Translations under genes and position numbers: made by a program
Assembly (NCBI GenBank): GCA_903910445.1
Contig: CAIVZR010000005.1
Coordinates: 1-64,000 of the forward strand
DNA from: an uncultured Bacteroidota bacterium
GTDB taxonomy: Bacteria > Bacteroidota > Bacteroidia > UKL13-3
DNA length: 64,000 nucleotides
Direction of reading: 5' to 3'
The notes under the pieces: generated by a model
The model's database searches: none
What the model was told of the DNA's origin: nothing
The model's input: the letters and a program-made list of their open reading frames with translations, nothing else
Shown here: piece after piece, positions 1 to 64,000 of the stretch
Numbering within the stretch: the stretch's first letter is position 1
Layout: each line of letters starts with the position of its first letter

Positions 1-1808
1 CCTTGAACGTAATCGTATTTCTTCAATTTCACTACCATGGAGTCTACATTGTATGTTGATCCAATATCTTTCGAATCGTCGTCGCAACGCAATCCATTTA
101 CTGTAGAGGTATCTTTATAGATGCTGAATTCTCCATTATTGGTAGTGATATCGGGGTTTTTATGAACGCAATAAACGTTGTTATACCGCACCAAAACACC
201 TTCCCAAGGCTCTGTATAAGCTGGTTTTTTAGCAATAACAGAATCCATTGTTAAGTTTGTTTCAAAGGCAGGTAAATTATTATTTGAAGAAACAATAGTA
301 TAATTCTTCACACCATTATAATATCCTATACGATTCAAGGTAGTCACATTGAATGTTTCATTTACGATACATGAGTTAATAATTACACTGTCACCTCTTT
401 TCCAAGTGGCCACGCTGTCGTTGGCTTGAGCACCAAAGAAAATACCCGAGTTCGGTCCGGTGCCGCTTTGAATGGCCGCTTCAAACGACATATCAAATAA
501 AGAGGCAGTAACGATACCACCCACATTGATTCCAGTCAAGGTATCATTCATCCAAATGGAGTTTCCACCAGGAAATGGAGAAAATTGTAGTTGTGCAATG
601 GAGTTAATACCACCATCGGTAACAATATAAGCCAAGGCATTGGCAGCAGTATCCACCGAATTGTGGCCACCATTATCCCATGCACGGAACCAGTATTTCA
701 CCACAGTACCATTAGCTTGTGCAGGAACGGTAGCAGAATAAATACCACCACCTAAATCGGTCATGGCCACTGCAGTGTAGGTATTGTTTGTAGCACCCAC
801 TGCGTAATACATGGTTGCATTTACAATTGTTGAATCGTCGATTGCTTTGCAGCTAAGATTTACTGTATTAGAACTAGTAGCAATAACTGGAACGTGACGA
901 CGGCTTGAAATTGTTGGAGGAATAAATGTTGAAGAACCAATATCACCAGGTTTCAATGGAGCGATATAATACCCAGTAACACCACCAGATACTACCTCCA
1001 TCACCACACCACGAACAAAAGTCAAAGTAGTTCCAGCGGGTGGAGGAGTAAATCCTACAGGGGTTGCAGGGTCGCGGTCGAAATTATCATTTCTGAAATA
1101 TCCAGATACATCATATACTTTTATTTTATTACCATTCGCATCTTGCAATGCCCAGTTCCAACGTGAACCATTAGCAGAGCGATCTACCACAGTAACATTA
1201 TTCAATTCGATATATTGTCCTTCCCATTGTTCACCAGTAGTAGGTTGATAAGTTTGAACACTTCCAATATTTTTTTCGAAAACATCTACAGTCAATTTCT
1301 TAGGTTGAATATTGGCTGGAGTTAAATTGGTAATTTCAGACTCAATTTTTAATAATGCCAATTGAGTCATTCCTGAGAATTCACTCATTTTACCAGTACA
1401 TTTTACTTTCAAGCCATAATTGAAGTTAGAGAAATACTTCACTACCTGATCCAAACCACCTACAGAATCGCCAGGGTAAAGGCCTTTATCCAACAAAACG
1501 TGCATACCACCCCAAGGCGTTGCAGTTGCTGAAGTTTGGAGGAAACAACCATAACGAGAAAGCGTGGTGCTTAATCCATAAGTCATGGGATTAAAAGTAA
1601 CATATCCTTCAACCTGAACAGTATCCGCATAAACCGAATTCTTAAAGGTTGGATTGATGTAATCGGGAGATGAATTGTTGGCAGCCAGCTTGGTAGCGGT
1701 TACAAACTGCAACGTATCAATAGATACTAATGGATAGGGGTTTATTTGAGCCTGACTCAAAAAACACGCTAAACTAAGAGACAATGAAAGTAAAATTTTC
1801 TTATACAT
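1..1808 (-). CDS. Secreted OB-fold/Ig-like multidomain protein (C-terminus beyond window)
   Basis: An open frame runs from an ATG at 1808 to the window edge without a stop, giving 602 complete codons. The N-terminus is a clear signal peptide (MYKKILLSLSLSLACFLSQA, then QINPYP). Residues from about 45 to 270 look like OB-fold modules of extracellular Bacteroidota proteins, with a WEGQYIELNNVTV segment. About 300-390 resembles an Ig/fibronectin-like module (GTVVKYWFRAWDNGGHNS). A further OB-like segment follows from about 410. I infer a cell-surface or secreted protein, possibly a T9SS cargo, but the C-terminal sorting domain that would show this lies outside the window. A TACTTTCG box at 1830-1837 resembles a Bacteroidota -7 element. 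Specific function is unknown. Confidence 0.75.
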   Translation of the reverse strand, partial: MYKKILLSLSLSLACFLSQAQINPYPLVSIDTLQFVTATKLAANNSSPDYINPTFKNSVYADTVQVEGYVTFNPMTYGLSTTLSRYGCFLQTSATATPWGGMHVLLDKGLYPGDSVGGLDQVVKYFSNFNYGLKVKCTGKMSEFSGMTQLALLKIESEITNLTPANIQPKKLTVDVFEKNIGSVQTYQPTTGEQWEGQYIELNNVTVVDRSANGSRWNWALQDANGNKIKVYDVSGYFRNDNFDRDPATPVGFTPPPAGTTLTFVRGVVMEVVSGGVTGYYIAPLKPGDIGSSTFIPPTISSRRHVPVIATSSNTVNLSCKAIDDSTIVNATMYYAVGATNNTYTAVAMTDLGGGIYSATVPAQANGTVVKYWFRAWDNGGHNSVDTAANALAYIVTDGGINSIAQLQFSPFPGGNSIWMNDTLTGINVGGIVTASLFDMSFEAAIQSGTGPNSGIFFGAQANDSVATWKRGDSVIINSCIVNETFNVTTLNRIGYYNGVKNYTIVSSNNNLPAFETNLTMDSVIAKKPAYTEPWEGVLVRYNNVYCVHKNPDITTNNGEFSIYKDTSTVNGLRCDDDSKDIGSTYNVDSMVVKLKKYDYVQ

Positions 1809-2019
1809 AATTTACTAATTTTAGTGTCGCGAAAGTACGATTTTCATGCTAAGTAATTATTACTGAATCTGTCATTTTATACTCAAAATGCTCGATTGTG
1901 AGTTATTAGTGAATAAGTTTCACATTGGTTTTTATCACATATTTTAGCATTCCATGATTTTCTATTTAAAGATTAATGATTAAGATTGCATAAACACTCT
2001 AAATACAAGATACTTAACC

Positions 2020-3363
2020 ATGAAAAATTTACCCCGCCATTTATTTTTTGCTATCACCCTTGTTTTTTATAGTAATTTGATGATTGCTCAAATACCCTAC
2101 AATTTTAAAGGGTTTCACTACCGTTATCAGGAATATCGAGGAATGGATTTGCATGCCAACTTGAGTGCAACACAAAAGGATGGATATCAGAATTATGGTT
2201 ACAATAACAATTTGAATGCTGGCCTGAACTATTTTTCATATTTGAACACGGAGAAGAAACAGCAAACGGTTATATTCAATGCTTTCGCATCTCCAGAGGT
2301 GAATTTCTATAAATCGAAAACGCTCTATAATTCAGTGAGCAACTTTAATTTCTCTTACCAAACAAGAAACTACCGAAACAACCTTAAATTTATTGGCTAC
2401 GAATTAATTGCCAATGCCAATTTCCTATCCGATAAAACTTCGTTCACATCTCATACGAATTCGCTTTCACCAAGTGCCAAAGCATTTATTGGAAAAGGCC
2501 GTGCCGAATATATTACGGATATTGTGAGTGTTGTACGACTCTTCGATGAACTCAAATTGAATCAATTACTATTGAGTGATGCTACCACCGACCAAATTAA
2601 TGCATTCGCACAAATCATTGTGAATTACAATCGCACCCGTATCCTTGATTATCGACTCAATAAAATTGCAATGATAGAGGCCATGATCAACTATTTAAAA
2701 TTGGAAGGTTTGGTAAACGATGCCAATGCCAAGGTATTCGCCATTCTAAACGACCAGATTTATTTTGCAATCAACACAACAAGATTTTCAGGCAGCGTAA
2801 GCGAATTAGGGCTTATAGTTAACTCTTCTACCCAAACATCAAACAACAAATCAGATACAAGTATCATATCTCAACAAACTAATAATTTCACTCCTGGAAT
2901 TTTTTATTCGCATATAAAATATCGTGCTATAAGCCTAAAAAAACAGGAAAACATGGGAATTGAAGCAAGTATTAATCATGGTTTTACCAGCAATGACCGA
3001 TCATCAAATATTGATTCTATAATTGTAACCAACTCATATAATTCTAAAAATCCAAATATTCTTTTATCCGTATTTTATGATAGAGGTTATTATCCCAATA
3101 CGCGAACTTATTTAACCTGGACCAATCGAATTTCAATTCAAGGAGATCAGTTTATTAATAATAATATAAAGATATCAAGTATGTACACTAGCTTTAATTC
3201 TGGACTGAATTTGTATTATTATTTTAGTCCGCAATTGAGGCTATCAATTAATGATGGGCTTTTCATAAGTAACTATACTAATCTCACAAAAATCAGTAAT
3301 GGCACAAGTTATTTTAGAGTGAATAACTCACTAACAGCAACATTAAATTATGCTTTGTTTTAG
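2020..3363 (+). CDS. Predicted outer-membrane or exported protein, unknown function
   Basis: A 447-residue protein with an N-terminal signal peptide (FFAITLVFYSNLMIAQ). The middle part (about 165-265) is helical and charged. The N-terminal part and the last 170 residues alternate aromatic and polar residues in the way of membrane beta-strands, and the chain ends in phenylalanine (LNYALF), as many outer-membrane barrels do. I do not recognise a named family. It is transcribed divergently from the secreted protein at 1-1808 with a 211-base AT-rich gap in which I find no convincing full promoter. The J-domain gene follows 48 bases downstream. Outer-membrane location is inference. Confidence 0.6.
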   Translation: MKNLPRHLFFAITLVFYSNLMIAQIPYNFKGFHYRYQEYRGMDLHANLSATQKDGYQNYGYNNNLNAGLNYFSYLNTEKKQQTVIFNAFASPEVNFYKSKTLYNSVSNFNFSYQTRNYRNNLKFIGYELIANANFLSDKTSFTSHTNSLSPSAKAFIGKGRAEYITDIVSVVRLFDELKLNQLLLSDATTDQINAFAQIIVNYNRTRILDYRLNKIAMIEAMINYLKLEGLVNDANAKVFAILNDQIYFAINTTRFSGSVSELGLIVNSSTQTSNNKSDTSIISQQTNNFTPGIFYSHIKYRAISLKKQENMGIEASINHGFTSNDRSSNIDSIIVTNSYNSKNPNILLSVFYDRGYYPNTRTYLTWTNRISIQGDQFINNNIKISSMYTSFNSGLNLYYYFSPQLRLSINDGLFISNYTNLTKISNGTSYFRVNNSLTATLNYALF

Positions 3364-3411
3364 TGAATGCTTTATGGGCCGCAAATAATTTAGTTTATTT
3401 GCATACTTCCA

Positions 3412-4320
3412 TTGCTTAATTACTATACCATACTTCGAATTCAAGAAACTGCCACTACCGAGGAAATTAAATCGGCTTACAGAGCATTGGCCAAGCAGTA
3501 TCATCCCGACCTGAATCCCAATAACAGTATCGCTGAAGAATACTTCAAAAAAATTAATGAAGCCCATGCTGTCCTGAGCGATCCAATTAAACGCAATTGG
3601 TACAATTTAATGCTGAAGGGAAATCAGGTAAGACATCAGGTCGACCCTCGAAAATATGGCACACGCCGAAGCACTAACCCTAGCCATTCCTACCCCAACA
3701 ATGCCAATGAAGCCGAAGAGGAGTCGAATACACCTTTTTGGCTAAAACAACTCGTTTATATTTTAGCGATACTATGGTCATTGCTTGTAATTTATAATAA
3801 TTGGTTTGTAACTTACGAAGGTTATGAAGTAGCTAAAGTAGTATTGTCCTTTATGTTTCTTTTGGTAGTAAGCTATTTCTATATCAATATTTTATACAAC
3901 CGCTGGAGGTTGGGCAACCCTTCGTTTAATCCCGAATCACGTTCCCTTCGTTGGTTTCTAATCGTGCTTTTTCTTACCATTCCTGCATTTTTCTTATTAG
4001 GAATGGCTCGTAAATCAATACAATTGCAATTATATCCAAAATACACAGAAGGTCGGATTATAGCCTATGAAAGGCGCTCAAATACCATGTGGGTAAGTGT
4101 TCTGTACTTCGATGAATACAACAATGCATTTATGAAGGAATTGAATTTTGTTTGTGAAATGCCTTTTAAGAATAATGATTATAAAATTCAAATTAAATAT
4201 TCGCGCCTAGAGCCACGAATCATAAAATACCATGTACTCGTTACAGGCAAACTCACCTCATTGCAAGAAGCCATTGACGAGGCGAATCGGGGTGGGGATT
4301 ATTTTATACCAGAAAAATAA
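3412..4320 (+). CDS. Membrane-anchored J-domain protein with DUF3592-like domain
   Basis: Residues 1-65 form a DnaJ domain with the HPD motif at 31-33 (QYHPDLNP), which in this family stimulates the ATPase of a DnaK/Hsp70 partner. A linker (70-107) is followed by three hydrophobic segments near 110-131, 141-162 and 181-198. The tail (about 209-290: TEGRIIAYERRS ... YKIQIKYSRLEPR) resembles DUF3592, a small beta domain seen in membrane proteins. The start is TTG at 3412: no in-frame ATG lies between the upstream stop and the J-domain, and the domain begins at residue 3. A near-consensus -7 box (TTTATTTG, 3394-3401) lies just upstream. It may recruit DnaK to the inner membrane. Confidence 0.8.
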   Translation: MLNYYTILRIQETATTEEIKSAYRALAKQYHPDLNPNNSIAEEYFKKINEAHAVLSDPIKRNWYNLMLKGNQVRHQVDPRKYGTRRSTNPSHSYPNNANEAEEESNTPFWLKQLVYILAILWSLLVIYNNWFVTYEGYEVAKVVLSFMFLLVVSYFYINILYNRWRLGNPSFNPESRSLRWFLIVLFLTIPAFFLLGMARKSIQLQLYPKYTEGRIIAYERRSNTMWVSVLYFDEYNNAFMKELNFVCEMPFKNNDYKIQIKYSRLEPRIIKYHVLVTGKLTSLQEAIDEANRGGDYFIPEK

Positions 4321-4357
4321 ATCAATAAATCAAAACACTAAATAATATATCAATCAA

Positions 4358-4891
4358 ATGGAAGCATTAGGAATTGGAAGTAGAGTAAAACACAGCAATT
4401 ACGGAGCTGGAGTGGTTATAAATATTAAACCATTGACTTACCTCATCACATTTATCGATTTTGGCACCAAAGAATTTCAGAAGGAAGATTCAAACATAGA
4501 AGTTGTAGATGCCGTTGAACCCGACAATGATATGGTAAGCCTTTACGATGTTGAAAGAACCCTGACACATATATTTAAAAAATATTGTGATTATCCCGAG
4601 ATCGTTGATTTAGGAAAGAAATGGGTTGGAGGCAAAATGATATTAAAGCCCGGAGAAAGCAATCTGGCATCGAAGGAGATTCCAATTGAACAACTCTTTC
4701 ATAAAATAGTTATGATACGCGATCGGATGCGCACCCTCGAACAACGCATCAATTCTAATACCAGCCTCGACGATCAGGAAAAAGTAAATATCCAACAATA
4801 TATTACTCGTTGTTATGGTTCACTCACCACATTTAATGTATTGTTCAAATACGAACACGATCAGTTCTCGGGTGAAAAAGGGAAGGAATAA
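4358..4891 (+). CDS. Small conserved protein with tudor/CarD-like N-terminal domain
   Basis: A 177-residue soluble protein. The first 55 residues (GIGSRVKHSNYGAGVVINI ... YLITFIDFGTKEF) match the pattern of the small SH3/tudor-like fold found at the C-terminus of UvrD/PcrA helicases and in CarD-like proteins. The rest is mostly helical and charged and looks like a coiled coil near 110-145. It starts 37 bases after the J-domain gene and may be co-transcribed. In UvrD and CarD such domains contact RNA polymerase; a similar role here is inference only. Confidence 0.65.
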   Translation: MEALGIGSRVKHSNYGAGVVINIKPLTYLITFIDFGTKEFQKEDSNIEVVDAVEPDNDMVSLYDVERTLTHIFKKYCDYPEIVDLGKKWVGGKMILKPGESNLASKEIPIEQLFHKIVMIRDRMRTLEQRINSNTSLDDQEKVNIQQYITRCYGSLTTFNVLFKYEHDQFSGEKGKE

Positions 4892-4898
4892 TTAGAGT

Positions 4899-6035
4899 TT
4901 AATGTTTCGCTTTTTCAATAAGCGAAATAATTTGCTGTGCACTTTCCGCATTATTAAAATTTTTGGCGAAGAAGTTTTTGCGAAGTTGAATGTCTTCGGT
5001 GGTAATTTCTTTGTCGAATAAACTTACTAAAGCCTCTCTCATTTGGGTGGCATCTTTAGTTACGGTACAAAGATCCTGCAAGCCTGTATTGGCAATCATT
5101 GGAGTATTCACCACACAATGTCGACCTAGAAATAAGGCATTGATTAGTTTTAGTTTTATGCCTGTTGCCTGAAAAGTAGGCAATACATTGATTTGCGCTT
5201 CTTTTATTAAATGATGAATTGAATCGATGGTAGTATTCTCTACCAGCTGAATATTTTCCTGCTTCTTCACTAATTGTTTTAAAAGCATGGATGGATTATT
5301 TCCTGCAATAATACATGGTAACTCCAATTTGCTAAACACTTCGTTTACTAAAAACAAGGCCGCTTCATCATTTTCGCCTACCTCCAAATTGCCATGATAA
5401 AGAAGGAATTTCCCTTTGCCAGCAAGCGTTTCTACGGTGGCATTTGGATGGAATGCGGGCAAATAACTTACGCGCTCGAAACGTTCCTCCAAATAGGCTT
5501 TATCATTGGGAGAAATCGCTAAGATGCTATCTGCATGCTTCAACGTATATTCGAAATTATTGAGTCGTTTACTTTCTAATTTGAAGAAAAACTTAATTGC
5601 CGGGTTGCGTTCCACTTTAGCCAAATTGGTATAATAATGATGTTCAATATTATGCATCCTCACCATCTTGAAACGCTTTGCAATTCCAGGGTTGGTTAAA
5701 TGGCAGCACGAATGAAGCCCTTCAAATAATATAGGATAATCGTCGAGCATCAAGTTATGCAAAAGCCGTCGGGTATTGCGCGTACGAACGATATAAGGTT
5801 TACTTCCCAGGTAAGGATTACTAAAACGTTCACGTTTATAATAATTTACACTGGCACATATTTCATGAAGTTCTTTCGCTTCTTCCCTACCATATTTATA
5901 ACAATGCAAATGAACCTTGACTCCTTGCTCATGCAAGGCCTTAATTTTGTAATATACATCGATAACACCGCCATAACTTGGAGGAAACGGCACATCAAAG
6001 GAAATGATATGTATTTGCTTATCGAAATTTGGCAT
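4899..6035 (-). CDS. Glycosyltransferase, GT-B fold (GT4-like)
   Basis: A 378-residue protein with the two-domain layout of GT-B enzymes. The N-terminal domain opens with HIISFDVPFPPSYGGVIDVY, the acceptor-side glycine-rich turn typical of group 1 glycosyltransferases. The C-terminal domain has LLYHGNLEVGENDEA and a donor-binding segment (PTFQATGIKLKLINALFLGR) ending in a conserved proline- and threonine-rich turn. It overlaps the preceding glycosyltransferase gene by 17 bases, so the two are probably translated together. It converges on the tudor-like gene, ending 7 bases from it. The likely role is building a surface polysaccharide or glycan; donor and acceptor cannot be read from sequence. 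Confidence 0.85.
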   Translation of the reverse strand: MPNFDKQIHIISFDVPFPPSYGGVIDVYYKIKALHEQGVKVHLHCYKYGREEAKELHEICASVNYYKRERFSNPYLGSKPYIVRTRNTRRLLHNLMLDDYPILFEGLHSCCHLTNPGIAKRFKMVRMHNIEHHYYTNLAKVERNPAIKFFFKLESKRLNNFEYTLKHADSILAISPNDKAYLEERFERVSYLPAFHPNATVETLAGKGKFLLYHGNLEVGENDEAALFLVNEVFSKLELPCIIAGNNPSMLLKQLVKKQENIQLVENTTIDSIHHLIKEAQINVLPTFQATGIKLKLINALFLGRHCVVNTPMIANTGLQDLCTVTKDATQMREALVSLFDKEITTEDIQLRKNFFAKNFNNAESAQQIISLIEKAKH

Positions 6036-7101
6036 AAAAGTTCAGCAATTTTCGTTCTTCTCGCTGCCAACAATAATATTCAGACGCAATTAAGCAATTT
6101 TGTTTCAAATTATCATAAAGTTCTTTATCTGATAGGATTTTGTTGAGGTCATTTATCAGTAATTTCTCTTCACATTGGGTGAGCAAGCTGATACCGAATT
6201 TTTCGTTGATGGCTCTGTATTCAGGGAAATCATTGGTAATTGAGGGTAAACCCGCATGCATATAATCGAAACATTTATTATTTAACGAATAGTAATAACT
6301 CAGTCCTGCATTCTCCGAAACATTAATTCCAATGGTCGCTTGCTTGGTTATCGCAGGCAATTCAGCAGGCGACACCATGCCTTTGAAAATTACTTTATGA
6401 TCAAGATTTAACGATTTAACCAGCTCGCGCAATGCTAACGACAAATCCCCTTCTCCAACAATCCAAAATAATGCATCAATTTCCTGCATAGCATGAATCA
6501 TTTGAGTCAGGCCCCGAGAGGCATTGAGTGCACCCTGGTATAGTAAAATTCGATCTTGAAAATGATTCTCTAGCTTTTGTTCTTGATATGCTGGAGCATT
6601 ATAAATTACCTCAAAGGGTGTCTTATATTTCTCTTCAAAAAGCATGGCAATGGAGCTATTTACTGTATAGGCGTGCTTTATTTTTGGCAGGAGATGGCCT
6701 TCTAATCGTTCCCAGAAAGCCTTTACATTGGGACGTTTTAGCACCTCAGGCACTTCTGTAAAATATTCATGCGCATCATACACAAAATGAATCCCTTTCA
6801 ATTTGCTCACATAATACCCTGGCAAGATGGTATCCAAATCGATGCTACAGATGATATCGGCACGATGAAAAAGCAAATAGAAAAACAATCGAAGATTGTA
6901 TTCGACATAGAACAATTTGCCTCTATTGAAAAAACAGCGTAGCCTCGTTTGCTTATAAGTATTAATTACTAAGGGTTTACTAAAACCACGTAAACGCCCC
7001 ACCAATTCTATATCATACCCATTGCTGGCCAGCGAGTTGCATATACGTTGCATGCGCTGATCATAGGTAAGATCATTGGTAACAGTGAATAGTATCTTCA
7101 A
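6019..7101 (-). CDS. Glycosyltransferase family 4-like protein
   Basis: A 360-residue GT-B glycosyltransferase. The N-terminus (MKILFTVTNDLTYDQRMQR) is typical of Bacteroidota group 1 enzymes. The C-terminal nucleotide-sugar domain shows LLYQGALNASRGL, FWIVGEGDL and a GINVSENAGLSYYYSLNNK-CFDYMHAGLP segment, where family members hold the donor phosphate with the E-x7-E-like region; here the second acid is replaced by the K-C-F-D-Y stretch. It is the first gene of the pair with the 4899-6035 glycosyltransferase. The pair probably acts in sequence on one glycan. Confidence 0.88.
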   Translation of the reverse strand: MKILFTVTNDLTYDQRMQRICNSLASNGYDIELVGRLRGFSKPLVINTYKQTRLRCFFNRGKLFYVEYNLRLFFYLLFHRADIICSIDLDTILPGYYVSKLKGIHFVYDAHEYFTEVPEVLKRPNVKAFWERLEGHLLPKIKHAYTVNSSIAMLFEEKYKTPFEVIYNAPAYQEQKLENHFQDRILLYQGALNASRGLTQMIHAMQEIDALFWIVGEGDLSLALRELVKSLNLDHKVIFKGMVSPAELPAITKQATIGINVSENAGLSYYYSLNNKCFDYMHAGLPSITNDFPEYRAINEKFGISLLTQCEEKLLINDLNKILSDKELYDNLKQNCLIASEYYCWQREERKLLNFYAKFR

Positions 7102-7161
7102 AGAAGTAACGGTTTATTAAGCCGCAATTAAAAGAATTTTTCGGATTGAATCGATAACGAA

Positions 7162-8187
7162 TTATTTAAGCATCAAGAGTCGCTCGCTCGCCAATGGGTA
7201 TTCCTTATCAACCATCAAACATTCGCTATAGGCCTGTTTTGCAAATACTTTCTCTCCAGTATTTCGATAACATTCGCCCAAATTATACCAAGCGCCTGCA
7301 TTCATATTGTCCATTTTCACCACCAGCTTAAATCCTTCAATGGCAGCTTTCCAGCGGCGTTGCTCCATATTCATATAGGCTACATTGAAATAGGCATTCA
7401 CGAAATTAGGGTTGATATCTAAAATTTGTTTATAATCGGCACCCGCGCTGTCATAGCTATGACGCATTTGAAAATGGTAAGCACGATGATACAATGCTTC
7501 CACACTTTTAGGCTGGATGCGCAATGCCCCATTATAATATTCGAGGGCAAAAACAGGATTCTTCGATTCGTAAATTTCCCCCAATTGAATATAGGCGTCG
7601 AAATAATTCTGATTTAGACTTAATGTCTTCTGAAACATTTGCACTGCCAAATTCATATGTTCAGGTAATTTCGTCATCTCACGAAAATTCAATCCTTTAT
7701 AAAAATAACATGCTTCACAGTCGGACTGTAGTTTCAATGCTAGATCATACTGTTGAATTGATTGTGCATGTTCTTTAACAATATAGAAAAGCTCACCAAG
7801 TTTAATGGTTGCTTGATAATTTTCGGGGTCAATACTTTTACAACGTTGGTAAGCCGTCACCGCAATCTTAGTTTTATTCACTGCGAAACAAATATCTCCC
7901 AGTAATAAGAAATATGGCGCTTTGGTTGTATCCAGTATCGTGGCACGATTGGCATCAGCCAAAGCTTTTACAAAAAATTTCTTCTTGAAAAGATATTCCC
8001 CACGATGAAAGAGCACTTCTGCATTATTGCTATCTTCTGCGAGTTCATCACACCACATTAGGTATTGAGCAGTATCTGCAGGAAGGTTACTATAGGTATT
8101 TTTCTTATGAAAGAATTTACATTGTGTGGTGCTCAACCCAGCCAATAGCATGAGAAGTAGCACTTTGATTATTTTGATGGTCTTCAA
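7162..8187 (-). CDS. TPR-repeat lipoprotein
   Basis: A 341-residue protein with a hydrophobic leader (IIKVLLLMLLAGLSTTQC) and a cysteine at position 23 that could be lipidated, although Q at -1 is not the preferred lipobox residue. From about residue 55 on, the sequence is a run of tetratricopeptide repeats with the usual small/large residue pattern (for example ALEYYNGALRIQPKSVEALY and AGAWYNLGECYRNTGEK). Such proteins are protein-protein scaffolds in the periplasm or inner face of the outer membrane. It follows the WG-repeat gene with an 11-base gap. The partner is unknown. Confidence 0.8.
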   Translation of the reverse strand: MKTIKIIKVLLLMLLAGLSTTQCKFFHKKNTYSNLPADTAQYLMWCDELAEDSNNAEVLFHRGEYLFKKKFFVKALADANRATILDTTKAPYFLLLGDICFAVNKTKIAVTAYQRCKSIDPENYQATIKLGELFYIVKEHAQSIQQYDLALKLQSDCEACYFYKGLNFREMTKLPEHMNLAVQMFQKTLSLNQNYFDAYIQLGEIYESKNPVFALEYYNGALRIQPKSVEALYHRAYHFQMRHSYDSAGADYKQILDINPNFVNAYFNVAYMNMEQRRWKAAIEGFKLVVKMDNMNAGAWYNLGECYRNTGEKVFAKQAYSECLMVDKEYPLASERLLMLK

Positions 8188-8198
8188 TAGAGAGTGGT

Positions 8199-9245
8199 TT
8201 ATTTATTTTTCCAGATGATATTTCCGTTATAGTCGAGATAACCTTGTGTACCGTTGCGTTTGATGAAAAAGGAATAGCCATTAAAGAAATCGGTGATGCT
8301 CACAAAGTTATAATCATACGCAATATTCCCATTTTTATCAATAAAATAGGCCCTGCCATCGGAGGTGCTTACTGCTGCAAACCCATAGTGGAACGAGGCT
8401 GCATGCACTGCCGAATCCAGGGTTATAACAGTATTTCCATTGAGGTCGACAAACATCTCTATGCCATTTTGTTTTACACGAGCCAATCCTTCGTTAAAAT
8501 CGTATGCTTCTTCAAACTTTGCAGGAATAAAAAAATCACCATTGCCACCAATATAGCCGTATACCTTTCGTTTCAATACTTTCCGTCCAGATTTCTCTTC
8601 AATTTCAATACCGGCAGAGGCTAAATGATCGCTAAACTTACCAGCCTGTATATATTTGAAGGTGGTGATTTGTTGTCCAAGGCTATTTACAAAGCACCAG
8701 CGTTGCAAACTATCACGCCCAACTGCGGCGGCACAAAGCCCTTCGCTAAATACCCCTACGGTTGTATATTGACCTTTGATTGTTTCTTTAAACGATTTAT
8801 TGATGAAACCCCAGCCTGTGAGTTTCTCAACAGCGGCGTAGCCTCCATTAAAACTTCGGGCATCGCTACAACTAATAGGAGGAGAGAAATTCCCTTGCTT
8901 ATCAATATATCCCCAAGTGAGGTTCAATGCATCAATAAAGAAACGAACGAGGGCATAACCATTATTAAAAGGATGTGCTTCGGTGAATTTCCAGTCACCA
9001 ATTAGGTTGCCATTGGGATCGATAAAGCTGTACTTATATTCTCCATTTACGCTTACTGCAACCAACCCGCGTTCTTCAGTAAATTGATACGCAAGGTCGA
9101 ATTGGTAAGGAATTATTTGACTTCCCGACGAATCGATGTATCCCCACTTACCAATTTCATTCACTACAGGCAATAAAAATCGCGGTGTTGAGAATGCAAT
9201 GAAATGCAGTAATAGTAACAGTTTCAGGGCTATGATTTTTTTCAT
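8199..9245 (-). CDS. WG-repeat (KWG) protein, exported
   Basis: A protein of 348 residues made of repeated WG modules, with units such as KWGYIDSSG, WGYIDKQGNF, WGFINKS, YGYIGGNGDF and QGYLDYNGNI. The start is placed at the ATG at 9245, which yields a signal peptide (MKKIIALKLLLLLHFIAFS). A consensus -7 box (TATCTTTG, 9256-9263) lies 10 bases upstream. The reading frame stays open upstream into tRNA-Ser, but that extension is not credible. WG repeats are common in secreted Bacteroidota proteins and are thought to form beta-rich binding surfaces; no enzymatic role is expected. It is likely co-transcribed with the TPR gene. Confidence 0.85.
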   Translation of the reverse strand: MKKIIALKLLLLLHFIAFSTPRFLLPVVNEIGKWGYIDSSGSQIIPYQFDLAYQFTEERGLVAVSVNGEYKYSFIDPNGNLIGDWKFTEAHPFNNGYALVRFFIDALNLTWGYIDKQGNFSPPISCSDARSFNGGYAAVEKLTGWGFINKSFKETIKGQYTTVGVFSEGLCAAAVGRDSLQRWCFVNSLGQQITTFKYIQAGKFSDHLASAGIEIEEKSGRKVLKRKVYGYIGGNGDFFIPAKFEEAYDFNEGLARVKQNGIEMFVDLNGNTVITLDSAVHAASFHYGFAAVSTSDGRAYFIDKNGNIAYDYNFVSITDFFNGYSFFIKRNGTQGYLDYNGNIIWKNK

Positions 9246-9255
9246 GTGAAGGACA

Positions 9256-9263
9256 CAAAGATA
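9256..9263 (-). promoter_or_regulatory. Promoter -7 box of the WG-repeat gene
   Basis: TATCTTTG on the minus strand fits the Bacteroidota -7 consensus TAnnTTTG. It lies 10 bases from the ATG at 9245 and supports that start over any upstream one. No clear -33 element. Confidence 0.6.
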
Positions 9264-9292
9264 CATTAAGTAATTTTTTTTACATGAAAAGT

Positions 9293-9322
9293 TTTGAGAT
9301 TCCACGTGTTTTTGTATTTTCG
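9293..9322 (+). promoter_or_regulatory. Promoter of tRNA-Ser
   Basis: A TTTG at 9293-9296 and TATTTTCG at 9315-9322, separated by 18 bases, resemble the -33/-7 pair of Bacteroidota promoters, with one mismatch in the -7 box. The tRNA begins only four bases after the box. Confidence 0.45.
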
Positions 9323-9326
9323 CGGC

Positions 9327-9411
9327 GGAGAGTTGGCAGAGTGGTCGATTGCGGCAGTCTTGAAAACTGTTGACCTTCACGGGTCCGCGGGTTCGAATCC
9401 CCCACTCTCCG
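9327..9411 (+). tRNA. tRNA-Ser (anticodon TGA)
   Basis: The acceptor stem GGAGAGT (9327-9333) pairs with ACTCTCC (9404-9410), with discriminator G at 9411. The anticodon stem GCAGT/ACTGT encloses a seven-base loop with TGA at 9361-9363. The long variable arm (TGACCTTCACGGGTCC region) is typical of a class II tRNA such as serine. The T-loop GTTCGAATC is intact. CCA is not fully encoded (only CA follows). It reads UCN serine codons. A strong terminator follows. Confidence 0.97.
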
Positions 9412-9414
9412 CAC

Positions 9415-9448
9415 AAAAAGCATCTTAGGTAACTAAGGTGCTTTTTTT
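9415..9448 (+). terminator. Rho-independent terminator after tRNA-Ser
   Basis: Hairpin with arms AAAAGCATCTTAG and CTAAGGTGCTTTT around a GTAA loop, followed by a T run, four bases after the tRNA. Confidence 0.85.
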
Positions 9449-9496
9449 ATGATTTCTAATTGCAAAAGCCTTTAATATTCGATTTAAGCAAACAGC

Positions 9497-9532
9497 AAAA
9501 AAGCCATCCTTCCTAAGAAGAATGGCTTAAAT
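9497..9532 (-). terminator. Rho-independent terminator after the GIY-YIG gene
   Basis: On the minus strand the arms AAGCCATTCTT and AAGGATGGCTT form a hairpin followed by TTTTG. It lies just past the tRNA-Asp-like remnant and closes the GIY-YIG transcript. It also faces the tRNA-Ser terminator. Confidence 0.75.
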
Positions 9533-9535
9533 TTT

Positions 9536-9597
9536 GCGGACTGGACGGGACTCGAACCCTCTCGGCTCAGCCGAGACGTGACAAGTCGGCATTCAAA
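9536..9597 (-). pseudogene. tRNA-Asp 3'-part remnant (partial duplicate)
   Basis: 24 bases (9536-9559) are identical to the 3' end of the intact tRNA-Asp (9966-9989), covering discriminator, acceptor 3' strand and T-loop. Similarity resumes over the anticodon region (CGTGACA at 9578-9584 against 10001-10007, and CGGCATTC at 9587-9594 against 10011-10018). The stretch between carries a perfect 8-bp inverted repeat (TCTCGGCT-C-AGCCGAGA, 9560-9576) in place of the normal T-stem and variable loop. The D-arm and 5' acceptor strand are missing, so it cannot fold as a tRNA. It is one of two direct repeats flanking the GIY-YIG gene. Confidence 0.85.
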
Positions 9598-9851
9598 AGA
9601 ATATTTGTTGGCTGTTTAATTAGCCATTCTAAATACTTTCGATTTTGTCTCTTCAACATCTTTTCTCGCTTTAAGGCATCTCCTCTTGTTTCGAACTCCT
9701 CAAGATATACAAGGGCCCAAGGGCCTTTGTTAGAGGTATACGCGCTTTTGTTTTCATTATGTTCACATAATCTTTCCATTGGGCGTGAGCTTTCGCCTTT
9801 ATAATAAATATTTGATTTTTCCGAATATATAAGATAGACGTAATGTTTCAT
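9567..9851 (-). CDS. GIY-YIG nuclease superfamily protein
   Basis: A 94-residue single-domain protein. YVYLIYSEKSNIYYKGES carries the GIY-YIG core (here VYLIY ... IYYKG), R23 and R27 lie in SSRPMERLCEHN, and GPWALVYLEEFETRGDALKREK has the conserved E and K positions of UPF0213-type members. The last eight residues (NADLSRLG) are encoded inside the tRNA-Asp remnant, and the TGA stop lies in its hairpin. Proteins of this size are usually annotated as GIY-YIG family proteins of unknown role. Being alone between tRNA-derived direct repeats suggests a mobile or formerly mobile gene, which is inference. It is probably transcribed separately from tRNA-Asp, since a terminator lies between. Confidence 0.88.
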   Translation of the reverse strand: MKHYVYLIYSEKSNIYYKGESSRPMERLCEHNENKSAYTSNKGPWALVYLEEFETRGDALKREKMLKRQNRKYLEWLIKQPTNILLNADLSRLG

Positions 9852-9920
9852 TTCCTAGGTTTTTATTATTTTTCACTCTACATCTTTTAGGTATGCTACT
9901 GAATGAATTAATGATTTTCA

Positions 9921-9962
9921 AAAAAAAATCCACCAAGTAATTTGCACTTGATGGATTTTTTT
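9921..9962 (-). terminator. Rho-independent terminator after tRNA-Asp
   Basis: On the minus strand AAATCCATCAAGT and ACTTGGTGGATTT form a hairpin around a seven-base loop, followed by a long T run. It starts four bases beyond the tRNA-Asp 3' end. Confidence 0.85.
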
Positions 9963-9966
9963 GGAG

Positions 9967-10040
9967 CGGACTGGACGGGACTCGAACCCGCGACCTCCGC
10001 CGTGACAGGGCGGCATTCTAACCAGCTGAACTACCAATCC
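9967..10040 (-). tRNA. tRNA-Asp (anticodon GTC)
   Basis: The acceptor stem GGATTGG pairs with CCAGTCC (one G-T pair), with discriminator G at 9967. The D-arm contains AGTTCAGCTGGTTAGAAT, the anticodon loop CTGTCAC holds GTC (plus-strand positions 10004-10006), and the T-arm has the GTTCGAGTC loop. It is 74 bases long with no encoded CCA. Its 3' end is repeated at 9536-9559 on the far side of the GIY-YIG gene. Confidence 0.97.
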
Positions 10041-10064
10041 GTACTTTCCTTTCAAAAAGTTGTG

Positions 10065-10096
10065 CAAATATATAGCTTCGCACTTTGTGAAACAAA
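10065..10096 (-). promoter_or_regulatory. Promoter of tRNA-Asp
   Basis: On the minus strand a TTTG (10093-10096) and a perfect TATATTTG (10065-10072) are spaced by 20 bases, as expected for a Bacteroidota housekeeping promoter. The box is 24 bases upstream of the tRNA. Confidence 0.7.
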
Positions 10097-10235
10097 TTTT
10101 AATTAAATTTAGTTCAAATAATATTATTGCATGAGTTTAATTATAAAAAATTATTTTCGCATCGCTTATCAAATTTACCTGAAACGTGGATTACCGTGAG
10201 TGTGATAATTTTTAAACCTATTAAAGTTAACGTTT

Positions 10236-11183
10236 ATGTTCGATTTTGAAAAACCTATTGACGAGATACTAGAGCAGATTGAGAAAACTAAACAAATTGC
10301 AGAGAAAAGTAAAATAGATTTGAGCGCCGCAATAAATGAGTTGGAAGTTAAACTTACCCAAACTCGAAAAGATGTTTTCAGTAATCTGAATGCTTGGCAA
10401 AAAGTTCAAATCTCGCGTCATCCCGACCGCCCATATACCATCGATTATATCAACGGCATCTGCGATGGATTCGTCGAATTGCATGGCGACCGCACCGTTA
10501 AAGACGATAAAGCCATGATTGGCGGATTTGGTAGTATTGAAGGAAACTCCGTTATGATTATTGGCCAACAGAAAGGCCGCAATACAAAATCGCGTCAGTA
10601 TCGCAACTTCGGTATGGCCAACCCTGAAGGCTATCGTAAGGCATTGCGCTTAATGAAGCTTGCTGAGAAATTTAATAAGCCAGTGATTACCTTCATTGAT
10701 ACTCCCGGAGCCTCTCCTGGTTTGGAAGCTGAAGAACGTGGACAAGGGGAAGCCATTGCAAGAAATTTATTAGAGATGGCGGTACTTAAAGTGCCTATCG
10801 TTTGTGTTATCATCGGCGAAGGAGCCAGTGGGGGGGCACTCGGTATTGGTATTGGTGATAAAGTAGTAATGCTCGAATATACCTGGTACTCTGTTATCTC
10901 TCCCGAAAGCTGCTCCAGCATTTTGTGGAGAAGCTGGAACTTCAAAGAAACAGCTGCCGAAGCGCTGAAACTTTCCGCTACAGATATGTTAGGTAATGGC
11001 TTGATCGATGAAGTAATTAAAGAACCATTAGGTGGAGCACATAATAACCCAAGTGAAATGTTTGCTACACTTAAAGTGGAAATTTTACGAATGATCGCCG
11101 ACCTTAAGAAAATGTCGGTGGAAGAAATGGTGGCAAAACGAATTGATAAATTCGCAGGAATGGGTGTAGTTCAAGAAATTTAA
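10236..11183 (+). CDS. accA: Acetyl-CoA carboxylase, carboxyltransferase subunit alpha
   Basis: A full-length AccA of 315 residues. It transfers the carboxyl group from carboxybiotin to acetyl-CoA together with AccD, giving malonyl-CoA for fatty acid synthesis. The N-terminal coiled helix ([13 protein letters not shown]), [11 protein letters not shown], the GQQKGRNT segment, the acyl-CoA/oxyanion region [35 protein letters not shown] and [11 protein letters not shown] all match the family. It starts at an ATG after an AT-rich leader and stands alone between tRNA-Asp and wbqC; accD is not in the window. Confidence 0.97.
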
Positions 11184-11209
11184 TGATTCCATTGAATCAA
11201 TAATATTTC

Positions 11210-11815
11210 TTAAACTCCCAATAATTCTTTCATCTTTTGCGGCCCACAATTAAACAGCATATCAATGCTGCTTAAGTTTCCGATATATCCTTTTCTTGAT
11301 TGAAACACCTGATAATACTCAGGTACAATCCCATCTTCTCTAATTTGAAAAACTTCTCTGTGATCCTCCATCCCTATTGGCAATCTAAAATATTCTTCTG
11401 TTGATGAATATATAAATGGCTTCTTTAAAAATTTCAAAAGCATTTCAATCGCAGCCAAATTTAAATCGGCCAAATAAATATGCTTCGTCTCATAGAGCTT
11501 CACAAATTCAGCCTCAAAATATTCGTAGTAGGAAGATGACTGATAAGCCGACTGTATGGTTCGGCAATGTTGCATCTGCCAAGGATCCTGATATGCAATA
11601 CGTACATCACGCATTACCTTGCGTGCCTTCACACCGGAATGATGATCGATGGGCACCACCAACTTATGCACTCCATCGGCGGTGTATATTTCACAGCGAT
11701 TACGATAGGTTTGTCGTTGATAATGTTCCATCACTTCAAAGGTGATTGCCTCGGCCTTTATAAGCGATTGCAAATATGAAATGGTAGGTAAATATTGTAG
11801 ACTAAAGAGATGCAT
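11210..11815 (-). CDS. WbqC-like family protein
   Basis: A 201-residue protein matching the WbqC-like family: the YLPTISYLQSLIKA start, HYQRQTYRNRCEIYTADG, KLVVPIDHH and the AYQDPWQMQHCRTIQSAYQ segment. The family is often found near polysaccharide genes and, in many Bacteroidota, next to lepB. Here it lies apart from lepB (43.5 kb), whose neighbour is instead a GNAT-nitrilase. A -7 box lies 23 bases upstream. The chemical function is not established. Confidence 0.87.
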   Translation of the reverse strand: MHLFSLQYLPTISYLQSLIKAEAITFEVMEHYQRQTYRNRCEIYTADGVHKLVVPIDHHSGVKARKVMRDVRIAYQDPWQMQHCRTIQSAYQSSSYYEYFEAEFVKLYETKHIYLADLNLAAIEMLLKFLKKPFIYSSTEEYFRLPIGMEDHREVFQIREDGIVPEYYQVFQSRKGYIGNLSSIDMLFNCGPQKMKELLGV

Positions 11816-11826
11816 TAAAAATTTTA

Positions 11827-11834
11827 TATTTTTG
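11827..11834 (+). promoter_or_regulatory. Promoter -7 box of the acyltransferase gene
   Basis: TATTTTTG fits TAnnTTTG and lies 47 bases before the ATG at 11882. It sits three bases from an oppositely directed box (11838-11845), so the two promoters overlap back to back. Confidence 0.45.
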
Positions 11835-11837
11835 ATG

Positions 11838-11845
11838 CAAAAGTA
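11838..11845 (-). promoter_or_regulatory. Promoter -7 box of the wbqC-like gene
   Basis: TACTTTTG on the minus strand, 22 bases upstream of the ATG at 11815. Confidence 0.55.
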
Positions 11846-11881
11846 ATATGGAGTAAGGGTACTTCCTATGCGAATTTTAAT

Positions 11882-12748
11882 ATGAGTCGATTTTTTGTTT
11901 TTATCATCAAATGCTTGTCCTATATGCCTTTCTGGGCATTATATATTTTGTCGGATATACTCTATTGGGTAATCTATAAAATATTAGGTTACCGAAAACA
12001 AGTGGTTTATACCAACTTAAAAAACAGTTTCCCCGAAAAAACCGATACCGAAATCAAGATACTCGCGAATAAGTTTTACCGCAATTTATGCGATGTGGTT
12101 GTCGAATCGGTGAAGATGATATCCATGTCGAAGGCTCAGATTCTTGAACGAAATCAATTCCCTCAACATAAAGTAGTAGATGACCTAAACGCCCAAGGAC
12201 GCACCTGCTTCTACTTCGCCGGGCATTTAGGCAACTGGGAATGGAGCCCTTGCGTGGCAGGTATCGCATCGCAAGTAACACTGTGGGGTGTTTATTCTAC
12301 CTTAAAAGATAAAGCCTTTGATGGCATGACCAAAGCCTATAGAAGCCGATTTGGATGTGAAATGATTCCTATGGAACAAATTGCGAGAAGGGTGCTCCTC
12401 GATAAGCAAACAAAAAATATTTGTTTCATTGCCGATCAAACACCTGCCAATCCGGATGCCAATATATGGGTAGATTTCATGCATCAACAAACACTAGCTT
12501 TTAGTGCTTCTGCCAAACTCGCTCGAAAAATAAATGCTGCAATCATCTACGCCAGCATCATACGCGTTAAGCGAGGACACTACGAATATTTGTTTGACAT
12601 CTTGGTAGAGAATCCGAAAGAGATTGACGAACAAACCATCATGCAAACTTTCTTCACCCGACTAGAACAGGATATTCACGAAAAACCAGATATGTGGCTT
12701 TGGAGCCATAAACGCTGGAAACACAAGAGAGAAACAATAACAGTTTAA
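11882..12748 (+). CDS. Lysophospholipid/lipid A acyltransferase family protein (LpxL/HtrB-like)
   Basis: A 288-residue membrane-associated acyltransferase. An N-terminal hydrophobic segment (about 5-36) anchors it. The catalytic motif H115-LGNW-E120 follows (YFAGHLGNWEWSP), with ADQTPANPDANIWVDFMHQ as the second conserved block and WLWSHKRWKHKR near the end, both standard for LpxL/LpxM enzymes that add a secondary acyl chain to lipid A. Bacteroidota often have a single such gene. It overlaps the convergent deoxynucleoside kinase by four bases. Confidence 0.88.
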   Translation: MSRFFVFIIKCLSYMPFWALYILSDILYWVIYKILGYRKQVVYTNLKNSFPEKTDTEIKILANKFYRNLCDVVVESVKMISMSKAQILERNQFPQHKVVDDLNAQGRTCFYFAGHLGNWEWSPCVAGIASQVTLWGVYSTLKDKAFDGMTKAYRSRFGCEMIPMEQIARRVLLDKQTKNICFIADQTPANPDANIWVDFMHQQTLAFSASAKLARKINAAIIYASIIRVKRGHYEYLFDILVENPKEIDEQTIMQTFFTRLEQDIHEKPDMWLWSHKRWKHKRETITV

Positions 12749-13380
12749 AGGGTGATTTTTGTGACCCCTAGTGGGTATTCTTGCTGTAAGAGCCGAAAGA
12801 TAATTTCGAAATTATTCTTGTCGTCGACATAATCAAATTGATGCGCATCGAGCAAAAGAATGCGCTGCGACGTCTGATTTTTAAACATCTCCATATACCC
12901 ATTCTGAATATTACTCAGGTACGATTCATCTATATTTCGCTCATAATCGCGATTTCGTTTCGCAATATTTTTTAGAAGCTGCGGAATATCCCTAAAAACA
13001 TAAACTAATAAATCGGGGGCAGGGCAGTTTAATTGTATGATTTGAAAAAGTTTATTATAGAGATTATACTCTTCATCATCCAAATTCACTCGCGAAAACA
13101 ATAAGCATTTTTGAATTACATAATCAGCTACGATATGTTGCTGAAATAAATTTCCTTGCTGTAAGTCGGCTGATAATTGATGATAACGCGATGCCAAGAA
13201 GCTCATCTCCAAAGGGAAAGCATATCTCCGCTTATCAGCATAAAACTTAGGAAGAAAGGGATTGTCTTCAAATTGCTCTAATACATGCCGAGCATTGAGC
13301 CTTTTGGCTAGTTGCAAGGAGAGCTCGGTTTTTCCGGCACCGATGCAGCCTTCAATTGCTATGTATTTATAAGGTACCAA
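12745..13380 (-). CDS. Deoxynucleoside kinase
   Basis: A 211-residue P-loop kinase. The phosphate loop GCIGAGKT is at residues 11-18, the DRS-like position is HIVADYV (FQQHIVADYVIQK), and the arginine-rich lid is IAKRNRDYERNIDESYL. The protein matches the deoxyadenosine/deoxycytidine/deoxyguanosine kinase family, which salvages deoxynucleosides with ATP. Substrate preference cannot be told by eye. It overlaps folK by 14 bases and is its downstream partner, a linkage common in Bacteroidota. Confidence 0.88.
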   Translation of the reverse strand: MVPYKYIAIEGCIGAGKTELSLQLAKRLNARHVLEQFEDNPFLPKFYADKRRYAFPLEMSFLASRYHQLSADLQQGNLFQQHIVADYVIQKCLLFSRVNLDDEEYNLYNKLFQIIQLNCPAPDLLVYVFRDIPQLLKNIAKRNRDYERNIDESYLSNIQNGYMEMFKNQTSQRILLLDAHQFDYVDDKNNFEIIFRLLQQEYPLGVTKITL

Positions 13381-13858
13381 TGGGCTTGCAAGCTAGGGTA
13401 TCCTTGCATTCATTCCAAAGGTCGAGGATGGTTTTTTTATGCACAGGATGAATAAAATCGGGCATCAATTCGGCCAAAGGGGTTAAAGTAAATCTACGAT
13501 CGGCAATATGCTCATGTGGAATGGTTAACTGATGTGAGTTATTGATTAAATCATCATAGAATAAAATATCTATATCAATGATTCGAGGTTCGTATTGTTT
13601 GGCGGTGCGTACCCTACCCAATTTCTTCTCTACCATCAAGGTGCGCATCAATACCTCTTCGGGAGTTTTACTGGTTTCAATTACCACGCAAATATTTAAG
13701 AAGGGTTCTTGCTCAGTATTGCCCCAGGCATCGGTAGCATATACCTTTGATTGCTTTACCACCTTATCCACCATGGTATTAAGTTCCTTGATTGCCTTTT
13801 GAAGATTGGTTTTTTTAACCCCTAAGTTAGAGCCTAAAAGTAAAACTAATTTTGCCAT
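13367..13858 (-). CDS. folK: 2-amino-4-hydroxy-6-hydroxymethyldihydropteridine diphosphokinase
   Basis: A 163-residue HPPK. It transfers pyrophosphate from ATP to hydroxymethyldihydropterin in folate synthesis. Family motifs are all present: LLLGSNLGVKKTNLQKAI, PFLNICVVIET, KKLGR, the PRIIDIDILFYDD magnesium-binding block and IPHEHIADRRFTLTPLAEL. Its ATG is 34 bases from the divergent gene at 13892. The folB gene is elsewhere (32.4 kb), so the folate genes are split here. Confidence 0.96.
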   Translation of the reverse strand: MAKLVLLLGSNLGVKKTNLQKAIKELNTMVDKVVKQSKVYATDAWGNTEQEPFLNICVVIETSKTPEEVLMRTLMVEKKLGRVRTAKQYEPRIIDIDILFYDDLINNSHQLTIPHEHIADRRFTLTPLAELMPDFIHPVHKKTILDLWNECKDTLACKPIGTL

Positions 13859-13868
13859 GATATTTTGC

Positions 13869-13876
13869 TATTTTTG
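13869..13876 (+). promoter_or_regulatory. Promoter -7 box for the gene at 13892
   Basis: TATTTTTG matches TAnnTTTG and lies 15 bases before the ATG at 13892. It falls inside the longer TTG-initiated reading frame (TTG at 13865), which argues for the ATG. Confidence 0.5.
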
Positions 13877-13891
13877 TTTTTTTATAAAACG

Positions 13892-14476
13892 ATGTTTAGT
13901 CTGAAAGGTTTAATTATTGCTGCTGGTATTATCTATTATATTTATACAAGTATAAAAGGCAATTCCGATGCACAAAAGAATAAAAAAACTACCGCAAATC
14001 CAACTCCTGCGCAAAATACTACATTGGATGAAATTTTAGGCAAGCTACTCGAACAACAAAGTCAACAATCAAAGCCATCAGCACCCCCAGCTCCAATTCC
14101 AGTCCCAAAAAGCATTTCAGGCAATGAAGCGCCTAGGAAATTAGTCTTCAAGGACAAAATACCATCAGTGTTAAAGGAGAAGAAACAAGGGATGCCTTTC
14201 GAAAAGCGTAAATTGAATGATGCACGTGAAATGCCATCTCGCAAACAAATAGAACGTGTTATTCAACGCGAGAAGAAAGCCACTGAAGATCCAATTATCG
14301 TAGTTAAAGATTATGATATTGATTTATTAAATCACGATAAACCACATCCTACCCATCATCTGTCAGACAAATCGAATATCAAGTTTCATTTTAAAGAAGA
14401 TGCTGCCGAAATATTTGAATTCGATGCGCGCCAGGCCATCATCTCACAAATAATTTTGGAGAGAAAAGAATTTTAA
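13892..14476 (+). CDS. Single-pass membrane protein, unknown function
   Basis: A protein of 194 residues from the ATG at 13892. An upstream TTG at 13865 is in frame but overlaps the promoter box. A single hydrophobic segment (LKGLIIAAGIIYYIYTSI, about 4-21) is followed by a low-complexity linker rich in N, T, P and Q (to about 85), then a basic stretch (about 90-135) and an acidic end. I do not recognise a family. Topology suggests a short anchor with a cytoplasmic charged tail. It is transcribed divergently from folK. Confidence 0.6.
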   Translation: MFSLKGLIIAAGIIYYIYTSIKGNSDAQKNKKTTANPTPAQNTTLDEILGKLLEQQSQQSKPSAPPAPIPVPKSISGNEAPRKLVFKDKIPSVLKEKKQGMPFEKRKLNDAREMPSRKQIERVIQREKKATEDPIIVVKDYDIDLLNHDKPHPTHHLSDKSNIKFHFKEDAAEIFEFDARQAIISQIILERKEF

Positions 14477-14561
14477 TCTTAGCCCTTCTCTGATTATTTA
14501 AGATTCAATCTAAACACGCTGCCCAATCCTTTTTTTGTTTCAAATTCAATACCTTTGAATT

Positions 14562-15086
14562 ATGATAAAATTCAAGCTATTCCTAAAATATTTCGCCTTT
14601 ATTATGCTTGTTGCATTATTGGCAATTCAATTTTTCCATCCAACTAAAAATGAATCTGGAGATTTAACGAACGATATCTCTACAGTCTACACCATGCCTG
14701 TCGACGTTCAGGAGATACTTAAAACTTCCTGCAACGATTGTCATAGCAATAAAACAATCTATCCATGGTATACCAATATCCAACCTGTTGATTGGTTCAT
14801 GGCCGACCACGTGAATGAAGGAAAAGAAGAATTAAATTTTAATGAGTTCGCGAGTTATCGCATTTACCGTCAGTTCAAGAAGATGGATGAAATAATGAAA
14901 GAGGTAAAAGAAAATGAGATGCCTCTTACTTCTTACACTTTGATTCATGGAAATGCTAAGCTAAACGAAACACAAAAGCAAACCATCTTGAACTGGGCGC
15001 AAGGTATAAGCGACGAGATGAAATCAAAATATCCAGCAGATAGCTTGGTTAACCCTAAAAAACGAGTAAAAAAGGACGACGATTAG
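14562..15086 (+). CDS. Haem-binding domain protein (single CxxCH)
   Basis: A 174-residue exported or membrane-anchored protein. It has a hydrophobic N-terminus (YFAFIMLVALLAIQFF) and one haem c attachment motif, C57-N-D-C-H61, in the context SCNDCHSNKTIYPWYTNIQP, which matches the haem-binding domain (Haem_bd) found in many Bacteroidota periplasmic proteins. The distal part, ENEMPLTSYTLIHGNAKL, supplies a conserved methionine, a possible sixth ligand. It is likely an electron-transfer or sensing protein in the periplasm. It converges with the barrel gene at 15089, two bases apart. Confidence 0.88.
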   Translation: MIKFKLFLKYFAFIMLVALLAIQFFHPTKNESGDLTNDISTVYTMPVDVQEILKTSCNDCHSNKTIYPWYTNIQPVDWFMADHVNEGKEELNFNEFASYRIYRQFKKMDEIMKEVKENEMPLTSYTLIHGNAKLNETQKQTILNWAQGISDEMKSKYPADSLVNPKKRVKKDDD

Positions 15087-15088
15087 GT

Positions 15089-15682
15089 TTAATTAATTGA
15101 TTTTAGGCGATAGAAAAAGCCTGCTTGAAAAACTCTATCCTGCGCATCAGGAGTAAAGTTTGACGATTGAAATATGCTATTCTGATAGCGAATATCTACT
15201 CCCCAATTTTTACCTATTCTATAGTTAGCTCCAATACAAAGTGCTACATCAATGGTTCTACTTGCAAAATTTGGTTTAAATTCGACATTAGGCTTCATGG
15301 TAGGTCTGTTTAACTGAATACCTACCATTGGGCCAGCGTATAGATTAAGTCTCTTAAGATGGTATTGAAAAAGAACTGGCATATTCATGTAATTCCTGTT
15401 TTCAACGCTGCTAAATCCAAAAAAAGTAGTCCTAGCACCTTGCAGGGATAATAAGATTTCGTTTCTTATCGAGAAATGCTTTTTAATATTTACATCTAAA
15501 TAAACCCCTGCATGAAAAGCATAGCGAGGCGTATAATTCATCGGTTCGGAAAAAATAAATTGACTCCCTTCCTTTATATTAGAAATATTTAATCCTGCCT
15601 TCAAACCATAGTTAATGAATGAATCCTGAGAAAATACAATTCCAAATGTTAGAATAAAAACTACAAGTAATAGGCACTTCAT
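15089..15682 (-). CDS. Outer-membrane beta-barrel protein (PorT-like)
   Basis: A 197-residue protein with a signal peptide (LLLVVFILTFGIVFSQ) and a small-barrel pattern: NYGLKAGLNISNI at the N-terminus, then alternating strands to a final QAGFFYRLKSIN. This layout fits the outer-membrane beta-barrel/PorT family common in Bacteroidota. PorT itself is part of T9SS in some species, but this family is large and a T9SS role is not implied. It lies 11 bases after the PAP2 gene, probably in the same operon. Confidence 0.75.
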   Translation of the reverse strand: MKCLLLVVFILTFGIVFSQDSFINYGLKAGLNISNIKEGSQFIFSEPMNYTPRYAFHAGVYLDVNIKKHFSIRNEILLSLQGARTTFFGFSSVENRNYMNMPVLFQYHLKRLNLYAGPMVGIQLNRPTMKPNVEFKPNFASRTIDVALCIGANYRIGKNWGVDIRYQNSIFQSSNFTPDAQDRVFQAGFFYRLKSIN

Positions 15683-15693
15683 TGATTTTAAGT

Positions 15694-16347
15694 TTATTTC
15701 TTTTTCGTGAAATTAAACTTTATGAGTGGTTTTTCAAATTTCGGGTGAGCTCCCGACCATAAAATGACAGAAATTGTTCCAGAGAATACACCCAAAAAAC
15801 TCCCGAATACCACATCGCCCACAAAATGTTGCCCGAGATATACCCGCGACCAAGCCACCAAAATTGCCAGGAATAACCATATCAAATCAAATTTTCTTTG
15901 ATTAAAAACACACAATAATATCGCAGCCAAAGTAAAGGCCGATACCGAGTGGCCAGAAGGAAAACTATGCCGCATTAAACGTGCAGAACCTTCCATATGA
16001 TGCACCACAGTATTGTCCTGAAAATAGGCTAATGGCCGGGCTGCATCGTCAAAAACAAAATGCTTCAAACCCTGTGCTAGTATGGTTGAAATAGCCAATC
16101 CTGTTAATAAAATTAAGGTGAACTTACGCGGTAAAAATAGTGAGATGATTACAACAATTATATAAGTCCAGGTATTGCCTAACTCGGTAATCAAATAAAA
16201 AAAAACATCAAAAAAAATGTTATGATGAGAATTCACCAAAAAGAACATTTGTTGCTTAGAAAACTGCCAACATATAAAACCTAATACAATAAGCAGAATA
16301 GAGTATATTGCATAAAAATATTTGCGGGATACAAAATAATTTGTCAC
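15694..16347 (-). CDS. PAP2 family phosphatase
   Basis: A 217-residue integral membrane phosphatase with five or six transmembrane segments and the three PAP2 active-site motifs: KHFVFDDAARP, RHSFPSGHS and SRVYLGQHFVGD. It likely dephosphorylates a lipid phosphate such as undecaprenyl pyrophosphate or phosphatidylglycerophosphate on the periplasmic face. A -7 box (16372-16379) lies 24 bases upstream. A role in recycling the lipid carrier for surface glycans is plausible. Confidence 0.92.
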   Translation of the reverse strand: MTNYFVSRKYFYAIYSILLIVLGFICWQFSKQQMFFLVNSHHNIFFDVFFYLITELGNTWTYIIVVIISLFLPRKFTLILLTGLAISTILAQGLKHFVFDDAARPLAYFQDNTVVHHMEGSARLMRHSFPSGHSVSAFTLAAILLCVFNQRKFDLIWLFLAILVAWSRVYLGQHFVGDVVFGSFLGVFSGTISVILWSGAHPKFEKPLIKFNFTKKK

Positions 16348-16371
16348 TTTGCGAAATTAAGAATCAGGTTT

Positions 16372-16379
16372 CAAATATA
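16372..16379 (-). promoter_or_regulatory. Promoter -7 box of the PAP2 gene
   Basis: Perfect TATATTTG on the minus strand, 24 bases upstream of the ATG at 16347. Confidence 0.6.
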
Positions 16380-16396
16380 AATATAACATCAACATT

Positions 16397-16786
16397 ATGG
16401 CCGAAGCGAAAAGAGAAATGTATAAATTAGAGATTAGCATACATGCATCACCTTCTTTACTATACAATTATATATCAACCCCTGAAGGGCTTTCTGAATG
16501 GTTTGCCGAGAAAGTAAATCCTCTTAAAAATCAACGCTACGAATTTACCTGGGAAGGAACCAAACAAATTGCCAACGTACTCAAATTAGTACCCAATAGA
16601 TTGGTAAAATTTCAATGGACTGAAGGTTCTACAGATGAATTTTTTGAAATAGAAATCATCAAGGATGAAATGACAAATGATGTAGCACTAGTAATTACCG
16701 ACTTCTCTGACTCAACCGACACCGAAGAAAACAAGATGGTTTGGGAAAGTCAGATTCACGTTTTACGCGAAAACATTGGAGCTTAA
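16397..16786 (+). CDS. START-like (SRPBCC) domain protein
   Basis: A 129-residue single-domain protein. It matches the Bacteroidota START-like/AHSA1 type: YKLEISIHASPSLLYNYISTPEGLSEWFAEKV at the start, YEFTWEGTKQIANVLKL, and VKFQWTEGSTDEFFEIEI. The SRPBCC fold makes a hydrophobic ligand-binding pocket; the ligand here is unknown. It overlaps the end of the frameshifted gene at 16783 by four bases. Confidence 0.85.
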   Translation: MAEAKREMYKLEISIHASPSLLYNYISTPEGLSEWFAEKVNPLKNQRYEFTWEGTKQIANVLKLVPNRLVKFQWTEGSTDEFFEIEIIKDEMTNDVALVITDFSDSTDTEENKMVWESQIHVLRENIGA

Positions 16787-17037
16787 TTCAATAATATACT
16801 TACTTCCTTTATTGTATTCATAATTTCTTGAACAAGATTTTCATTCTTCAATGAAATTCCTTTCGATACTTTAAAAACCTCGATTGAAGCGATATCATCC
16901 ATTGTTGGTATCATCGAATTTATATAATTATTTTCGTCACGGATATCATGCTGCCAAAGGGAATTGCCAATATTCACATACCAATCTTTACTCTTGAAAT
17001 CACTATAGTTATTTAAAATTTGGAATTTATAATTCAA
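16783..17037 (-). CDS. C-terminal half of a frameshifted conserved protein
   Basis: This frame codes for 84 residues from a TTG at 17037 (YKFQILNNYSDFKSKDWYVNIGNS, then LWQHDIRDENNY). It does not stand alone: it continues the protein at 17034-17339 after a one-base shift. One extra base in the T6 run at 17036-17041 (minus strand) or the adjacent G5 run would give an unbroken reading frame across the junction. The LWQHDI region resembles the back half of a Bacteroidota family of about 190 residues whose first half has a WWG motif. See the 17034-17339 entry. Confidence 0.6.
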   Translation of the reverse strand: MNYKFQILNNYSDFKSKDWYVNIGNSLWQHDIRDENNYINSMIPTMDDIASIEVFKVSKGISLKNENLVQEIMNTIKEVSILLN

Positions 17038-17339
17038 AAAAGCCCCCTCACTGTGACTTCATGCCCCCACCAAATAAGCACACGAATACTTAATATTGCA
17101 TTTGATGTATCTAATTTTGGTAAATCGAGCACATAAAACGGAAATCCATTCAAGTTCTCTCCTTTAGTAATCTTATAACCCTTAGTAAAGTCAATAGGAA
17201 TAACTATTTCCGATATGTTACACAAACTTGCAACCTCCTCCAAAAGTTGAATTGTTTTGGCACTGGCAAGGGCTTTGAGCTCAAACCAGTCGCGTTGTGT
17301 AATGAGTTCTAACTCTTCCCTGTTAAATTTTGTATGCAT
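17034..17339 (-). CDS. N-terminal half of a frameshifted conserved protein
   Basis: This frame gives 101 residues: FNREELELITQRDWFELKAL, GENLNGFPFYVLDLPKLD, then SIRVLIWWGHEVTVRGLF and a stop. The FPFYVLDLPKL and WWG elements match what I remember of a conserved Bacteroidota family of unknown function of about 190 residues, which goes on past WWG. The stop falls exactly at the homopolymer junction with the next frame. It has its own promoter box (17347-17354), seven bases from the ATG. It is either a real null mutation or a homopolymer sequencing error. Confidence 0.65.
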   Translation of the reverse strand: MHTKFNREELELITQRDWFELKALASAKTIQLLEEVASLCNISEIVIPIDFTKGYKITKGENLNGFPFYVLDLPKLDTSNAILSIRVLIWWGHEVTVRGLF

Positions 17340-17346
17340 TCGTTGG

Positions 17347-17354
17347 CAAATATA
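17347..17354 (-). promoter_or_regulatory. Promoter -7 box of the frameshifted gene
   Basis: TATATTTG on the minus strand, seven bases upstream of the ATG at 17339, implying a very short mRNA leader. Confidence 0.55.
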
Positions 17355-17392
17355 AATTTCGTTAGGTATAATTAGTAACTTCGCTGCGTAAT

Positions 17393-18841
17393 ATGAAGCG
17401 ACTAAATCTTTTAGTTCTAAAATCTTTTATTGGTCCGTTTATCATAACATTTTTTGTTTCGCTTTTTGTTTTGGTAATGCAATTTTTATTTACCTATATC
17501 GACGATATGGTAGGTAAAGGATTAACATTTGCCACCATTGCCAAACTCATGATGTATATGTCGGTGACACTTATACCTATGGCATTGCCCCTGGCAGTAT
17601 TGCTATCCAGCATCATGACTTTTGGCAACCTTGGAGAGCATTTTGAACTCGTTGCAGCCAAGAGTGCAGGTATTTCTTTAATACGCACCATGCGACCATT
17701 AATTTTTCTAATGGTAGGATTATGTGGAATCGCATTCTTAATATCTAATTTCCTGATGCCTAGTGCCAGTATTCGTGCAAGCACCTTATTACACGATGTG
17801 CGTAGCGCCAAGCCTACCTTCGAACTAAAGGATGATGCCTTTACTACCAGCATGCCTGAGGTAACAATTCGAGTAAGTGGCAAAGAAAAAAATGGGAATA
17901 AAGTAAATAATATCCTCATTTATGATCATCGCGATAATCGCGGCAACACCAAAGTGATTACTGCCGAATCGGGTGAATTTTATTTTACTGAAGACAAGAA
18001 CTTTGTAAAATTTGACTTATACAACGGTGCTAGTTATGAGCAATTGGATCGCCGTACGAATGCCAGCTATCCAATGTCGGTAATGGAATTTTCAAAACAA
18101 CAAATCGTATTTGATATCGGCGATTTTAAGTTTGAGCGCAGTGATGAATCACTATACCGAGGACATTATCAGATGCTTCGTGCCGATGAGTTGCAATATT
18201 TTATTGACTCTATGGATACACAGTTGAAACTAAAATACCAGAACAACTACACTTATATACAACCCTATTTCCATCTTTCCGATTCAAGTTTCAATAACTT
18301 GAAACCTTTGACATTACAATATTCTAGTCCGAATTTTATCGATAATATAAAACCCGATTTCAAGCAAGGAACTATCTATCGCGCTTTGGAGAATGCTCGC
18401 GTGGTGAAGCAATCGGTGAATTATAGTATGGATGATACCGACAATTTCATCAAACTAATCAACAGATATAAAATTGAGTGGCATCGTAAATTCACGCTCT
18501 CCTTCGCAATTATGGTATTGTTCTTTGTTGGCGCTCCTTTTGGAGCCATCGTAAAACGAGGTGGATTGGGAATGCCTATGGTAATTTCAATTTTCTTGTT
18601 TATCATTTACCATATCATTTCAATCACAGGTGAAAAAATTATAAAGGAAAATGATAGCAATGTTTTCACTGGCATGTGGGCCGCATCGTTTATTTTATTG
18701 CCTTTCGGGATTTATTTAACTTATAAGGCTACGAAGGATGCTCAACTATTTAATAAAGATATTTATGCGCGTTTCTTTACTAAAATCATTAATTTATTTC
18801 GTAGAAAGAAAAGTCTCAATCAAGAAACCATACTCCCTTAA
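17393..18841 (+). CDS. LptF/LptG family permease (lipopolysaccharide export)
   Basis: A 482-residue inner-membrane protein of the YjgP/YjgQ family. Three N-terminal transmembrane segments (about 12-35, 50-78, 100-125), a periplasmic beta-jellyroll region (about 130-345) and three C-terminal segments (about 360-450) give the usual LptF/G layout. FGNLGEHFELVAAKSAGISLIR is the coupling helix that contacts the LptB ATPase, and the C-terminal FSIAM-like FAIMVLFFVGAPFGAIVKRG block is diagnostic. It moves LPS from the inner membrane to the Lpt bridge. Two glycosyltransferases follow with 3-base and -4-base spacing, so the operon couples glycan building to LPS transport. Confidence 0.92.
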   Translation: MKRLNLLVLKSFIGPFIITFFVSLFVLVMQFLFTYIDDMVGKGLTFATIAKLMMYMSVTLIPMALPLAVLLSSIMTFGNLGEHFELVAAKSAGISLIRTMRPLIFLMVGLCGIAFLISNFLMPSASIRASTLLHDVRSAKPTFELKDDAFTTSMPEVTIRVSGKEKNGNKVNNILIYDHRDNRGNTKVITAESGEFYFTEDKNFVKFDLYNGASYEQLDRRTNASYPMSVMEFSKQQIVFDIGDFKFERSDESLYRGHYQMLRADELQYFIDSMDTQLKLKYQNNYTYIQPYFHLSDSSFNNLKPLTLQYSSPNFIDNIKPDFKQGTIYRALENARVVKQSVNYSMDDTDNFIKLINRYKIEWHRKFTLSFAIMVLFFVGAPFGAIVKRGGLGMPMVISIFLFIIYHIISITGEKIIKENDSNVFTGMWAASFILLPFGIYLTYKATKDAQLFNKDIYARFFTKIINLFRRKKSLNQETILP

Positions 18842-18844
18842 TAC

Positions 18845-20047
18845 GTGAGAATTCTAATACTAACCAATCGGGTGCCTTACCCTTTGCACGATGGAGGCAA
18901 TATTGCGAGCATGCAAATGATTGATAGCATGCGTCGATGTGGATATGAAGTGAAGTTACTCTCGCTTAATACGCGCAAGCATCATGTCGACCTCTCAAAA
19001 CTTCCTGAGTCATACAACTCAATACATCCAGAAGTTACAGATATCAATACGGATATCGATTTAAAAGGAGTTTTAACGCATCTTTTCAAAGGTAAAAGTT
19101 ATAACGCATCTCGCTTTGTGAGTAATGAATTCAAACAACTTCTTCAGCAAACTTTGCTTAATGGTAATTTTGATTTAGTGCATTTTGAAGGCATCTATAT
19201 GGCGTCCTACTTAGAAACGGTGCGCGCTCATACGAATGCAAAATGTGTTTTGCGTCCTCATAATATTGAATATGAAATATGGGAGAATGCAGCAGAAGAT
19301 TCGGGGAAGTTCAAAGGCCTTTATCTAAAAATTTTGGCGAAACAATTGAAACGATTTGAAATTGGCTACTGGCCATTATTTGATGCCATCATCCCAATAA
19401 CAACTTCCGATGAATTTACTATCCGTGACCAATTAAAACCTATATCTCATATTCTCACATTACCTACTGCAATGGATATTCAACGTATTGAAGTACAGGT
19501 TGAGAAATCGAATAACCTTTCTGTATTCCATCTTGGCAGCATGAACTGGATTCCGAATCAACAGGCCATGCAATGGTTTATGGAAAATGCCTGGCCCACC
19601 GTTGCGGCATCCACAAAAGCGACATTCTATATGGCCGGCAGAGATATGCCAGAAGCGTTTTTCGGATATGAAAATGAAAATGTAAAAGTGATTGGAGAGG
19701 TGGCCGATGCGGGCTTATTCATAAGCGACAAACAAATCATGGTGGTTCCGCTCTTTGCTGGAAGTGGTGTGCGAATTAAGATATTGGAAGGGATGGCTGC
19801 AGGTAAAACCATCATCACAACATCGCTTGGGGTTCAGGGAATTGATGTATTCGACAAGCAAGAAGTGCTCATCGCCAACAACCCTAAAAGCTTTGCAGAG
19901 GCGGTAATCTGGTGTATTAAAAACGAGAAGAAATGCAAGGAGATTGGATTACGTGCGCGGAAATTTATGGAAGAAAATTATAGTTTGTCGCAATTTGAAG
20001 CTCAATTAAAATTATTTTTACAACAAGTTTGTAGCAACACAAATTGA
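18845..20047 (+). CDS. Glycosyltransferase, group 1 (GT4-like)
   Basis: A 400-residue GT-B enzyme. It begins at GTG 18845 (MRILILTNRVPYPLHDGGNI), three bases after the permease stop. The C-terminal domain contains SVFHLGSMNWIPNQQAMQWF, MAGRDMP and the donor block VVPLFAGSGVRIKILEGMAAG, followed by TSLGVQGIDV, a typical GT4 pattern with the acidic E in KILEGMA. Its stop overlaps the next gene's TTG start (TTGA), so translation is probably coupled. The donor sugar is unknown. Confidence 0.9.
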   Translation: MRILILTNRVPYPLHDGGNIASMQMIDSMRRCGYEVKLLSLNTRKHHVDLSKLPESYNSIHPEVTDINTDIDLKGVLTHLFKGKSYNASRFVSNEFKQLLQQTLLNGNFDLVHFEGIYMASYLETVRAHTNAKCVLRPHNIEYEIWENAAEDSGKFKGLYLKILAKQLKRFEIGYWPLFDAIIPITTSDEFTIRDQLKPISHILTLPTAMDIQRIEVQVEKSNNLSVFHLGSMNWIPNQQAMQWFMENAWPTVAASTKATFYMAGRDMPEAFFGYENENVKVIGEVADAGLFISDKQIMVVPLFAGSGVRIKILEGMAAGKTIITTSLGVQGIDVFDKQEVLIANNPKSFAEAVIWCIKNEKKCKEIGLRARKFMEENYSLSQFEAQLKLFLQQVCSNTN

Positions 20048-21216
20048 AAATATTATACCTCACCTCACGCTTTCCATATCCGCTCGAAAAGGGCGACAAG
20101 CTTCGTGCGTATAATCAAATAAAAGAACTTTCAAAAAACCATCAGGTAATTTTATACGCCATTTCCGAAAATAAAATATTGGATAAATGGGAAGATGAAA
20201 TTAAGAAAGTTACCTACTATCATCAAACATCCCTACTTACGCCACTCCAAAAATATTTTCATTTGGCCATAGGCATCTTCAATAAATTGCCTTATCAAAT
20301 CAATTATTTTTTTAATAAAACTCGCAAGAGAAATATTGAGAAACTTCTAGTTCGGTTTAATCCCGATGTGGTTTTTTGCCAACTCATTCGTATGAGTGAA
20401 TTTGCACGCCACCTCGAGAAGCCCAAGGTACTCGATTATATGGATGCCTTTAGTAAAGGAGTGCAACGAAGAATGAATGAAGAGCCTTTCTATATTCGTA
20501 AAATATATGAGTTAGAATACAAAAGGCTTTTACGCTACGAAGCTTATATACACAAGGATTTCGACGCATCAATCATTATCTCAACAGCAGATAAAGAAGC
20601 GATTCCATTGCAACCCAATGAAGAAATGAGCATCATTCGCAATGGGGTAAACTTCGATTATTTTAAACCACAACCATTGGTAAAAAAGGAATTCGATTTG
20701 GTTTTCACAGGCAATATGAGTTACCCTCCCAATGTATCCGCTGTTCTATTTTTATATCATGATATACTCCCACTTTTAAAAACTAAATATCCAGAGATAA
20801 AAATATTAATTGCAGGTGCCAATCCCGTAGCAAAGCTTCGTGAATTACACTCAGAGAATTTTGTAATTACTGGATGGGTGGAAGAAATTAACGAGTATTA
20901 TGCCAAGTCGAAGATATTTATTGCACCCATGCTCATCGGCACCGGACTTCAAAATAAACTCTTAGAAGCCATGGCCATGCAACTTCCTTGTATTACCTCA
21001 CCCTTAGTAAATAATTCATTGGGGGCAAAAGCCAATACTGAAATTCTGATTGCTGAAAATGCCAATGCCTATGCAGCCTATGTGTTTCGTTTATTAGAAG
21101 ACGAATCCTTTGCAAAAGCGATCTCAATGGCGGGATATGAATTTGTAACCACCAATTTCAGCTGGTCGAATACCATCGAAGAGTTGAATGATATTTTCTT
21201 AAAGATTACTCGTTAA
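20044..21216 (+). CDS. Glycosyltransferase, group 1 (Stp1/EpsH-associated type)
   Basis: A 390-residue GT-B enzyme starting at TTG 20044. MKILYLTSRFPYPLEKGDKLRAY is the signature start of sugar transferases of the PEP-CTERM/EpsH-associated group. The C-terminal part has LVFTGNMSYPPNVSAVLF, ILIAGANP and the donor block IAPMLIGTGLQNKLLEAMAM. It is similar in plan to the preceding gene, and the two may be diverged copies. It converges on the MBL hydrolase with a four-base overlap. Confidence 0.9.
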   Translation: MKILYLTSRFPYPLEKGDKLRAYNQIKELSKNHQVILYAISENKILDKWEDEIKKVTYYHQTSLLTPLQKYFHLAIGIFNKLPYQINYFFNKTRKRNIEKLLVRFNPDVVFCQLIRMSEFARHLEKPKVLDYMDAFSKGVQRRMNEEPFYIRKIYELEYKRLLRYEAYIHKDFDASIIISTADKEAIPLQPNEEMSIIRNGVNFDYFKPQPLVKKEFDLVFTGNMSYPPNVSAVLFLYHDILPLLKTKYPEIKILIAGANPVAKLRELHSENFVITGWVEEINEYYAKSKIFIAPMLIGTGLQNKLLEAMAMQLPCITSPLVNNSLGAKANTEILIAENANAYAAYVFRLLEDESFAKAISMAGYEFVTTNFSWSNTIEELNDIFLKITR

Positions 21217-21980
21217 ATTTTAACTTGCAATCCATCATAAGCCAGATGCACACCCTCCGGTAGCGTTGCCTCCACTTCTTCATGTAACCCAAGCTGATGA
21301 CTGATATGTGTAAGATACGTATTGGGAACTTCTAATTCGCGAGCTAAATCAATTGCTTCTTGCAAACTAAAATGAGATAGATGTTTTTCTTTTCGAAGCG
21401 CATTTAAGACAAGAACCTTGCTTCCTTTTATTTTTTCTCGTTCAGTATCGCTAATAAAATTAGCATCGGTGATATACGTAAAATCGCCAATTCTAAAGCC
21501 TTTCACTGGCATTTTATAATGTAGCACTTCTATTGGAATAATGGCTTCACCACCTGCAACAAAGGGCTCGTTACCAATGGGAAATAAATTTATTTCGGGA
21601 ACCCCAGGATATTTAAACTCATCAAAAATATATGGAAACTCACGATGAATGGCTCTTTGCACATTCTCATCAGCATAAACATCAATCACTTGTCCACTGA
21701 TATAATTAAATGCTCTAATATCATCTAAGCCTGCGATATGATCCTTATGTGAATGCGTAAAAATTAATGCATCCAATCGTTTCACATTCTCGCGTAACAT
21801 TTGTTGGCGAAAGTCGGGCCCCGAATCAATAACAATGATCTTTCCATTTACTTCAACCATGGCACTGGTACGCAAGCGATTATCTCGCGCATTCACACTA
21901 GTGCATATCTTACAGGAACATGCTATTAATGGAACACCTTGTGAAGTTCCAGTTCCTAAAAAAGTAATATTCATTGTCAT
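21213..21980 (-). CDS. MBL-fold metallo-hydrolase (PhnP-like)
   Basis: A 255-residue metallo-beta-lactamase-fold hydrolase. It shows the metal motif THSHKDH at 75-81, an upstream SGPDFRQQ, and TDANFIS and LTHISHQL as later ligands. An extra CSCKIC cluster (C21, C23, C26) matches the additional structural zinc site of PhnP-type cyclic phosphodiesterases, a point in favour of a phosphodiester substrate. It overlaps the ATP-grasp gene by four bases (ATGA), so the two are translationally coupled and probably functionally linked. Confidence 0.88.
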   Translation of the reverse strand: MTMNITFLGTGTSQGVPLIACSCKICTSVNARDNRLRTSAMVEVNGKIIVIDSGPDFRQQMLRENVKRLDALIFTHSHKDHIAGLDDIRAFNYISGQVIDVYADENVQRAIHREFPYIFDEFKYPGVPEINLFPIGNEPFVAGGEAIIPIEVLHYKMPVKGFRIGDFTYITDANFISDTEREKIKGSKVLVLNALRKEKHLSHFSLQEAIDLARELEVPNTYLTHISHQLGLHEEVEATLPEGVHLAYDGLQVKI

Positions 21981-22945
21981 TTAATTATTTCATCATCAAA
22001 TCTAAGCATTCTTAATTCTTCTTTCCAAGACGCTGGTGGCAACGGGGTTTCACCTACCATAAATTCTGTTATTGCCATCTTTAAATAATTCGCACCAGCA
22101 GCATAACTTAATGTATAACCACCTCCCAAACGCGGATTAATTTCACCAGCAACAATATCTTTTTTAATAGGGTGAAAGAAACACTGAATGGTGATTGGTC
22201 CTTTTGCTCCTTCTAATGTTGCAAAATTTTCCCATACCCAGTTATAAACTTCATTCCTACGTGTTACTGCCTTTGCTACTTCTCCTCCTCTTACATTAAC
22301 TCGTTGCCTTGGAACAGCACACAGTAAATGATTTTTCAGGGTGTAATAGCAGTCAATAGTATATTCTTCAAAATCGTCAGGTGATAAATAATATTGAAAA
22401 ATGAAATCACCAAAATCCTCTAATTCCAAAATAGATTTGGGTAAATCAATAGCTTCTCTTATCACCCTGCAATCCTCGGTATTATAACCATAACGAGGTT
22501 TCATAAAGATAGGAAATTCAAACTCCTCCGGTGATAACGGCATTAAGAAATCGACATTGGCATCCTTAAAAACCGCACAGGTAAGCACTTTGTCTTGGCA
22601 CTTCAATACAAGTTCTTTTGAGGAAACTAATGCTTTGGTGCCTTCTGGAATCATGTTCTCTTCTACCATTTGAACCAGGGCATTGGTATCAAAATCGGTA
22701 GTTGGAATAATAAGTCCTATATTTTTACTTAAACAGATTTCTCTTATTGATGTGGCAAAATTCTCATCGGTAGCATATGGCGTTTTTATACTCAGTTGGG
22801 CCATGGTGCATACGGCACTCCAGTCAGGATTTGCGTCGGCTGCAATCACAATACCACCCGGATAAACCTGAGTAAGTTCATCTTGCAAAAACTGAAATAG
22901 TTTTACCCTACGACCTGCTGATAATAATAATATATTAATGTTCAA
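21977..22945 (-). CDS. ATP-grasp domain protein (carbamoyl-phosphate synthase large-chain-like)
   Basis: A 322-residue ATP-grasp enzyme with a Rossmann-like N-terminal domain (INILLLSAGRRVKLFQFL, then IPTTDFDTNAL). The ATP-binding region runs from about 120 (FPIFMKPRYGYNTEDCRVI), and the metal-binding end is VAGEINPRLGGGYTLSYAAGANYL. It joins a carboxylate to an amine or other nucleophile using ATP, but the substrates are not identifiable. The four-base overlap with the MBL hydrolase suggests a two-gene unit. Confidence 0.88.
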   Translation of the reverse strand: MNINILLLSAGRRVKLFQFLQDELTQVYPGGIVIAADANPDWSAVCTMAQLSIKTPYATDENFATSIREICLSKNIGLIIPTTDFDTNALVQMVEENMIPEGTKALVSSKELVLKCQDKVLTCAVFKDANVDFLMPLSPEEFEFPIFMKPRYGYNTEDCRVIREAIDLPKSILELEDFGDFIFQYYLSPDDFEEYTIDCYYTLKNHLLCAVPRQRVNVRGGEVAKAVTRRNEVYNWVWENFATLEGAKGPITIQCFFHPIKKDIVAGEINPRLGGGYTLSYAAGANYLKMAITEFMVGETPLPPASWKEELRMLRFDDEIIK

Positions 22946-23007
22946 AATCTTCGTTTGTTTTAGACTTCTAAAAATGTTTATTTAGTGGCAAATTAATAGG
23001 TTTTATC

Positions 23008-24567
23008 ATGGCAAACAAACAAGAATTTATAGACGCAATTCAGAAATCGTATTCTTCTAATGAACCTCATATTTATTTAGGCGCTGCCATTTTGGATGGT
23101 GAAGTAATTTCAGATGCAAAAGTAAACCTCCCGCTTCGCATGATGAATCGTCATGGCTTGATTGCCGGTGCAACGGGTAGTGGCAAAACGCGTACCCTGC
23201 AAGTGATTGCTGAACAACTAAGTGAAGCTGGGGTACCTGTTTTCTTAAGTGATATCAAAGGCGACTTAAACGGAATTGGGAAAGCAGGCACCTCCAATCC
23301 TAAGTTGGAAGATCGTGCCAAAGCATTAGGCATCCAATTTAACCCCACCGAATTCCCTGTAGAACTTTATTCATTAACAGGTAAAGTGGGAGCCCAAATG
23401 CGCGCCACCGTTTCCGAATTTGGCCCCGTATTGCTCTCAAAAATATTTGAATTAAACGATACACAACAAGGTGTCTTGAATATTTTGTTTAAGTATTGCG
23501 ATGATAATGGTTTACCATTGATTGACCTTAACGACTTAAAAAAAGTATTGAACTATCTCAGCGAAGGTGCTGGTGCTGCCGAAATTAAAGAAAGTTATGG
23601 TAAGATTTCATCATCCACTTCTGGAACTATATTAAGAAAAATTGTTGCACTCGAACAACAAGGGGTAGCACAAATATTTGGCGAAAAAAGTTTTGATGTA
23701 GATGATTTATTCCAAAAGGTAGATGGCAAAGGGGTTATCAGCGTTCTAAATATCTCCGACATGCAAACCAACCAAGTAGTATTTTCCACATTCATGGTTT
23801 CATTACTCGCCGAGTTATATCATACCATGCCCGAAGCAGGTGATTTAGATAAACCTAAATTGGTTTTCTTTTTAGATGAAGCCCATCTTTTATTTAATGA
23901 CGCACCGAAAGCATTCCTCGATCAAATCGAACAAGTAATTCGATTGATTCGTTCGAAAGGAATTGGCGTTTTCTTTTGCACACAACAACCAACTGATGTT
24001 CCTGATACCGTACTCGCTCAACTAGGAAATCGCTTCCAGCATGTGCTCAGAGCCTTCACTCCCAATGATGCCGACAACTTAGCCAAAGTGGTAAAAACAT
24101 ATCCCAAGAGCGAGTTCTATGATATCAATAAAACGTTAACTAGCCTGGGTATCGGGCAAGCACTAATAACTGTATTAAACGAAAAAGGAATTCCTACGGA
24201 GGTTGCCGCTACACACCTTACACCACCTCGTTCTCTCATGGGGCCGATGCCCGAAAATGAATATCAAAATCATTTGAACGAGAGTGATGTTTACAAGAAG
24301 TATAAAGTATCGGTCGACCCTGAAAGTGCTTTCGAAATGTTGGAAGAACGACTCAAAAAGAAGACAGAGGAACAACCCGAGGAGCCATCGAAAAACAATA
24401 CGGATACAGAGGATAAACCCAAAGGCCGACAAGAAAAAAGCATGATTGAAAAAGTAATCAATGCGCCCATCGTTCGTAGTATTGGGACACAATTGATACG
24501 AAGCACCTTCAGTATGTTATTCGGAGGAAGGTCGAGCTCCACCCGCAAGAAGAATGGGTTCTTCTAG
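23008..24567 (+). CDS. HerA-like helicase/ATPase (DUF853 family)
   Basis: A 519-residue P-loop ATPase of the HerA-FtsK superfamily. Walker A is GATGSGKT at 54-61, Walker B lies in KLVFFLDEAHLLFND, and the arginine-finger region is IRSKGIGVFFCTQQPTDVP. The DUF853/YjgR-type features include DIKGDLNGIGKAG. The last 90 residues are charged and low in complexity (EERLKKKTEEQPEEPSKNN), then a short basic tail. The role of this family is not settled; DNA processing is suggested by similarity to HerA. Confidence 0.9.
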   Translation: MANKQEFIDAIQKSYSSNEPHIYLGAAILDGEVISDAKVNLPLRMMNRHGLIAGATGSGKTRTLQVIAEQLSEAGVPVFLSDIKGDLNGIGKAGTSNPKLEDRAKALGIQFNPTEFPVELYSLTGKVGAQMRATVSEFGPVLLSKIFELNDTQQGVLNILFKYCDDNGLPLIDLNDLKKVLNYLSEGAGAAEIKESYGKISSSTSGTILRKIVALEQQGVAQIFGEKSFDVDDLFQKVDGKGVISVLNISDMQTNQVVFSTFMVSLLAELYHTMPEAGDLDKPKLVFFLDEAHLLFNDAPKAFLDQIEQVIRLIRSKGIGVFFCTQQPTDVPDTVLAQLGNRFQHVLRAFTPNDADNLAKVVKTYPKSEFYDINKTLTSLGIGQALITVLNEKGIPTEVAATHLTPPRSLMGPMPENEYQNHLNESDVYKKYKVSVDPESAFEMLEERLKKKTEEQPEEPSKNNTDTEDKPKGRQEKSMIEKVINAPIVRSIGTQLIRSTFSMLFGGRSSSTRKKNGFF

Positions 24568-24649
24568 TTTTGAGATCCCTACTAAAAGTTACCCTCGTCA
24601 TTGAAATGGTATCTTTACATCGTATTATCTTTTTAGTACAATATAACAC

Positions 24650-25291
24650 ATGAAATCAGTATTGATCATCGGTGCCACTGGATTGGTTGGGCATCAGGTT
24701 TTTCTTCAGTGCTTGCAAAACCCCGAGATAAACGAAGTAAGAATTATTGTAAGAAAAGAAACGGGAATCATTCACGAGAAGCTTAAAGAACTGGTGATTG
24801 ATTTTGAGATGATGAAACCATTGAAAGCTTTCATGCAGTGCGATGTATTGATTAATTGTATGGGAAGCACCATGAAGAAAGCGGGTAGCAAGGAGAAATT
24901 CGAACGATACGATTTTTATTACCCCTATAATATTGCAACCTATTGCAAAGAGAATGGCACGAAACGAATGATTTTGCTAAGTGCCATGGGTGCCAATTTG
25001 AAATCGATGTTCTTTTATAATCGAATAAAAGGTAAATTGGAGGAATCATGCGAACAATTAGCGTTTGAAGAATTGGTTATCGTACAACCTTCGTTACTGC
25101 TAGGCAATAGGAAGGAATCGAGGTTTGGAGAAAAATTATTTCAGAAACTGATGCCAGCAATAAGCCGATTCTTACCTTCAGATGCGCGTCCAATAGAAGC
25201 AAGTCAACTCGCACAAGCAATTATTTATCATGCTATTAACCCTCAAAATCAAAAGGTGAGTAGAATTCGTTACAAAAATTTTTTTAAGTAG
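24650..25291 (+). CDS. NAD(P)-binding oxidoreductase/epimerase-like protein
   Basis: A 213-residue Rossmann protein with [16 protein letters not shown] as the dinucleotide-binding turn (GxxGxxG), [12 protein letters not shown], and an SDR-like active site position at LLSAMGAN ... [11 protein letters not shown] (the Y-x3-K motif is YNRIKGK). It is the short atypical SDR type related to HTATIP2/TIP30. A near -7 box (TATCTTTA, 24608-24615) precedes it. The substrate is unknown. Confidence 0.82.
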
Positions 25292-25311
25292 TTCAAATTT
25301 CTATATTTGCT

Positions 25312-25319
25312 TTAAATCA
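25312..25319 (+). promoter_or_regulatory. Promoter -7 box of mscL
   Basis: TATATTTG, 28 bases before the ATG at 25348. Confidence 0.55.
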
Positions 25320-25347
25320 ATATTTAAAACCTCTAAACACACACATT

Positions 25348-25659
25348 ATGGGAATTATTTCCGAATTCAAAGCATTTGCTATGAAAGGCAATGTATTAGA
25401 CCTGGCAGTCGGCGTTATTATTGGTGCCGCCTTTGGAAAAATCGTTGACTCTTTGGTAGGCGACGTTATTATGCCAATCATTGGTATTTTAGTTGGTGGT
25501 CACGACTTCACTAAACTTAGCCTAGAAGTAGGAGAAGCAAAGTTGATGTACGGTAATGCCATTCAAGCAACTATTAACTTCATCATTATTGCATTTGTAC
25601 TGTTCTTAATCTTAAAGGCAGCCAATAAAGGCAAAATGAGTTCAGGAAATCCTGCTTAA
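25348..25659 (+). CDS. mscL: Large-conductance mechanosensitive channel
   Basis: A 103-residue MscL. The N-terminal amphipathic helix ([15 protein letters not shown]), TM1 with the hydrophobic gate ([22 protein letters not shown]), a short periplasmic loop and TM2 ([21 protein letters not shown]) are complete. It forms a pentameric pore that opens under membrane tension to release solutes during osmotic downshock. It is about 30 residues shorter than usual: after TM2 only [10 protein letters not shown] remains, so the cytoplasmic helical bundle is missing. A strong terminator follows. Confidence 0.95.
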
Positions 25660-25677
25660 TCTTTTACACATCTCAAT

Positions 25678-25710
25678 AAAAAGCCATTCGAATAATCGAG
25701 TGGCTTTTTT
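25678..25710 (+). terminator. Rho-independent terminator after mscL
   Basis: AAAAAGCCATTCGA and TCGAGTGGCTTTTTT form a hairpin around an ATAA loop, ending in a T run. It could work in both directions. Confidence 0.85.
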
Positions 25711-25730
25711 ATTTATCAGGCTTTTAATGC

Positions 25731-25738
25731 TAAATTTG
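25731..25738 (+). promoter_or_regulatory. Promoter -7 box of serC
   Basis: TAAATTTG matches TAnnTTTG; 42 bases before the ATG at 25781. It shows that the longer reading frame opening at 25700 is not the true start. Confidence 0.55.
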
Positions 25739-25780
25739 CCACAACATTCAATTAATCAATTCATGAATAATTCTCAAACC

Positions 25781-26854
25781 ATGTCAAAAGTCCACAATTT
25801 CTCAGCAGGCCCAGGTATTTTACCACAAATTGCCATCGACAATTCAATCAAAGCGATTCAAAATTTCGCAGGAATGGATTTAAGTATTTTGGAAATTTCT
25901 CACCGCAGCAAGCAATACGAAGCAGTGGTAGCTGAAGCCTCTCAAATTGTAAAAGACTTATTGAATGTTCCTGCAGGTTATAGCGTTCTCTTTTTGCAAG
26001 GTGGAGCGAGTACTCAATTTTGCATGGTGCCGATGAACCTTCTCGATGAAAATGATACCGCAGCCTACCTAAAAACTGGTGAATGGGCCATGCGTGCTAC
26101 CAAAGAAGCTGGATTGTTTGGAAAAGTAAATGTATTAGCCACCAGCGAAAACGAAAATTACAATTGGATTCCTAAAGACTATACCATCCCTGCCGATTGC
26201 AAATATTTTCATTGCACAAGCAATAATACCATTTTTGGAACGGAGATGTTCTCCTTCCCAGAAAGTCCAATCCCCGTGGTATGCGATATGAGTAGCGATA
26301 TTTTCAGTCGCCCTGTTGATGTGAGTAAATTTGATTTAATATACGCTGGTGCTCAAAAAAATATGGGTCCAGCTGGTGTTACATTGGTTATTATAAAAGA
26401 CGAAATTCTTGGAAAAGTAACCCACAAAATCCCAACCATGCTCGATTATAGAGTTCATATTAAAAATGGCAGCATGTATAATACACCACCGGTATTTGCC
26501 ATCTATGTATGTTTGGAAACCTTGAAATGGGTGAAAGGATTAGGTGGCGTTACCGCAATGGAAACCCGCAATAAAGCAAAAGCTGAATTGCTCTATGCCG
26601 AAATCGATCGCAATCCATTATTCAAAGGAACTTGCGCTGTGGAAGATCGTAGCCGCATGAATGTTTGTTTTGTTCTTAACAAACCTGAATTGGAAGAGGC
26701 ATTTCTTACGTTAGCCAAGGAAAGAAAACTCGACGGAATCAAAGGACATCGCAGCGTTGGAGGTTTCCGTGCTTCTTTATACAATGCCTTACCAATAGAA
26801 AGTGTACAAGCTTTGGTTAATGCCATGCAAGAATTCGAAAAAGCAAATAGCTAA
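25781..26854 (+). CDS. serC: 3-phosphoserine/phosphohydroxythreonine transaminase
   Basis: SerC of 357 residues, a PLP-dependent aminotransferase that converts 3-phosphohydroxypyruvate to phosphoserine. The family start [13 protein letters not shown] sets the ATG at 25781; an ATG at 25763 adds six residues and is possible. Other family blocks are [31 protein letters not shown], and the PLP lysine in [17 protein letters not shown] and [16 protein letters not shown] supply phosphate-binding residues. serA, its usual partner, is not in the window. Confidence 0.96.
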
Positions 26855-26899
26855 TTATTGCTTTTTTAATTATAAGTGAATGCCTAATTATTCTCCTCT

Positions 26900-27517
26900 T
26901 TGATCTCAATCACCATTATTATCATCGTCATTACTTGCATCGCAAGTTTTGCTGCGTTTTACAATCACAAACTACTCAACGAATGGATTTTGAATCCCTA
27001 TCAAGTAGTGCATCATAACCAATGGTGGCGTTTGCTTACTAGCGGATTGCTTCATGCAGATATCACACATCTCCTCATTAATATGTTTGTATTGTATATG
27101 TTTGGTCAAAACTTAGAGATGTACTTCCAATATTTCCATGGATCAAATGGTATTTATTATTTCTTGGGACTCTATTTTATTGGGATTATTGTAGCCAATA
27201 TATCTTCAGTAATTAAACATCGAGACAATAGTGAATACAATGCATTGGGTGCTTCAGGAGCTACGTCGGCTTTGGTATTTGCCTTTGTGGTGCTCGATCC
27301 TTGGGGTATGACGATTGGCTTCTTTTTTATCCCTCCAGGTTTTTTACCAAATATTATTTTTGGAGGTATTTATCTAGCTTACTGTGTTTATATGTCGCGA
27401 AAAGGGCAAGATAATATTGGGCATGAAGCTCATTTCTATGGAGCCCTTTGGGGTGCATTTTTCATGTTCGCTACTCAACCTAATTTGATTTATCAGTTCT
27501 TAGAAAAATTACTATAA
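26900..27517 (+). CDS. Rhomboid family intramembrane serine protease
   Basis: A 205-residue protein with six transmembrane segments. The catalytic serine is in YNALGASGATSALV (GASG) and the catalytic histidine in IGHEAHFYGALWGAF; LLHADITHLLINMFVLYMFG is the conserved H-x3-N region. It cleaves transmembrane substrates within the bilayer. It begins with TTG at 26900; the only nearby ATG is out of frame. apt follows 11 bases downstream, so the two are probably co-transcribed. Confidence 0.9.
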   Translation: MISITIIIIVITCIASFAAFYNHKLLNEWILNPYQVVHHNQWWRLLTSGLLHADITHLLINMFVLYMFGQNLEMYFQYFHGSNGIYYFLGLYFIGIIVANISSVIKHRDNSEYNALGASGATSALVFAFVVLDPWGMTIGFFFIPPGFLPNIIFGGIYLAYCVYMSRKGQDNIGHEAHFYGALWGAFFMFATQPNLIYQFLEKLL

Positions 27518-27528
27518 TAGAATTTCTT

Positions 27529-28059
27529 ATGAATGTTGAATCGAAAATAAAAACAACGATTAGGGATATTGTTGATTTCCCAAAGCCTGGCATCGTATTT
27601 AAGGATATCACCCCTTTACTGCAAGACGCAGAACTTTGCAAAGAAATTACTGATGAGTTTGCGAATAGAGTTTCACATTTGAAAATTGAAGGAGTGGCTG
27701 CAGTTGAAAGTAGAGGCTTCTTATTTGGAATGCTCATAGCACAAAAACTACGAGTGCCATTTATTCCAATTCGCAAAAAAGGCAAATTGCCTTACGATAC
27801 TTTCGAGGAATCGTATGATCTCGAATATGGAAGTGCTATCATCGAAATGCATAAAGATGCCATTAAGCCATCTCAAAATATTTTACTTCACGATGACCTC
27901 TTGGCTACCGGCGGTACTATTGAAGCCGCATCGAAACTCATTTTGAAGGCAGGAGGAAATGTATCTGCATATAGCTTTTTAATTGAACTCGCCTTCTTAA
28001 ATGGGAGCAATAAAATAAAGCGTTTTGGTGCAGATCTCATTGGACTGGTTCAATATTAA
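27529..28059 (+). CDS. apt: Adenine phosphoribosyltransferase
   Basis: A 176-residue APRT which salvages adenine to AMP with PRPP. It has AAVESRGFLFG, the flexible loop segment PFIPIRKKGKLP, and the PRPP motif ILLHDDLLATGGTIEA. Length and layout match the family. It is followed by xseA after 17 bases and forms part of the rhomboid-apt-xseA-xseB cluster. Confidence 0.96.
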   Translation: MNVESKIKTTIRDIVDFPKPGIVFKDITPLLQDAELCKEITDEFANRVSHLKIEGVAAVESRGFLFGMLIAQKLRVPFIPIRKKGKLPYDTFEESYDLEYGSAIIEMHKDAIKPSQNILLHDDLLATGGTIEAASKLILKAGGNVSAYSFLIELAFLNGSNKIKRFGADLIGLVQY

Positions 28060-28076
28060 TTTCTATTTTTACGGTA

Positions 28077-29195
28077 ATGATTGAATCGCTAAGCATCTCC
28101 CAAGTTACTTCCTATATCAAGAAAACACTTGAGACCGATGAACTCTTACAAAGTGTTTGGCTCAAAGGCGAAATCTCAAATTACACCTTGCACAGTTCTG
28201 GGCATCAGTATTTTTCATTGAAGGATGAAGGTGCCACCATTAAATGTGTAAAATTTAAAAACTTCGGTTACGCCCCCGCACAACAAAATTTCAAAACAGG
28301 TGATAAAGTTTTGGTTCATGGAAGCATCGATTTGTATATGCCACATGGCACCTATCAATTAAGGGCTACACAAATTCATTTGCAAGGCCTGGGCGATTTG
28401 CATCAGCAATTTGAATTATTGAAAAATAAATTAACAGCTGAAGGCTTCTTTGATTCGGCACATAAAATTGGAATACCCTCCTTTCCACAATGTATTGGGG
28501 TCGTATCATCAACTTCTGGCGCTGTTATTCAAGATATAAAAAATACCTTAGAACGCCGGTTTCCTGGCATCAAATTAATATTAAGTCCTGCCTTAATGCA
28601 AGGAGAAACAGCCCCAGCTTCGGTTATTGATGCATTACAAAAACTTGAAGCTATTACAGAAGTAGATACCATTATCATTGCACGTGGTGGTGGAAGCATG
28701 GAAGATTTGTGGTGCTTTAATAATGAAGCCTTGGTACGCGCCATCTATAAAATAAAGAAGCCTGTTATCTCAGCCATTGGGCATGAAACAGATTTCACCT
28801 TATGCGACTTCGTTGCCGATTTGCGGGCTCCTACTCCAACTGCCGCCGCCGAATTGGCCGTGCCAGATGCAGCGGAGTTAAAATCGCGACTTGCTTATTA
28901 CAAAAAAAACAATACACGATTTGTGGAAGGGCTCCTCGCCTATCATCAAGAGCATCTCGATCACTTCAAAACACAACTCGATGAGCAGCTCGCTTATAAT
29001 CTGGAGCAAAAAAAACATCTACTTGAGAAACTGATATTGCGCCTTCAAACCCACGACCCATTAATGCCACTTCAAAAAGGATTTACCTTGACACTGAAAG
29101 ATGGCAAGAAAATTAGTTCAACTAAATTATTACAAACCAACGACGAAATCACAACCCGATTTATTGATGGTGAAATTCATTCAATCATAAAATAA
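28077..29195 (+). CDS. xseA: Exodeoxyribonuclease VII large subunit
   Basis: A 372-residue XseA. The N-terminal OB domain (SLSISQVTSYIKKTLETDE, then LKGEISNYTLHSSGHQYFSLKD) binds single-stranded DNA. The catalytic domain has GVVSSTSGAVIQDI, ARGGGSMEDLWCFNNE, ISAIGHETDFTLCDFVADLRAPTPTAAAE. A helical C-terminal segment follows. It is somewhat shorter than the E. coli protein because the long C-terminal helix is reduced. With XseB it degrades single-stranded DNA to oligonucleotides. A near -7 box (TATTTTTA) sits five bases before the ATG. Confidence 0.95.
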   Translation: MIESLSISQVTSYIKKTLETDELLQSVWLKGEISNYTLHSSGHQYFSLKDEGATIKCVKFKNFGYAPAQQNFKTGDKVLVHGSIDLYMPHGTYQLRATQIHLQGLGDLHQQFELLKNKLTAEGFFDSAHKIGIPSFPQCIGVVSSTSGAVIQDIKNTLERRFPGIKLILSPALMQGETAPASVIDALQKLEAITEVDTIIIARGGGSMEDLWCFNNEALVRAIYKIKKPVISAIGHETDFTLCDFVADLRAPTPTAAAELAVPDAAELKSRLAYYKKNNTRFVEGLLAYHQEHLDHFKTQLDEQLAYNLEQKKHLLEKLILRLQTHDPLMPLQKGFTLTLKDGKKISSTKLLQTNDEITTRFIDGEIHSIIK

Positions 29196-29196
29196 A

Positions 29197-29388
29197 ATGG
29201 CAAAACAGAAAAAAGAAAACTCCTTTGAGGTAAATATTGAACGTATTGAAGAAATTTTAGAATTACTTAATAATACCGAATTGCCTTTAGAAGAGGCAAT
29301 TAAATTGCATCAGGAAGCAACTGAGAAAATTTTACAATGCGAGAAATATTTGGAGAAGACAACCCTTGAATTTGAAACTTTAAAATAA
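29197..29388 (+). CDS. xseB: Exodeoxyribonuclease VII small subunit
   Basis: A 63-residue XseB: SFEVNIERIEEILELLNNTELPLEEAIKLHQEATEKI is the family's helical hairpin. It starts one base after the xseA stop. It binds several copies along the large subunit's helices. Confidence 0.93.
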   Translation: MAKQKKENSFEVNIERIEEILELLNNTELPLEEAIKLHQEATEKILQCEKYLEKTTLEFETLK

Positions 29389-29402
29389 GTTTCGGTCTGT
29401 TT

Positions 29403-30818
29403 TTAATTTGTCTTTATTTGAAGCCCTAGCTTCTTGCCTTCCTCAATCATCAGTTCGTATGCCGCCTCATAATTATTGGGGATGATTCCATCTAAGATTG
29501 ATTCACGAATCACAGTTTTAATAATACCTACCTCTCTTCCAGGAAACAAACCAAAGGTTGCCATAATAACTTCTCCTGTAATAGGAGGTTGCCAATTTCG
29601 AATATGGTCTTTGGATTCTACTTCTTTTATTTTCTCTTCTACGAGAATATAGTTTTCTAAATAACGTCGTTTCTTGTTTTCATTTTTCGAGGTGATATCA
29701 GCCCGAACCAAGGTCATCAGGTCGTCGATTTCTTCTCCTGCATCAAACATCAATCTGCGAATTGCACTATCCGTTATATTCTCTTTTGTTAAAGCAATAG
29801 GGCGCAAATGAAGCAATACCAATTTCTCTACATAACGCATTTTCTCATTCAGTGGCAATTTCATTTGTGTGAAAATTTTCTTCACCATCTTGGCTCCTTT
29901 AAATTCATGGCCATGAAACGTCCAGCCCTCTCCTGGCTCAAACCTTTTGGTAGCAGGCTTTGCAATATCATGCAATACTGCAGCCCATCGAAGCCATAGG
30001 TCGTTTGTATATCCGCAAATATTATCAAGCACTTCCAGTGTATGATAAAAATTATCTTTATGCCCCTTCCCTTCTACAATATCTACGCCTTTGAGCTGAC
30101 AAAATTCGGGAAATATAATTTGAAGCAGTCCCGCATCATCAAGTAATTTAAATCCCACCGATGGTTTCGACGAGCGTATGATTTTATTCAATTCATCAGC
30201 GATTCTCTCCTTGGTGATAATCTTTATTCTATGGGCATTCCTTTTTATCCCTTGAAAGGTATCATCAACAATGGTAAAGTTAAGCTGACTAGCAAATCTT
30301 ATCGCGCGCATCATACGCAAGGGGTCATCACTAAAAGTAATATCCGGATCAAGTGGTGTGCGAATAAATTTATAAGCCAAATCATCAATCCCATCAAATG
30401 GATCTAATAAGCTTCCAAAATCATCCTTGTTTAATGAGAGCGCGAGGGCATTGATGGTAAAATCTCGACGAAGCTGATCGTCTTGCAGGGTACCTGGAAC
30501 CACCGTTGGGTTGCGGCTATCTATCTGATAGGATTCTTTGCGAGCGCCAACAATTTCAATTTCGGCATCTTCATATTTTATTTGAGCTGTTCCATAGGTT
30601 TTGAAAATATTTATTCCTTGAGAACGATTCAGGGCTTTGGCTAAATTTTGTGCAAATAAAATCCCATCACCAACTACTACAATATCAAAATCCTTTCCTT
30701 GCCTCTCTAAAAAGCAATCACGCACATAACCACCTATAACATAAGCGGGGTAATGCATATCGGCTGCTACCTGCGATGCAGCTTTAAATATGGGATGTTG
30801 TAAATACTGAGGATACAC
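29403..30818 (-). CDS. cca: CCA tRNA nucleotidyltransferase with HD domain
   Basis: A 471-residue class II tRNA nucleotidyltransferase. The head has [15 protein letters not shown] and [12 protein letters not shown] (the DxD metal ligands), then [28 protein letters not shown], and the RRMMF-like KRNAHRIKI block. The C-terminal part carries an HD domain ([11 protein letters not shown] ... [11 protein letters not shown]). It adds or repairs the CCA end of tRNAs; both tRNAs in this window lack a full encoded CCA, so this activity is required here. It is 35 bases after tsaC. Confidence 0.95.
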
Positions 30819-30853
30819 AGGTTGCGAAAATATGGAAAAGAGTTGAACTGAAA

Positions 30854-31429
30854 TTATCGTATCACTTTAAAAGTTCCATCTACATTTAATTTAATGATGC
30901 GAGATGGCTTTCGTGAAATTTTGTTTTGTTGGAAATAGGGCACTACAAAATCAACCTTATCTTTGATACTTGGTTGGATATCATTAAAGAAAATTGGAGT
31001 CGGTTCACCGCTAATATTTGCAGAGGTTGAAACAATTGGGCGTCGAAATTTACTAATCAATGCATTACAATATTTCGATTCTTCATGCTGTGGTTTAACC
31101 CAACGAATAGCTACCGAACCATCCGCATTAATTACTCCAGGGGCTAATTTCACGCCTTTGGGAAAGATAACAGTGATAGGCTGTTCAGAGAATTCAATGA
31201 TATCGACAGCAAAGTTGGGAAACTCGTCAACATATAACCCTAGCATATCCAATGAATTAACAAGCACTATGAAACTTTTATTCTCATCTCTATTTTTTAA
31301 TGCAATTATTTTATCTACGGCCTCTGCGTTGGTGGCATCACAACTAATTCCCCATACAGTATCCGTAGGGCATAGCATTATTTTTCCATCCTTTAATGCA
31401 GTGATTGCAGGGTCTAAATTATAAATCAT
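30854..31429 (-). CDS. tsaC: L-threonylcarbamoyladenylate synthase (YrdC/Sua5 family)
   Basis: A 191-residue YrdC-domain protein. The conserved start [38 protein letters not shown], and [14 protein letters not shown] match the family. It makes threonylcarbamoyl-AMP for the t6A37 modification of tRNAs that read ANN codons. The short length (no Sua5 C-terminal domain) fits the TsaC type. It overlaps the heptosyltransferase-like gene by four bases (ATGA). Confidence 0.93.
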
Positions 31430-32403
31430 TGAAAAGAAATATTATCAATTGAAATGGTTGTACCACATTTAAAATGACCTTCTGGGCAAGTATCTTTCCC
31501 GTGCACACCACAAGGCTTACAAGGCAATTCCAGCTCGGATTGTATCACCAAGGCCCTATCCGAAAGCGGGCCAAAGCCGAATTCAGGAACCGTGCTACAA
31601 AAGAATGCAATACATGGTGCATTTATTGCCGAGCACAAATGCAAGGGTGCCGAATCATTTACATAATTCATAGCGGCATCTTTCATTAGGGCAGCACTTT
31701 GAAGCAAGGTAAGGCTATTGCATAAACTTACCATATTACGATGTACCGAATTATCTATGATCTCTTGTGCTAATGCCGATTCATTGGGAGCACCCAAAAT
31801 ATAAATATTACATTGCGTTCTATTACATAACTCCACCCATTTACTCAACGGTAATCTCTTAGTTGTCCATACTGAACCAGGAGCAATGCAGATATATTTT
31901 TCCGATTTGAATGAACGCAACATTTCCTCATCTTGAACAGAAGGATATAATCGTGGTTTGGCGCTATTCTCATCGGTAAGGAATGTAATGAGTTGATGAT
32001 TGCGTTCCACTTCATGGGTTGCTTTTTCAAGTGAATGCCTGTACTTATGAGTATAGCAAAATGAAAAAGGGTTATTATGAAACCCAACTTTAAATTTTGA
32101 TCCACTTAAAAAGGAGATGATACCAGAACTCGCAAATCGATGTAGGTTGATTACATAATCATATTTCCCTTTGCGAACTAAGCCAATAGTTCTGATTAAA
32201 TTCAAAATCTTGTCCTTCCGTTTCTCCCAAACTATTGTTCTATTTATTTTAGGATTATCGAGCAATACCGATTCATTGCCTTTACGAACTAAAAAATCTA
32301 TTTGTGCATCAGGAAAGGTCGATGCCAATTTCTCCACCACCGCGGTGGCTAAAATTACATCACCAATAAAAGAAGTTTGAATAATTAAAAACTTGGTAGT
32401 CAC
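31426..32403 (-). CDS. Glycosyltransferase family 9 (heptosyltransferase-like)
   Basis: A 325-residue GT9 protein: KFLIIQTSFIGDVILATAVVEKL at the start, KGKYDYVINLHRFASSG, the donor-binding IAPGSVWTTKRLPLSKWVEL, and the late blocks MNYVNDSAPLHLCSAI and CKPCGVHGKDTCPEGHFKC. It resembles heptosyltransferase II (WaaF) of the LPS core, but many Bacteroidota lack heptose, so the sugar is uncertain. The start is GTG at 32403, with a TACCTTTG box (32408-32415) only four bases upstream, suggesting a leaderless transcript. Confidence 0.9.
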   Translation of the reverse strand: MTTKFLIIQTSFIGDVILATAVVEKLASTFPDAQIDFLVRKGNESVLLDNPKINRTIVWEKRKDKILNLIRTIGLVRKGKYDYVINLHRFASSGIISFLSGSKFKVGFHNNPFSFCYTHKYRHSLEKATHEVERNHQLITFLTDENSAKPRLYPSVQDEEMLRSFKSEKYICIAPGSVWTTKRLPLSKWVELCNRTQCNIYILGAPNESALAQEIIDNSVHRNMVSLCNSLTLLQSAALMKDAAMNYVNDSAPLHLCSAINAPCIAFFCSTVPEFGFGPLSDRALVIQSELELPCKPCGVHGKDTCPEGHFKCGTTISIDNISFQ

Positions 32404-32407
32404 CCTG

Positions 32408-32415
32408 CAAAGGTA
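32408..32415 (-). promoter_or_regulatory. Promoter -7 box of the GT9 gene, adjacent to the GTG start
   Basis: TACCTTTG on the minus strand, with CAGG between the box and the GTG start. This is close enough that transcription may begin at the start codon. Confidence 0.6.
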
Positions 32416-32447
32416 AGTGTTAAATTATTATCAAAATCCAAAGGCAC

Positions 32448-32816
32448 CTAGGAATTATGTTTCCAGTCAAGCGTAATTTTCGAATTTGCAACTTTAGCTG
32501 CCAATGGAGGATTTATTTTTCGAATCACAATAAGAATGCGAGATGCATCTGCACTTATTGACTTCACCCCATTTAGAATACGCTGGGCAGCATCTTCCAT
32601 GAGTTTACATTCCTTTTCCATCTCACAACTAATGATATCTGATAGTCTCTCATAATCCAGGGTATTCCGAATTTCATCATCAATGGAGTTATCGGCAACT
32701 TCAATTTCAACAGAAATATCAGTGATAAAAGTATTCTTATTGATGCGCTCCTGTTCATAGTAGCCAATAGGTGCGATCACCTCCACTCCTTCTAAAGCGA
32801 TAATTTTATTTGTCAT
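32448..32816 (-). CDS. folB: Dihydroneopterin aldolase
   Basis: A 122-residue FolB: IIALEGVEVIAPIGYYEQER contains the conserved G-x-Y/H-x-x-E active-site region, followed by TLDYERLSDIISCEM (the family's second block), and LMEDAAQRIL. It converts dihydroneopterin to hydroxymethyldihydropterin and glycolaldehyde in folate synthesis, the step before FolK. It lies just after the adhesin terminator and 44 bases before the GT9 gene, so a folB-GT9-tsaC-cca transcript is possible. Confidence 0.93.
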   Translation of the reverse strand: MTNKIIALEGVEVIAPIGYYEQERINKNTFITDISVEIEVADNSIDDEIRNTLDYERLSDIISCEMEKECKLMEDAAQRILNGVKSISADASRILIVIRKINPPLAAKVANSKITLDWKHNS

Positions 32817-32826
32817 TTGTATTTAT

Positions 32827-32866
32827 AAAAAAAATCCTCCTGTTATTCAACAGAAGGATTTTTTTT
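32827..32866 (-). terminator. Rho-independent terminator after the PKD adhesin
   Basis: On the minus strand AAATCCTTCTGTT and AACAGGAGGATTT form a hairpin around a four- to five-base loop, followed by a T run. It ends the sigma/anti-sigma/adhesin transcript and lies just upstream of folB. Confidence 0.85.
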
Positions 32867-32881
32867 GATTTAATGTCTGAA

Positions 32882-35800
32882 TTATTTTCTGATTAATGTT
32901 ACAATTCCTTTGGTTGTAATCATTTCATCAGGTTTTGATTTGACTTTATACTTGAAAGTATAATAGTACTCTCCTTCAGGAAGCACGGCTCCTGTATTAT
33001 TTACTTGACCATTCCAGTTTACATCATCAACAGTACTGCTGAATAATTTCTCACCCCAACGGTTGTAAATAGTACACTCATAATACGCTTCTCCATCAAT
33101 TGCGATATCAAATACATCATTAGCACCATCACCATTTACAGTGAATACAGTTGGAATAAGGATGGTAAAGAAGTAGCTATTACAAACCGTGAAAGAAGTA
33201 TCCGATTTACAAGGAATATCGAAGCTCAATTTCACTTGATGACAACCAGTATCTAACAATGCATAAGTGTGGGTAGGATTTTCATCATTTGAAGTTTTTC
33301 CGTCACCAAAATCCCAAGTGTATTTGGTTTTAGAGTTAGTACCTGTAGAAGTATTCTTGAATTTGAAAGTAGGTTTCTCAACGCTTACACTATCCACGGT
33401 GAACATCGCTTGTGTTTTTTGAACATGGATGTTTTTGGTTTTAGTACTTGCACATAGGAAGTCTTTCGGAGTGAAGGTGATGATGAAATCACCTGCAGTA
33501 CCATAGGTATGAGTAGTTGAAACTGTAGGAAAAAATACTTGATCCTTACCACCATCTCCATAATCGAAGTTGTACTCTTTATAAATTGCAGTATCTTTAG
33601 TTACTGTATAAGTTACTAGATCGCCCACACAAACGGTATCTGGTGAATTGAAATCAGCCAAAGCGAAATCTAGCACAGTTACACATAATGGACTACAAGT
33701 ATCGCAAGGGAAGGTTCGTTTACACACATTGGCTTGACCTAAATCATTGAATACGGTATCTGTTGCAATTACCTTGATACAATAAGTTCCAGGAGCAGTA
33801 TAAGTATGCTTAATAGTATTCGCTGGATTCAATGTAAATGTAGCTCCTCTATTAGCCTTAACCATAGAAGTATCTTTATTATCACCCCAGAATACCTCCA
33901 ATCGACGATAAGTAGTATCTGAGAAGTTCTTTATATGAAGTAATACATCAAATGGCAAGCATCCTGTATCTTTCATACCAGCCGACAATTCAAAATCAGG
34001 GTCAGGACCTTCAATATGTATCTTATGAATAATTGAATCTTCACAACCTTGCTCTGTAAATATTCTCAGCTTGATGAAATAGTCACCATTCTTATCATAT
34101 AAATGTGCTGGGTGTTGTAAACCTGATGCTAATGATCCGTCTCCAAAATCCCAGTTCCATCCTATGATTCTATCATATTTAGTACCTAAGCTAGTGTCTT
34201 GTCCAATCCAGCTACTATCTTTAAATTGAATGATTTGGTCGCAAGCAATCGTTGCTTGAGGTATATACCAAGCAGCATGTGGTTTTACAACATGTACAAG
34301 GTTTCTCATGATCAAAGTATCAAAGCAACCATCACTATCCTTCCACATTATACGAATGGTATAATTTCCGACCGCACTATAGGTATGTTCACGAATGGTA
34401 CGAATGGCAGTATCAAACTTAATATATGAACCTCCATCACCCCAGTTAATAAAGTATACTTCTCTATTACCTAAACCACCTGAATTCGGGTTACGCACTT
34501 TATCATTCCAATAATCATACGGGTCGTATTGTGTATTTGGAGGAGATGGTTTTTTCCACCAGTAACGAATATCGATTTTAGGCTTCACCGCTTCTCCCAA
34601 ACAGAAGGTAGTGTCATTAATACCAAAATCAATTTTATTGCCTACAATTACCAATCGTGTTCCTTCATTGGCTTTATCGCAAGTATCTGTGTTGGTAACA
34701 TTCAAGTTAACTACCCATTTTCCATTAGAAGTAAATTTGAATTTCTGACATTTTACTGAGTCTCGGGTGAAGGTATCAATACTTTGAACAATCAGCGTTG
34801 GAACGCCATTAATTATTTTTGTACAATAAGTAGAGTCAATAGTTACCACACGTGGGTATTTGCTTGTAACATCAATTGGGCCTATGGTATCTGCTAAATA
34901 GTTCCCATTTGAGATATACTGCTTGATACTCCAATTTAAACGCTTGTATACCGGTACTCTGTAAATAGTATCTGTATAGGTATATGCAGTATCGCTCGAT
35001 ACAGAACGGAAATTAGGTTTTCCAGGTACATATACATAAGCACTCCAGGTAATTGCCAATAAAAACTGTTGTGATGAAGCAGAAGCTGATGGGCAATACG
35101 TTTCATTATCATCAACACAATATTTAGGTTTGATAGCAATATTAGCATCTTGAGTAGCTGCCAAATCTTTGTATTCAATTGCATTATGGTACCAGAAGGT
35201 ATCGCGACAAGCATAACAAACTACTGCACCACCCGGCATTAATAATAATGCTGAATCTTTTTGAGCTTTGTTGAAGAAGTTGATTTTCTTAGCTCCGTTG
35301 ATATTTGCATATGCAGGATAAGAAGACGTATTTGGATGTGCTGAACGGCACACATTTTTCTGTGATGGAGTGCTGAATGGGCAATTTTCCCAATCGCAAC
35401 CAGTCCAGTAAATCCATAAACTATCTTGGAAAGAAACAACAGCACTATCGCAACCATTTTGAACAATTAATCCAATGGTTACTTTACCTGTAGGATCACA
35501 AGTAGAAGTATACTGCTTAGTATATTGTTTCATGAAGGTATGTCCTTGCTGACTGAATGGATTCGCTTTGGTTCCAGCAGTTGGGCTACCCATATAGGTA
35601 CAACCATAAGCTGCAACTGGAGGTGGGAATATCAGCGGGTTAAAGGCTGTTTGTGGAGTAAAATTATTTAAACCACAGGCGGAGTCAAAGTTCAACCATA
35701 CAAACTGGTTGGCACAAGTTGGCTCCGATTGTTGCCATTTTAATTTAACCTTTCTACCGTCATTACCATCACTTAAACATTTCTGCCCTTCAAAAGCCAA

Positions 35801-37597
35801 GTCGATAGAATTACTACCTGATAATCTTGCTTTCGGTGGTTGCAATGCTAATGTAATTAATGCGGTATCACCACACATTGTTTTTAGATCTAAGAGATAT
35901 AACTTAACAGTATAACATTTTTCCTTACCTGGAGTGTACCAGTGTTTAGGCAATGAGTCCATACTGAAATTACAATTCTTGTTTGTATTCATCGTATCGG
36001 CAATACGATATCCGAATTTTGTTGGATCCTTAATTGGGTCGCTATAGGTAGTACATGGCAATGAGTTAGCCAAGTCATCAAAATCCCATAAACGCAATAC
36101 GGTAGGATGTGTGGTGGTATTTGGAGAAATAATTGAGTCGGTAACACCATCTTTTTTCTTAAGAGCCGAGTCACCTTGACAATATTTCGACATGTTAGTG
36201 AAGTAAACCGTATCCTTAATATGGCACTGATACCTATTAAGCACACAGACACCTGCTGCCGGATTTTGTATGGTTGCTGCGGGCCCCCATACCTTGACGT
36301 AGGCACTATCAGTCTTGGAACAAATGACCGTGACCCCATTAGGTTGGTAAACAGTCACAGTTACTTTAGCTAAATATACGCCACAAGATGAGAAGGCATG
36401 GTCGCGATTCCAAACCACTGGATCATCGGCCTTTTGCGGATAAAAGTTATTAATACCACTATTCGGGTCGCCAAAATTATATGACGACTTGAATACATAG
36501 ATTGGATGTATAGGTTGTGGTACTTTAAAATTGAAATTATTACCTTTAAAGCACGAGCTATCCGAGTCGCCATAGATACCTGTATGAGTAACCTGGAAAT
36601 CGGCTTTTGTATAGATATTATCTGCACCTTTCTTCAATAAATAGGTATTAACACAACCCAATGAGTCGGTTACGGTGAGGGTCACATCAAATGGACCCAT
36701 TTTATTTTTGTATAGATATTGGTGAGTTAACCAACGTGGATCATTGATACTGTATCCAGTATATGGCGTAGTTCCATCACCATAATTCCATACAAATTGT
36801 TTCAACATTCCTGGGCGTGAATTAAATGCACTTAGGAATCCTGAGGTATTGGTGAATGTAACTGGAGTACTATCACATTTAATGGTATAAGCCGAAGTGA
36901 ATTTTACATCCAAGCGTCCACCTACTGTAATATAACATGGTTTTGTAAGTCGACCTACACAACCATACTCATCACGAACTTCGATAACTACATCATAACA
37001 ACGTGGAATACCATTGGTACTGCTTCCAAAAATGAATGTAGAGTATGAGTGGGTTTTGTTGCTCAATGGAGGCGCTGGATTTCCAGTTGATTGATCAAAT
37101 GATCCATCACCCCATAAGATTTTTCTAAATACAATTTTAGCACCGCTAGAACTGTAAGATGAATCCACCATATTGAACAAGTTACCTGGCTCACATTGTG
37201 GGTTCGCCGAAGTAGTTTTAAATGCTACAACTGGAGGAGGAAATACCTTGATAGCATCAATACCAGTTAGGGAGCAAGAAAAACTGCTACCATTCGGGCA
37301 TTTAATTGTTACCTTAACAGTATAACCTGTAGTGCTCACAACTGAGTAAGTATGTGTTGCAGTAGGAACTGTAGTCGTTGTGGTTGATCCATCGCCAAAA
37401 TCCCAGTCATAGGTGGCGCCTGTACAACCTCCAACAACGTTAACGTTGAAACTGGCAGGGTCGTTCAAACACGAACGCCCATCGTTAGGACTCTTCGCGA
37501 GGGTGCAGGTTTGTGCATTCGACTGCGCAATCCCTAAAAATAAAATTACCAACATCGCAATAAAACGAGGGTAATTTTTGAAGTAAGCGTGCTTCAT
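32882..37597 (-). CDS. Giant PKD-repeat adhesin with T9SS type B sorting domain
   Basis: A protein of about 1,570 residues from the ATG at 37597, which gives a normal signal peptide (NYPRFIAMLVILFLGIAQSNAQ); the open frame starts at 37675, with ATG alternatives there and at 37627. About ten PKD-type units are visible by their WDFGDG-like cores, for example YDWDFGDGS, FVWNYGDGT, NWDFGDGSLASG, FDYGDGGKD and YTWDFGDGKTSNDENPTHTY. The last 90 residues are a gliding-motility/CHU_C domain (TVFTVNGDGANDVFDI, IYNRWGEKLF, WNGQVNNTGAVLPEGEYYY, GIVTLIRK), the type B T9SS sorting signal. It is likely exported and displayed on the surface. It is cysteine-rich, which suits an extracellular protein. It is co-transcribed with the sigma and anti-sigma genes. 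Confidence 0.9.
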   Translation of the reverse strand: MKHAYFKNYPRFIAMLVILFLGIAQSNAQTCTLAKSPNDGRSCLNDPASFNVNVVGGCTGATYDWDFGDGSTTTTTVPTATHTYSVVSTTGYTVKVTIKCPNGSSFSCSLTGIDAIKVFPPPVVAFKTTSANPQCEPGNLFNMVDSSYSSSGAKIVFRKILWGDGSFDQSTGNPAPPLSNKTHSYSTFIFGSSTNGIPRCYDVVIEVRDEYGCVGRLTKPCYITVGGRLDVKFTSAYTIKCDSTPVTFTNTSGFLSAFNSRPGMLKQFVWNYGDGTTPYTGYSINDPRWLTHQYLYKNKMGPFDVTLTVTDSLGCVNTYLLKKGADNIYTKADFQVTHTGIYGDSDSSCFKGNNFNFKVPQPIHPIYVFKSSYNFGDPNSGINNFYPQKADDPVVWNRDHAFSSCGVYLAKVTVTVYQPNGVTVICSKTDSAYVKVWGPAATIQNPAAGVCVLNRYQCHIKDTVYFTNMSKYCQGDSALKKKDGVTDSIISPNTTTHPTVLRLWDFDDLANSLPCTTYSDPIKDPTKFGYRIADTMNTNKNCNFSMDSLPKHWYTPGKEKCYTVKLYLLDLKTMCGDTALITLALQPPKARLSGSNSIDLAFEGQKCLSDGNDGRKVKLKWQQSEPTCANQFVWLNFDSACGLNNFTPQTAFNPLIFPPPVAAYGCTYMGSPTAGTKANPFSQQGHTFMKQYTKQYTSTCDPTGKVTIGLIVQNGCDSAVVSFQDSLWIYWTGCDWENCPFSTPSQKNVCRSAHPNTSSYPAYANINGAKKINFFNKAQKDSALLLMPGGAVVCYACRDTFWYHNAIEYKDLAATQDANIAIKPKYCVDDNETYCPSASASSQQFLLAITWSAYVYVPGKPNFRSVSSDTAYTYTDTIYRVPVYKRLNWSIKQYISNGNYLADTIGPIDVTSKYPRVVTIDSTYCTKIINGVPTLIVQSIDTFTRDSVKCQKFKFTSNGKWVVNLNVTNTDTCDKANEGTRLVIVGNKIDFGINDTTFCLGEAVKPKIDIRYWWKKPSPPNTQYDPYDYWNDKVRNPNSGGLGNREVYFINWGDGGSYIKFDTAIRTIREHTYSAVGNYTIRIMWKDSDGCFDTLIMRNLVHVVKPHAAWYIPQATIACDQIIQFKDSSWIGQDTSLGTKYDRIIGWNWDFGDGSLASGLQHPAHLYDKNGDYFIKLRIFTEQGCEDSIIHKIHIEGPDPDFELSAGMKDTGCLPFDVLLHIKNFSDTTYRRLEVFWGDNKDTSMVKANRGATFTLNPANTIKHTYTAPGTYCIKVIATDTVFNDLGQANVCKRTFPCDTCSPLCVTVLDFALADFNSPDTVCVGDLVTYTVTKDTAIYKEYNFDYGDGGKDQVFFPTVSTTHTYGTAGDFIITFTPKDFLCASTKTKNIHVQKTQAMFTVDSVSVEKPTFKFKNTSTGTNSKTKYTWDFGDGKTSNDENPTHTYALLDTGCHQVKLSFDIPCKSDTSFTVCNSYFFTILIPTVFTVNGDGANDVFDIAIDGEAYYECTIYNRWGEKLFSSTVDDVNWNGQVNNTGAVLPEGEYYYTFKYKVKSKPDEMITTKGIVTLIRK

Positions 37598-37667
37598 AAA
37601 AGTGGTTTTAAATGATTGTGTAAACATATCTATTTTAATTTTAATAAACAAATGCGTTTCCGCGGTA

Positions 37668-38936
37668 TTATTCACGTATTAGGGTAATGATTCCAGCCTT
37701 TTGATGCATTTCCTGATCATCAGGTTGCATATATTTAATTATATAACGATACATCCCCCTGCTACATTCAGCTCCTAAATTATTCAACTTGCCATTCCAA
37801 TTATTTCTTTGATCATCCGATTCAAATACCACTCGACCCGCCCCATCCATCACAATGATATGCCATTCCTTTAAGTCTGATGCCGGAATCTCAAATACAT
37901 CGTTGAGACCATCATTGTTTGGGGTAAATACATTAGGTATGGTGGTGAAATAGTAATTTCTGAAATTTGGGTTCTTCACTTCACTCTCAAAGGTATCGCT
38001 GCAGCCAGTAGCAGTATTCAAAGCAATAAGTTTCACTTTGTAAACCTGACGAGAACTGCTGGCAAAGTAATGGTTTAGAAGGTTTTTATCCTGAACACTT
38101 ACCTGTTTTCCATCATCAAAATACCAAATGAAAGAATTGGTGGCTACCGATAAATTCTCGAAATTGATCGATGTATTCTCTGAAACTTTAGATTTAAAAT
38201 ATGCTTGCGGTTTTTCATCTACCTGAATATTCTCACTGGCCAATAACTCATTGGTGCTCGATTTAATGGTTATGGTATAAATTCCAGGGGATTCGTAAGA
38301 ATAAGGATAAACCATTTTAGAGTTTACCAGGTTTACCTGATGTTGATCTCCAAAATCAAGCATCATTGATGATTCGCAACCGCTTATTCTAATAATAACC
38401 ACCTTCCCTGCACAAACTTCTTTTTGATTTAATTTTAAGGATAATAATTTACGAGTACGATTGTTTGCTAGTGGGTTTGATATCGCACTATTACTACTAC
38501 CATTCTCATCTAAAACACCAGTTTGGCTGCTGCTATTGCCGGCATTGCCATTCGATTCACTACCACTTACAACTACTTGCCCAGCTTTATTGGCATTGGT
38601 ATTTACCTCTGATTTACTTGCCTTCACCTCTGCATTGGTAATAGATTTTGAATTTTCATCAGCTTTGGGTTCATTAAAGGGCTCCGATGTTTTCACCTCA
38701 TTAGAGGTTTCAACCTGAGTCGTATGATTTACTTGTTCTTGTTTGGTATGGAAGGTATCAGAAGTTATTAAATAAAATACCCCGAGTGAGGCAGCCACCA
38801 CCGAGCTAAAGAATAATGTTTTAGCCCACGGTTGAACGTACCAAGGCCGCAATGCCTTTTCAATGGCATTCCAGGCTTCCATTGGAGGTTGTTCCTCCAT
38901 GGAATTTAGTAGCTCTTTATATTGTTCATCCAACAT
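37668..38936 (-). CDS. Anti-sigma-like membrane protein carrying PKD and T9SS type B domains
   Basis: A 422-residue protein. The N-terminus (DEQYKELLNSMEEQPPMEAWNAIEKAL) resembles the cytoplasmic part of Bacteroidota anti-sigma factors (PPxxxWxxIexxL). One transmembrane segment lies at about 38-57 and there is no cleavable signal. A linker rich in N, S, K and E follows (to about 155), then two PKD-like units (MMLDFGDQHQV; FIWYFDDGKQV), and a CHU_C-like end (IPNVFTPNNDGLNDVFEI, WHIIVMDGAGRVVFE, WNGKLNNLGAECSRGMYRY, GIITLIRE). It overlaps the sigma gene by 11 bases and almost touches the adhesin. It is an inner-membrane protein whose periplasmic part looks like a T9SS substrate. Confidence 0.8.
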   Translation of the reverse strand: MLDEQYKELLNSMEEQPPMEAWNAIEKALRPWYVQPWAKTLFFSSVVAASLGVFYLITSDTFHTKQEQVNHTTQVETSNEVKTSEPFNEPKADENSKSITNAEVKASKSEVNTNANKAGQVVVSGSESNGNAGNSSSQTGVLDENGSSNSAISNPLANNRTRKLLSLKLNQKEVCAGKVVIIRISGCESSMMLDFGDQHQVNLVNSKMVYPYSYESPGIYTITIKSSTNELLASENIQVDEKPQAYFKSKVSENTSINFENLSVATNSFIWYFDDGKQVSVQDKNLLNHYFASSSRQVYKVKLIALNTATGCSDTFESEVKNPNFRNYYFTTIPNVFTPNNDGLNDVFEIPASDLKEWHIIVMDGAGRVVFESDDQRNNWNGKLNNLGAECSRGMYRYIIKYMQPDDQEMHQKAGIITLIRE

Positions 38937-39480
38937 GGTGTTGCTTTATAATATTTTGTAATAATACTCTAGCTCTCGATAACTGTGATTTAGAAGTGGC
39001 TTCCGAGATTTGCAATTGTTCGGCAATCTCTGCGTGCGAATACCCCTCTATCACATATAAATTGAAAACAGTACGATATCCCGTGGCCAGTTTTTGTAAT
39101 GCTTTCATGAGTTCGGCTAACTCAATTTTCCCTTCTGCCTCATTAGAAATAGCACTGCTTATTGGTTCTGCATCTTCAAAATGCGTTTCAAACTTATTTT
39201 TGTTGCGCCGAAGTTGCTCTAAAGCGGTATTTACAATGATTCGTCTAAGCCAGCCTTCAAAAGAGCCTTCGAAATGAAAACTTGACATCTTGGTAAAGGC
39301 CTTAACAAATGCCTCCTGTAAAACATCCTGAGCTTCTTCCCTGCTATTCATATACCGTAAACATACCGCATACATCTTAGGGCTAAAGGTTTCGTAAAGT
39401 TTTTTTTGAGAACGATGGTCCTTATTTATGCATCCTTTAATCAAATGCTCCAACGCTAACAGATGCATGTTTTGAGACAT
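38926..39480 (-). CDS. ECF-type RNA polymerase sigma factor (sigma-70 family)
   Basis: A 184-residue ECF sigma factor. Region 2 is FSPKMYAVCLRYMNSREEAQDVLQEAFVKAF, where the DVLQEAF segment binds the core and -10 DNA. Region 4 is YRTVFNLYVIEGYSHAEIAEQL followed by ISEATSKSQLSRARVLL, a helix-turn-helix for the -35 element. The start is the ATG at 39480, and the downstream anti-sigma-like gene overlaps by 11 bases. No strong -7 box is visible upstream, which would suit an autoregulated promoter of non-standard sequence. Its regulon is unknown; the adhesin gene is the first candidate. Confidence 0.93.
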   Translation of the reverse strand: MSQNMHLLALEHLIKGCINKDHRSQKKLYETFSPKMYAVCLRYMNSREEAQDVLQEAFVKAFTKMSSFHFEGSFEGWLRRIIVNTALEQLRRNKNKFETHFEDAEPISSAISNEAEGKIELAELMKALQKLATGYRTVFNLYVIEGYSHAEIAEQLQISEATSKSQLSRARVLLQNIIKQHHVG

Positions 39481-39531
39481 TATTTATTACAAGATGCTAC
39501 TAAATGTTAAAAGGTTGCAAGTTCCTCCCAT

Positions 39532-41838
39532 TTATATTGATAAGATAGAATGAGCACTCAATTCTTGGTCGAGATCATTCAAAATAAAGGAAACAGGGAT
39601 ATCACTCAGATTCTCAATCTGCGTTTTATTTTCAGATATATCAAATTTCAAGAGGCTGCCTCTATATCCAATTTTAAAACTATATCCCTTCCAATGCTTG
39701 GGCAGGTAGGGTTGGAAATGCATTTTGCCTTCTTTTAATCGCATTCCGGCAAACCCTTGCACAATACTGAGCCAGGTACCGGCCATACTTGTAATATGGC
39801 AGCCATCTTCGGTATCGTTATTATAGTCGTCCAAATCGAGACGGCTGGTGCGTAGGTACATTTCATACGCCTTATCATAATCACCTATTTTAGCTGCTAA
39901 AATACTATGAACACAAGGGCTCAATGAGCTTTCATGTACGGTGCGTTTTTCATAAAATCGGAAGTTTCGTTCTATAGTTTCCAAGTCAAAATCATCCTCG
40001 AAGAAATAGATACCTTGAAGCACATCAGCTTGTTTAATAAAGCAACTTCTTAAAATTCGATCCCAACTCCATTTTTGGTTGAGAGGGCGGTCTTTTTCAG
40101 GTAAGTCGTCCACCAATATCTGTTCTTTATCAAGATACCCTTCTTGTTGCAAGATGATTTCCGACTTCTCATCATAAGGCAAAAACATCTGTAATGCAAT
40201 TTGCTCCCATTGTGCAAGTTCTTCCTCTATCTTGAAATTTGTTTTCTTAATTATTCGCTGATAATCCGATGGGGCTTTGGCCTGCAGATATTGCATTACC
40301 TCCATCCCAAAGTTCAAACACCATGCTGCCAGATAATTGGTATACCAGTTATTATTTACATTGTTCTCGTATTCATTAGGTCCGGTTACGCCCAACATCA
40401 CATACTTATTTTTATCCTCACTCCAATTCACGCGTTGTGCCCAGAAGCGTGCAATACCAATAACAACTTCTGCTCCTGCTTCAGCAAAATAGTTATAATC
40501 GCCAGTATATTGGGTGTAATTATAAATCGCATAGGCTATGGCTCCATTACGATGAATCTCTTCAAAGGTTATCTCCCACTCATTATGACACTCTTCTCCA
40601 TTCATTGTAACCATTGGGTAAAGTGCTGCGCCATTGGTAAACCCAAGCTTTTGGGCATTTTCAATGGCTTTATCCAATTGCTGGTATCTATAAACCAATA
40701 ATTGCTTGGATACTTTTTCGGGAGCAGTACTTAAATAAAAAGGAATACAATACGCTTCTGTATCCCAATAAGTGCTGCCTCCGTATTTCTCTCCTGTAAA
40801 GCCTTTGGGCCCGATATTCAATCGGGCATCTTCTCCAGAATAAGTTTGGTTTAATTGGAAAATATTAAAACGAATTCCTTGTTGTGCTGCAATATCTCCA
40901 TCAATGGTGATATCCGACAATGCCCATTTATCGAGCCAGGCTTGCTTGTGCTCCTCGAGCATCAATTCAAATCCTTTCGATTGAATACGCTTGATATATT
41001 GCTTCGTTTGATTCAATAAGTTGGCAGGCTCATAATTCAAGCTGCTCAGGTTGGCTGCATACTTTATAACAGTATAAGTCTCGTTTTGGGTGGCTTGAAT
41101 CGCACAGTTTACTCCGGCATATTTTTCCTTTAATACCGGTTTGCCTTCCACTTTCAAATCTTCACCGTTATGAAAAATTGAAAAATTAAAACCCGTGCAA
41201 ACATCAAAATTTGTCTTGCGAGTGCTTACAGTTACATAACCCGAACTGGCACCTGCATCATTATTGATAGGGTCCCAAAATTTCTCATCATAGTTGCTAT
41301 CCGAATTTTTAACATCGGCATCAGCAAAAATTTCATATTGAATCGTACCACTAAAATTAAGTGGTGTAACCGAATATTTTATTACCCCCGATTCATCATC
41401 TGCAAAACTGCAGAAGCGAATACTATCAATCTTAATTTTCTTACCACTCTGAAGTTCCACCTCGCAGGTACGATACAAGGTGCCATCCTGCATATTCAAT
41501 ACACGCTTAAAATTCGACACCTTTTTTGCCAAATGCAAATCCACTTCCTCTTCGCCAATATGCAGATGTATTCCAATCCAATTACAAGCATTTAATACCT
41601 TGGCAAAATATTCAGGATATCCATTTTTCCACCAGCCCACACGAGTTTTATCAGGATAATATACGCCTGCAACATAATTTCCTTGCAATGTCTCTCCCGA
41701 AAATTTCTCTTCAAAATTTCCTCTTTGACCCATGCGCCCATTACCTAGGCTCATCAAACTCTCAGTTACTTTATTCTCTTCTGGGTGCCATCCTTCCTCA
41801 ATAATGCACCATGGATCGTGTTGGATATAATTTTTCAT
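39532..41838 (-). CDS. Glycoside hydrolase family 65 (disaccharide phosphorylase-like)
   Basis: A protein of 768 residues from the ATG at 41838, preceded by CAGGA; an ATG at 41856 adds six residues. GH65 marks are the N-terminal beta-sandwich start (WCIIEEGWHPEENKVTESLMSLGNGRMGQRG), YGGSTYWDTEAYCIPFYL, the catalytic acid in VTGPNEYENNVNNNWYTN, the KQADVLQGI phosphate/sugar-site segment, and HESSLSPCVHSILAA. GH65 members split maltose, trehalose, kojibiose or nigerose with phosphate. The usual beta-phosphoglucomutase partner is not nearby, so this copy stands alone, and its exact substrate is open. The stop is 51 bases from the sigma gene. Confidence 0.9.
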   Translation of the reverse strand: MKNYIQHDPWCIIEEGWHPEENKVTESLMSLGNGRMGQRGNFEEKFSGETLQGNYVAGVYYPDKTRVGWWKNGYPEYFAKVLNACNWIGIHLHIGEEEVDLHLAKKVSNFKRVLNMQDGTLYRTCEVELQSGKKIKIDSIRFCSFADDESGVIKYSVTPLNFSGTIQYEIFADADVKNSDSNYDEKFWDPINNDAGASSGYVTVSTRKTNFDVCTGFNFSIFHNGEDLKVEGKPVLKEKYAGVNCAIQATQNETYTVIKYAANLSSLNYEPANLLNQTKQYIKRIQSKGFELMLEEHKQAWLDKWALSDITIDGDIAAQQGIRFNIFQLNQTYSGEDARLNIGPKGFTGEKYGGSTYWDTEAYCIPFYLSTAPEKVSKQLLVYRYQQLDKAIENAQKLGFTNGAALYPMVTMNGEECHNEWEITFEEIHRNGAIAYAIYNYTQYTGDYNYFAEAGAEVVIGIARFWAQRVNWSEDKNKYVMLGVTGPNEYENNVNNNWYTNYLAAWCLNFGMEVMQYLQAKAPSDYQRIIKKTNFKIEEELAQWEQIALQMFLPYDEKSEIILQQEGYLDKEQILVDDLPEKDRPLNQKWSWDRILRSCFIKQADVLQGIYFFEDDFDLETIERNFRFYEKRTVHESSLSPCVHSILAAKIGDYDKAYEMYLRTSRLDLDDYNNDTEDGCHITSMAGTWLSIVQGFAGMRLKEGKMHFQPYLPKHWKGYSFKIGYRGSLLKFDISENKTQIENLSDIPVSFILNDLDQELSAHSILSI

Positions 41839-41959
41839 GTGGATTCCTGCCTTCATCTCCTTTATACAAAGATGAAAGGAACTGCGATTTTACGAAAAAG
41901 GAGTGAAATAAATAATGATGAATTGCGCAGAATATAAATAAAAAAGGAAAGTGTGGAAC

Positions 41960-43492
41960 TTACAGTTCTTTCACTTCATATAAATCCAATCGTCGGTCTT
42001 TCCAATTCAATACTGTACCTGTATTTCGGGTTCTCTCCAATGTTGCCAAATCTAAATCGGCGATTACTACCGTTTCTAAATTGGGACTGCACTCCCCTGC
42101 TATCGCTTCGGGTGGAAAAGAGAAATCGCTTGGGGTATAGATGCCACTTTGGGCATAATTGATATCCATATTGTCAACCGAAGGAATGTTTCCAATGGTT
42201 CCAGCAGTGGCAACAAAAATTTGGTTTTCGGTAGCTCTTGCCTGAGCACATATTTTAACACGTAAGTAACCATGTCGTTCATCGGTGCTGAATGGCACAA
42301 ACAATATCTTAGCTCCTTTGGCAGCTGCAATGCGGGCCATTTCCGGAAACTCCACATCATAGCAAACATTGATGGCTACTTTACCGCAATCGGTATTAAA
42401 CACATTGATTGAATTGCCCGCTTTTACGCCCCACCATTTTAATTCGTTGGTGGTGATATGAATTTTATATTGCTTTTCAAACGTTCCATCACGCTTAAAC
42501 AAATAGGAAACATTATACAAATTATCGTTCTCAATTTGCAAGTGCGTACCTGCGATAATATTGATATTATAACTCATCGATAAATGAGAAAATAATTGGA
42601 TATAATCTTCAGTGTATTTATCGAGGGAGCGAACGCTATTTTCTGGACTTATATCTTTACGTTTTTCGAAGGATAGTAATTGGGTGGTGAATAACTCTGG
42701 GAACATCACAAAATCCGATTTGTAGTTACTTGCCACATCGGTAAAATATTCGCATTGTTGAGCAAACTCCTGGAACTTGGTAATTTTACGCAATTCGTAT
42801 TGTACACAGCAGATACGAACCTTCTTCATCATCACACTTCGCTCCCTTGTTTCGGGCATATAATCGAGGTTATTCCACTCGAGCAATAATGCATAGCCTT
42901 CACTTTCTTTATCATCAGGCAAATAATCCTTGATTACCCTTCGAATAGAAAAATTTTGAGATAGCTGAAATGTAAGTACTGGGTCGTTGATCTTTTTATC
43001 GAGCACCCGTTTGATATAGGCTCTCACTCCAAACTTATCGGAGTATTTATGAAAATTAGGAAGGCGACCACCAATGATAATTCTGCTGCAGTTTTTCATT
43101 TCACACAATTCTCGGCGCATTTCATAAAGTCGTCTTCCAATTTTCAATCCCTGATATTCGGGATGAACCATTACCTCAATACCATAGAGTGTATCACCAT
43201 CTGGGTCATGATTGGTGATGAAGCCATTATCGGAAATCTCATTCCAGGTATGGTCTTCATCATACTCATCGAAACTCACAATCAATGAAGTGGCGGAACC
43301 TACAATGCGTCCTTCATACACGATGATTTGCATTCCTTCTGGGAAGATATTCAATTGACTCTTGAGCATTTTAATACTCCAGGGGGCCGCATCAGGAAAG
43401 CAAACTTTACTAAGTTCTATGATCTCTTCGAAATCATCGCTTGTGGCATTGCGCTGTATTAGCTTAGGTTTTTTAGGCGATTTGGTTTTCAT
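41960..43492 (-). CDS. Fusion of GNAT acetyltransferase and carbon-nitrogen hydrolase
   Basis: A 510-residue two-domain protein. Residues 1 to about 215 form a GNAT domain (QIIVYEGRIVGSATSLIVSF; VMVHPEYQGLKIGRRLYEM gives the acetyl-CoA loop). About 225-505 form a nitrilase-type domain with the catalytic triad visible as Glu in VMFPELFT, Lys in KQYKIHITTNE and Cys in INVCYDVEFPE. The hydrolase family acts on amides or nitriles. This fusion occurs in other Bacteroidota. It lies two bases after lepB in the parA-to-lepB operon. The physiological substrate is unknown. Confidence 0.9.
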   Translation of the reverse strand: MKTKSPKKPKLIQRNATSDDFEEIIELSKVCFPDAAPWSIKMLKSQLNIFPEGMQIIVYEGRIVGSATSLIVSFDEYDEDHTWNEISDNGFITNHDPDGDTLYGIEVMVHPEYQGLKIGRRLYEMRRELCEMKNCSRIIIGGRLPNFHKYSDKFGVRAYIKRVLDKKINDPVLTFQLSQNFSIRRVIKDYLPDDKESEGYALLLEWNNLDYMPETRERSVMMKKVRICCVQYELRKITKFQEFAQQCEYFTDVASNYKSDFVMFPELFTTQLLSFEKRKDISPENSVRSLDKYTEDYIQLFSHLSMSYNINIIAGTHLQIENDNLYNVSYLFKRDGTFEKQYKIHITTNELKWWGVKAGNSINVFNTDCGKVAINVCYDVEFPEMARIAAAKGAKILFVPFSTDERHGYLRVKICAQARATENQIFVATAGTIGNIPSVDNMDINYAQSGIYTPSDFSFPPEAIAGECSPNLETVVIADLDLATLERTRNTGTVLNWKDRRLDLYEVKEL

Positions 43493-43494
43493 AC

Positions 43495-44895
43495 TTAATC
43501 CATATTATGGATGATATTGAAGAGCCTATTCCAACGAATTCTACCAAAGATACTTGGATTGTCTTTATCGTAGCTATACCAAATTATTAAAGCTTTTCCT
43601 ACTACATTTTCTTCAGGAACCATCCCCCACATACGACCATCACTTGAGTTATGGCGGTTATCACCAATCATCATATAATAATTTTGAGTGAAGGTATACG
43701 ATGTGATTTCAACCCCATCAAGAAGATATTTTCCACTACTTTTTGTAAATGTGGTATGATGTTCATAATCACGAATTACTTTTTCGTAGATGGCGAAATT
43801 TTCATCGTTCATTGGGATGGTTGCACCTGCAGCCGGGATATACATTGGTCCGAAATAATCGCGATTCCAGGTAACACTATGACTTCTAGGATAAATACTC
43901 ATTCCTCCCGAACCATCTTTCTCAAATACATCCAAGCTAATAGAGTCAAGAGAAGTGATTTCATATAACTCTTTATAACGGCTAGGATTAATTTTCACAT
44001 TCCACATATTCACCAAGTCGCCTTGTGGAGTTCTTATACTACCTGCAGGCTCTAAGTCATCCACAGCAATATTGTGTTTCAATAATTGTTTGTAGCTAAA
44101 TGGGAAAATAATCTCTTCTGGCCCTTGACGCGTTTGCTTTACAATCGTTTGATTGGTATAGCTTAAAATCGTTTGCGGGTTTACCCAGATATTCACTGAG
44201 TATTGCATTTTCTTATATTCTTTTTGTGCTTCTCCATTAATGAATATCTTGCTATCCTTCAACATCAAGGTATCGCCTGGCATACCTACACAACGCTTCA
44301 CATAATTCACTTTCTTGTCCATTGGATTATGTTCATTCGCTGTAAAATCGTCATATCGTGAATCGCCTTCCACTGGAAAGTTGAACACCACAATATCGTG
44401 TCGTTTAATTTTCTCTAAAGCTGGCAAGCGATGATAACCCACTTGAGGCCATTCGCTATAAGAAGGGATATCACTTCCTGGAATTTTATTATGAATAAAT
44501 GGTATTGCCAATGGGGTCATTGGCAACCGCGCCCCATAATTACATTTGCCTACAAATAAAAAATCGTTTACCAATAAGGTTTTTTCCATCGATCCAGTTG
44601 GAATCGTATATGCCTCAAAGAAGAAAGTACGTATGAGCGTGGCGGCAATCACAGCAAACAATATTGCGTCGGTCCATTCGCGCATTCCCGATTTTTTCTT
44701 ATTCGATTTGTCCTTTGTTATATAATAGAGGCAAATCATGAGTTGCCACATGATATAAAACAAAATACTTCCTGCCGCAAAATAACCAACAGCAAAAAAG
44801 ATGATGAGTAATAAAAGGTTAACTATTGAAGTGCCCCAAAACCAACGTTTCTCCGATTGATCGAGCAGATTATAAAATTTCCAATTCCAAGCCAT
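43495..44895 (-). CDS. lepB: Signal peptidase I
   Basis: A 466-residue type I signal peptidase that cuts signal peptides from exported proteins. After transmembrane segments near 25-50 and 70-95 comes IPTGSMEKTLLVNDFLFVGK, which holds the catalytic serine; VNYVKRCVGMPGDTLML has the catalytic lysine; MIGDNRHNSSDGRMWGMVPEENVVG is box E. The long insertion before box E is usual in Bacteroidota. It is 16 bases after dapB and two bases before the GNAT-nitrilase gene. Confidence 0.96.
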   Translation of the reverse strand: MAWNWKFYNLLDQSEKRWFWGTSIVNLLLLIIFFAVGYFAAGSILFYIMWQLMICLYYITKDKSNKKKSGMREWTDAILFAVIAATLIRTFFFEAYTIPTGSMEKTLLVNDFLFVGKCNYGARLPMTPLAIPFIHNKIPGSDIPSYSEWPQVGYHRLPALEKIKRHDIVVFNFPVEGDSRYDDFTANEHNPMDKKVNYVKRCVGMPGDTLMLKDSKIFINGEAQKEYKKMQYSVNIWVNPQTILSYTNQTIVKQTRQGPEEIIFPFSYKQLLKHNIAVDDLEPAGSIRTPQGDLVNMWNVKINPSRYKELYEITSLDSISLDVFEKDGSGGMSIYPRSHSVTWNRDYFGPMYIPAAGATIPMNDENFAIYEKVIRDYEHHTTFTKSSGKYLLDGVEITSYTFTQNYYMMIGDNRHNSSDGRMWGMVPEENVVGKALIIWYSYDKDNPSIFGRIRWNRLFNIIHNMD

Positions 44896-44911
44896 ATTTG
44901 AATTCTTCTAT

Positions 44912-45637
44912 TTAATTTATGTAATGATGAAGTACATCACGCATCGAATATACTCCTTTTTTATTCTTTAAAAATTCGGCAGCCGCTACCGCTCCTCTCG
45001 CAAACCCTTCTCTACTGAAGGCTTCATGTATCAATTCTATCCTATCATAAGCACCTTCATATATAACTTCATGTAATCCTTTGGCGTCCCCTTCTCTGAG
45101 TGCTGTAATCATTAAACTACTCTTGTCATTCACTGAATTAGCGCTTACCAATTCCCACTGTTTCTTGGTTTCAAGTATCTCCATCAATATTTCAGCAGTA
45201 GTAATGGCTGTTCCGCTAGGAGCATCTTTCTTTGCTGTATGATGCACTTCAGTAATCGATACATCATAATCACTCATCTTACGCATCAAACTAGCCAATG
45301 ACTTATTGGCTTCCCAAAACAAATGGACTCCAATACTGAAATTAGTAGCATACAACAGCGAACCTGAATTATCTTCCGTTAGCTTTTTTATATCACTAAA
45401 TTGAGCATACCATCCTGTTGATCCAACCACTACTGGCACTCCAGAATTCAGGCATTTTCTAATATTTTGTATTGCTGTTTCCGGACTGCTGCATTCTACT
45501 GCCATTTCACAACCTGCCAAGTCATACGTTTCGGCATTGGCTTTTGTTACACGAAGCAGAATTTCGTGCCCTCTTTGAATTGCAATTTCTTCGATTGCTT
45601 TTCCTAATTTTCCATATCCTATGAGCGCTATCTTCAT
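44912..45637 (-). CDS. dapB: 4-hydroxy-tetrahydrodipicolinate reductase
   Basis: A 241-residue DapB, the NAD(P)H-dependent reductase of the lysine/diaminopimelate pathway. KIALIGYGKLGKAIEEIA is the nucleotide-binding turn, VEVVVGSTGW-type positions appear as PVVVGSTGWYAQF, and EVHHTAKKDAPSGTAITTAE is the catalytic and substrate block. It lies one base after the DUF5683 gene in the parA-lepB operon. Confidence 0.96.
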   Translation of the reverse strand: MKIALIGYGKLGKAIEEIAIQRGHEILLRVTKANAETYDLAGCEMAVECSSPETAIQNIRKCLNSGVPVVVGSTGWYAQFSDIKKLTEDNSGSLLYATNFSIGVHLFWEANKSLASLMRKMSDYDVSITEVHHTAKKDAPSGTAITTAEILMEILETKKQWELVSANSVNDKSSLMITALREGDAKGLHEVIYEGAYDRIELIHEAFSREGFARGAVAAAEFLKNKKGVYSMRDVLHHYIN

Positions 45638-45638
45638 T

Positions 45639-46208
45639 TTAAAATTTATATCGCATGCTTAATCCAGGATATATTTTTTGAGAATAAATATTATAATTTG
45701 GTGTGAAATGCACGCTCAAATCATCCACATTGAATTTATAGAGATGTGCATATACGTTGGCATCAATGATATTGGCAGCATATAATAACACTACTCCAAT
45801 GATACATTGATCGCGATATTTACGAAAAGTAGAGAAGGCATTATGTAAGGCATCGGGAGAAACACCCTGAAGTTCGCTTCTTACATTGGTATTTGGATCA
45901 GCATCGGTGAGGTATTTCCACTGGGTAAGGTAATCGTTGTAAACCCTATTATTATCGTATACAAAGAATCCCAATGCTCCCAAGCCTCCATAAACTACGG
46001 GAACTTTCCATACCTGATGATTATAAATCTGACCTGAACCGGGCAGAATTGCTGATAAGATGGCTGCTTTTTTGGGTGAATGCACCAATGTACCTGTCTT
46101 TGCCTTCACAACATCATCTGGATTCGTCTTCAGTTGAAGGCTATCCTGTTTTTGAGCAGAAAGCAAAACGGAAAGGAAAATAAATACAATGATGGAGGTG
46201 ATTCTCAC
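45639..46208 (-). CDS. DUF5683 family protein
   Basis: A protein of 189 residues from GTG 46208. The frame is open to 46307, but this extension has no signal peptide and covers the promoter. From the GTG the sequence begins with a signal peptide (MRITSIIVFIFLSVLLSAQ). The family block SPKKAAILSAILPGSGQIYNHQVWKVPVVYGGLG and a second membrane-helix region near 145-165 match DUF5683, often encoded between parB and dapB in Bacteroidota. A perfect TATATTTG box lies four bases before the GTG with a TTG at 20 bases spacing, so the mRNA may be leaderless. Its role is unknown. Confidence 0.82.
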   Translation of the reverse strand: MRITSIIVFIFLSVLLSAQKQDSLQLKTNPDDVVKAKTGTLVHSPKKAAILSAILPGSGQIYNHQVWKVPVVYGGLGALGFFVYDNNRVYNDYLTQWKYLTDADPNTNVRSELQGVSPDALHNAFSTFRKYRDQCIIGVVLLYAANIIDANVYAHLYKFNVDDLSVHFTPNYNIYSQKIYPGLSMRYKF

Positions 46209-46212
46209 CGTG

Positions 46213-46243
46213 CAAATATAATATTTGAATAGTGAGTTTCCAA
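46213..46243 (-). promoter_or_regulatory. Promoter of DUF5683-dapB-lepB, adjacent to the GTG start
   Basis: TATATTTG (46213-46220) on the minus strand, with a TTG -33 element (46241-46243) 20 bases upstream. Only CACG lies between the -7 box and the GTG. This is an internal promoter inside the parA-to-lepB cluster. Confidence 0.65.
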
Positions 46244-46320
46244 TGTATTCTGATTTATTCAATTTCGTATGGAAGCCACGGTATTTGGCTATCCATTTAA
46301 AATTCAACCCAAAAAATTGA

Positions 46321-47220
46321 TTAACTCTGTAATAGATTCATCAAACGCTCAAATTCACTTTCGCTATTGAATTTAATAATCACTTCACCCTTTCCAATTG
46401 CTTTGGCTTTAATATTCACCGGCAATTGATAATGATTGGTAAGCTGTCCTTGAATGGTTTCAAAATGTTTGATATAATCGGAATTCAAGGCATTTGCGTT
46501 TTTTGATGCAGGCTTCGGATCCGATTCATTCACTTGTTTTACCAGACTTTCAATAGAGCGTACTGAAAGATTTTCACGCAAGAGGTCTTCATATAAACGC
46601 AATTGCTCATTGGGGTCGGTTACCGCTAGCAATGCACGGGCATGTCCCATACTCAATTTACCATCGCGCAATCCTATTTGAATTTCGGTAGGCAATTTCA
46701 ACAAACGCAAGTAGTTATTTACTGTTGTTCTATCTTTTCCTACGCGATCGCCCAATTCTTCCTGCTTCAAGCTGCATTCGTCGATCAAGCGCTTATAACT
46801 CAATGCCACTTCCATTGGATTTAAATTCTCGCGTTGTACGTTTTCAATGATAGCCATCTCAAGCATGTCCTGATCTTTGGCTACTCGTACATATCCTGGT
46901 ACTTCATTCAAACCTGCGAGGATACTTGCTCTTACACGACGCTCACCAGAGATTATTTGAAATTTTTCAATTCCAACTTTCCTTACTGTAATTGGCTGAA
47001 TGATTCCATGCAACTTAATTGACTCCGATAATTCGTTTAAAGCTTGCTTTTCAAATTCGGTTCTCGGTTGGAATGGGTTGGCTTCAATCTGACTTAAGGG
47101 TATCATAGAAATAGAACCCACCATACGAGATGGATGTTCCTTATTCATGATATCTGATCCATGATCTTGTAATAAAGCACTAAGACCTCTTCCCAATGCT
47201 GGCTTTTTTATCGTTGACAT
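46321..47220 (-). CDS. parB: Chromosome partitioning protein ParB
   Basis: A 299-residue ParB/Spo0J. It has the CTP-binding and clamp block (IPLSQIEANPFQPRTEFEKQAL, IQPITVRKVGIEKFQIISGERR), the helix-turn-helix (LKQEELGDRVGKDRTTVNNYLRLLKLP), and a short C-terminal dimerisation end. The ERRVRAS motif contains the GERR residues needed for CTP hydrolysis. ParB loads on parS and spreads to organise the origin region. It lies 38 bases after parA. Confidence 0.95.
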   Translation of the reverse strand: MSTIKKPALGRGLSALLQDHGSDIMNKEHPSRMVGSISMIPLSQIEANPFQPRTEFEKQALNELSESIKLHGIIQPITVRKVGIEKFQIISGERRVRASILAGLNEVPGYVRVAKDQDMLEMAIIENVQRENLNPMEVALSYKRLIDECSLKQEELGDRVGKDRTTVNNYLRLLKLPTEIQIGLRDGKLSMGHARALLAVTDPNEQLRLYEDLLRENLSVRSIESLVKQVNESDPKPASKNANALNSDYIKHFETIQGQLTNHYQLPVNIKAKAIGKGEVIIKFNSESEFERLMNLLQS

Positions 47221-47258
47221 ATTTATCTAATGTTTATTGTAATTTAAATTATTTCCTA

Positions 47259-48068
47259 TTACTCTTCAATTTCAATTCTTCTATCCTTGTTAGGAATGAG
47301 TGTCATATTATTTTTCTGTAAAATTTCACGAGCCAAATTCATGTAGTTAATGGTACCCTTGCTTTCGGCATCGTGATTTATTACTGGAACTCCGAAGCTA
47401 GGTGCCTCACTAAGCTTGGTATTGCGTGAGATGATGGTATCGAATACCAAATCTTGGAAATGTGTTTTCACTTCTTCAACCACCTGGTTGCTTAAGCGCA
47501 AACGCGAATCGTACATGGTGAGGAGAATTCCTTCAATATCCAATTCTTGATTTAAATTGGTTTGAATAATTTTAACGGTATTCAAGAGCTTTCCTAAGCC
47601 TTCCAATGCAAAATACTCGCATTGAACAGGGATGAGCACCGAATCAGATGCTGTTAAAGCATTGGTAGTAATTAATCCCAAACTTGGAGAACAGTCGATA
47701 ATAATAAAATCGTACTTATTACGAACCTTCTCTAATAGCTTACGCATTAATTTCTCTCTGCCCGAAAGCTCAATCAATTCTAACTCCGCTCCTACTAGGT
47801 CGATATTACTTGGTAATAGGTAAAGATTATCAAAATCGCTTTCGATAATAATCTCTTTGGCTTCATTCCCGTTGATTAAACACTCGTATAAACCAGTTTT
47901 AATTATCCGTGGATCGAATCCTAAACCTGAAGTACTATTTGCTTGCGGGTCGGCGTCGACCAATAAGGTTTTATACTCCAACGCCGCAAAACTTGCAGCT
48001 AAATTAATTGCTGTAGTGGTTTTTCCCACTCCCCCTTTCTGATTGGCTATGCTTATAATCTTTCCCAT
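47259..48068 (-). CDS. parA: Chromosome partitioning ATPase ParA (Soj type)
   Basis: A 269-residue ParA-type ATPase. The deviant Walker A QKGGVGKTTTAINLA starts at residue 9, LLVDADPQANSTSGLG is the next block, IIIDCSPSLGLITTNAL is Walker B, and SVLIPVQCEYFALEGLG is the final switch block. It binds DNA dimerically with ATP and is released by ParB. The ATG at 48068 is 34 bases from the nearest parS-like half-site (48102). Confidence 0.96.
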   Translation of the reverse strand: MGKIISIANQKGGVGKTTTAINLAASFAALEYKTLLVDADPQANSTSGLGFDPRIIKTGLYECLINGNEAKEIIIESDFDNLYLLPSNIDLVGAELELIELSGREKLMRKLLEKVRNKYDFIIIDCSPSLGLITTNALTASDSVLIPVQCEYFALEGLGKLLNTVKIIQTNLNQELDIEGILLTMYDSRLRLSNQVVEEVKTHFQDLVFDTIISRNTKLSEAPSFGVPVINHDAESKGTINYMNLAREILQKNNMTLIPNKDRRIEIEE

Positions 48069-48101
48069 GCTAAAAAATCACTTTATATCTTTAACTTTTA
48101 T

Positions 48102-48131
48102 CGTGAAACATTCGAAAATAGGTGTTTCACG
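48102..48131. promoter_or_regulatory. Inverted parS-like half-sites upstream of parA
   Basis: CGTGAAACA (48102-48110) and TGTTTCACG (48123-48131) are the two halves of a parS-type palindrome in reversed order, 12 bases apart. A TATTTTCG promoter-like box on the minus strand (48113-48120) lies in the spacer. They may let ParB repress parAB. A TGTGGATAA (48213-48221), identical to the classical DnaA-box sequence, lies further on in the same 188-base gap; a single copy may be chance. Confidence 0.45.
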
Positions 48132-48256
48132 CTTGCTAAATGGGTTAATATCAGCTACTCTTGGGAATGCCTAGAGCCATAAGGGTTTTTGTTTTTAACA
48201 TATAAACATCCATGTGGATAAGTGTTGTTTTTACCCTTGATGATGCCTGTTTAACC

Positions 48257-49942
48257 CTAATACATGAAATTTCGTGAATTGGCATGAAGTCGTATGCCGA
48301 AAGTGAAATATTGATTTTTATTATTGAAGAGGGCTTCGTTGGTTTTGCGGGTTCTGTAGGTATAGCCAGCATCAATATAAAGCTGTTGTGCAACACGATA
48401 GGTTACTTTAAACTCATAATATTGAATCATTGCACGAAGTCCTTGGCCCGTTTCATTACCAAAATTACTCACTTTGAGGTAGCTCGATTTTAACAAATCG
48501 GCACCATAACTCAAGGTTGATGAAGTATCGATTCCTGTTAAGGTATTGAAGGTTTTTACCTGAATATTCCAATTCGCAGTGGGTTGATAAAATGCCATCA
48601 CCACCAGTTCTTTCAGGTTGGCTCCTAATGGGTGTGCCATACTCTGATTGAAGTCGGTGAAATTGAGTGAGGTATTGGTATAACCATAGGTATATGGCCT
48701 GATATGATTGTATTCAACTTGCAAGTCAAGATTTTTAACCTTGACAACATCCACTACTTTAAGTCCTAATTGAGCAGCATATTTATTAGCCCACCATCCC
48801 CAGCTTGGGTCGGTCTTGGGTTTTATAAACTGCGCTCTCATATTGGCTAATAAAAATTCGTCTAGTACAATTTGACCATAAACTTGAAAGTGATGTAAGA
48901 AATCCCATTTAAAATCCAAGCCTAGTATTACGTTATCAGGACTTCCTAAACTATGTTCTACTGCACGATAAAATATAATAGGGTTTAAGTAATTGAGTTC
49001 ATACGCATTGTTCTCACGTTTGAAGATAACGGTCTCAAAAAAACCAATATTGAAATTTTTACTTGCATTGATACTCAAATGATGGGTGGCTCCAAATTTC
49101 TTCTTATAGGTGCCAGCGCCTGTGGTATATGCCGAATCCACCATTTCATAATATAGGTTTTGATAATTTATTCTCCAGATATTCGTATTGAACTTCAAGA
49201 AGAGATGTTGTTTTGAAAAATCACTTAGAATTAAACTTCTTACACCATCTCCAATAAATTGCTTGGACGTTCCAAATTGCATATTGATATGCTTTGAAAT
49301 TGGAGTGGAGATATAACCCTCGGCATGAAAAAAATCAACCCCATTTCCTTTGAAATTTTTATAAAACGACTCCCCAGGCAAAGCATACATCTTCGCACCA
49401 AATAATTGTGTTTGTAAGGGCACCCTCATTTGGTTATCTGTTGCAAAGGCATAAAAAGAAATTCGGTCAACCATACCATGCAGCTCGGCTCCTCGGGTGT
49501 TAATATAAAGTTGTTGATGAGATTTAGTTCCTGCATTTTCGGCATTCTCAATTGCTCCAGCAAAATGCAAGACGGGGTTAACAGAGAGTTTGAAATTCTC
49601 TTCATTTACTTGATATAAGGCAGCGTTCTGAGTATAAAAATGTTTCAGGATTGGTTTTGCCCTTTTACCACTAGTTGTTTCAAAAAAATAATCATTTTTG
49701 AAATAAATAAAATTTGAGGAATCAACAGAAGTAATATTGACTGATAAGTTTCGAAAATCATAAACCTGTTGATAGGTATAGGGTTTACAGCTACTATGTA
49801 TATTAATTTGCAATAAATCGCTAGACTTTATTTCCATTCGATCGGTAAAATGATAAATTTCATTACCCGCTGGAATGTATAATTGGGCATAAATATTTAA
49901 TGAAAATATTAACCCAATAAGCAAAGCGAATGGTTTACGCAT
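48257..49942 (-). CDS. RemB/Wzi-like outer-membrane protein
   Basis: A protein of 561 residues from the ATG at 49942; a start at 49957 adds five residues. The signal peptide is MRKPFALLIGLIFSLNIYAQ. The body is beta-rich and shows a capsule-assembly/RemB-like core: NFKGNGVDFFHAEGYISTPISKHI, FGTSKQFIGDGVRSLILSDFS, YLNPIIFYRAVEHSLGSPDN, then a final barrel to LHANSRNFMY. RemB is a Flavobacterium gliding-associated protein of this group; a gliding role here is inferred. It overlaps nothing now, but ends 188 bases before parA. Confidence 0.75.
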   Translation of the reverse strand: MRKPFALLIGLIFSLNIYAQLYIPAGNEIYHFTDRMEIKSSDLLQINIHSSCKPYTYQQVYDFRNLSVNITSVDSSNFIYFKNDYFFETTSGKRAKPILKHFYTQNAALYQVNEENFKLSVNPVLHFAGAIENAENAGTKSHQQLYINTRGAELHGMVDRISFYAFATDNQMRVPLQTQLFGAKMYALPGESFYKNFKGNGVDFFHAEGYISTPISKHINMQFGTSKQFIGDGVRSLILSDFSKQHLFLKFNTNIWRINYQNLYYEMVDSAYTTGAGTYKKKFGATHHLSINASKNFNIGFFETVIFKRENNAYELNYLNPIIFYRAVEHSLGSPDNVILGLDFKWDFLHHFQVYGQIVLDEFLLANMRAQFIKPKTDPSWGWWANKYAAQLGLKVVDVVKVKNLDLQVEYNHIRPYTYGYTNTSLNFTDFNQSMAHPLGANLKELVVMAFYQPTANWNIQVKTFNTLTGIDTSSTLSYGADLLKSSYLKVSNFGNETGQGLRAMIQYYEFKVTYRVAQQLYIDAGYTYRTRKTNEALFNNKNQYFTFGIRLHANSRNFMY

Positions 49943-49944
49943 TT

Positions 49945-50472
49945 TTACTGCTTCCATTTAATCAAACAGCCTTCCGCTTTGATTTCAGGATAGTCCACCT
50001 CAATACCGTCGAGGGCATATTCAATGGCATCTTCTAGAAATACGCGAGTAACATTGTTCTCATTATCCCAGCAATCATCGATAGCACCAATATATACCAA
50101 TTCGCGTTTGCTATTAAACAAAAAAACTTCTGGAGTATAATTCGCACCGAAAGACTTGGCTATTTCCTGGCTTTCATCATAGTAATAGTCTGGAAATATG
50201 GAATGCTCTTTGGCGACCTTTTTCATATTCTCGAAATTATCCTCTTCAAATTGTGAAGCATCATTGCTATTAATACAAAGCAATGCCAAGTTATCTTCTT
50301 CGTAACGTTCTTTCAACTTTGCAATCCGGTTCCAATATGCAATGGAATAAGGGCAATGATTGCAAGTAAATACGATAGCAATTGCGTATTTATCAGCAAA
50401 ATCAAAGTTATTATACATTTTGCCATCCACTCCCAACATATTAAATTTGGGCATTTTATCGCCTATGTTCAT
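49945..50472 (-). CDS. Thioredoxin-fold redoxin (AhpC/TSA-like)
   Basis: A protein of 175 residues from the ATG at 50472 (an ATG at 50478 adds two). It has IGDKMPKFNMLGVDGKMYNN as the redoxin start, the CNHCPY redox motif in VFTCNHCPYSIAYWNRI, and GANYTPEVFLFNSKRELVYIG with the cis-proline (TPEV). This matches the thioredoxin family of Bacteroidota with a CxxC in a peroxiredoxin-like scaffold. It has no signal peptide, so it is probably cytoplasmic. The RemB-like gene begins three bases before its stop is reached. Confidence 0.88.
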   Translation of the reverse strand: MNIGDKMPKFNMLGVDGKMYNNFDFADKYAIAIVFTCNHCPYSIAYWNRIAKLKERYEEDNLALLCINSNDASQFEEDNFENMKKVAKEHSIFPDYYYDESQEIAKSFGANYTPEVFLFNSKRELVYIGAIDDCWDNENNVTRVFLEDAIEYALDGIEVDYPEIKAEGCLIKWKQ

Positions 50473-50499
50473 GATCAAAAAATTAGATTAATTTGCAGC

Positions 50500-50507
50500 C
50501 AAAAATA
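50500..50507 (-). promoter_or_regulatory. Promoter -7 box of the redoxin gene
   Basis: TATTTTTG on the minus strand, 27 bases upstream of the ATG at 50472, in the gap shared with the divergent membrane protein. Confidence 0.5.
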
Positions 50508-50521
50508 ATAATAGTTTTTAT

Positions 50522-51223
50522 ATGTTGAAAGAATTGTTGAATAGTAAAATGTTTTGGATCATCGCCTCCATTGTTGGCGGGTATATTCTAGGAGGAATTT
50601 GGAAACGCATTTCAAAGAGCAAGCAAAGTGCTTCTGCGCTCGCCATCCCTTTTATAGCGCCATTTATAACCATTTTTATTTTGCTCTATGTAAAACTCAA
50701 TGTGGCTTATTTCGACATAAAATACACCTTGATTGGTGTGGGCATTATGATTATTATCAGTTTCGTAATTGGCTATATTACCTATGCCGCCAACGGTAAA
50801 AAAGTGCCCTTTTTGAATAATGTCTCCTTTATATACGCAGGTATTGCTATGGTTGTCTTTTATGTTTTCTATAAAGATGAATTAAAAATTAATACCACCC
50901 AATGTGCCGATTCACAAGATATTTATCTGCTACTTAAAAAAGAAGATGCTGGATATTTTGAAATTAACCCTGATGGGATTGGGTATGTAGGAAATCAACT
51001 TTTTAATGATGGATTCCGTCCTGTATTTGAAAATGCTGGCATCGATTTTAATTTTTATAGTCATGTTCCAGTTGCTATTGAAATTCCTACAAAAGCAGGC
51101 ACCATACACGCATTAAAATTCGAATCGAAGACGGGTAATCATAACTTTGATATGGACCATTTGATTGAAAAGGGTATTGTTAAAGTGGAAGAACTTAAAG
51201 TTGGAGATATTAAAACGAAGTAG
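50522..51223 (+). CDS. Four-helix membrane protein, unknown function
   Basis: A 233-residue protein with four hydrophobic segments at about 10-27, 42-59, 68-88 and 101-117. A soluble C-terminal domain follows (DSQDIYLLLKKEDAGYFEINPDGIGYVG ... FNFYSHVPVAIEIPTKAGTIHALKFE). I do not recognise a family. It is divergent from the redoxin gene. Its C-terminal domain probably faces the periplasm or the cytoplasm depending on topology, which the sequence alone does not settle. Confidence 0.65.
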   Translation: MLKELLNSKMFWIIASIVGGYILGGIWKRISKSKQSASALAIPFIAPFITIFILLYVKLNVAYFDIKYTLIGVGIMIIISFVIGYITYAANGKKVPFLNNVSFIYAGIAMVVFYVFYKDELKINTTQCADSQDIYLLLKKEDAGYFEINPDGIGYVGNQLFNDGFRPVFENAGIDFNFYSHVPVAIEIPTKAGTIHALKFESKTGNHNFDMDHLIEKGIVKVEELKVGDIKTK

Positions 51224-51351
51224 TTGTAAGGCTTTACTTTTTCACTAAAACATAAATTCTAGTTTAATAAGTTAATCAACAGATATTTTTTGCTATTTAT
51301 TAAATTAAAAGTATCATTGCTTAATTTCAAACAAACTAATTATTTATCATT

Positions 51352-51990
51352 ATGAAAATTTTCTTCAAATCAATTACAATAATCCTTTTATTTATCACAT
51401 TCATTGGCTCCGATTTAAAAGCACAATGTGTGGCACAAGGCAATTCCATTTTTTCTTTAGGTTACGGCTTTCCTAATTTAGGGAAAAGCCTTTACAAAGC
51501 ATTTAACACCAATAACGACTTCAAAGTTAAAGGAATTGGCCCAATCCATTTTAAATATGAATATATGTTGAGCGACAAGATCGGAATCGGTGCATCTATC
51601 AATTTTGTTAAGTTCGGCGCAACGTATTCAGATACAAATTCTGGCGATAGCATGGATATCAATGAAAATTGGGTGCACTGGTCAAAAACTACAAAGTACT
51701 CCCTAGCTACAAAAAACTACAGTGCACTAGTCCGCTTTAATTATCATTTTTATACAGAAGATAATCTGGATGTTTATTTCGGTGTAGGTGCAGGTTTCAG
51801 AGGAACCAAATCCACTTTTAGCTCTGTACCCACTGACCCAAATTTTAGTTTTAATTCTAAAATAGCAATACCTGTTGGGATGGAAACTACCCTAGGCTTA
51901 CGTTATTTTTTTACTGAAAACATCGGCGCATATACTGAAATTGGTTTGGGAAAATCTCTTATCCAGTTTGGTGCTTGCTTTAAGCTTTAA
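51352..51990 (+). CDS. Small outer-membrane beta-barrel protein
   Basis: A 212-residue protein with a signal peptide (KSITIILLFITFIGSDLKAQ). The body shows a small-barrel strand pattern: GNSIFSLGYGFPNLG, FKYEYMLSDKIGIGASINFV, YSALVRFNYHF, LDVYFGVGAGFRG, and a final GAYTEIGLGKSLIQFGACFKL. This fits the common outer-membrane beta-barrel domain. A terminator follows. No specific function can be assigned. Confidence 0.75.
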   Translation: MKIFFKSITIILLFITFIGSDLKAQCVAQGNSIFSLGYGFPNLGKSLYKAFNTNNDFKVKGIGPIHFKYEYMLSDKIGIGASINFVKFGATYSDTNSGDSMDINENWVHWSKTTKYSLATKNYSALVRFNYHFYTEDNLDVYFGVGAGFRGTKSTFSSVPTDPNFSFNSKIAIPVGMETTLGLRYFFTENIGAYTEIGLGKSLIQFGACFKL

Positions 51991-52011
51991 TTTTACACTA
52001 AACATTCATTG

Positions 52012-52043
52012 AAAGTCTCCTAAATTTTTAGGGCACTTTTTTT
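52012..52043 (+). terminator. Rho-independent terminator after the barrel gene
   Basis: AAAGTCTCCTAAA and TTTAGGGCACTTT form a hairpin with a two-base internal mismatch, ending in a T run. Confidence 0.7.
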
Positions 52044-52118
52044 ATTTCATTTACTTGAGAATTTGCCTTACACTTGTATTCTAATATTCAAACCAATTAT
52101 TCAATATTTTCTTTCATC

Positions 52119-55031
52119 ATGAAACTTATAATTAAGTCGTTTTTATTTCTCCTGTTGAGTTTCTCTTTGAGTGCCCAATCGCCAAAAGCCAGCACTACAG
52201 GACAAGACAATTATACATATACTACGGTACCGAATGACCCAACACAAACTCGAACCTATGTGCTGAAGAATGGATTAACTGTAATGCTGTCAGTGAATAG
52301 AGAGAAGCCAAGGATTCAAACTTATATAGCTACCAAGGCAGGAAGTAAAAACGACCCAAGTGATCACACAGGATTGGCACATTACCTCGAACACATGCTA
52401 TTTAAAGGCACCGATAAATACGGTTCCTTAAACTGGGGTAAGGAAAAACCATTATTAGATCAGATAGAAGCACTTTATGAGGTTTATAATCATACTACCG
52501 ACAGCGCACATCGTACTGAAATTTATCGCGAAATTGACAAAATAAGCGGGCAGGCTTCTCAATATTCAATTGCCAATGAATATGATAAAATGCTGAGTAG
52601 TATTGGCGCTACAGGCACTAATGCTTTCACCAGCTTTGAAGTTACGGCCTATGTGAATGATATCCCTTCAAACCAAATAGAGAAATGGTTAACGGTAGAA
52701 GGGGAACGTTATCGCAGTCCGGTTTTTCGTATATTCCATACAGAGCTTGAAGCGGTATATGAAGAAAAAAACAGAGGCATTGATAACGACTACTGGCAAT
52801 GGTATGAACTCGCTTATGCCGAACTTTTTAAGAACCATACGTATGGAACACAAACCACCATTGGCACCATCGAGCACTTGAAAAACCCATCCTTGGTAGC
52901 CATCCGTAAATATTATCAAACGTATTATGTTCCAAATAATATGGTAGTGATTATGTCGGGCGATTTGAATCCAGATGAAGTTATAAAACAGATTGATGCA
53001 CACCTAGGTAATTTAGCTTCAAAACCATTACCAGTATTTAATTATGCCCCAGAAGCACCCTTGACAGCCAATATTGAAAAAACAATTTATGGCCCGATGG
53101 AAGAGTTTACGGGATTGTTTTATCGTATGCCAAGTGCGGCTACCAATGATACTCGAATGATGAAATTGTTAACCTCGGTATTAAACCGCATGTTGACATT
53201 GAACCTAAATCAAAAGCAATTGGTGCTCGAAACTCAGGCTGGACTTGATGGATTAAAGGACTATAGCGTGTTTTATGTATCGGGATATGCGAGGGAAGGA
53301 CAAGATTTGGATGAAGTAAAAAAACTCATCCTTGAACAAATAGCGCTAATTAAAAATGGACAGTTTGATGATGATTTATTACAAGCCATCATTAATAATT
53401 ACAAGTTGGAAAGAATCCAAAAAAATGAAAGTAATGATGGTCGTGCATACGATATGCTTGATAATTTCATACTTGGAAGAAATTGGAAAGATGTATGTGC
53501 CGACCTTGATGAAATCTCGAAAATTACAAAGAAACAATTATCCGATTTCGCTACCGCCAATCTTAATTACTATGTATGTATTCATAAGAAGAATGGAAAA
53601 GCAAATGATCGAGTAAAAGTTATAAAACCCACCATTACTCCTGTAGAAACCAATAGAGACAGCGCTTCTACCTTTGTTAAGATGTTTATGGATATTAAGT
53701 CAGCACCCATTGCACCCGTATTTGTTGACTTTAAAAAAGATATGACCATTGGTGAAGTTAAGAAAAACTTACCCCTACATTATGTCTTAAATAAAGAGAA
53801 TGGTTTGTTTACCCTTTACTATGTTTTTGATTTTGGAAGCTATAACAATAAGAAACTTCCTTTTGCTTTCGATTACCTGAATTATGCAGGTACCGATAAA
53901 TATACTGCCGAGCAAATCAATAAAGAATTTTACAAACTTGCTTGCAGCTATGGAATAAGTGCAGGCACCGAACAAAGTTATGTGTACCTCAGTGGCTTAC
54001 AGGAAAATTTTGATAAAGCTTTAAAATTATTTGAGCACTTCATGAGCAATATTAAACCTGATGATGAAGCAGTTAAAAAAATGGTTGAAGCCGAATCAAA
54101 AACCAGAAGCGATAGTAAACTCAATAAGAACCTAATTCGTCAGGCATTGGCTCAATACGCAAGCTATGGCTCGAATAATCCTTTTAATGATGTACTTTCA
54201 ATGGATCAACTTTCACAAATTAAAGCAAACGAATTATGCGATATGATTAAGTCGTTGCATAATTATTCGCATAAAGCCTATTACTATGGCCCAATGAAAT
54301 TGGAAGAAGCAAAAGCAAAAATAAACAGTATGCATACCACGCCAGCTGCTTTTCTTACTTATGCGTCGCCTAAAAAATATCCCCGTATTACTACACTAAA
54401 TACCAAAGTTTATTTTGCCGATTTTGATATGGTGCAAAGTGAGATTGTATGGCAACATAATGATTCAACTACCTTCAATCCAGCCAATGCCGCTTCTATT
54501 GCATTATTCAATGCGTATTTCGGTGGTGGTATGGGCTCATTAGTTTTTCAAACGATTCGCGAGAGCAAAGCCTTGGCTTATAGCACCTATGCTAATTATA
54601 ATTCACCTTCGAAAAAAACCGATCCATATTCGGTGGTTGCCTATGTAGGTTGCCAAGCCGATAAATATCCGGAAAGCATAATTGCAATGAATGAATTATT
54701 GCATGAGATGCCAGCTTCGGATAAATTACTTCAAGCATCGAAGGAATCTATATTGAAAAATATTGAAACACAAAGAACTACCAAGACTGCAATATTTTTT
54801 AAATACGATTCGAATCAACGATTGGGATTGGCATATGATATTAACCAAGATATCTATTCACAAATCCCTAACATGACTTCATCCGACTTAATGCGTTTTT
54901 ACAGTTTATACATGAAAAAGAATCAATACAACTATTGTATCGTAGCTAAACGCGATAAGTTAAATATTGATGGATTGAAGAAATTAGGTGAGTTTGAAGA
55001 AATAAGCCTAGATAAACTTTTTGGATACTAG
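52119..55031 (+). CDS. M16 family zinc metalloprotease (insulinase type)
   Basis: A protein of 970 residues from the ATG at 52119, which gives the signal peptide [20 protein letters not shown]; an ATG at 52074 is in frame. The inverted zinc motif HxxEH is in [13 protein letters not shown]. The downstream glutamate ligand is in [13 protein letters not shown], and the second half of the protein is the non-catalytic M16 repeat (from about 550, with [21 protein letters not shown]). It is a two-domain periplasmic peptidase that degrades or processes peptides. It stands alone. Confidence 0.93.
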
Positions 55032-55095
55032 GAATTGATGTCAATTTAGCGCCTATTGTTAATCGATTCCTCTGCGGTGCTTACGTGTGTTATAT

Positions 55096-55103
55096 TATAT
55101 TTG
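55096..55103 (+). promoter_or_regulatory. Promoter -7 box of ruvB
   Basis: TATATTTG, eight bases before the ATG at 55112, which supports that start and implies a very short leader. Confidence 0.6.
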
Positions 55104-55111
55104 CCTCAAGA

Positions 55112-56137
55112 ATGCGAAACCCAAATTTGAATAACGAAGAGGATCAATTATCGAATACCGATAAGGATTTAGAGCGTGTATTGCGTCCGCAACAGTTCGA
55201 CGATTTTACTGGTCAGGAGAAGATAATTGAGAATTTGAAAATTTTCGTGGCGGCTGCAAAGCAACGTGGAGAAGCATTGGATCACGTTTTATTACATGGC
55301 CCTCCAGGACTAGGTAAAACCACCTTGGCAACCATTATCGCGAACGAATTGGGAGCTTCTATGAAAACCACTTCGGGCCCTGTATTAGAAAAACCGGGCG
55401 ATTTGGCGGGGTTGCTTACCAATTTAGAAACTGGCGATGTGCTTTTTATAGACGAGATTCATCGATTGAGCCCTGTAGTGGAAGAATATTTATACAGCGC
55501 TGTTGAAGACTATAAAATTGATATCATGATTGAATCGGGACCCAATGCCCGTTCGATTCAAATAACGCTTAACCCATTTACATTAATTGGAGCCACCACC
55601 CGCAGTGGCTTACTAACCTCTCCATTGAGAGCGAGGTTTGGAATTAATTCCCGACTCGAGTATTACGATATTAATTTGCTGACTCAAATTGTAAAACGAT
55701 CGGCCATCATCATAAAAACTACCCTACATGAAGAGGCTGCATTTGAAATTGCCAGAAGAAGTCGGGGTACACCGCGTATTGCCAATGCGCTACTTCGCAG
55801 AACACGCGATTTTGCGCAAATCAAGAATAACGGAATCATCGATATAGAAATAGCAAAATATGCGCTCAATGCATTAAATGTTGATGCCAATGGATTAGAT
55901 GAGATGGACAATAAAATACTCTATACCATCGTAGAGAAATTTAAAGGTGGGCCTGTGGGCATCAAAACGATTGCCACCGCTGTGAGTGAAGATGAAGGAA
56001 CCATTGAAGAAGTATATGAGCCTTTCTTAATCAAAGAAGGATATATAAATCGAACTTCCAGAGGTAGAGAAGCCACAGAAAAAGCCTACAAACATCTTGG
56101 TGTATTTCCTAGTTATAAATTAAATCAATTGTTTTAA
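55112..56137 (+). CDS. ruvB: Holliday junction branch migration helicase RuvB
   Basis: A protein of 341 residues from the ATG at 55112. A GTG-initiated extension from 55085 would cover the promoter. RuvB marks are [22 protein letters not shown], Walker [34 protein letters not shown] (Walker B), [19 protein letters not shown] (arginine finger and sensor), and the winged-helix end [15 protein letters not shown]. It drives branch migration with RuvA; ruvA and ruvC are not in the window. A lipoprotein and queG follow with gaps of five and three bases. Confidence 0.97.
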
Positions 56138-56142
56138 AGAAT

Positions 56143-56730
56143 ATGCGTACCCATCATTTCGGCTTAATTGGTATTCTATTCATAACCTTGTTCGTTATTA
56201 ACTCTTGTACCACCAACAATAAGGTGGAGAAAAAGCAATCGCCCGAATTTGTTGCTTTCGTTAAGAACTTTGACACTCTCAATTTGCCGTTGATACTAAG
56301 TAATCCTAATTTCCTGAAAAAGAATGTGTATCAATTTCAAACCTTGAATAAGATCTCGCTTGACAACATGCGCGACTTTATGCATATGGATTCATTGATA
56401 CCTTATCCATTGTATTATTTTGGCCAATTGCCAATGCTAGATTCTACCTACTATCTTATCAATTATTTTGAAATTAAGGATAAGGCGAATCCAAGTATGT
56501 GGTGGACATTAATGAAGTTTAATTATTTCGGTGAACTCTTGAGTGAAACGCAAATAAGTTATTGCGTAAAAGATAGTAACGAAATTCGAGAACGTTTCTG
56601 TAAAGTGATGCCCAACTATCAATGTTTCTATCTAGAAACGACTGGCACCTGGAATCCAAAAACGATGATGGTAACCGATACTGTTTTATCTACTAAAACA
56701 GTAAACCTTACCTACGATCAAAACAGGTAA
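56143..56730 (+). CDS. Lipoprotein of unknown function
   Basis: A 195-residue lipoprotein: the leader LIGILFITLFVINSC ends in a clear lipobox with the cysteine at about residue 22, followed by TTNNKVEKKQS. The rest is soluble and shows a beta-alpha pattern (PLILSNPNFLKKNVYQFQTL; MWWTLMKFNYFGELLSETQ). I do not recognise a family. It lies five bases after ruvB and three before queG, so it is co-transcribed with both. Confidence 0.7.
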   Translation: MRTHHFGLIGILFITLFVINSCTTNNKVEKKQSPEFVAFVKNFDTLNLPLILSNPNFLKKNVYQFQTLNKISLDNMRDFMHMDSLIPYPLYYFGQLPMLDSTYYLINYFEIKDKANPSMWWTLMKFNYFGELLSETQISYCVKDSNEIRERFCKVMPNYQCFYLETTGTWNPKTMMVTDTVLSTKTVNLTYDQNR

Positions 56731-56733
56731 TTC

Positions 56734-57654
56734 ATGACTCCAATGAATGCCAATACCCTGAAGCAGCATGCAAAGCAACTTGGTTTTAGTTACTGCGGCA
56801 TAAGCAAGGCCACCGAACTCACTGAAGATGCCAAAAGACTTGAGCAATGGCTAAATCAAGGCAAACAGGGCTCCATGAAATACATGGAAAATTATTTCGA
56901 CAAGCGTATTGATCCTCGCAAACTAGTGGAGGGTGCCAAATCGGTGATCACCTTAATGTATAATTATTTCCCTTCTAAAACTCAAGCTGAGGGAACTTAT
57001 AAAATTTCAAAATACGCGTATGGAGAGGATTATCATACTGTTGTAAAGGAGAAATTAAATCAACTTTGGGTACTTATAAAGGCATCTCGTGGAGAAGCAA
57101 TAGGCCGGTGCTTTGTAGATTCAGCGCCAGTACTTGAGCGCTCTTGGGCATGGCACAGTGGAGCAGGTTGGATTGGAAAGAATGGCAACCTCATAAATAA
57201 ACAGATGGGCTCCTTCTTTTTTTTAGCTGAGATTATTTGTGATCTGGAATTCGAATACGATGCTCCAATAGCTAAAGATTATTGTGGTAGTTGTACCGCC
57301 TGTATTGATGCTTGCCCAACGCAAGCAATTGAGCCTGGTAAGTCAATCAATGGCAGCAAATGTATCTCCTATTTTACCATCGAGTTAAAAGATGCCATTC
57401 CTAAGGAAATGAAGGGCAAATTTCAAGACTGGATGTTTGGATGTGATATTTGCCAGGATGTTTGCCCGTGGAATCGATTTAGCAAAGCCCATGAAGAGCA
57501 TGCCTTTGAACCGAAACCACAGATTCTACAACTTACCCGCGGTAACTGGAATGAATTAAATGAAACCATCTTTAGGGAGCTGTTTGGCAAATCGGCAGTG
57601 AAGCGTACAAAATATATTGGACTGAAGAGAAACATTCAATTTCTGGAGCCCTAA
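56734..57654 (+). CDS. queG: Epoxyqueuosine reductase
   Basis: A 306-residue QueG. It reduces epoxyqueuosine to queuosine in tRNA with a cobalamin and two [4Fe-4S] clusters. The cysteine patterns are [12 protein letters not shown] and [37 protein letters not shown] holds the catalytic aspartate region, and [17 protein letters not shown] is the N-terminal block. It lies three bases after the lipoprotein gene. Confidence 0.95.
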
Positions 57655-57684
57655 TACTTATTTTTTGCAATTACTTGATATAAA

Positions 57685-57701
57685 GTTGCAAAATTTGCAA
57701 C
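57685..57701. repeat. Perfect inverted repeat upstream of the CsgG-like gene
   Basis: GTTGCAAA-A-TTTGCAAC is a 17-base palindrome. A further TTGCAA lies at 57665-57670. It lies 131 bases before the ATG at 57832 and could be an operator; it has no T run, so it is not a terminator. Confidence 0.4.
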
Positions 57702-57831
57702 TCCTTCGTTGATTAACTACTCGAAATTCAAAAACTAATTAAAATTCGCCAATATTTTTTTTGGAGTAATCAATATTCAATTTTAGAAAGGCCCTTACTG
57801 CCCTTTGATTTGCATTATAAATTTTATTATC

Positions 57832-58977
57832 ATGAAATCAAGTATTAACACAATCAAACCAATTTTATTTTTGCTACTAACAAGCCTCTATTTATGCGGC
57901 ACAGCACAAACGCCTACAACTTCAGGTAGCAAACCAGCACTCGCGCTTCTCGAAATCGACACTCGAAATACCAATGTCGATAATGAAGAAAATCCAGTAA
58001 CAGCGATTGTAAGAAAAGAATTAGAGAAACTGGACAAATATCAGGTTATGGACAAGTACGATATCGAATACAAAACCACTACTGACAGTTTAAAAACGAA
58101 ATTATGTTTCAGTAAAATTTGTTTAACCAATCTAGGAAAAAAACTAGAGGTAGAAAAGATGTTTACTGGCAATATTGAGGTGATGAGCAAACAAATTATC
58201 ATCACTTTTAAATTGCTAGATGTTCAAAGCAATACCTTCGAAAAAGTACAAATCAATGAGTTCTTACAAATACCTGGTGAAATACGAAACATGATTCAAA
58301 TTACGATGAATAATATGTTCGGTATTGCCAATGATGCAACCCTCATAGCAAAACTCACCAAAAAAGACGATTACGAAAACAGTATCAATACCCCTTATGA
58401 AATTCAACTAAGAAGTGATGGTCCGCGAATTGGCTTTACTATATTTAGTGGCGCAGCTGCTAGTACATTAAATAGAGAGAAAAATGAAGGAGGCTATAAT
58501 GCATATCCATTGATGATTAATTTTGGATATCAGTTTGAAAAGCAATATATAAACTCTGGCAATTTTCAAGCCTTGGTAGAATTTCTTCCAATGATAACTG
58601 GACTCGATCAAGGGTTATTTATTCCAAGCGCCACAGGGATGTTAGGATTTAGAAACAATAAAAACGGATATGAATTTGCCTTAGGTCCAACCTTGAATTT
58701 AGTAAAGAAAGCCCAATTTTATAAAGATTCAAGTGGCGCAGAAATGCTTGCCAATAGCTCAACAAGTACAGATATAACTTATAGTAAATTTGACAGTCGC
58801 GGTTCATTTGCAATTAGCACTTCCTTTATTTTTGCAGTTGGAAAAACATTCAAATCAGGTAAATTAAACATACCAGTAAATTGCTTTGTCGTTCCCACCA
58901 AAGAAGGTTTACGTTTTGGAGCATCCTTTGGATTTAATGCACGAAACAGAATGAATTATAATAATAAAACCGAATAG
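57832..58977 (+). CDS. Exported CsgG/TolB-N-like plus beta-barrel protein
   Basis: A protein of 381 residues from the ATG at 57832; an in-frame ATG lies upstream at 57805. Signal peptide: PILFLLLTSLYLCGTAQ. Residues from about 35 to 150 look like the CsgG/TolB-N type alpha-beta fold (LALLEIDTRNTNVDNEENPVTAIVRKEL, LDKYQVMDKYDIEY, IIITFKLLDVQSNTFEKVQ). The C-terminal half (from about 200) is a small outer-membrane barrel (GPRIGFTIFSGAAASTLN, FALGPTLNL, FGASFGFNAR). The combination suggests a barrel with a periplasmic sensing or assembly domain. A strong terminator follows. Confidence 0.6.
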   Translation: MKSSINTIKPILFLLLTSLYLCGTAQTPTTSGSKPALALLEIDTRNTNVDNEENPVTAIVRKELEKLDKYQVMDKYDIEYKTTTDSLKTKLCFSKICLTNLGKKLEVEKMFTGNIEVMSKQIIITFKLLDVQSNTFEKVQINEFLQIPGEIRNMIQITMNNMFGIANDATLIAKLTKKDDYENSINTPYEIQLRSDGPRIGFTIFSGAAASTLNREKNEGGYNAYPLMINFGYQFEKQYINSGNFQALVEFLPMITGLDQGLFIPSATGMLGFRNNKNGYEFALGPTLNLVKKAQFYKDSSGAEMLANSSTSTDITYSKFDSRGSFAISTSFIFAVGKTFKSGKLNIPVNCFVVPTKEGLRFGASFGFNARNRMNYNNKTE

Positions 58978-59002
58978 CTAACTCTTTAATGAATGAAAAC
59001 TA

Positions 59003-59036
59003 AACCGTTAATGCTGAAACATTAACGGTTTTTTTA
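59003..59036 (+). terminator. Rho-independent terminator after the CsgG-like gene
   Basis: AACCGTTAATG and CATTAACGGTT form an 11-bp hairpin around a CTGAAA loop with a T run. It overlaps the AIM24 stop codon region at 59034. Confidence 0.9.
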
Positions 59037-59774
59037 TGTGATTCGATGCTCCGTATTGCTTAATTCATGGGCTTTATCTCCCACTTTTATGGAGGTATGA
59101 ATCCTATCTGAAAGTCTTGAAAATGGGATACTTTGGAGGTATACTTTCCCAGGTCCTTTTAGTTTCAATAAATTTAATCCATCACCACCGAATAAGGAGT
59201 TCTTAAATCCTCCTAGAAATTGCAATTCATAAGTAACACTTGGTTGCATTGCTATCAAACAGCCCAAATCGATTTGAATAATTTCATTGGATTGAAGTGT
59301 TTTCTCAATTAGAAACCCACCTGCATTTAAGAAGGCAATTCCTTCACCACAAAGCGTTTGTAATACAAAACCTTGTTTGCCAAAAATTCCTGAGCCTACC
59401 TTTTTAGTAAAAGATATTTCCATTGAAATCTCTGACGAAGCACATAAGAAACTATCTTTTGTACAACACATTTCACCATCAAAATCGCTTAAATTTAATG
59501 CTAATATTTTACCTGGGAATGCTGCTGCGAATGCAATCTTCCTGTCAGTTAGTGCATGCCCATTTTTAAATGAAGTGATAAAAAATCTATCACCCATCAC
59601 CATTCTTTTGAAGCCAGATAAAACGCCTGTATCTGTATCATTTTGAATGATAATTCCATCTTCCATATACAACATCGCTCCTGGTTCGGCACGAATTGTT
59701 TCTTGGGCTTTTAATATTATTTCTAAGGTTTGTATTTCTTCACCAGAAATAAGGTAATTAATTGCATTAGACAT
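59034..59774 (-). CDS. AIM24 family protein (TIGR00266)
   Basis: A 246-residue protein made of the AIM24 double beta-sandwich: IILKAQETIRAEPGAMLYMEDGI at the start, FKRMVMGDRFFITSFKNGHA, FPGKILALNLSDFDGEMCCTKDSFL, GSGIFGKQGFVLQTLCGEGIAFLNAGGFL, GLNLLKLKGPGKVYLQS. The gly-rich spacing fits TIGR00266. The family occurs widely; the yeast member affects mitochondrial respiration, but the bacterial role is unknown. It is nine bases after the DUF2721 gene, in the same operon. Confidence 0.9.
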   Translation of the reverse strand: MSNAINYLISGEEIQTLEIILKAQETIRAEPGAMLYMEDGIIIQNDTDTGVLSGFKRMVMGDRFFITSFKNGHALTDRKIAFAAAFPGKILALNLSDFDGEMCCTKDSFLCASSEISMEISFTKKVGSGIFGKQGFVLQTLCGEGIAFLNAGGFLIEKTLQSNEIIQIDLGCLIAMQPSVTYELQFLGGFKNSLFGGDGLNLLKLKGPGKVYLQSIPFSRLSDRIHTSIKVGDKAHELSNTEHRIT

Positions 59775-59783
59775 GTGAGGATT

Positions 59784-60197
59784 TTAGTTGAAATATTTAC
59801 CATTTACACGATCTTCAATGTTTTTCAGTTCAACATTAATTGCTGTAATCGACTGGGTAATTTCGAGTGCCGATAAGACTAATGAAACCGACATTAGGAT
59901 TAGACTCAAAGAAAATACAAATTTGGCAATCAAGGTATATTCTGCAAAGAGTAAGAACATACAAATTACGCTTAACAAAAGGCTCAACACACCAAATAGT
60001 TGCATATTACGTATGAGTGCCAAGCGTTTACGTAAGCTTTGAAGCTGCAGGATGTCATTTTCATCCTTCGTTTTCATATAATCGTCGTGCAATTCACGTA
60101 TCAATCGGGCAATTGCCAGAAACCTATTGGTATAGGCCAGCATCAATAAGGAGGTAGTGCTGAAAAGTAAGGCTGGCGTAGATAGTTCGAGTTGCAT
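59784..60197 (-). CDS. DUF2721 family membrane protein
   Basis: A 137-residue protein with three hydrophobic segments near 8-27, 66-84 and 87-112. STPALLFSTTSLLMLAYTNRFLAIARLIRELHDDY and LQSLRKRLALIRNMQLFGVLSLL match DUF2721, a family of unknown function. A consensus -7 box lies 20 bases upstream. It is followed by the AIM24 gene. Confidence 0.87.
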   Translation of the reverse strand: MQLELSTPALLFSTTSLLMLAYTNRFLAIARLIRELHDDYMKTKDENDILQLQSLRKRLALIRNMQLFGVLSLLLSVICMFLLFAEYTLIAKFVFSLSLILMSVSLVLSALEITQSITAINVELKNIEDRVNGKYFN

Positions 60198-60217
60198 ATT
60201 GTGTAATGGTATTATGA

Positions 60218-60225
60218 CAAATGTA
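60218..60225 (-). promoter_or_regulatory. Promoter -7 box of the DUF2721-AIM24 operon
   Basis: TACATTTG on the minus strand matches TAnnTTTG, 20 bases upstream of the ATG at 60197. Confidence 0.55.
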
Positions 60226-60302
60226 AAGCAATAAAAGTAAAAAAAATGCGTTTTTAGGTTTTAATTAAAATGTTACTTTTACACATTATAAATAGTTTTA
60301 TC

Positions 60303-60539
60303 ATGAAACAGATCTTTACTTCAAATGATTTATTGCGTTATATTTATAAAGAGATGGACACTCAGGAAGAGAAATCCATTGAACAGCAATTATCCCACGA
60401 TTCGGTACTTTCTAATGAGTACCAGGTATTACTCGACGGTATTGCCATCATTGGAAATGCCGATATAGCACCAGGTAGCGAAGTGCTTCATGATTTAAAA
60501 ATGAAGCTCGATCGCAAAACAGCCACCCATTCGGCTTAG
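60303..60539 (+). CDS. Small helical protein, anti-sigma-like
   Basis: A protein of 78 residues from the ATG at 60303; an ATG at 60270 is in frame but gives a hydrophobic leader of 11 residues that looks unrelated. FTSNDLLRYIYKEMDTQEEKSIEQQLSHDSVLSNEY resembles the N-terminal part of small Bacteroidota anti-sigma or regulatory proteins (a helix-loop-helix with an LLRYIYxE start). No transmembrane segment and no zinc motif are visible. It converges on the VWA gene. Function unknown. Confidence 0.65.
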   Translation: MKQIFTSNDLLRYIYKEMDTQEEKSIEQQLSHDSVLSNEYQVLLDGIAIIGNADIAPGSEVLHDLKMKLDRKTATHSA

Positions 60540-60540
60540 T

Positions 60541-61632
60541 TTATTTCAACGTTTTTCTTCGATTTCTTTCAAAATCCTCGAAAATAAAATCACCTAGATT
60601 ATCCAGGCTGCTATAGTACGCCTTACCATTATTAATCTGCGTAAACTCTTTCACAAACTGCTGCAGATAGGGATCCTTGGCAATCATAAAAGTGGTAATA
60701 GGGATATTCAAGCGGCGGCATTGTGCAGCCATCGTCAAGGTTTTATTGATTACTTTCCGATCCAATCCAAAACTGTTTTTATAGTATTTCCCATTTTCCT
60801 TCAGGCAAGTAGGCTTACCATCGGTAATCATGAAAATCTGTTTGTTCTGATTTTTCCTTCTTCTCAATAAATCCATGGCCAATTCAAGTCCTGCGTAGGT
60901 ATTGGTATGGTATGGGCCCACTTGTAAATAAGGGATGTCTTTGATTTCTATTTGCCAGGCATCGTTGCCAAAAACCACCAAATCCAAGGTGTCTTTTTTG
61001 TATTTTGTTGTTATTAGTTCGGCCAGCGCCATGGCTACTTTTTTCGCTGGTGTTATTCGGTCTTCACCATACAAGATCATGCTATGCGATATATCAATCA
61101 TCATTACGGTACTTGTTTGCGATTTATGTTCCTTCTCCTGAACAACCAAGTCGTCTTCGGTGAGTTTAAAATCGTCGATACCATGATTGATATGCGCATT
61201 CCGGAATGAATCGGTATAGTTGATACTCTCCATGCCATCGCCATATTGGAAGGCTCTGAAATCGCTTGTCCACTCATCGCCTGAGCCGGTATGAGGTGTT
61301 TTATGATTCCCATTCTGGCCCTTTTTTAATTTGCCAAAAATTTCTTCTAGGCTACGTTTACGAATTACCTGTTCTGTTTTAGCAGTAATATTAAAACCAC
61401 CATCTGGGGTTTCATCTTCAATAAATCCATTTTGTTTGAGGTCTTCTAGGAAATCGCCCATTCCATAGCTATTATTGGTTAATTCATATTCACGATCGAG
61501 CTGGTTAAGCCACTCCAGTGCCTCATTAGCATTACCATTGGTATAGTTGAGTAATTGTAAAAACAAATCCAACAAATTTTGATATGTTGTCTTGTCGGGT
61601 TTTATAAATTTAGAAAAGAGAAATCCACTCAT
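60541..61632 (-). CDS. VWA domain protein
   Basis: A 363-residue protein with an N-terminal helical region and a C-terminal von Willebrand A domain from about 170. The metal-binding (MIDAS) motif DISHS is in TVMMIDISHSMILYGEDR, a conserved threonine is in GPYHTNTYAGLELAM, and ITDGKPTCL is the third element. Such proteins usually work with a MoxR-type AAA+ ATPase, but none lies in the window. It has no signal peptide and is probably cytoplasmic. Confidence 0.88.
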   Translation of the reverse strand: MSGFLFSKFIKPDKTTYQNLLDLFLQLLNYTNGNANEALEWLNQLDREYELTNNSYGMGDFLEDLKQNGFIEDETPDGGFNITAKTEQVIRKRSLEEIFGKLKKGQNGNHKTPHTGSGDEWTSDFRAFQYGDGMESINYTDSFRNAHINHGIDDFKLTEDDLVVQEKEHKSQTSTVMMIDISHSMILYGEDRITPAKKVAMALAELITTKYKKDTLDLVVFGNDAWQIEIKDIPYLQVGPYHTNTYAGLELAMDLLRRRKNQNKQIFMITDGKPTCLKENGKYYKNSFGLDRKVINKTLTMAAQCRRLNIPITTFMIAKDPYLQQFVKEFTQINNGKAYYSSLDNLGDFIFEDFERNRRKTLK

Positions 61633-61677
61633 AGTTATAGTAGGGAAGAAAAAATCAATGTCTTACAAAATTAGTCA

Positions 61678-62253
61678 TTATCGAGATAAGAATGCAGCAA
61701 ATTCTTTCACAGCCAGTGCCCTATGGGAAATTAAATTTTTCTCCTCAGGGTTCATTTCAGCGAAAGTTTTTTGGTAGCCATCAGGTATGAAAAGTGGGTC
61801 GTAACCAAATCCACCAGATCCTCTTTTTTCATGGGTGATGGTGCCATTAATAATGCCGTTGAAATATGTTTCATTACCATTAGTATCTATATAGCATAAA
61901 ACCGTTCGAAAGCGCGCGGCTCTATTTGTTTTGCCATCTAATGATTGCAGCAACTTATCCATATTCTTTTCATGGTTACCATGTTCGCCAGCATAACGGG
62001 CACTAAATACTCCCGGTGCCCAGTTTAATTCCATCACTTCAAGGCCACTATCATCACTGAAGCAAGGCAGATGGTACTTTTCGTATAAATAACGCGCTTT
62101 TAGTAGGGCATTGCCCTCGAAGGTATCGGCAGTTTCTTCAATATCTTCATTACAGCCGATATCTTTCAAACTGAGTAATTTATATATAACGGGAAGTAAG
62201 GCTTTTACTTCCTCTATTTTATGATTGTTATTGGTGGCGAAAATTAAATCCAT
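61678..62253 (-). CDS. rdgB: Non-canonical purine NTP pyrophosphatase (RdgB/HAM1)
   Basis: A 191-residue RdgB/HAM1. It removes dITP, ITP and XTP from the nucleotide pool. IFATNNNHKIEEVKALL is the conserved start, CFSDDSGLEVMELNWAPGVFSARYAGE is the substrate block, RARF-type positions appear as AARFRTVLCYI, and GFGYDPLFIPDGYQKTFAEM is the last block. The 24-base gap to the HsdR_N-like gene suggests one transcript. Confidence 0.95.
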   Translation of the reverse strand: MDLIFATNNNHKIEEVKALLPVIYKLLSLKDIGCNEDIEETADTFEGNALLKARYLYEKYHLPCFSDDSGLEVMELNWAPGVFSARYAGEHGNHEKNMDKLLQSLDGKTNRAARFRTVLCYIDTNGNETYFNGIINGTITHEKRGSGGFGYDPLFIPDGYQKTFAEMNPEEKNLISHRALAVKEFAAFLSR

Positions 62254-62277
62254 AAATTTTAAGATGTAATAGAAAAA

Positions 62278-62724
62278 TTAGTTAAGTTTTAGATGTTCCA
62301 AAAATTTATATTGTTTAGTACTAAAATCAATTTCGGCATATATATGTTGGAGCCCATTGGTTACCATTAGCAAAGGTACTTGCAAAGTAATATTGTATCT
62401 GGAAATCTGGTCAAATACGGCTTGTGATATGGGAATATGAACTGCTTTGCACTCAATAATGAGCTTTGGCTTAAAGGCTTCATCAAACACAACGATATCG
62501 CAACGGTGGTTCATTTGATTCCATTTCAAAAAATATTCTACCGCAATTTTGTTCGGTGATACCTGATGTTCATTTATTAAAAAATGAACAACATGCTGCC
62601 TTACCCACTCTTCAGGAGTAAGTATCACCATTTTTTTCCTGATAATGTCGAAAACTAAGGTTTTGTGTTCTGAGGTTTGAGTACGAAATTCGTACGTTGG
62701 AAAATTAAGCTCTGGCAGATTCAC
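62278..62724 (-). CDS. HsdR_N-like (type I restriction enzyme R N-terminal) domain protein
   Basis: A 148-residue protein matching the HSDR_N_2 domain alone: LTPEEWVRQHVVHFLINEHQ, then RCDIVVFDEAFKPKLIIECKA, which has the D-x(n)-E-x-K layout of a PD-(D/E)XK nuclease fold. There is no helicase domain, so it is not a restriction subunit by itself. It is GTG-started, and a TAATTTTG box (62729-62736) sits four bases upstream. In many Bacteroidota this gene is next to holA, as here. It may be a solitary nuclease-fold protein; activity is unproven. Confidence 0.85.
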   Translation of the reverse strand: MNLPELNFPTYEFRTQTSEHKTLVFDIIRKKMVILTPEEWVRQHVVHFLINEHQVSPNKIAVEYFLKWNQMNHRCDIVVFDEAFKPKLIIECKAVHIPISQAVFDQISRYNITLQVPLLMVTNGLQHIYAEIDFSTKQYKFLEHLKLN

Positions 62725-62728
62725 TTTT

Positions 62729-62736
62729 CAAAATTA
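62729..62736 (-). promoter_or_regulatory. Promoter -7 box of the HsdR_N-like gene, adjacent to the GTG start
   Basis: TAATTTTG on the minus strand, with AAAA between the box and the GTG at 62724. Confidence 0.55.
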
Positions 62737-62751
62737 ATGTAATTTTACTAC

Positions 62752-63780
62752 ATGGCTAAAACGGCGAAAGATATTACTCCAGAAGAGATTATTAAACGTG
62801 CGAAAAATAATGATTTTTCGAATGTATACTTTCTTCATGGAGAAGAGCCTTACTATATTGATGTTATTTCCGATTATTTCGAAAATGAGTTCATGAATGA
62901 GATGGAGAAGGCATTCAATCAAACAGTGATGTACGGGAAAGATGTTGATGTATATGGAATTATCAATGCTTGCCGTCGCTTTCCAATGATGGCCGATAAG
63001 CAGCTGATATTGGTAAAAGAAGCACAAAATATAGCCATCAAAGAATTAGAGAAACTGCAATCGTATATAGAGAATCCATTAAGTTCTACTGTATTGGTAC
63101 TTTGCTATAAGCACAAGAAAATGGATGGCAGAAGTAAATTACTTAAGGTAGCGAAGGAAAAGCATCTTGTGTTTGAAAGTGCACCCATAGCCGATTACAA
63201 ATTACAAGGATGGATAGAGAGCTATTGTAAATCAAAAAACATCAATATTCAGCCATTGGCCTGCGTAATGCTAACCGACTTTCTGGGCAATGATTTGAGT
63301 AAGGTTGTAAATGAAATTGATAAGCTGCTTATCAATATCAAAAACCATGCAGAGATAACGGCCCAGCATATTGAGAAATATGTTGGTGTAAGCAGAGAGT
63401 TTAATACCTTCGAATTACAGAATGCCATTGGAGCGGGTAACTTTTTCAAGGCACAAAAAATTGTGCGATATTTTGCAGCGAATCCAAAGGAAAATTCAAT
63501 CATCCCCGTACTCTCCTCTTTATATAATTTCTATGGAAAAATTTTAGCAATACATAACAGTAAAGATTATTCAGAAAAAAATATAGCCACCGTGGCTGGA
63601 GTACATCCATTCTTCGCGAAAGACTATGTGAAGGCGTGTAATACCTACCCAATGGACAAGAGCATCCGGGTGATTGGATATTTGCATGAATTCGACCTGA
63701 AGAGCAAAGGGGTTGGAAGCACCGATATTTCGGATGGATCCCTATTAAAAGAATTGGTATTTATGATTATGAAACTATAA
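62752..63780 (+). CDS. holA: DNA polymerase III subunit delta
   Basis: A 342-residue HolA, the clamp-loader delta subunit that opens the sliding clamp. NVYFLHGEEPYYIDVISDYFENEF is the usual start, YSFLIL-type AAA+ positions are degenerate as expected, RRFPMMADKQLILVKEAQNI, VLCYKHKKMDGRSKLLKVA and FLGNDLSKVVNEIDKLLINI fit the family. VGVSREFNTFELQNAIGAGN is the domain III start. It is divergent from the HsdR_N-like gene. Confidence 0.93.
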   Translation: MAKTAKDITPEEIIKRAKNNDFSNVYFLHGEEPYYIDVISDYFENEFMNEMEKAFNQTVMYGKDVDVYGIINACRRFPMMADKQLILVKEAQNIAIKELEKLQSYIENPLSSTVLVLCYKHKKMDGRSKLLKVAKEKHLVFESAPIADYKLQGWIESYCKSKNINIQPLACVMLTDFLGNDLSKVVNEIDKLLINIKNHAEITAQHIEKYVGVSREFNTFELQNAIGAGNFFKAQKIVRYFAANPKENSIIPVLSSLYNFYGKILAIHNSKDYSEKNIATVAGVHPFFAKDYVKACNTYPMDKSIRVIGYLHEFDLKSKGVGSTDISDGSLLKELVFMIMKL

Positions 63781-63787
63781 AATATCA

Positions 63788-64000
63788 ATGCAACTAAAAA
63801 ACACCTTTCTTATCTTATTCGTATTGTTCACGCTTTCGGGTTGTGCGCAACATAAAAAGGTAACCAAAAAAAAGCAGCCTAAGAAAACGGCTAAGGTCGA
63901 TACAAAGAAGCCAACAAACATCCATGATTCTGATAGCGCGAAGAATGATACTTTATCTGCTATTGCTAAGGACAAAGCAGATAGTATCGTAGCCTACGCA
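63788..64000 (+). CDS. Lipoprotein with lysine-rich N-terminal region (C-terminus beyond window)
   Basis: The frame starts at ATG 63788, seven bases after holA, and runs to the window end (71 codons). The leader TFLILFVLFTLSGC ends in a good lipobox (LSGC). A lysine-rich, repetitive stretch follows (HKKVTKKKQPKKTAKVDTKK), then DSAKNDTLSAIAKDKADS. This is a likely outer-membrane-anchored lipoprotein with an extended N-terminal linker. Function lies in the missing part. Confidence 0.7.
   Translation, partial: MQLKNTFLILFVLFTLSGCAQHKKVTKKKQPKKTAKVDTKKPTNIHDSDSAKNDTLSAIAKDKADSIVAYA

Follow-up and report, generated by a model that had tools for sequence, protein, structure and literature searches.

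Small GIY-YIG nuclease units beside intact tRNA genes in Bacteroidota

The only intact tRNA-Asp gene found in the genome of an uncultured Bacteroidota bacterium (GTDB lineage UKL13-3) is followed by a unit of ~430 bases, in which one GIY-YIG nuclease gene is joined by a damaged copy of the same tRNA that contains a hairpin. The same architecture turns out to define a large family of mobile units on many tRNA types across Bacteroidota. We think it probable that each is a minimal homing-like mobile unit parasitising one tRNA gene, in which a nuclease of 80–95 aa is combined with hairpin-bearing fragments of the same tRNA beside the intact tRNA. There is good support for the mobility and target specificity of the unit; that it cuts, and what its hairpin does, we infer. 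The family is apparently undescribed so far: no earlier description was found in the open-access literature, most subscription journals lying outside the scope of that search.

The tRNA-Asp locus and its nuclease

The window is the whole stretch of DNA that was analysed, i.e., positions 1 to 64,000 of contig CAIVZR010000005.1 (assembly GCA_903910445.1). Read along the minus strand, the locus runs from the intact tRNA-Asp through a terminator-like hairpin (T1), the GIY-YIG gene and the damaged tRNA copy to a second terminator-like hairpin, T2 (Table 1). The earlier note had described a tRNA-Asp, a GIY-YIG gene and a damaged copy of the tRNA 3′ end, and this arrangement is borne out by ARAGORN, by PF01541 and by 24 identical bases (9536–9559 and 9966–9989) that occur nowhere else in the window. 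The similarity beyond these 24 bases, also claimed, is real: the copy spans tRNA nt 20–75 and reaches a local score of 69, the maximum among 500 shuffles being 30. With 77% identity (E 3e-6), it is the sole other match to tRNA-Asp in the genome, and neither ARAGORN nor Rfam calls a tRNA in it. Between the two tRNA copies lies the GIY-YIG ORF alone, with no companion genes and, in the ORF list, no site-specific recombinase or integrase gene.

Table 1. Features of the tRNA-Asp locus in the window
Feature	Position	Strand	Evidence or remark
Intact tRNA-Asp(gtc)	9966-10040	(-)	ARAGORN; Rfam 66 bits; single full-length copy
T1, intrinsic-terminator-like hairpin 3′ of intact tRNA-Asp	9920-9962	(-)	RNA fold -20.1 kcal/mol
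GIY-YIG nuclease gene, 94 aa, single domain	9567-9851	(-)	PF01541 E 9e-17
Damaged tRNA-Asp copy (tRNA nt 20-75)	9536-9597	(-)	Alignment score and DNA search
Perfect hairpin TCTCGGCTGAGCCGAGA, 8-bp stem, 1-nt loop	9560-9576	(-)	Inside damaged copy, tRNA nt 40/52
ORF 3′ end (NADLSRLG*), tRNA- and hairpin-derived DNA	9567-9593	(-)	Sequence
T2, second, different terminator-like hairpin 3′ of damaged copy	9497-9529	(-)	RNA fold -17.5 kcal/mol
accA (acetyl-CoA carboxylase subunit alpha; name from sequence)	10236-11183	(+)	Flanking gene, site anchor

The hairpin TCTCGGCTGAGCCGAGA stands where the tRNA would have the 3′ side of its anticodon stem, its variable loop and the beginning of its T-stem. An 8-bp hairpin in the copy had been noticed before and taken to replace the T-stem; its presence stands, but it sits between nt 40 and 52, and the T-arm bases GGGTTCGAGTCCC are kept. 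GC-rich perfect palindromes with a stem of at least 7 number 35 in 430 kb of the genome, ~1 per 12 kb, and the occurrence of TCTCGGCTGAGCCGAGA within a 62-base fragment is therefore unlikely to be due to chance. A further idea, that copies of it are dispersed through its own genome, was rejected, as it has a single occurrence in the 430 kb examined.

The last residues of the protein do derive from tRNA-related DNA, as had been proposed, together with DNA of the hairpin, and this overlap at the 3′ end of the ORF is probably incidental. A functional tRNA-derived peptide tail was rejected: in locus L038 the stop codon lies ahead of the tail, and the tail is modelled at low confidence. The suggestion that a tail of the NADLSR type would mark the family failed, such tails not being general among relatives.

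The protein matches PF01541 with 61.6 bits against a cut-off of 22.6, and Y6, Y17, G19, R27, H31, E63 and K67 are invariant among 18 relatives, a conservation of Tyr, Arg and Glu that suggests an active nuclease. AlphaFold2 predicts one confident GIY-YIG domain (mean pLDDT 91), with the lowest confidence in the tRNA-encoded tail, and neither Pfam nor AlphaFold2 gives a second DNA-binding domain, as in I-TevI, in the 94-aa protein. The closest solved relatives by sequence profile are UPF0213 (1ZG2, 1YWL; E 2e-17) and Slx1 (E 8e-8), which are likewise the fold neighbours of the AlphaFold2 model; the I-TevI catalytic domain ranks far lower, at E 0.65. Slx1, a structure-specific repair nuclease, has an additional domain and works with a partner, Slx4; the UPF0213 structures have no assigned function. 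We know of no tRNA-linked mobility for either. The unit works like a free-standing homing endonuclease gene, but we do not class it as a member of that group, because a separate DNA-binding domain is absent.

In many genomes of the host family, tRNA-Asp adjoins accA. The site beside accA is filled in the window's genome (G000) and in its sister genome G003, of the same genus, and when the unit is aligned between the two, as the earlier note had proposed, 3 differences appear over 488 bases from the tRNA start. The comparison of empty with filled sites, also proposed there, succeeded within the same genus, where tRNA-Asp of G001, G002 and G004 is equally far from accA but has no GIY-YIG gene beside it. 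In G003, the terminator (T1) and leader of the intact tRNA recur after the damaged copy, where the contig then ends; this points to at least one further tandem unit, i.e., at least two in all. At the same site, the window's genome has one unit, and another terminator occupies the place corresponding to the G003 repeat. These differences in presence and in unit number between close relatives indicate that the unit is gained or lost and that its copy number changes.

Two side observations concern the same genus. In G001, two contigs (L297 on C59 and L298 on C42) share an overlap of ~330 bases and one of them stops 3 bases past tRNA-Asp, so that the assembly forks exactly at the tRNA 3′ end, which may reflect strains with and without the unit. 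A second such unit is found in the window's genome itself (L003; G000 contig C25:56784-57020, minus strand), where it adjoins tRNA-Pro(tgg) and has hairpins in tRNA fragments on both sides, at 14/18 upstream and 24/48 downstream; this match contains one TGA inside the searched stretch.

Units on many tRNA types

Loci were gathered by a single-protein search, a contig scan (one genome per species) and a profile search, which yielded 160 distinct loci or arrays in Bacteroidota with some redundancy (e.g., L023 and L097 are one array). A same-strand tRNA lies within 400 bp upstream at 104 of the 160 loci, and a fragment of the same tRNA lies downstream of the nuclease gene at 82 of these 104. Counted by individual gene, 105 of 203 are preceded within 200 bp by a tRNA on their own strand, and none by one on the opposite strand. 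Within 320 bases around the nuclease gene end, GC-rich palindromes with a stem of at least 7 were found at 57/104 loci, as against 9/280 control windows. About 20 anticodon types are represented, with Met, Asp, Asn, Val and Ala the commonest, and the fragments often lack the 5′ half of the tRNA. The nuclease profile has matches in 102/149 genomes of the class and 125/198 of the phylum; in a second, phylum-wide sample, 22/25 loci adjoin a tRNA. Outside this setting, the single locus of a Firmicutes relative (L046) has no tRNA nearby, and protein searches of phages and plasmids returned distant relatives only.

Insertion at the tRNA 3′ end, as inferred in the earlier note, is not the sole arrangement. 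At 14 additional, mirror-image loci, the nuclease gene lies just before the intact tRNA, most of them with a tRNA 5′ fragment, usually hairpin-bearing, ahead of the nuclease gene and some with a duplicated promoter region; at many loci, hairpin-bearing tRNA fragments lie on both sides. Tandem arrays were found at 30 loci, with up to 10 units. For instance, a single tRNA-Asn in G025 is followed by eight tandem 410-base units, each with a nuclease gene, and is preceded on its upstream side by 11 tandem 80-base units. Separately, contigs often end a few hundred bases from GIY-YIG genes (e.g., G045:C25, G045:C123, G003:C86, G232:C97), as expected if tandem units break short-read assemblies, in which case the true arrays are probably larger.

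The breakpoints at which the hairpin interrupts the tRNA recur per isotype across genomes: Asp 38/51, Met 38/49, Asn 25/36, Val 28/46 and Ala 35/42, the window's position (40/52) being equivalent to 38/51 of the other Asp loci. Thirteen loci have hairpin-bearing fragments on both sides of the intact tRNA, at a matching tRNA position, and the two hairpins within one such locus differ by a mean edit distance of 1.5, against 4.2 between loci. The outer stem hardly varies (TCCCG/CGGGA, TCTCG/CGAGA or TCCG/CGGA). The inner pairs covary, pair 6 being A-T or C-G in the Asn group and G-C, C-G or T-A in the Asp group, a compensation that is expected within this sample because the hairpins were chosen for being perfect; the independent evidence for the hairpin is its fixed position and its excess over control windows. 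Hairpins lie in the D, anticodon or T arms. In a second class, best seen in G025, 5′ fragments have the hairpin in the D-loop and 3′ fragments in the T-loop; in this class (L097), it lies away from the presumed break near nt 31. At L146 and L184, which have tRNA-Arg fragments with a break at 22/23, CCTGCCTGCCGGCAGGCAGG or a near copy of it lies cleanly between nt 22 and 23, with no tRNA bases lost.

One such hairpin sequence is also dispersed. The 16-base palindrome CCCGATAGCTATCGGG reaches 60 copies per genome, with unrelated flanks, and its carriers make up 44/149 class genomes (e.g., G141, G127, G150 and G122; loci L225–L267). Dispersed copies occur in 40/102 genomes that have the nuclease and in 4/47 that lack it, a comparison uncorrected for phylogeny; all genomes with at least two copies have tRNA-type GIY-YIG genes, and the reversed control gave 0.

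Terminators were compared at 52 loci whose two tRNA copies both keep an intact 3′ end. The sequence past the tRNA end is identical for at least 20 bases at 19 of them, the terminator having been duplicated with the tRNA end, and splits within 8 bases at 23, often into two complete, different terminators. The latter is the case in the window, where T2 departs from T1 immediately past the tRNA 3′ end and neither is assignable as the native one. Early divergence is the pattern that exchange within the tRNA sequence would give, and identical terminators the pattern that tandem growth would give.

The nuclease tree (156 proteins, 81 columns) was built with a quick method that leaves many forks unresolved. 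On this tree, tRNA isotype requires 41 changes, whereas 1000 shuffles gave 85 on average and never fewer than 79. Host family requires 89 changes (shuffled mean 92, minimum 85), i.e., no signal, in a test of low power because few families are represented repeatedly within an isotype. Sites in the main Asp clade are all Asp, from at least seven host families, and those in the largest Met clade all Met, with 2 of its 18 members lacking a called tRNA. A tree that follows isotype fits target specificity with movement between hosts, or else frequent loss. A sister clade of 13 nucleases, including L002 of the window's genome, is never beside a tRNA and serves as an internal negative control.

The surroundings of that sister clade merit a separate remark. 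The GIY-YIG gene of L002 (L080:166-630; G000 contig C4:301-531) is flanked by the inverted repeat TTGTCATCTCGACGAAGGAGAGATC, ~440 bases apart, and its sisters L032, L034 and L035 have other flanking repeats, e.g., TTGTCACCCTGAGCTTGTCGAAGGG. Nucleases of the L002 clade might move short dispersed repeats.

Proposed mechanism and competing explanations

A minimal mobile unit tied to a tRNA gene, as first inferred from the window alone, is supported by the empty sites, the tandem units, the recurrence of the architecture and the nuclease tree. We propose that it moves by the following steps. (i) The nuclease would break an element-free tRNA gene within the tRNA body, at a position that is specific to its clade. 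(ii) The break would be repaired from element-bearing DNA, with tRNA sequence acting as the homology arms and unrelated flanks being irrelevant; repair through tRNA homology is suggested because the surroundings are unrelated and the tRNA ends carry two different terminators. (iii) A functional tRNA would be left, or rebuilt whole, with the displaced part staying as a fragment by the nuclease gene, which is the anatomy observed. (iv) Repeated rounds of breakage and repair would generate the tandem arrays seen on one or both sides of the tRNA. (v) The hairpin would be a maintained part of the unit that probably removes the cut site and/or is bound by the Slx1/UPF0213-like nuclease.

Immunity is the main difficulty of this homing model. 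Filled genomes have an intact tRNA-Asp 100% identical to the empty-site tRNA of G004, and a nuclease that simply recognised the tRNA would therefore cut its own host. Immunity by recoding of the intact tRNA-Asp was sought in the comparison of filled with empty sites and not found, and the same identity sits uneasily with a hairpin that would stop recutting, as the earlier note had suggested. Arrays may result from imperfect immunity. Other points that speak against the homing model are a protein of one domain that resembles UPF0213 and Slx1 more than I-TevI, and the L097-class hairpins, which are remote from the presumed break.

A broader proposal, which we put forward tentatively and would not yet count as the likelier outcome, is that the units form a phylum-wide class of ~350–450 bp. 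Its very small, autonomous-looking members would combine a single-domain Slx1/UPF0213-like nuclease, whose isotype specificity is inherited, with the tRNA as a universal arm of homology and a hairpin that co-evolves as another functional part. Such a class would be neither classical homing nor REP/RAYT transposition, and would explain the two-sided arrays of hairpin-bearing pseudo-tRNAs around essential tRNA genes.

The strongest rival to the homing-like unit, although we regard it as unlikely, starts from the hairpin. REP/RAYT systems combine a small nuclease-like gene with short dispersed hairpins, some of them around the gene; RAYTs are Y1 (HUH-type) transposases and are not tied to tRNA isotypes. 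By analogy, the hairpin rather than the tRNA would be what is mobile or recognised, an Slx1-like nuclease would act on hairpins and on single-stranded arms of tRNA genes, placing hairpins into tRNA copies, and tRNA genes would be favoured landing sites since they fold into hairpins. The conserved outer stem with covarying inner pairs, the location of hairpins in D, anticodon or T arms and the rank of Slx1 as a fold neighbour all suit this account, as does the dispersal of CCCGATAGCTATCGGG among unrelated flanks, commoner in genomes with the nuclease. Against it, the window's hairpin is single in the part of its genome examined, tRNA fragments and not bare hairpins flank the gene, and a nuclease tree that tracks isotype is not predicted by a hairpin-only system. 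A small nuclease gene linked to hairpins is a likeness to REP/RAYT, and dispersal, a feature of such systems, is present in some genomes and absent for the window hairpin, whereas the units differ in having GIY-YIG only, without a Y1 transposase, and in being tied to isotypes.

We give distinctly less credence to a locus kept for its use to the host, in which the nuclease and the tRNA-like fragments would be selected together, e.g., as a decoy or in tRNA-linked defence or regulation, with arrays providing dosage. Intact catalytic residues, maintained hairpins and large arrays could all be read this way. However, occurrence is patchy inside one genus and spread over many different tRNA types, the fragments often lack a 5′ half, the window's copy is not even recognised as a tRNA, and no companion genes are present there.

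Still more improbable is the remnant of a tRNA-integrating island, i.e., a larger element that a recombinase inserted at the tRNA 3′ end and of which the nuclease gene and an att copy alone are left. The identical 24-base tRNA 3′ end flanks the unit as att sites flank islands, but such a bare unit is found again at over 100 loci, including tRNA 5′ ends and both sides of a tRNA, the window's copy covers more than a 3′ end, and no integrase lies between the tRNA copies. Least credible of all is passive association, a tandem tRNA duplication that carries a neutral nuclease gene along, which would account for the terminators duplicated at 19/52 loci but is contradicted by the perfect strand bias (105 against 0), the isotype-specific nuclease clades, the fixed hairpin positions and the sister clade of 13 nucleases that never stands beside a tRNA.

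Known systems and significance

With free-standing homing endonuclease genes, the homing-like units share presence or absence at one site and one target type across hosts. A GIY-YIG member of that group, SegB, is a longer protein with its own DNA-binding part. It is encoded in T-even phages by a gene that adjoins a tRNA gene, and in the accessible part of the source it is reported to cut within tRNA-containing DNA and to cause the segment of tRNA and nuclease gene to be amplified in tandem (PMC13096335). While SegB belongs to phages, the Bacteroidota units lie in bacterial chromosomes, consist of one domain of 80–95 aa and occupy many isotypes. Hairpin-bearing tRNA fragments are a feature of the Bacteroidota units, with none seen for SegB in the same part of that source (PMC13096335).

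The closest likeness in layout comes from fungal mitochondria, where mobile ORFs (Allomyces atp6; Glomus atp6, atp9, cox2 and nad3) are described, in the portion of the article available, as bringing a replacement gene end together with an endonuclease and displacing the native end downstream; the endonuclease of the Glomus atp9 element is a GIY-YIG protein (PMC3630166). As far as that portion goes, the two types have in common an intact gene, an endonuclease ORF and a displaced 3′-end copy, an arrangement found in the window and at 82/104 loci. The fungal mitochondrial type uses protein genes and is not bacterial, while the Bacteroidota units use tRNA genes. The hairpin in the displaced copy and the two-sided arrays belong to the Bacteroidota units; none were seen for the fungal mitochondrial type in the text available (PMC3630166).

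The Bacteroidota units are very small, spread over many isotypes across a phylum, and leave the adjacent tRNA intact. Selfish DNA usually avoids essential, conserved genes, or enters them only as introns and islands. In practical terms, the units may account for short GIY-YIG annotations with odd C-termini in Bacteroidota assemblies, as well as for hairpin-bearing pseudo-tRNAs and for contig breaks at tRNA genes. If the homing-like reading is true, they would allow homing in bacterial chromosomes to be tested cleanly, and likewise how an 80–95 aa nuclease specifies a tRNA gene and how arrays arise from breaks in tRNA genes.
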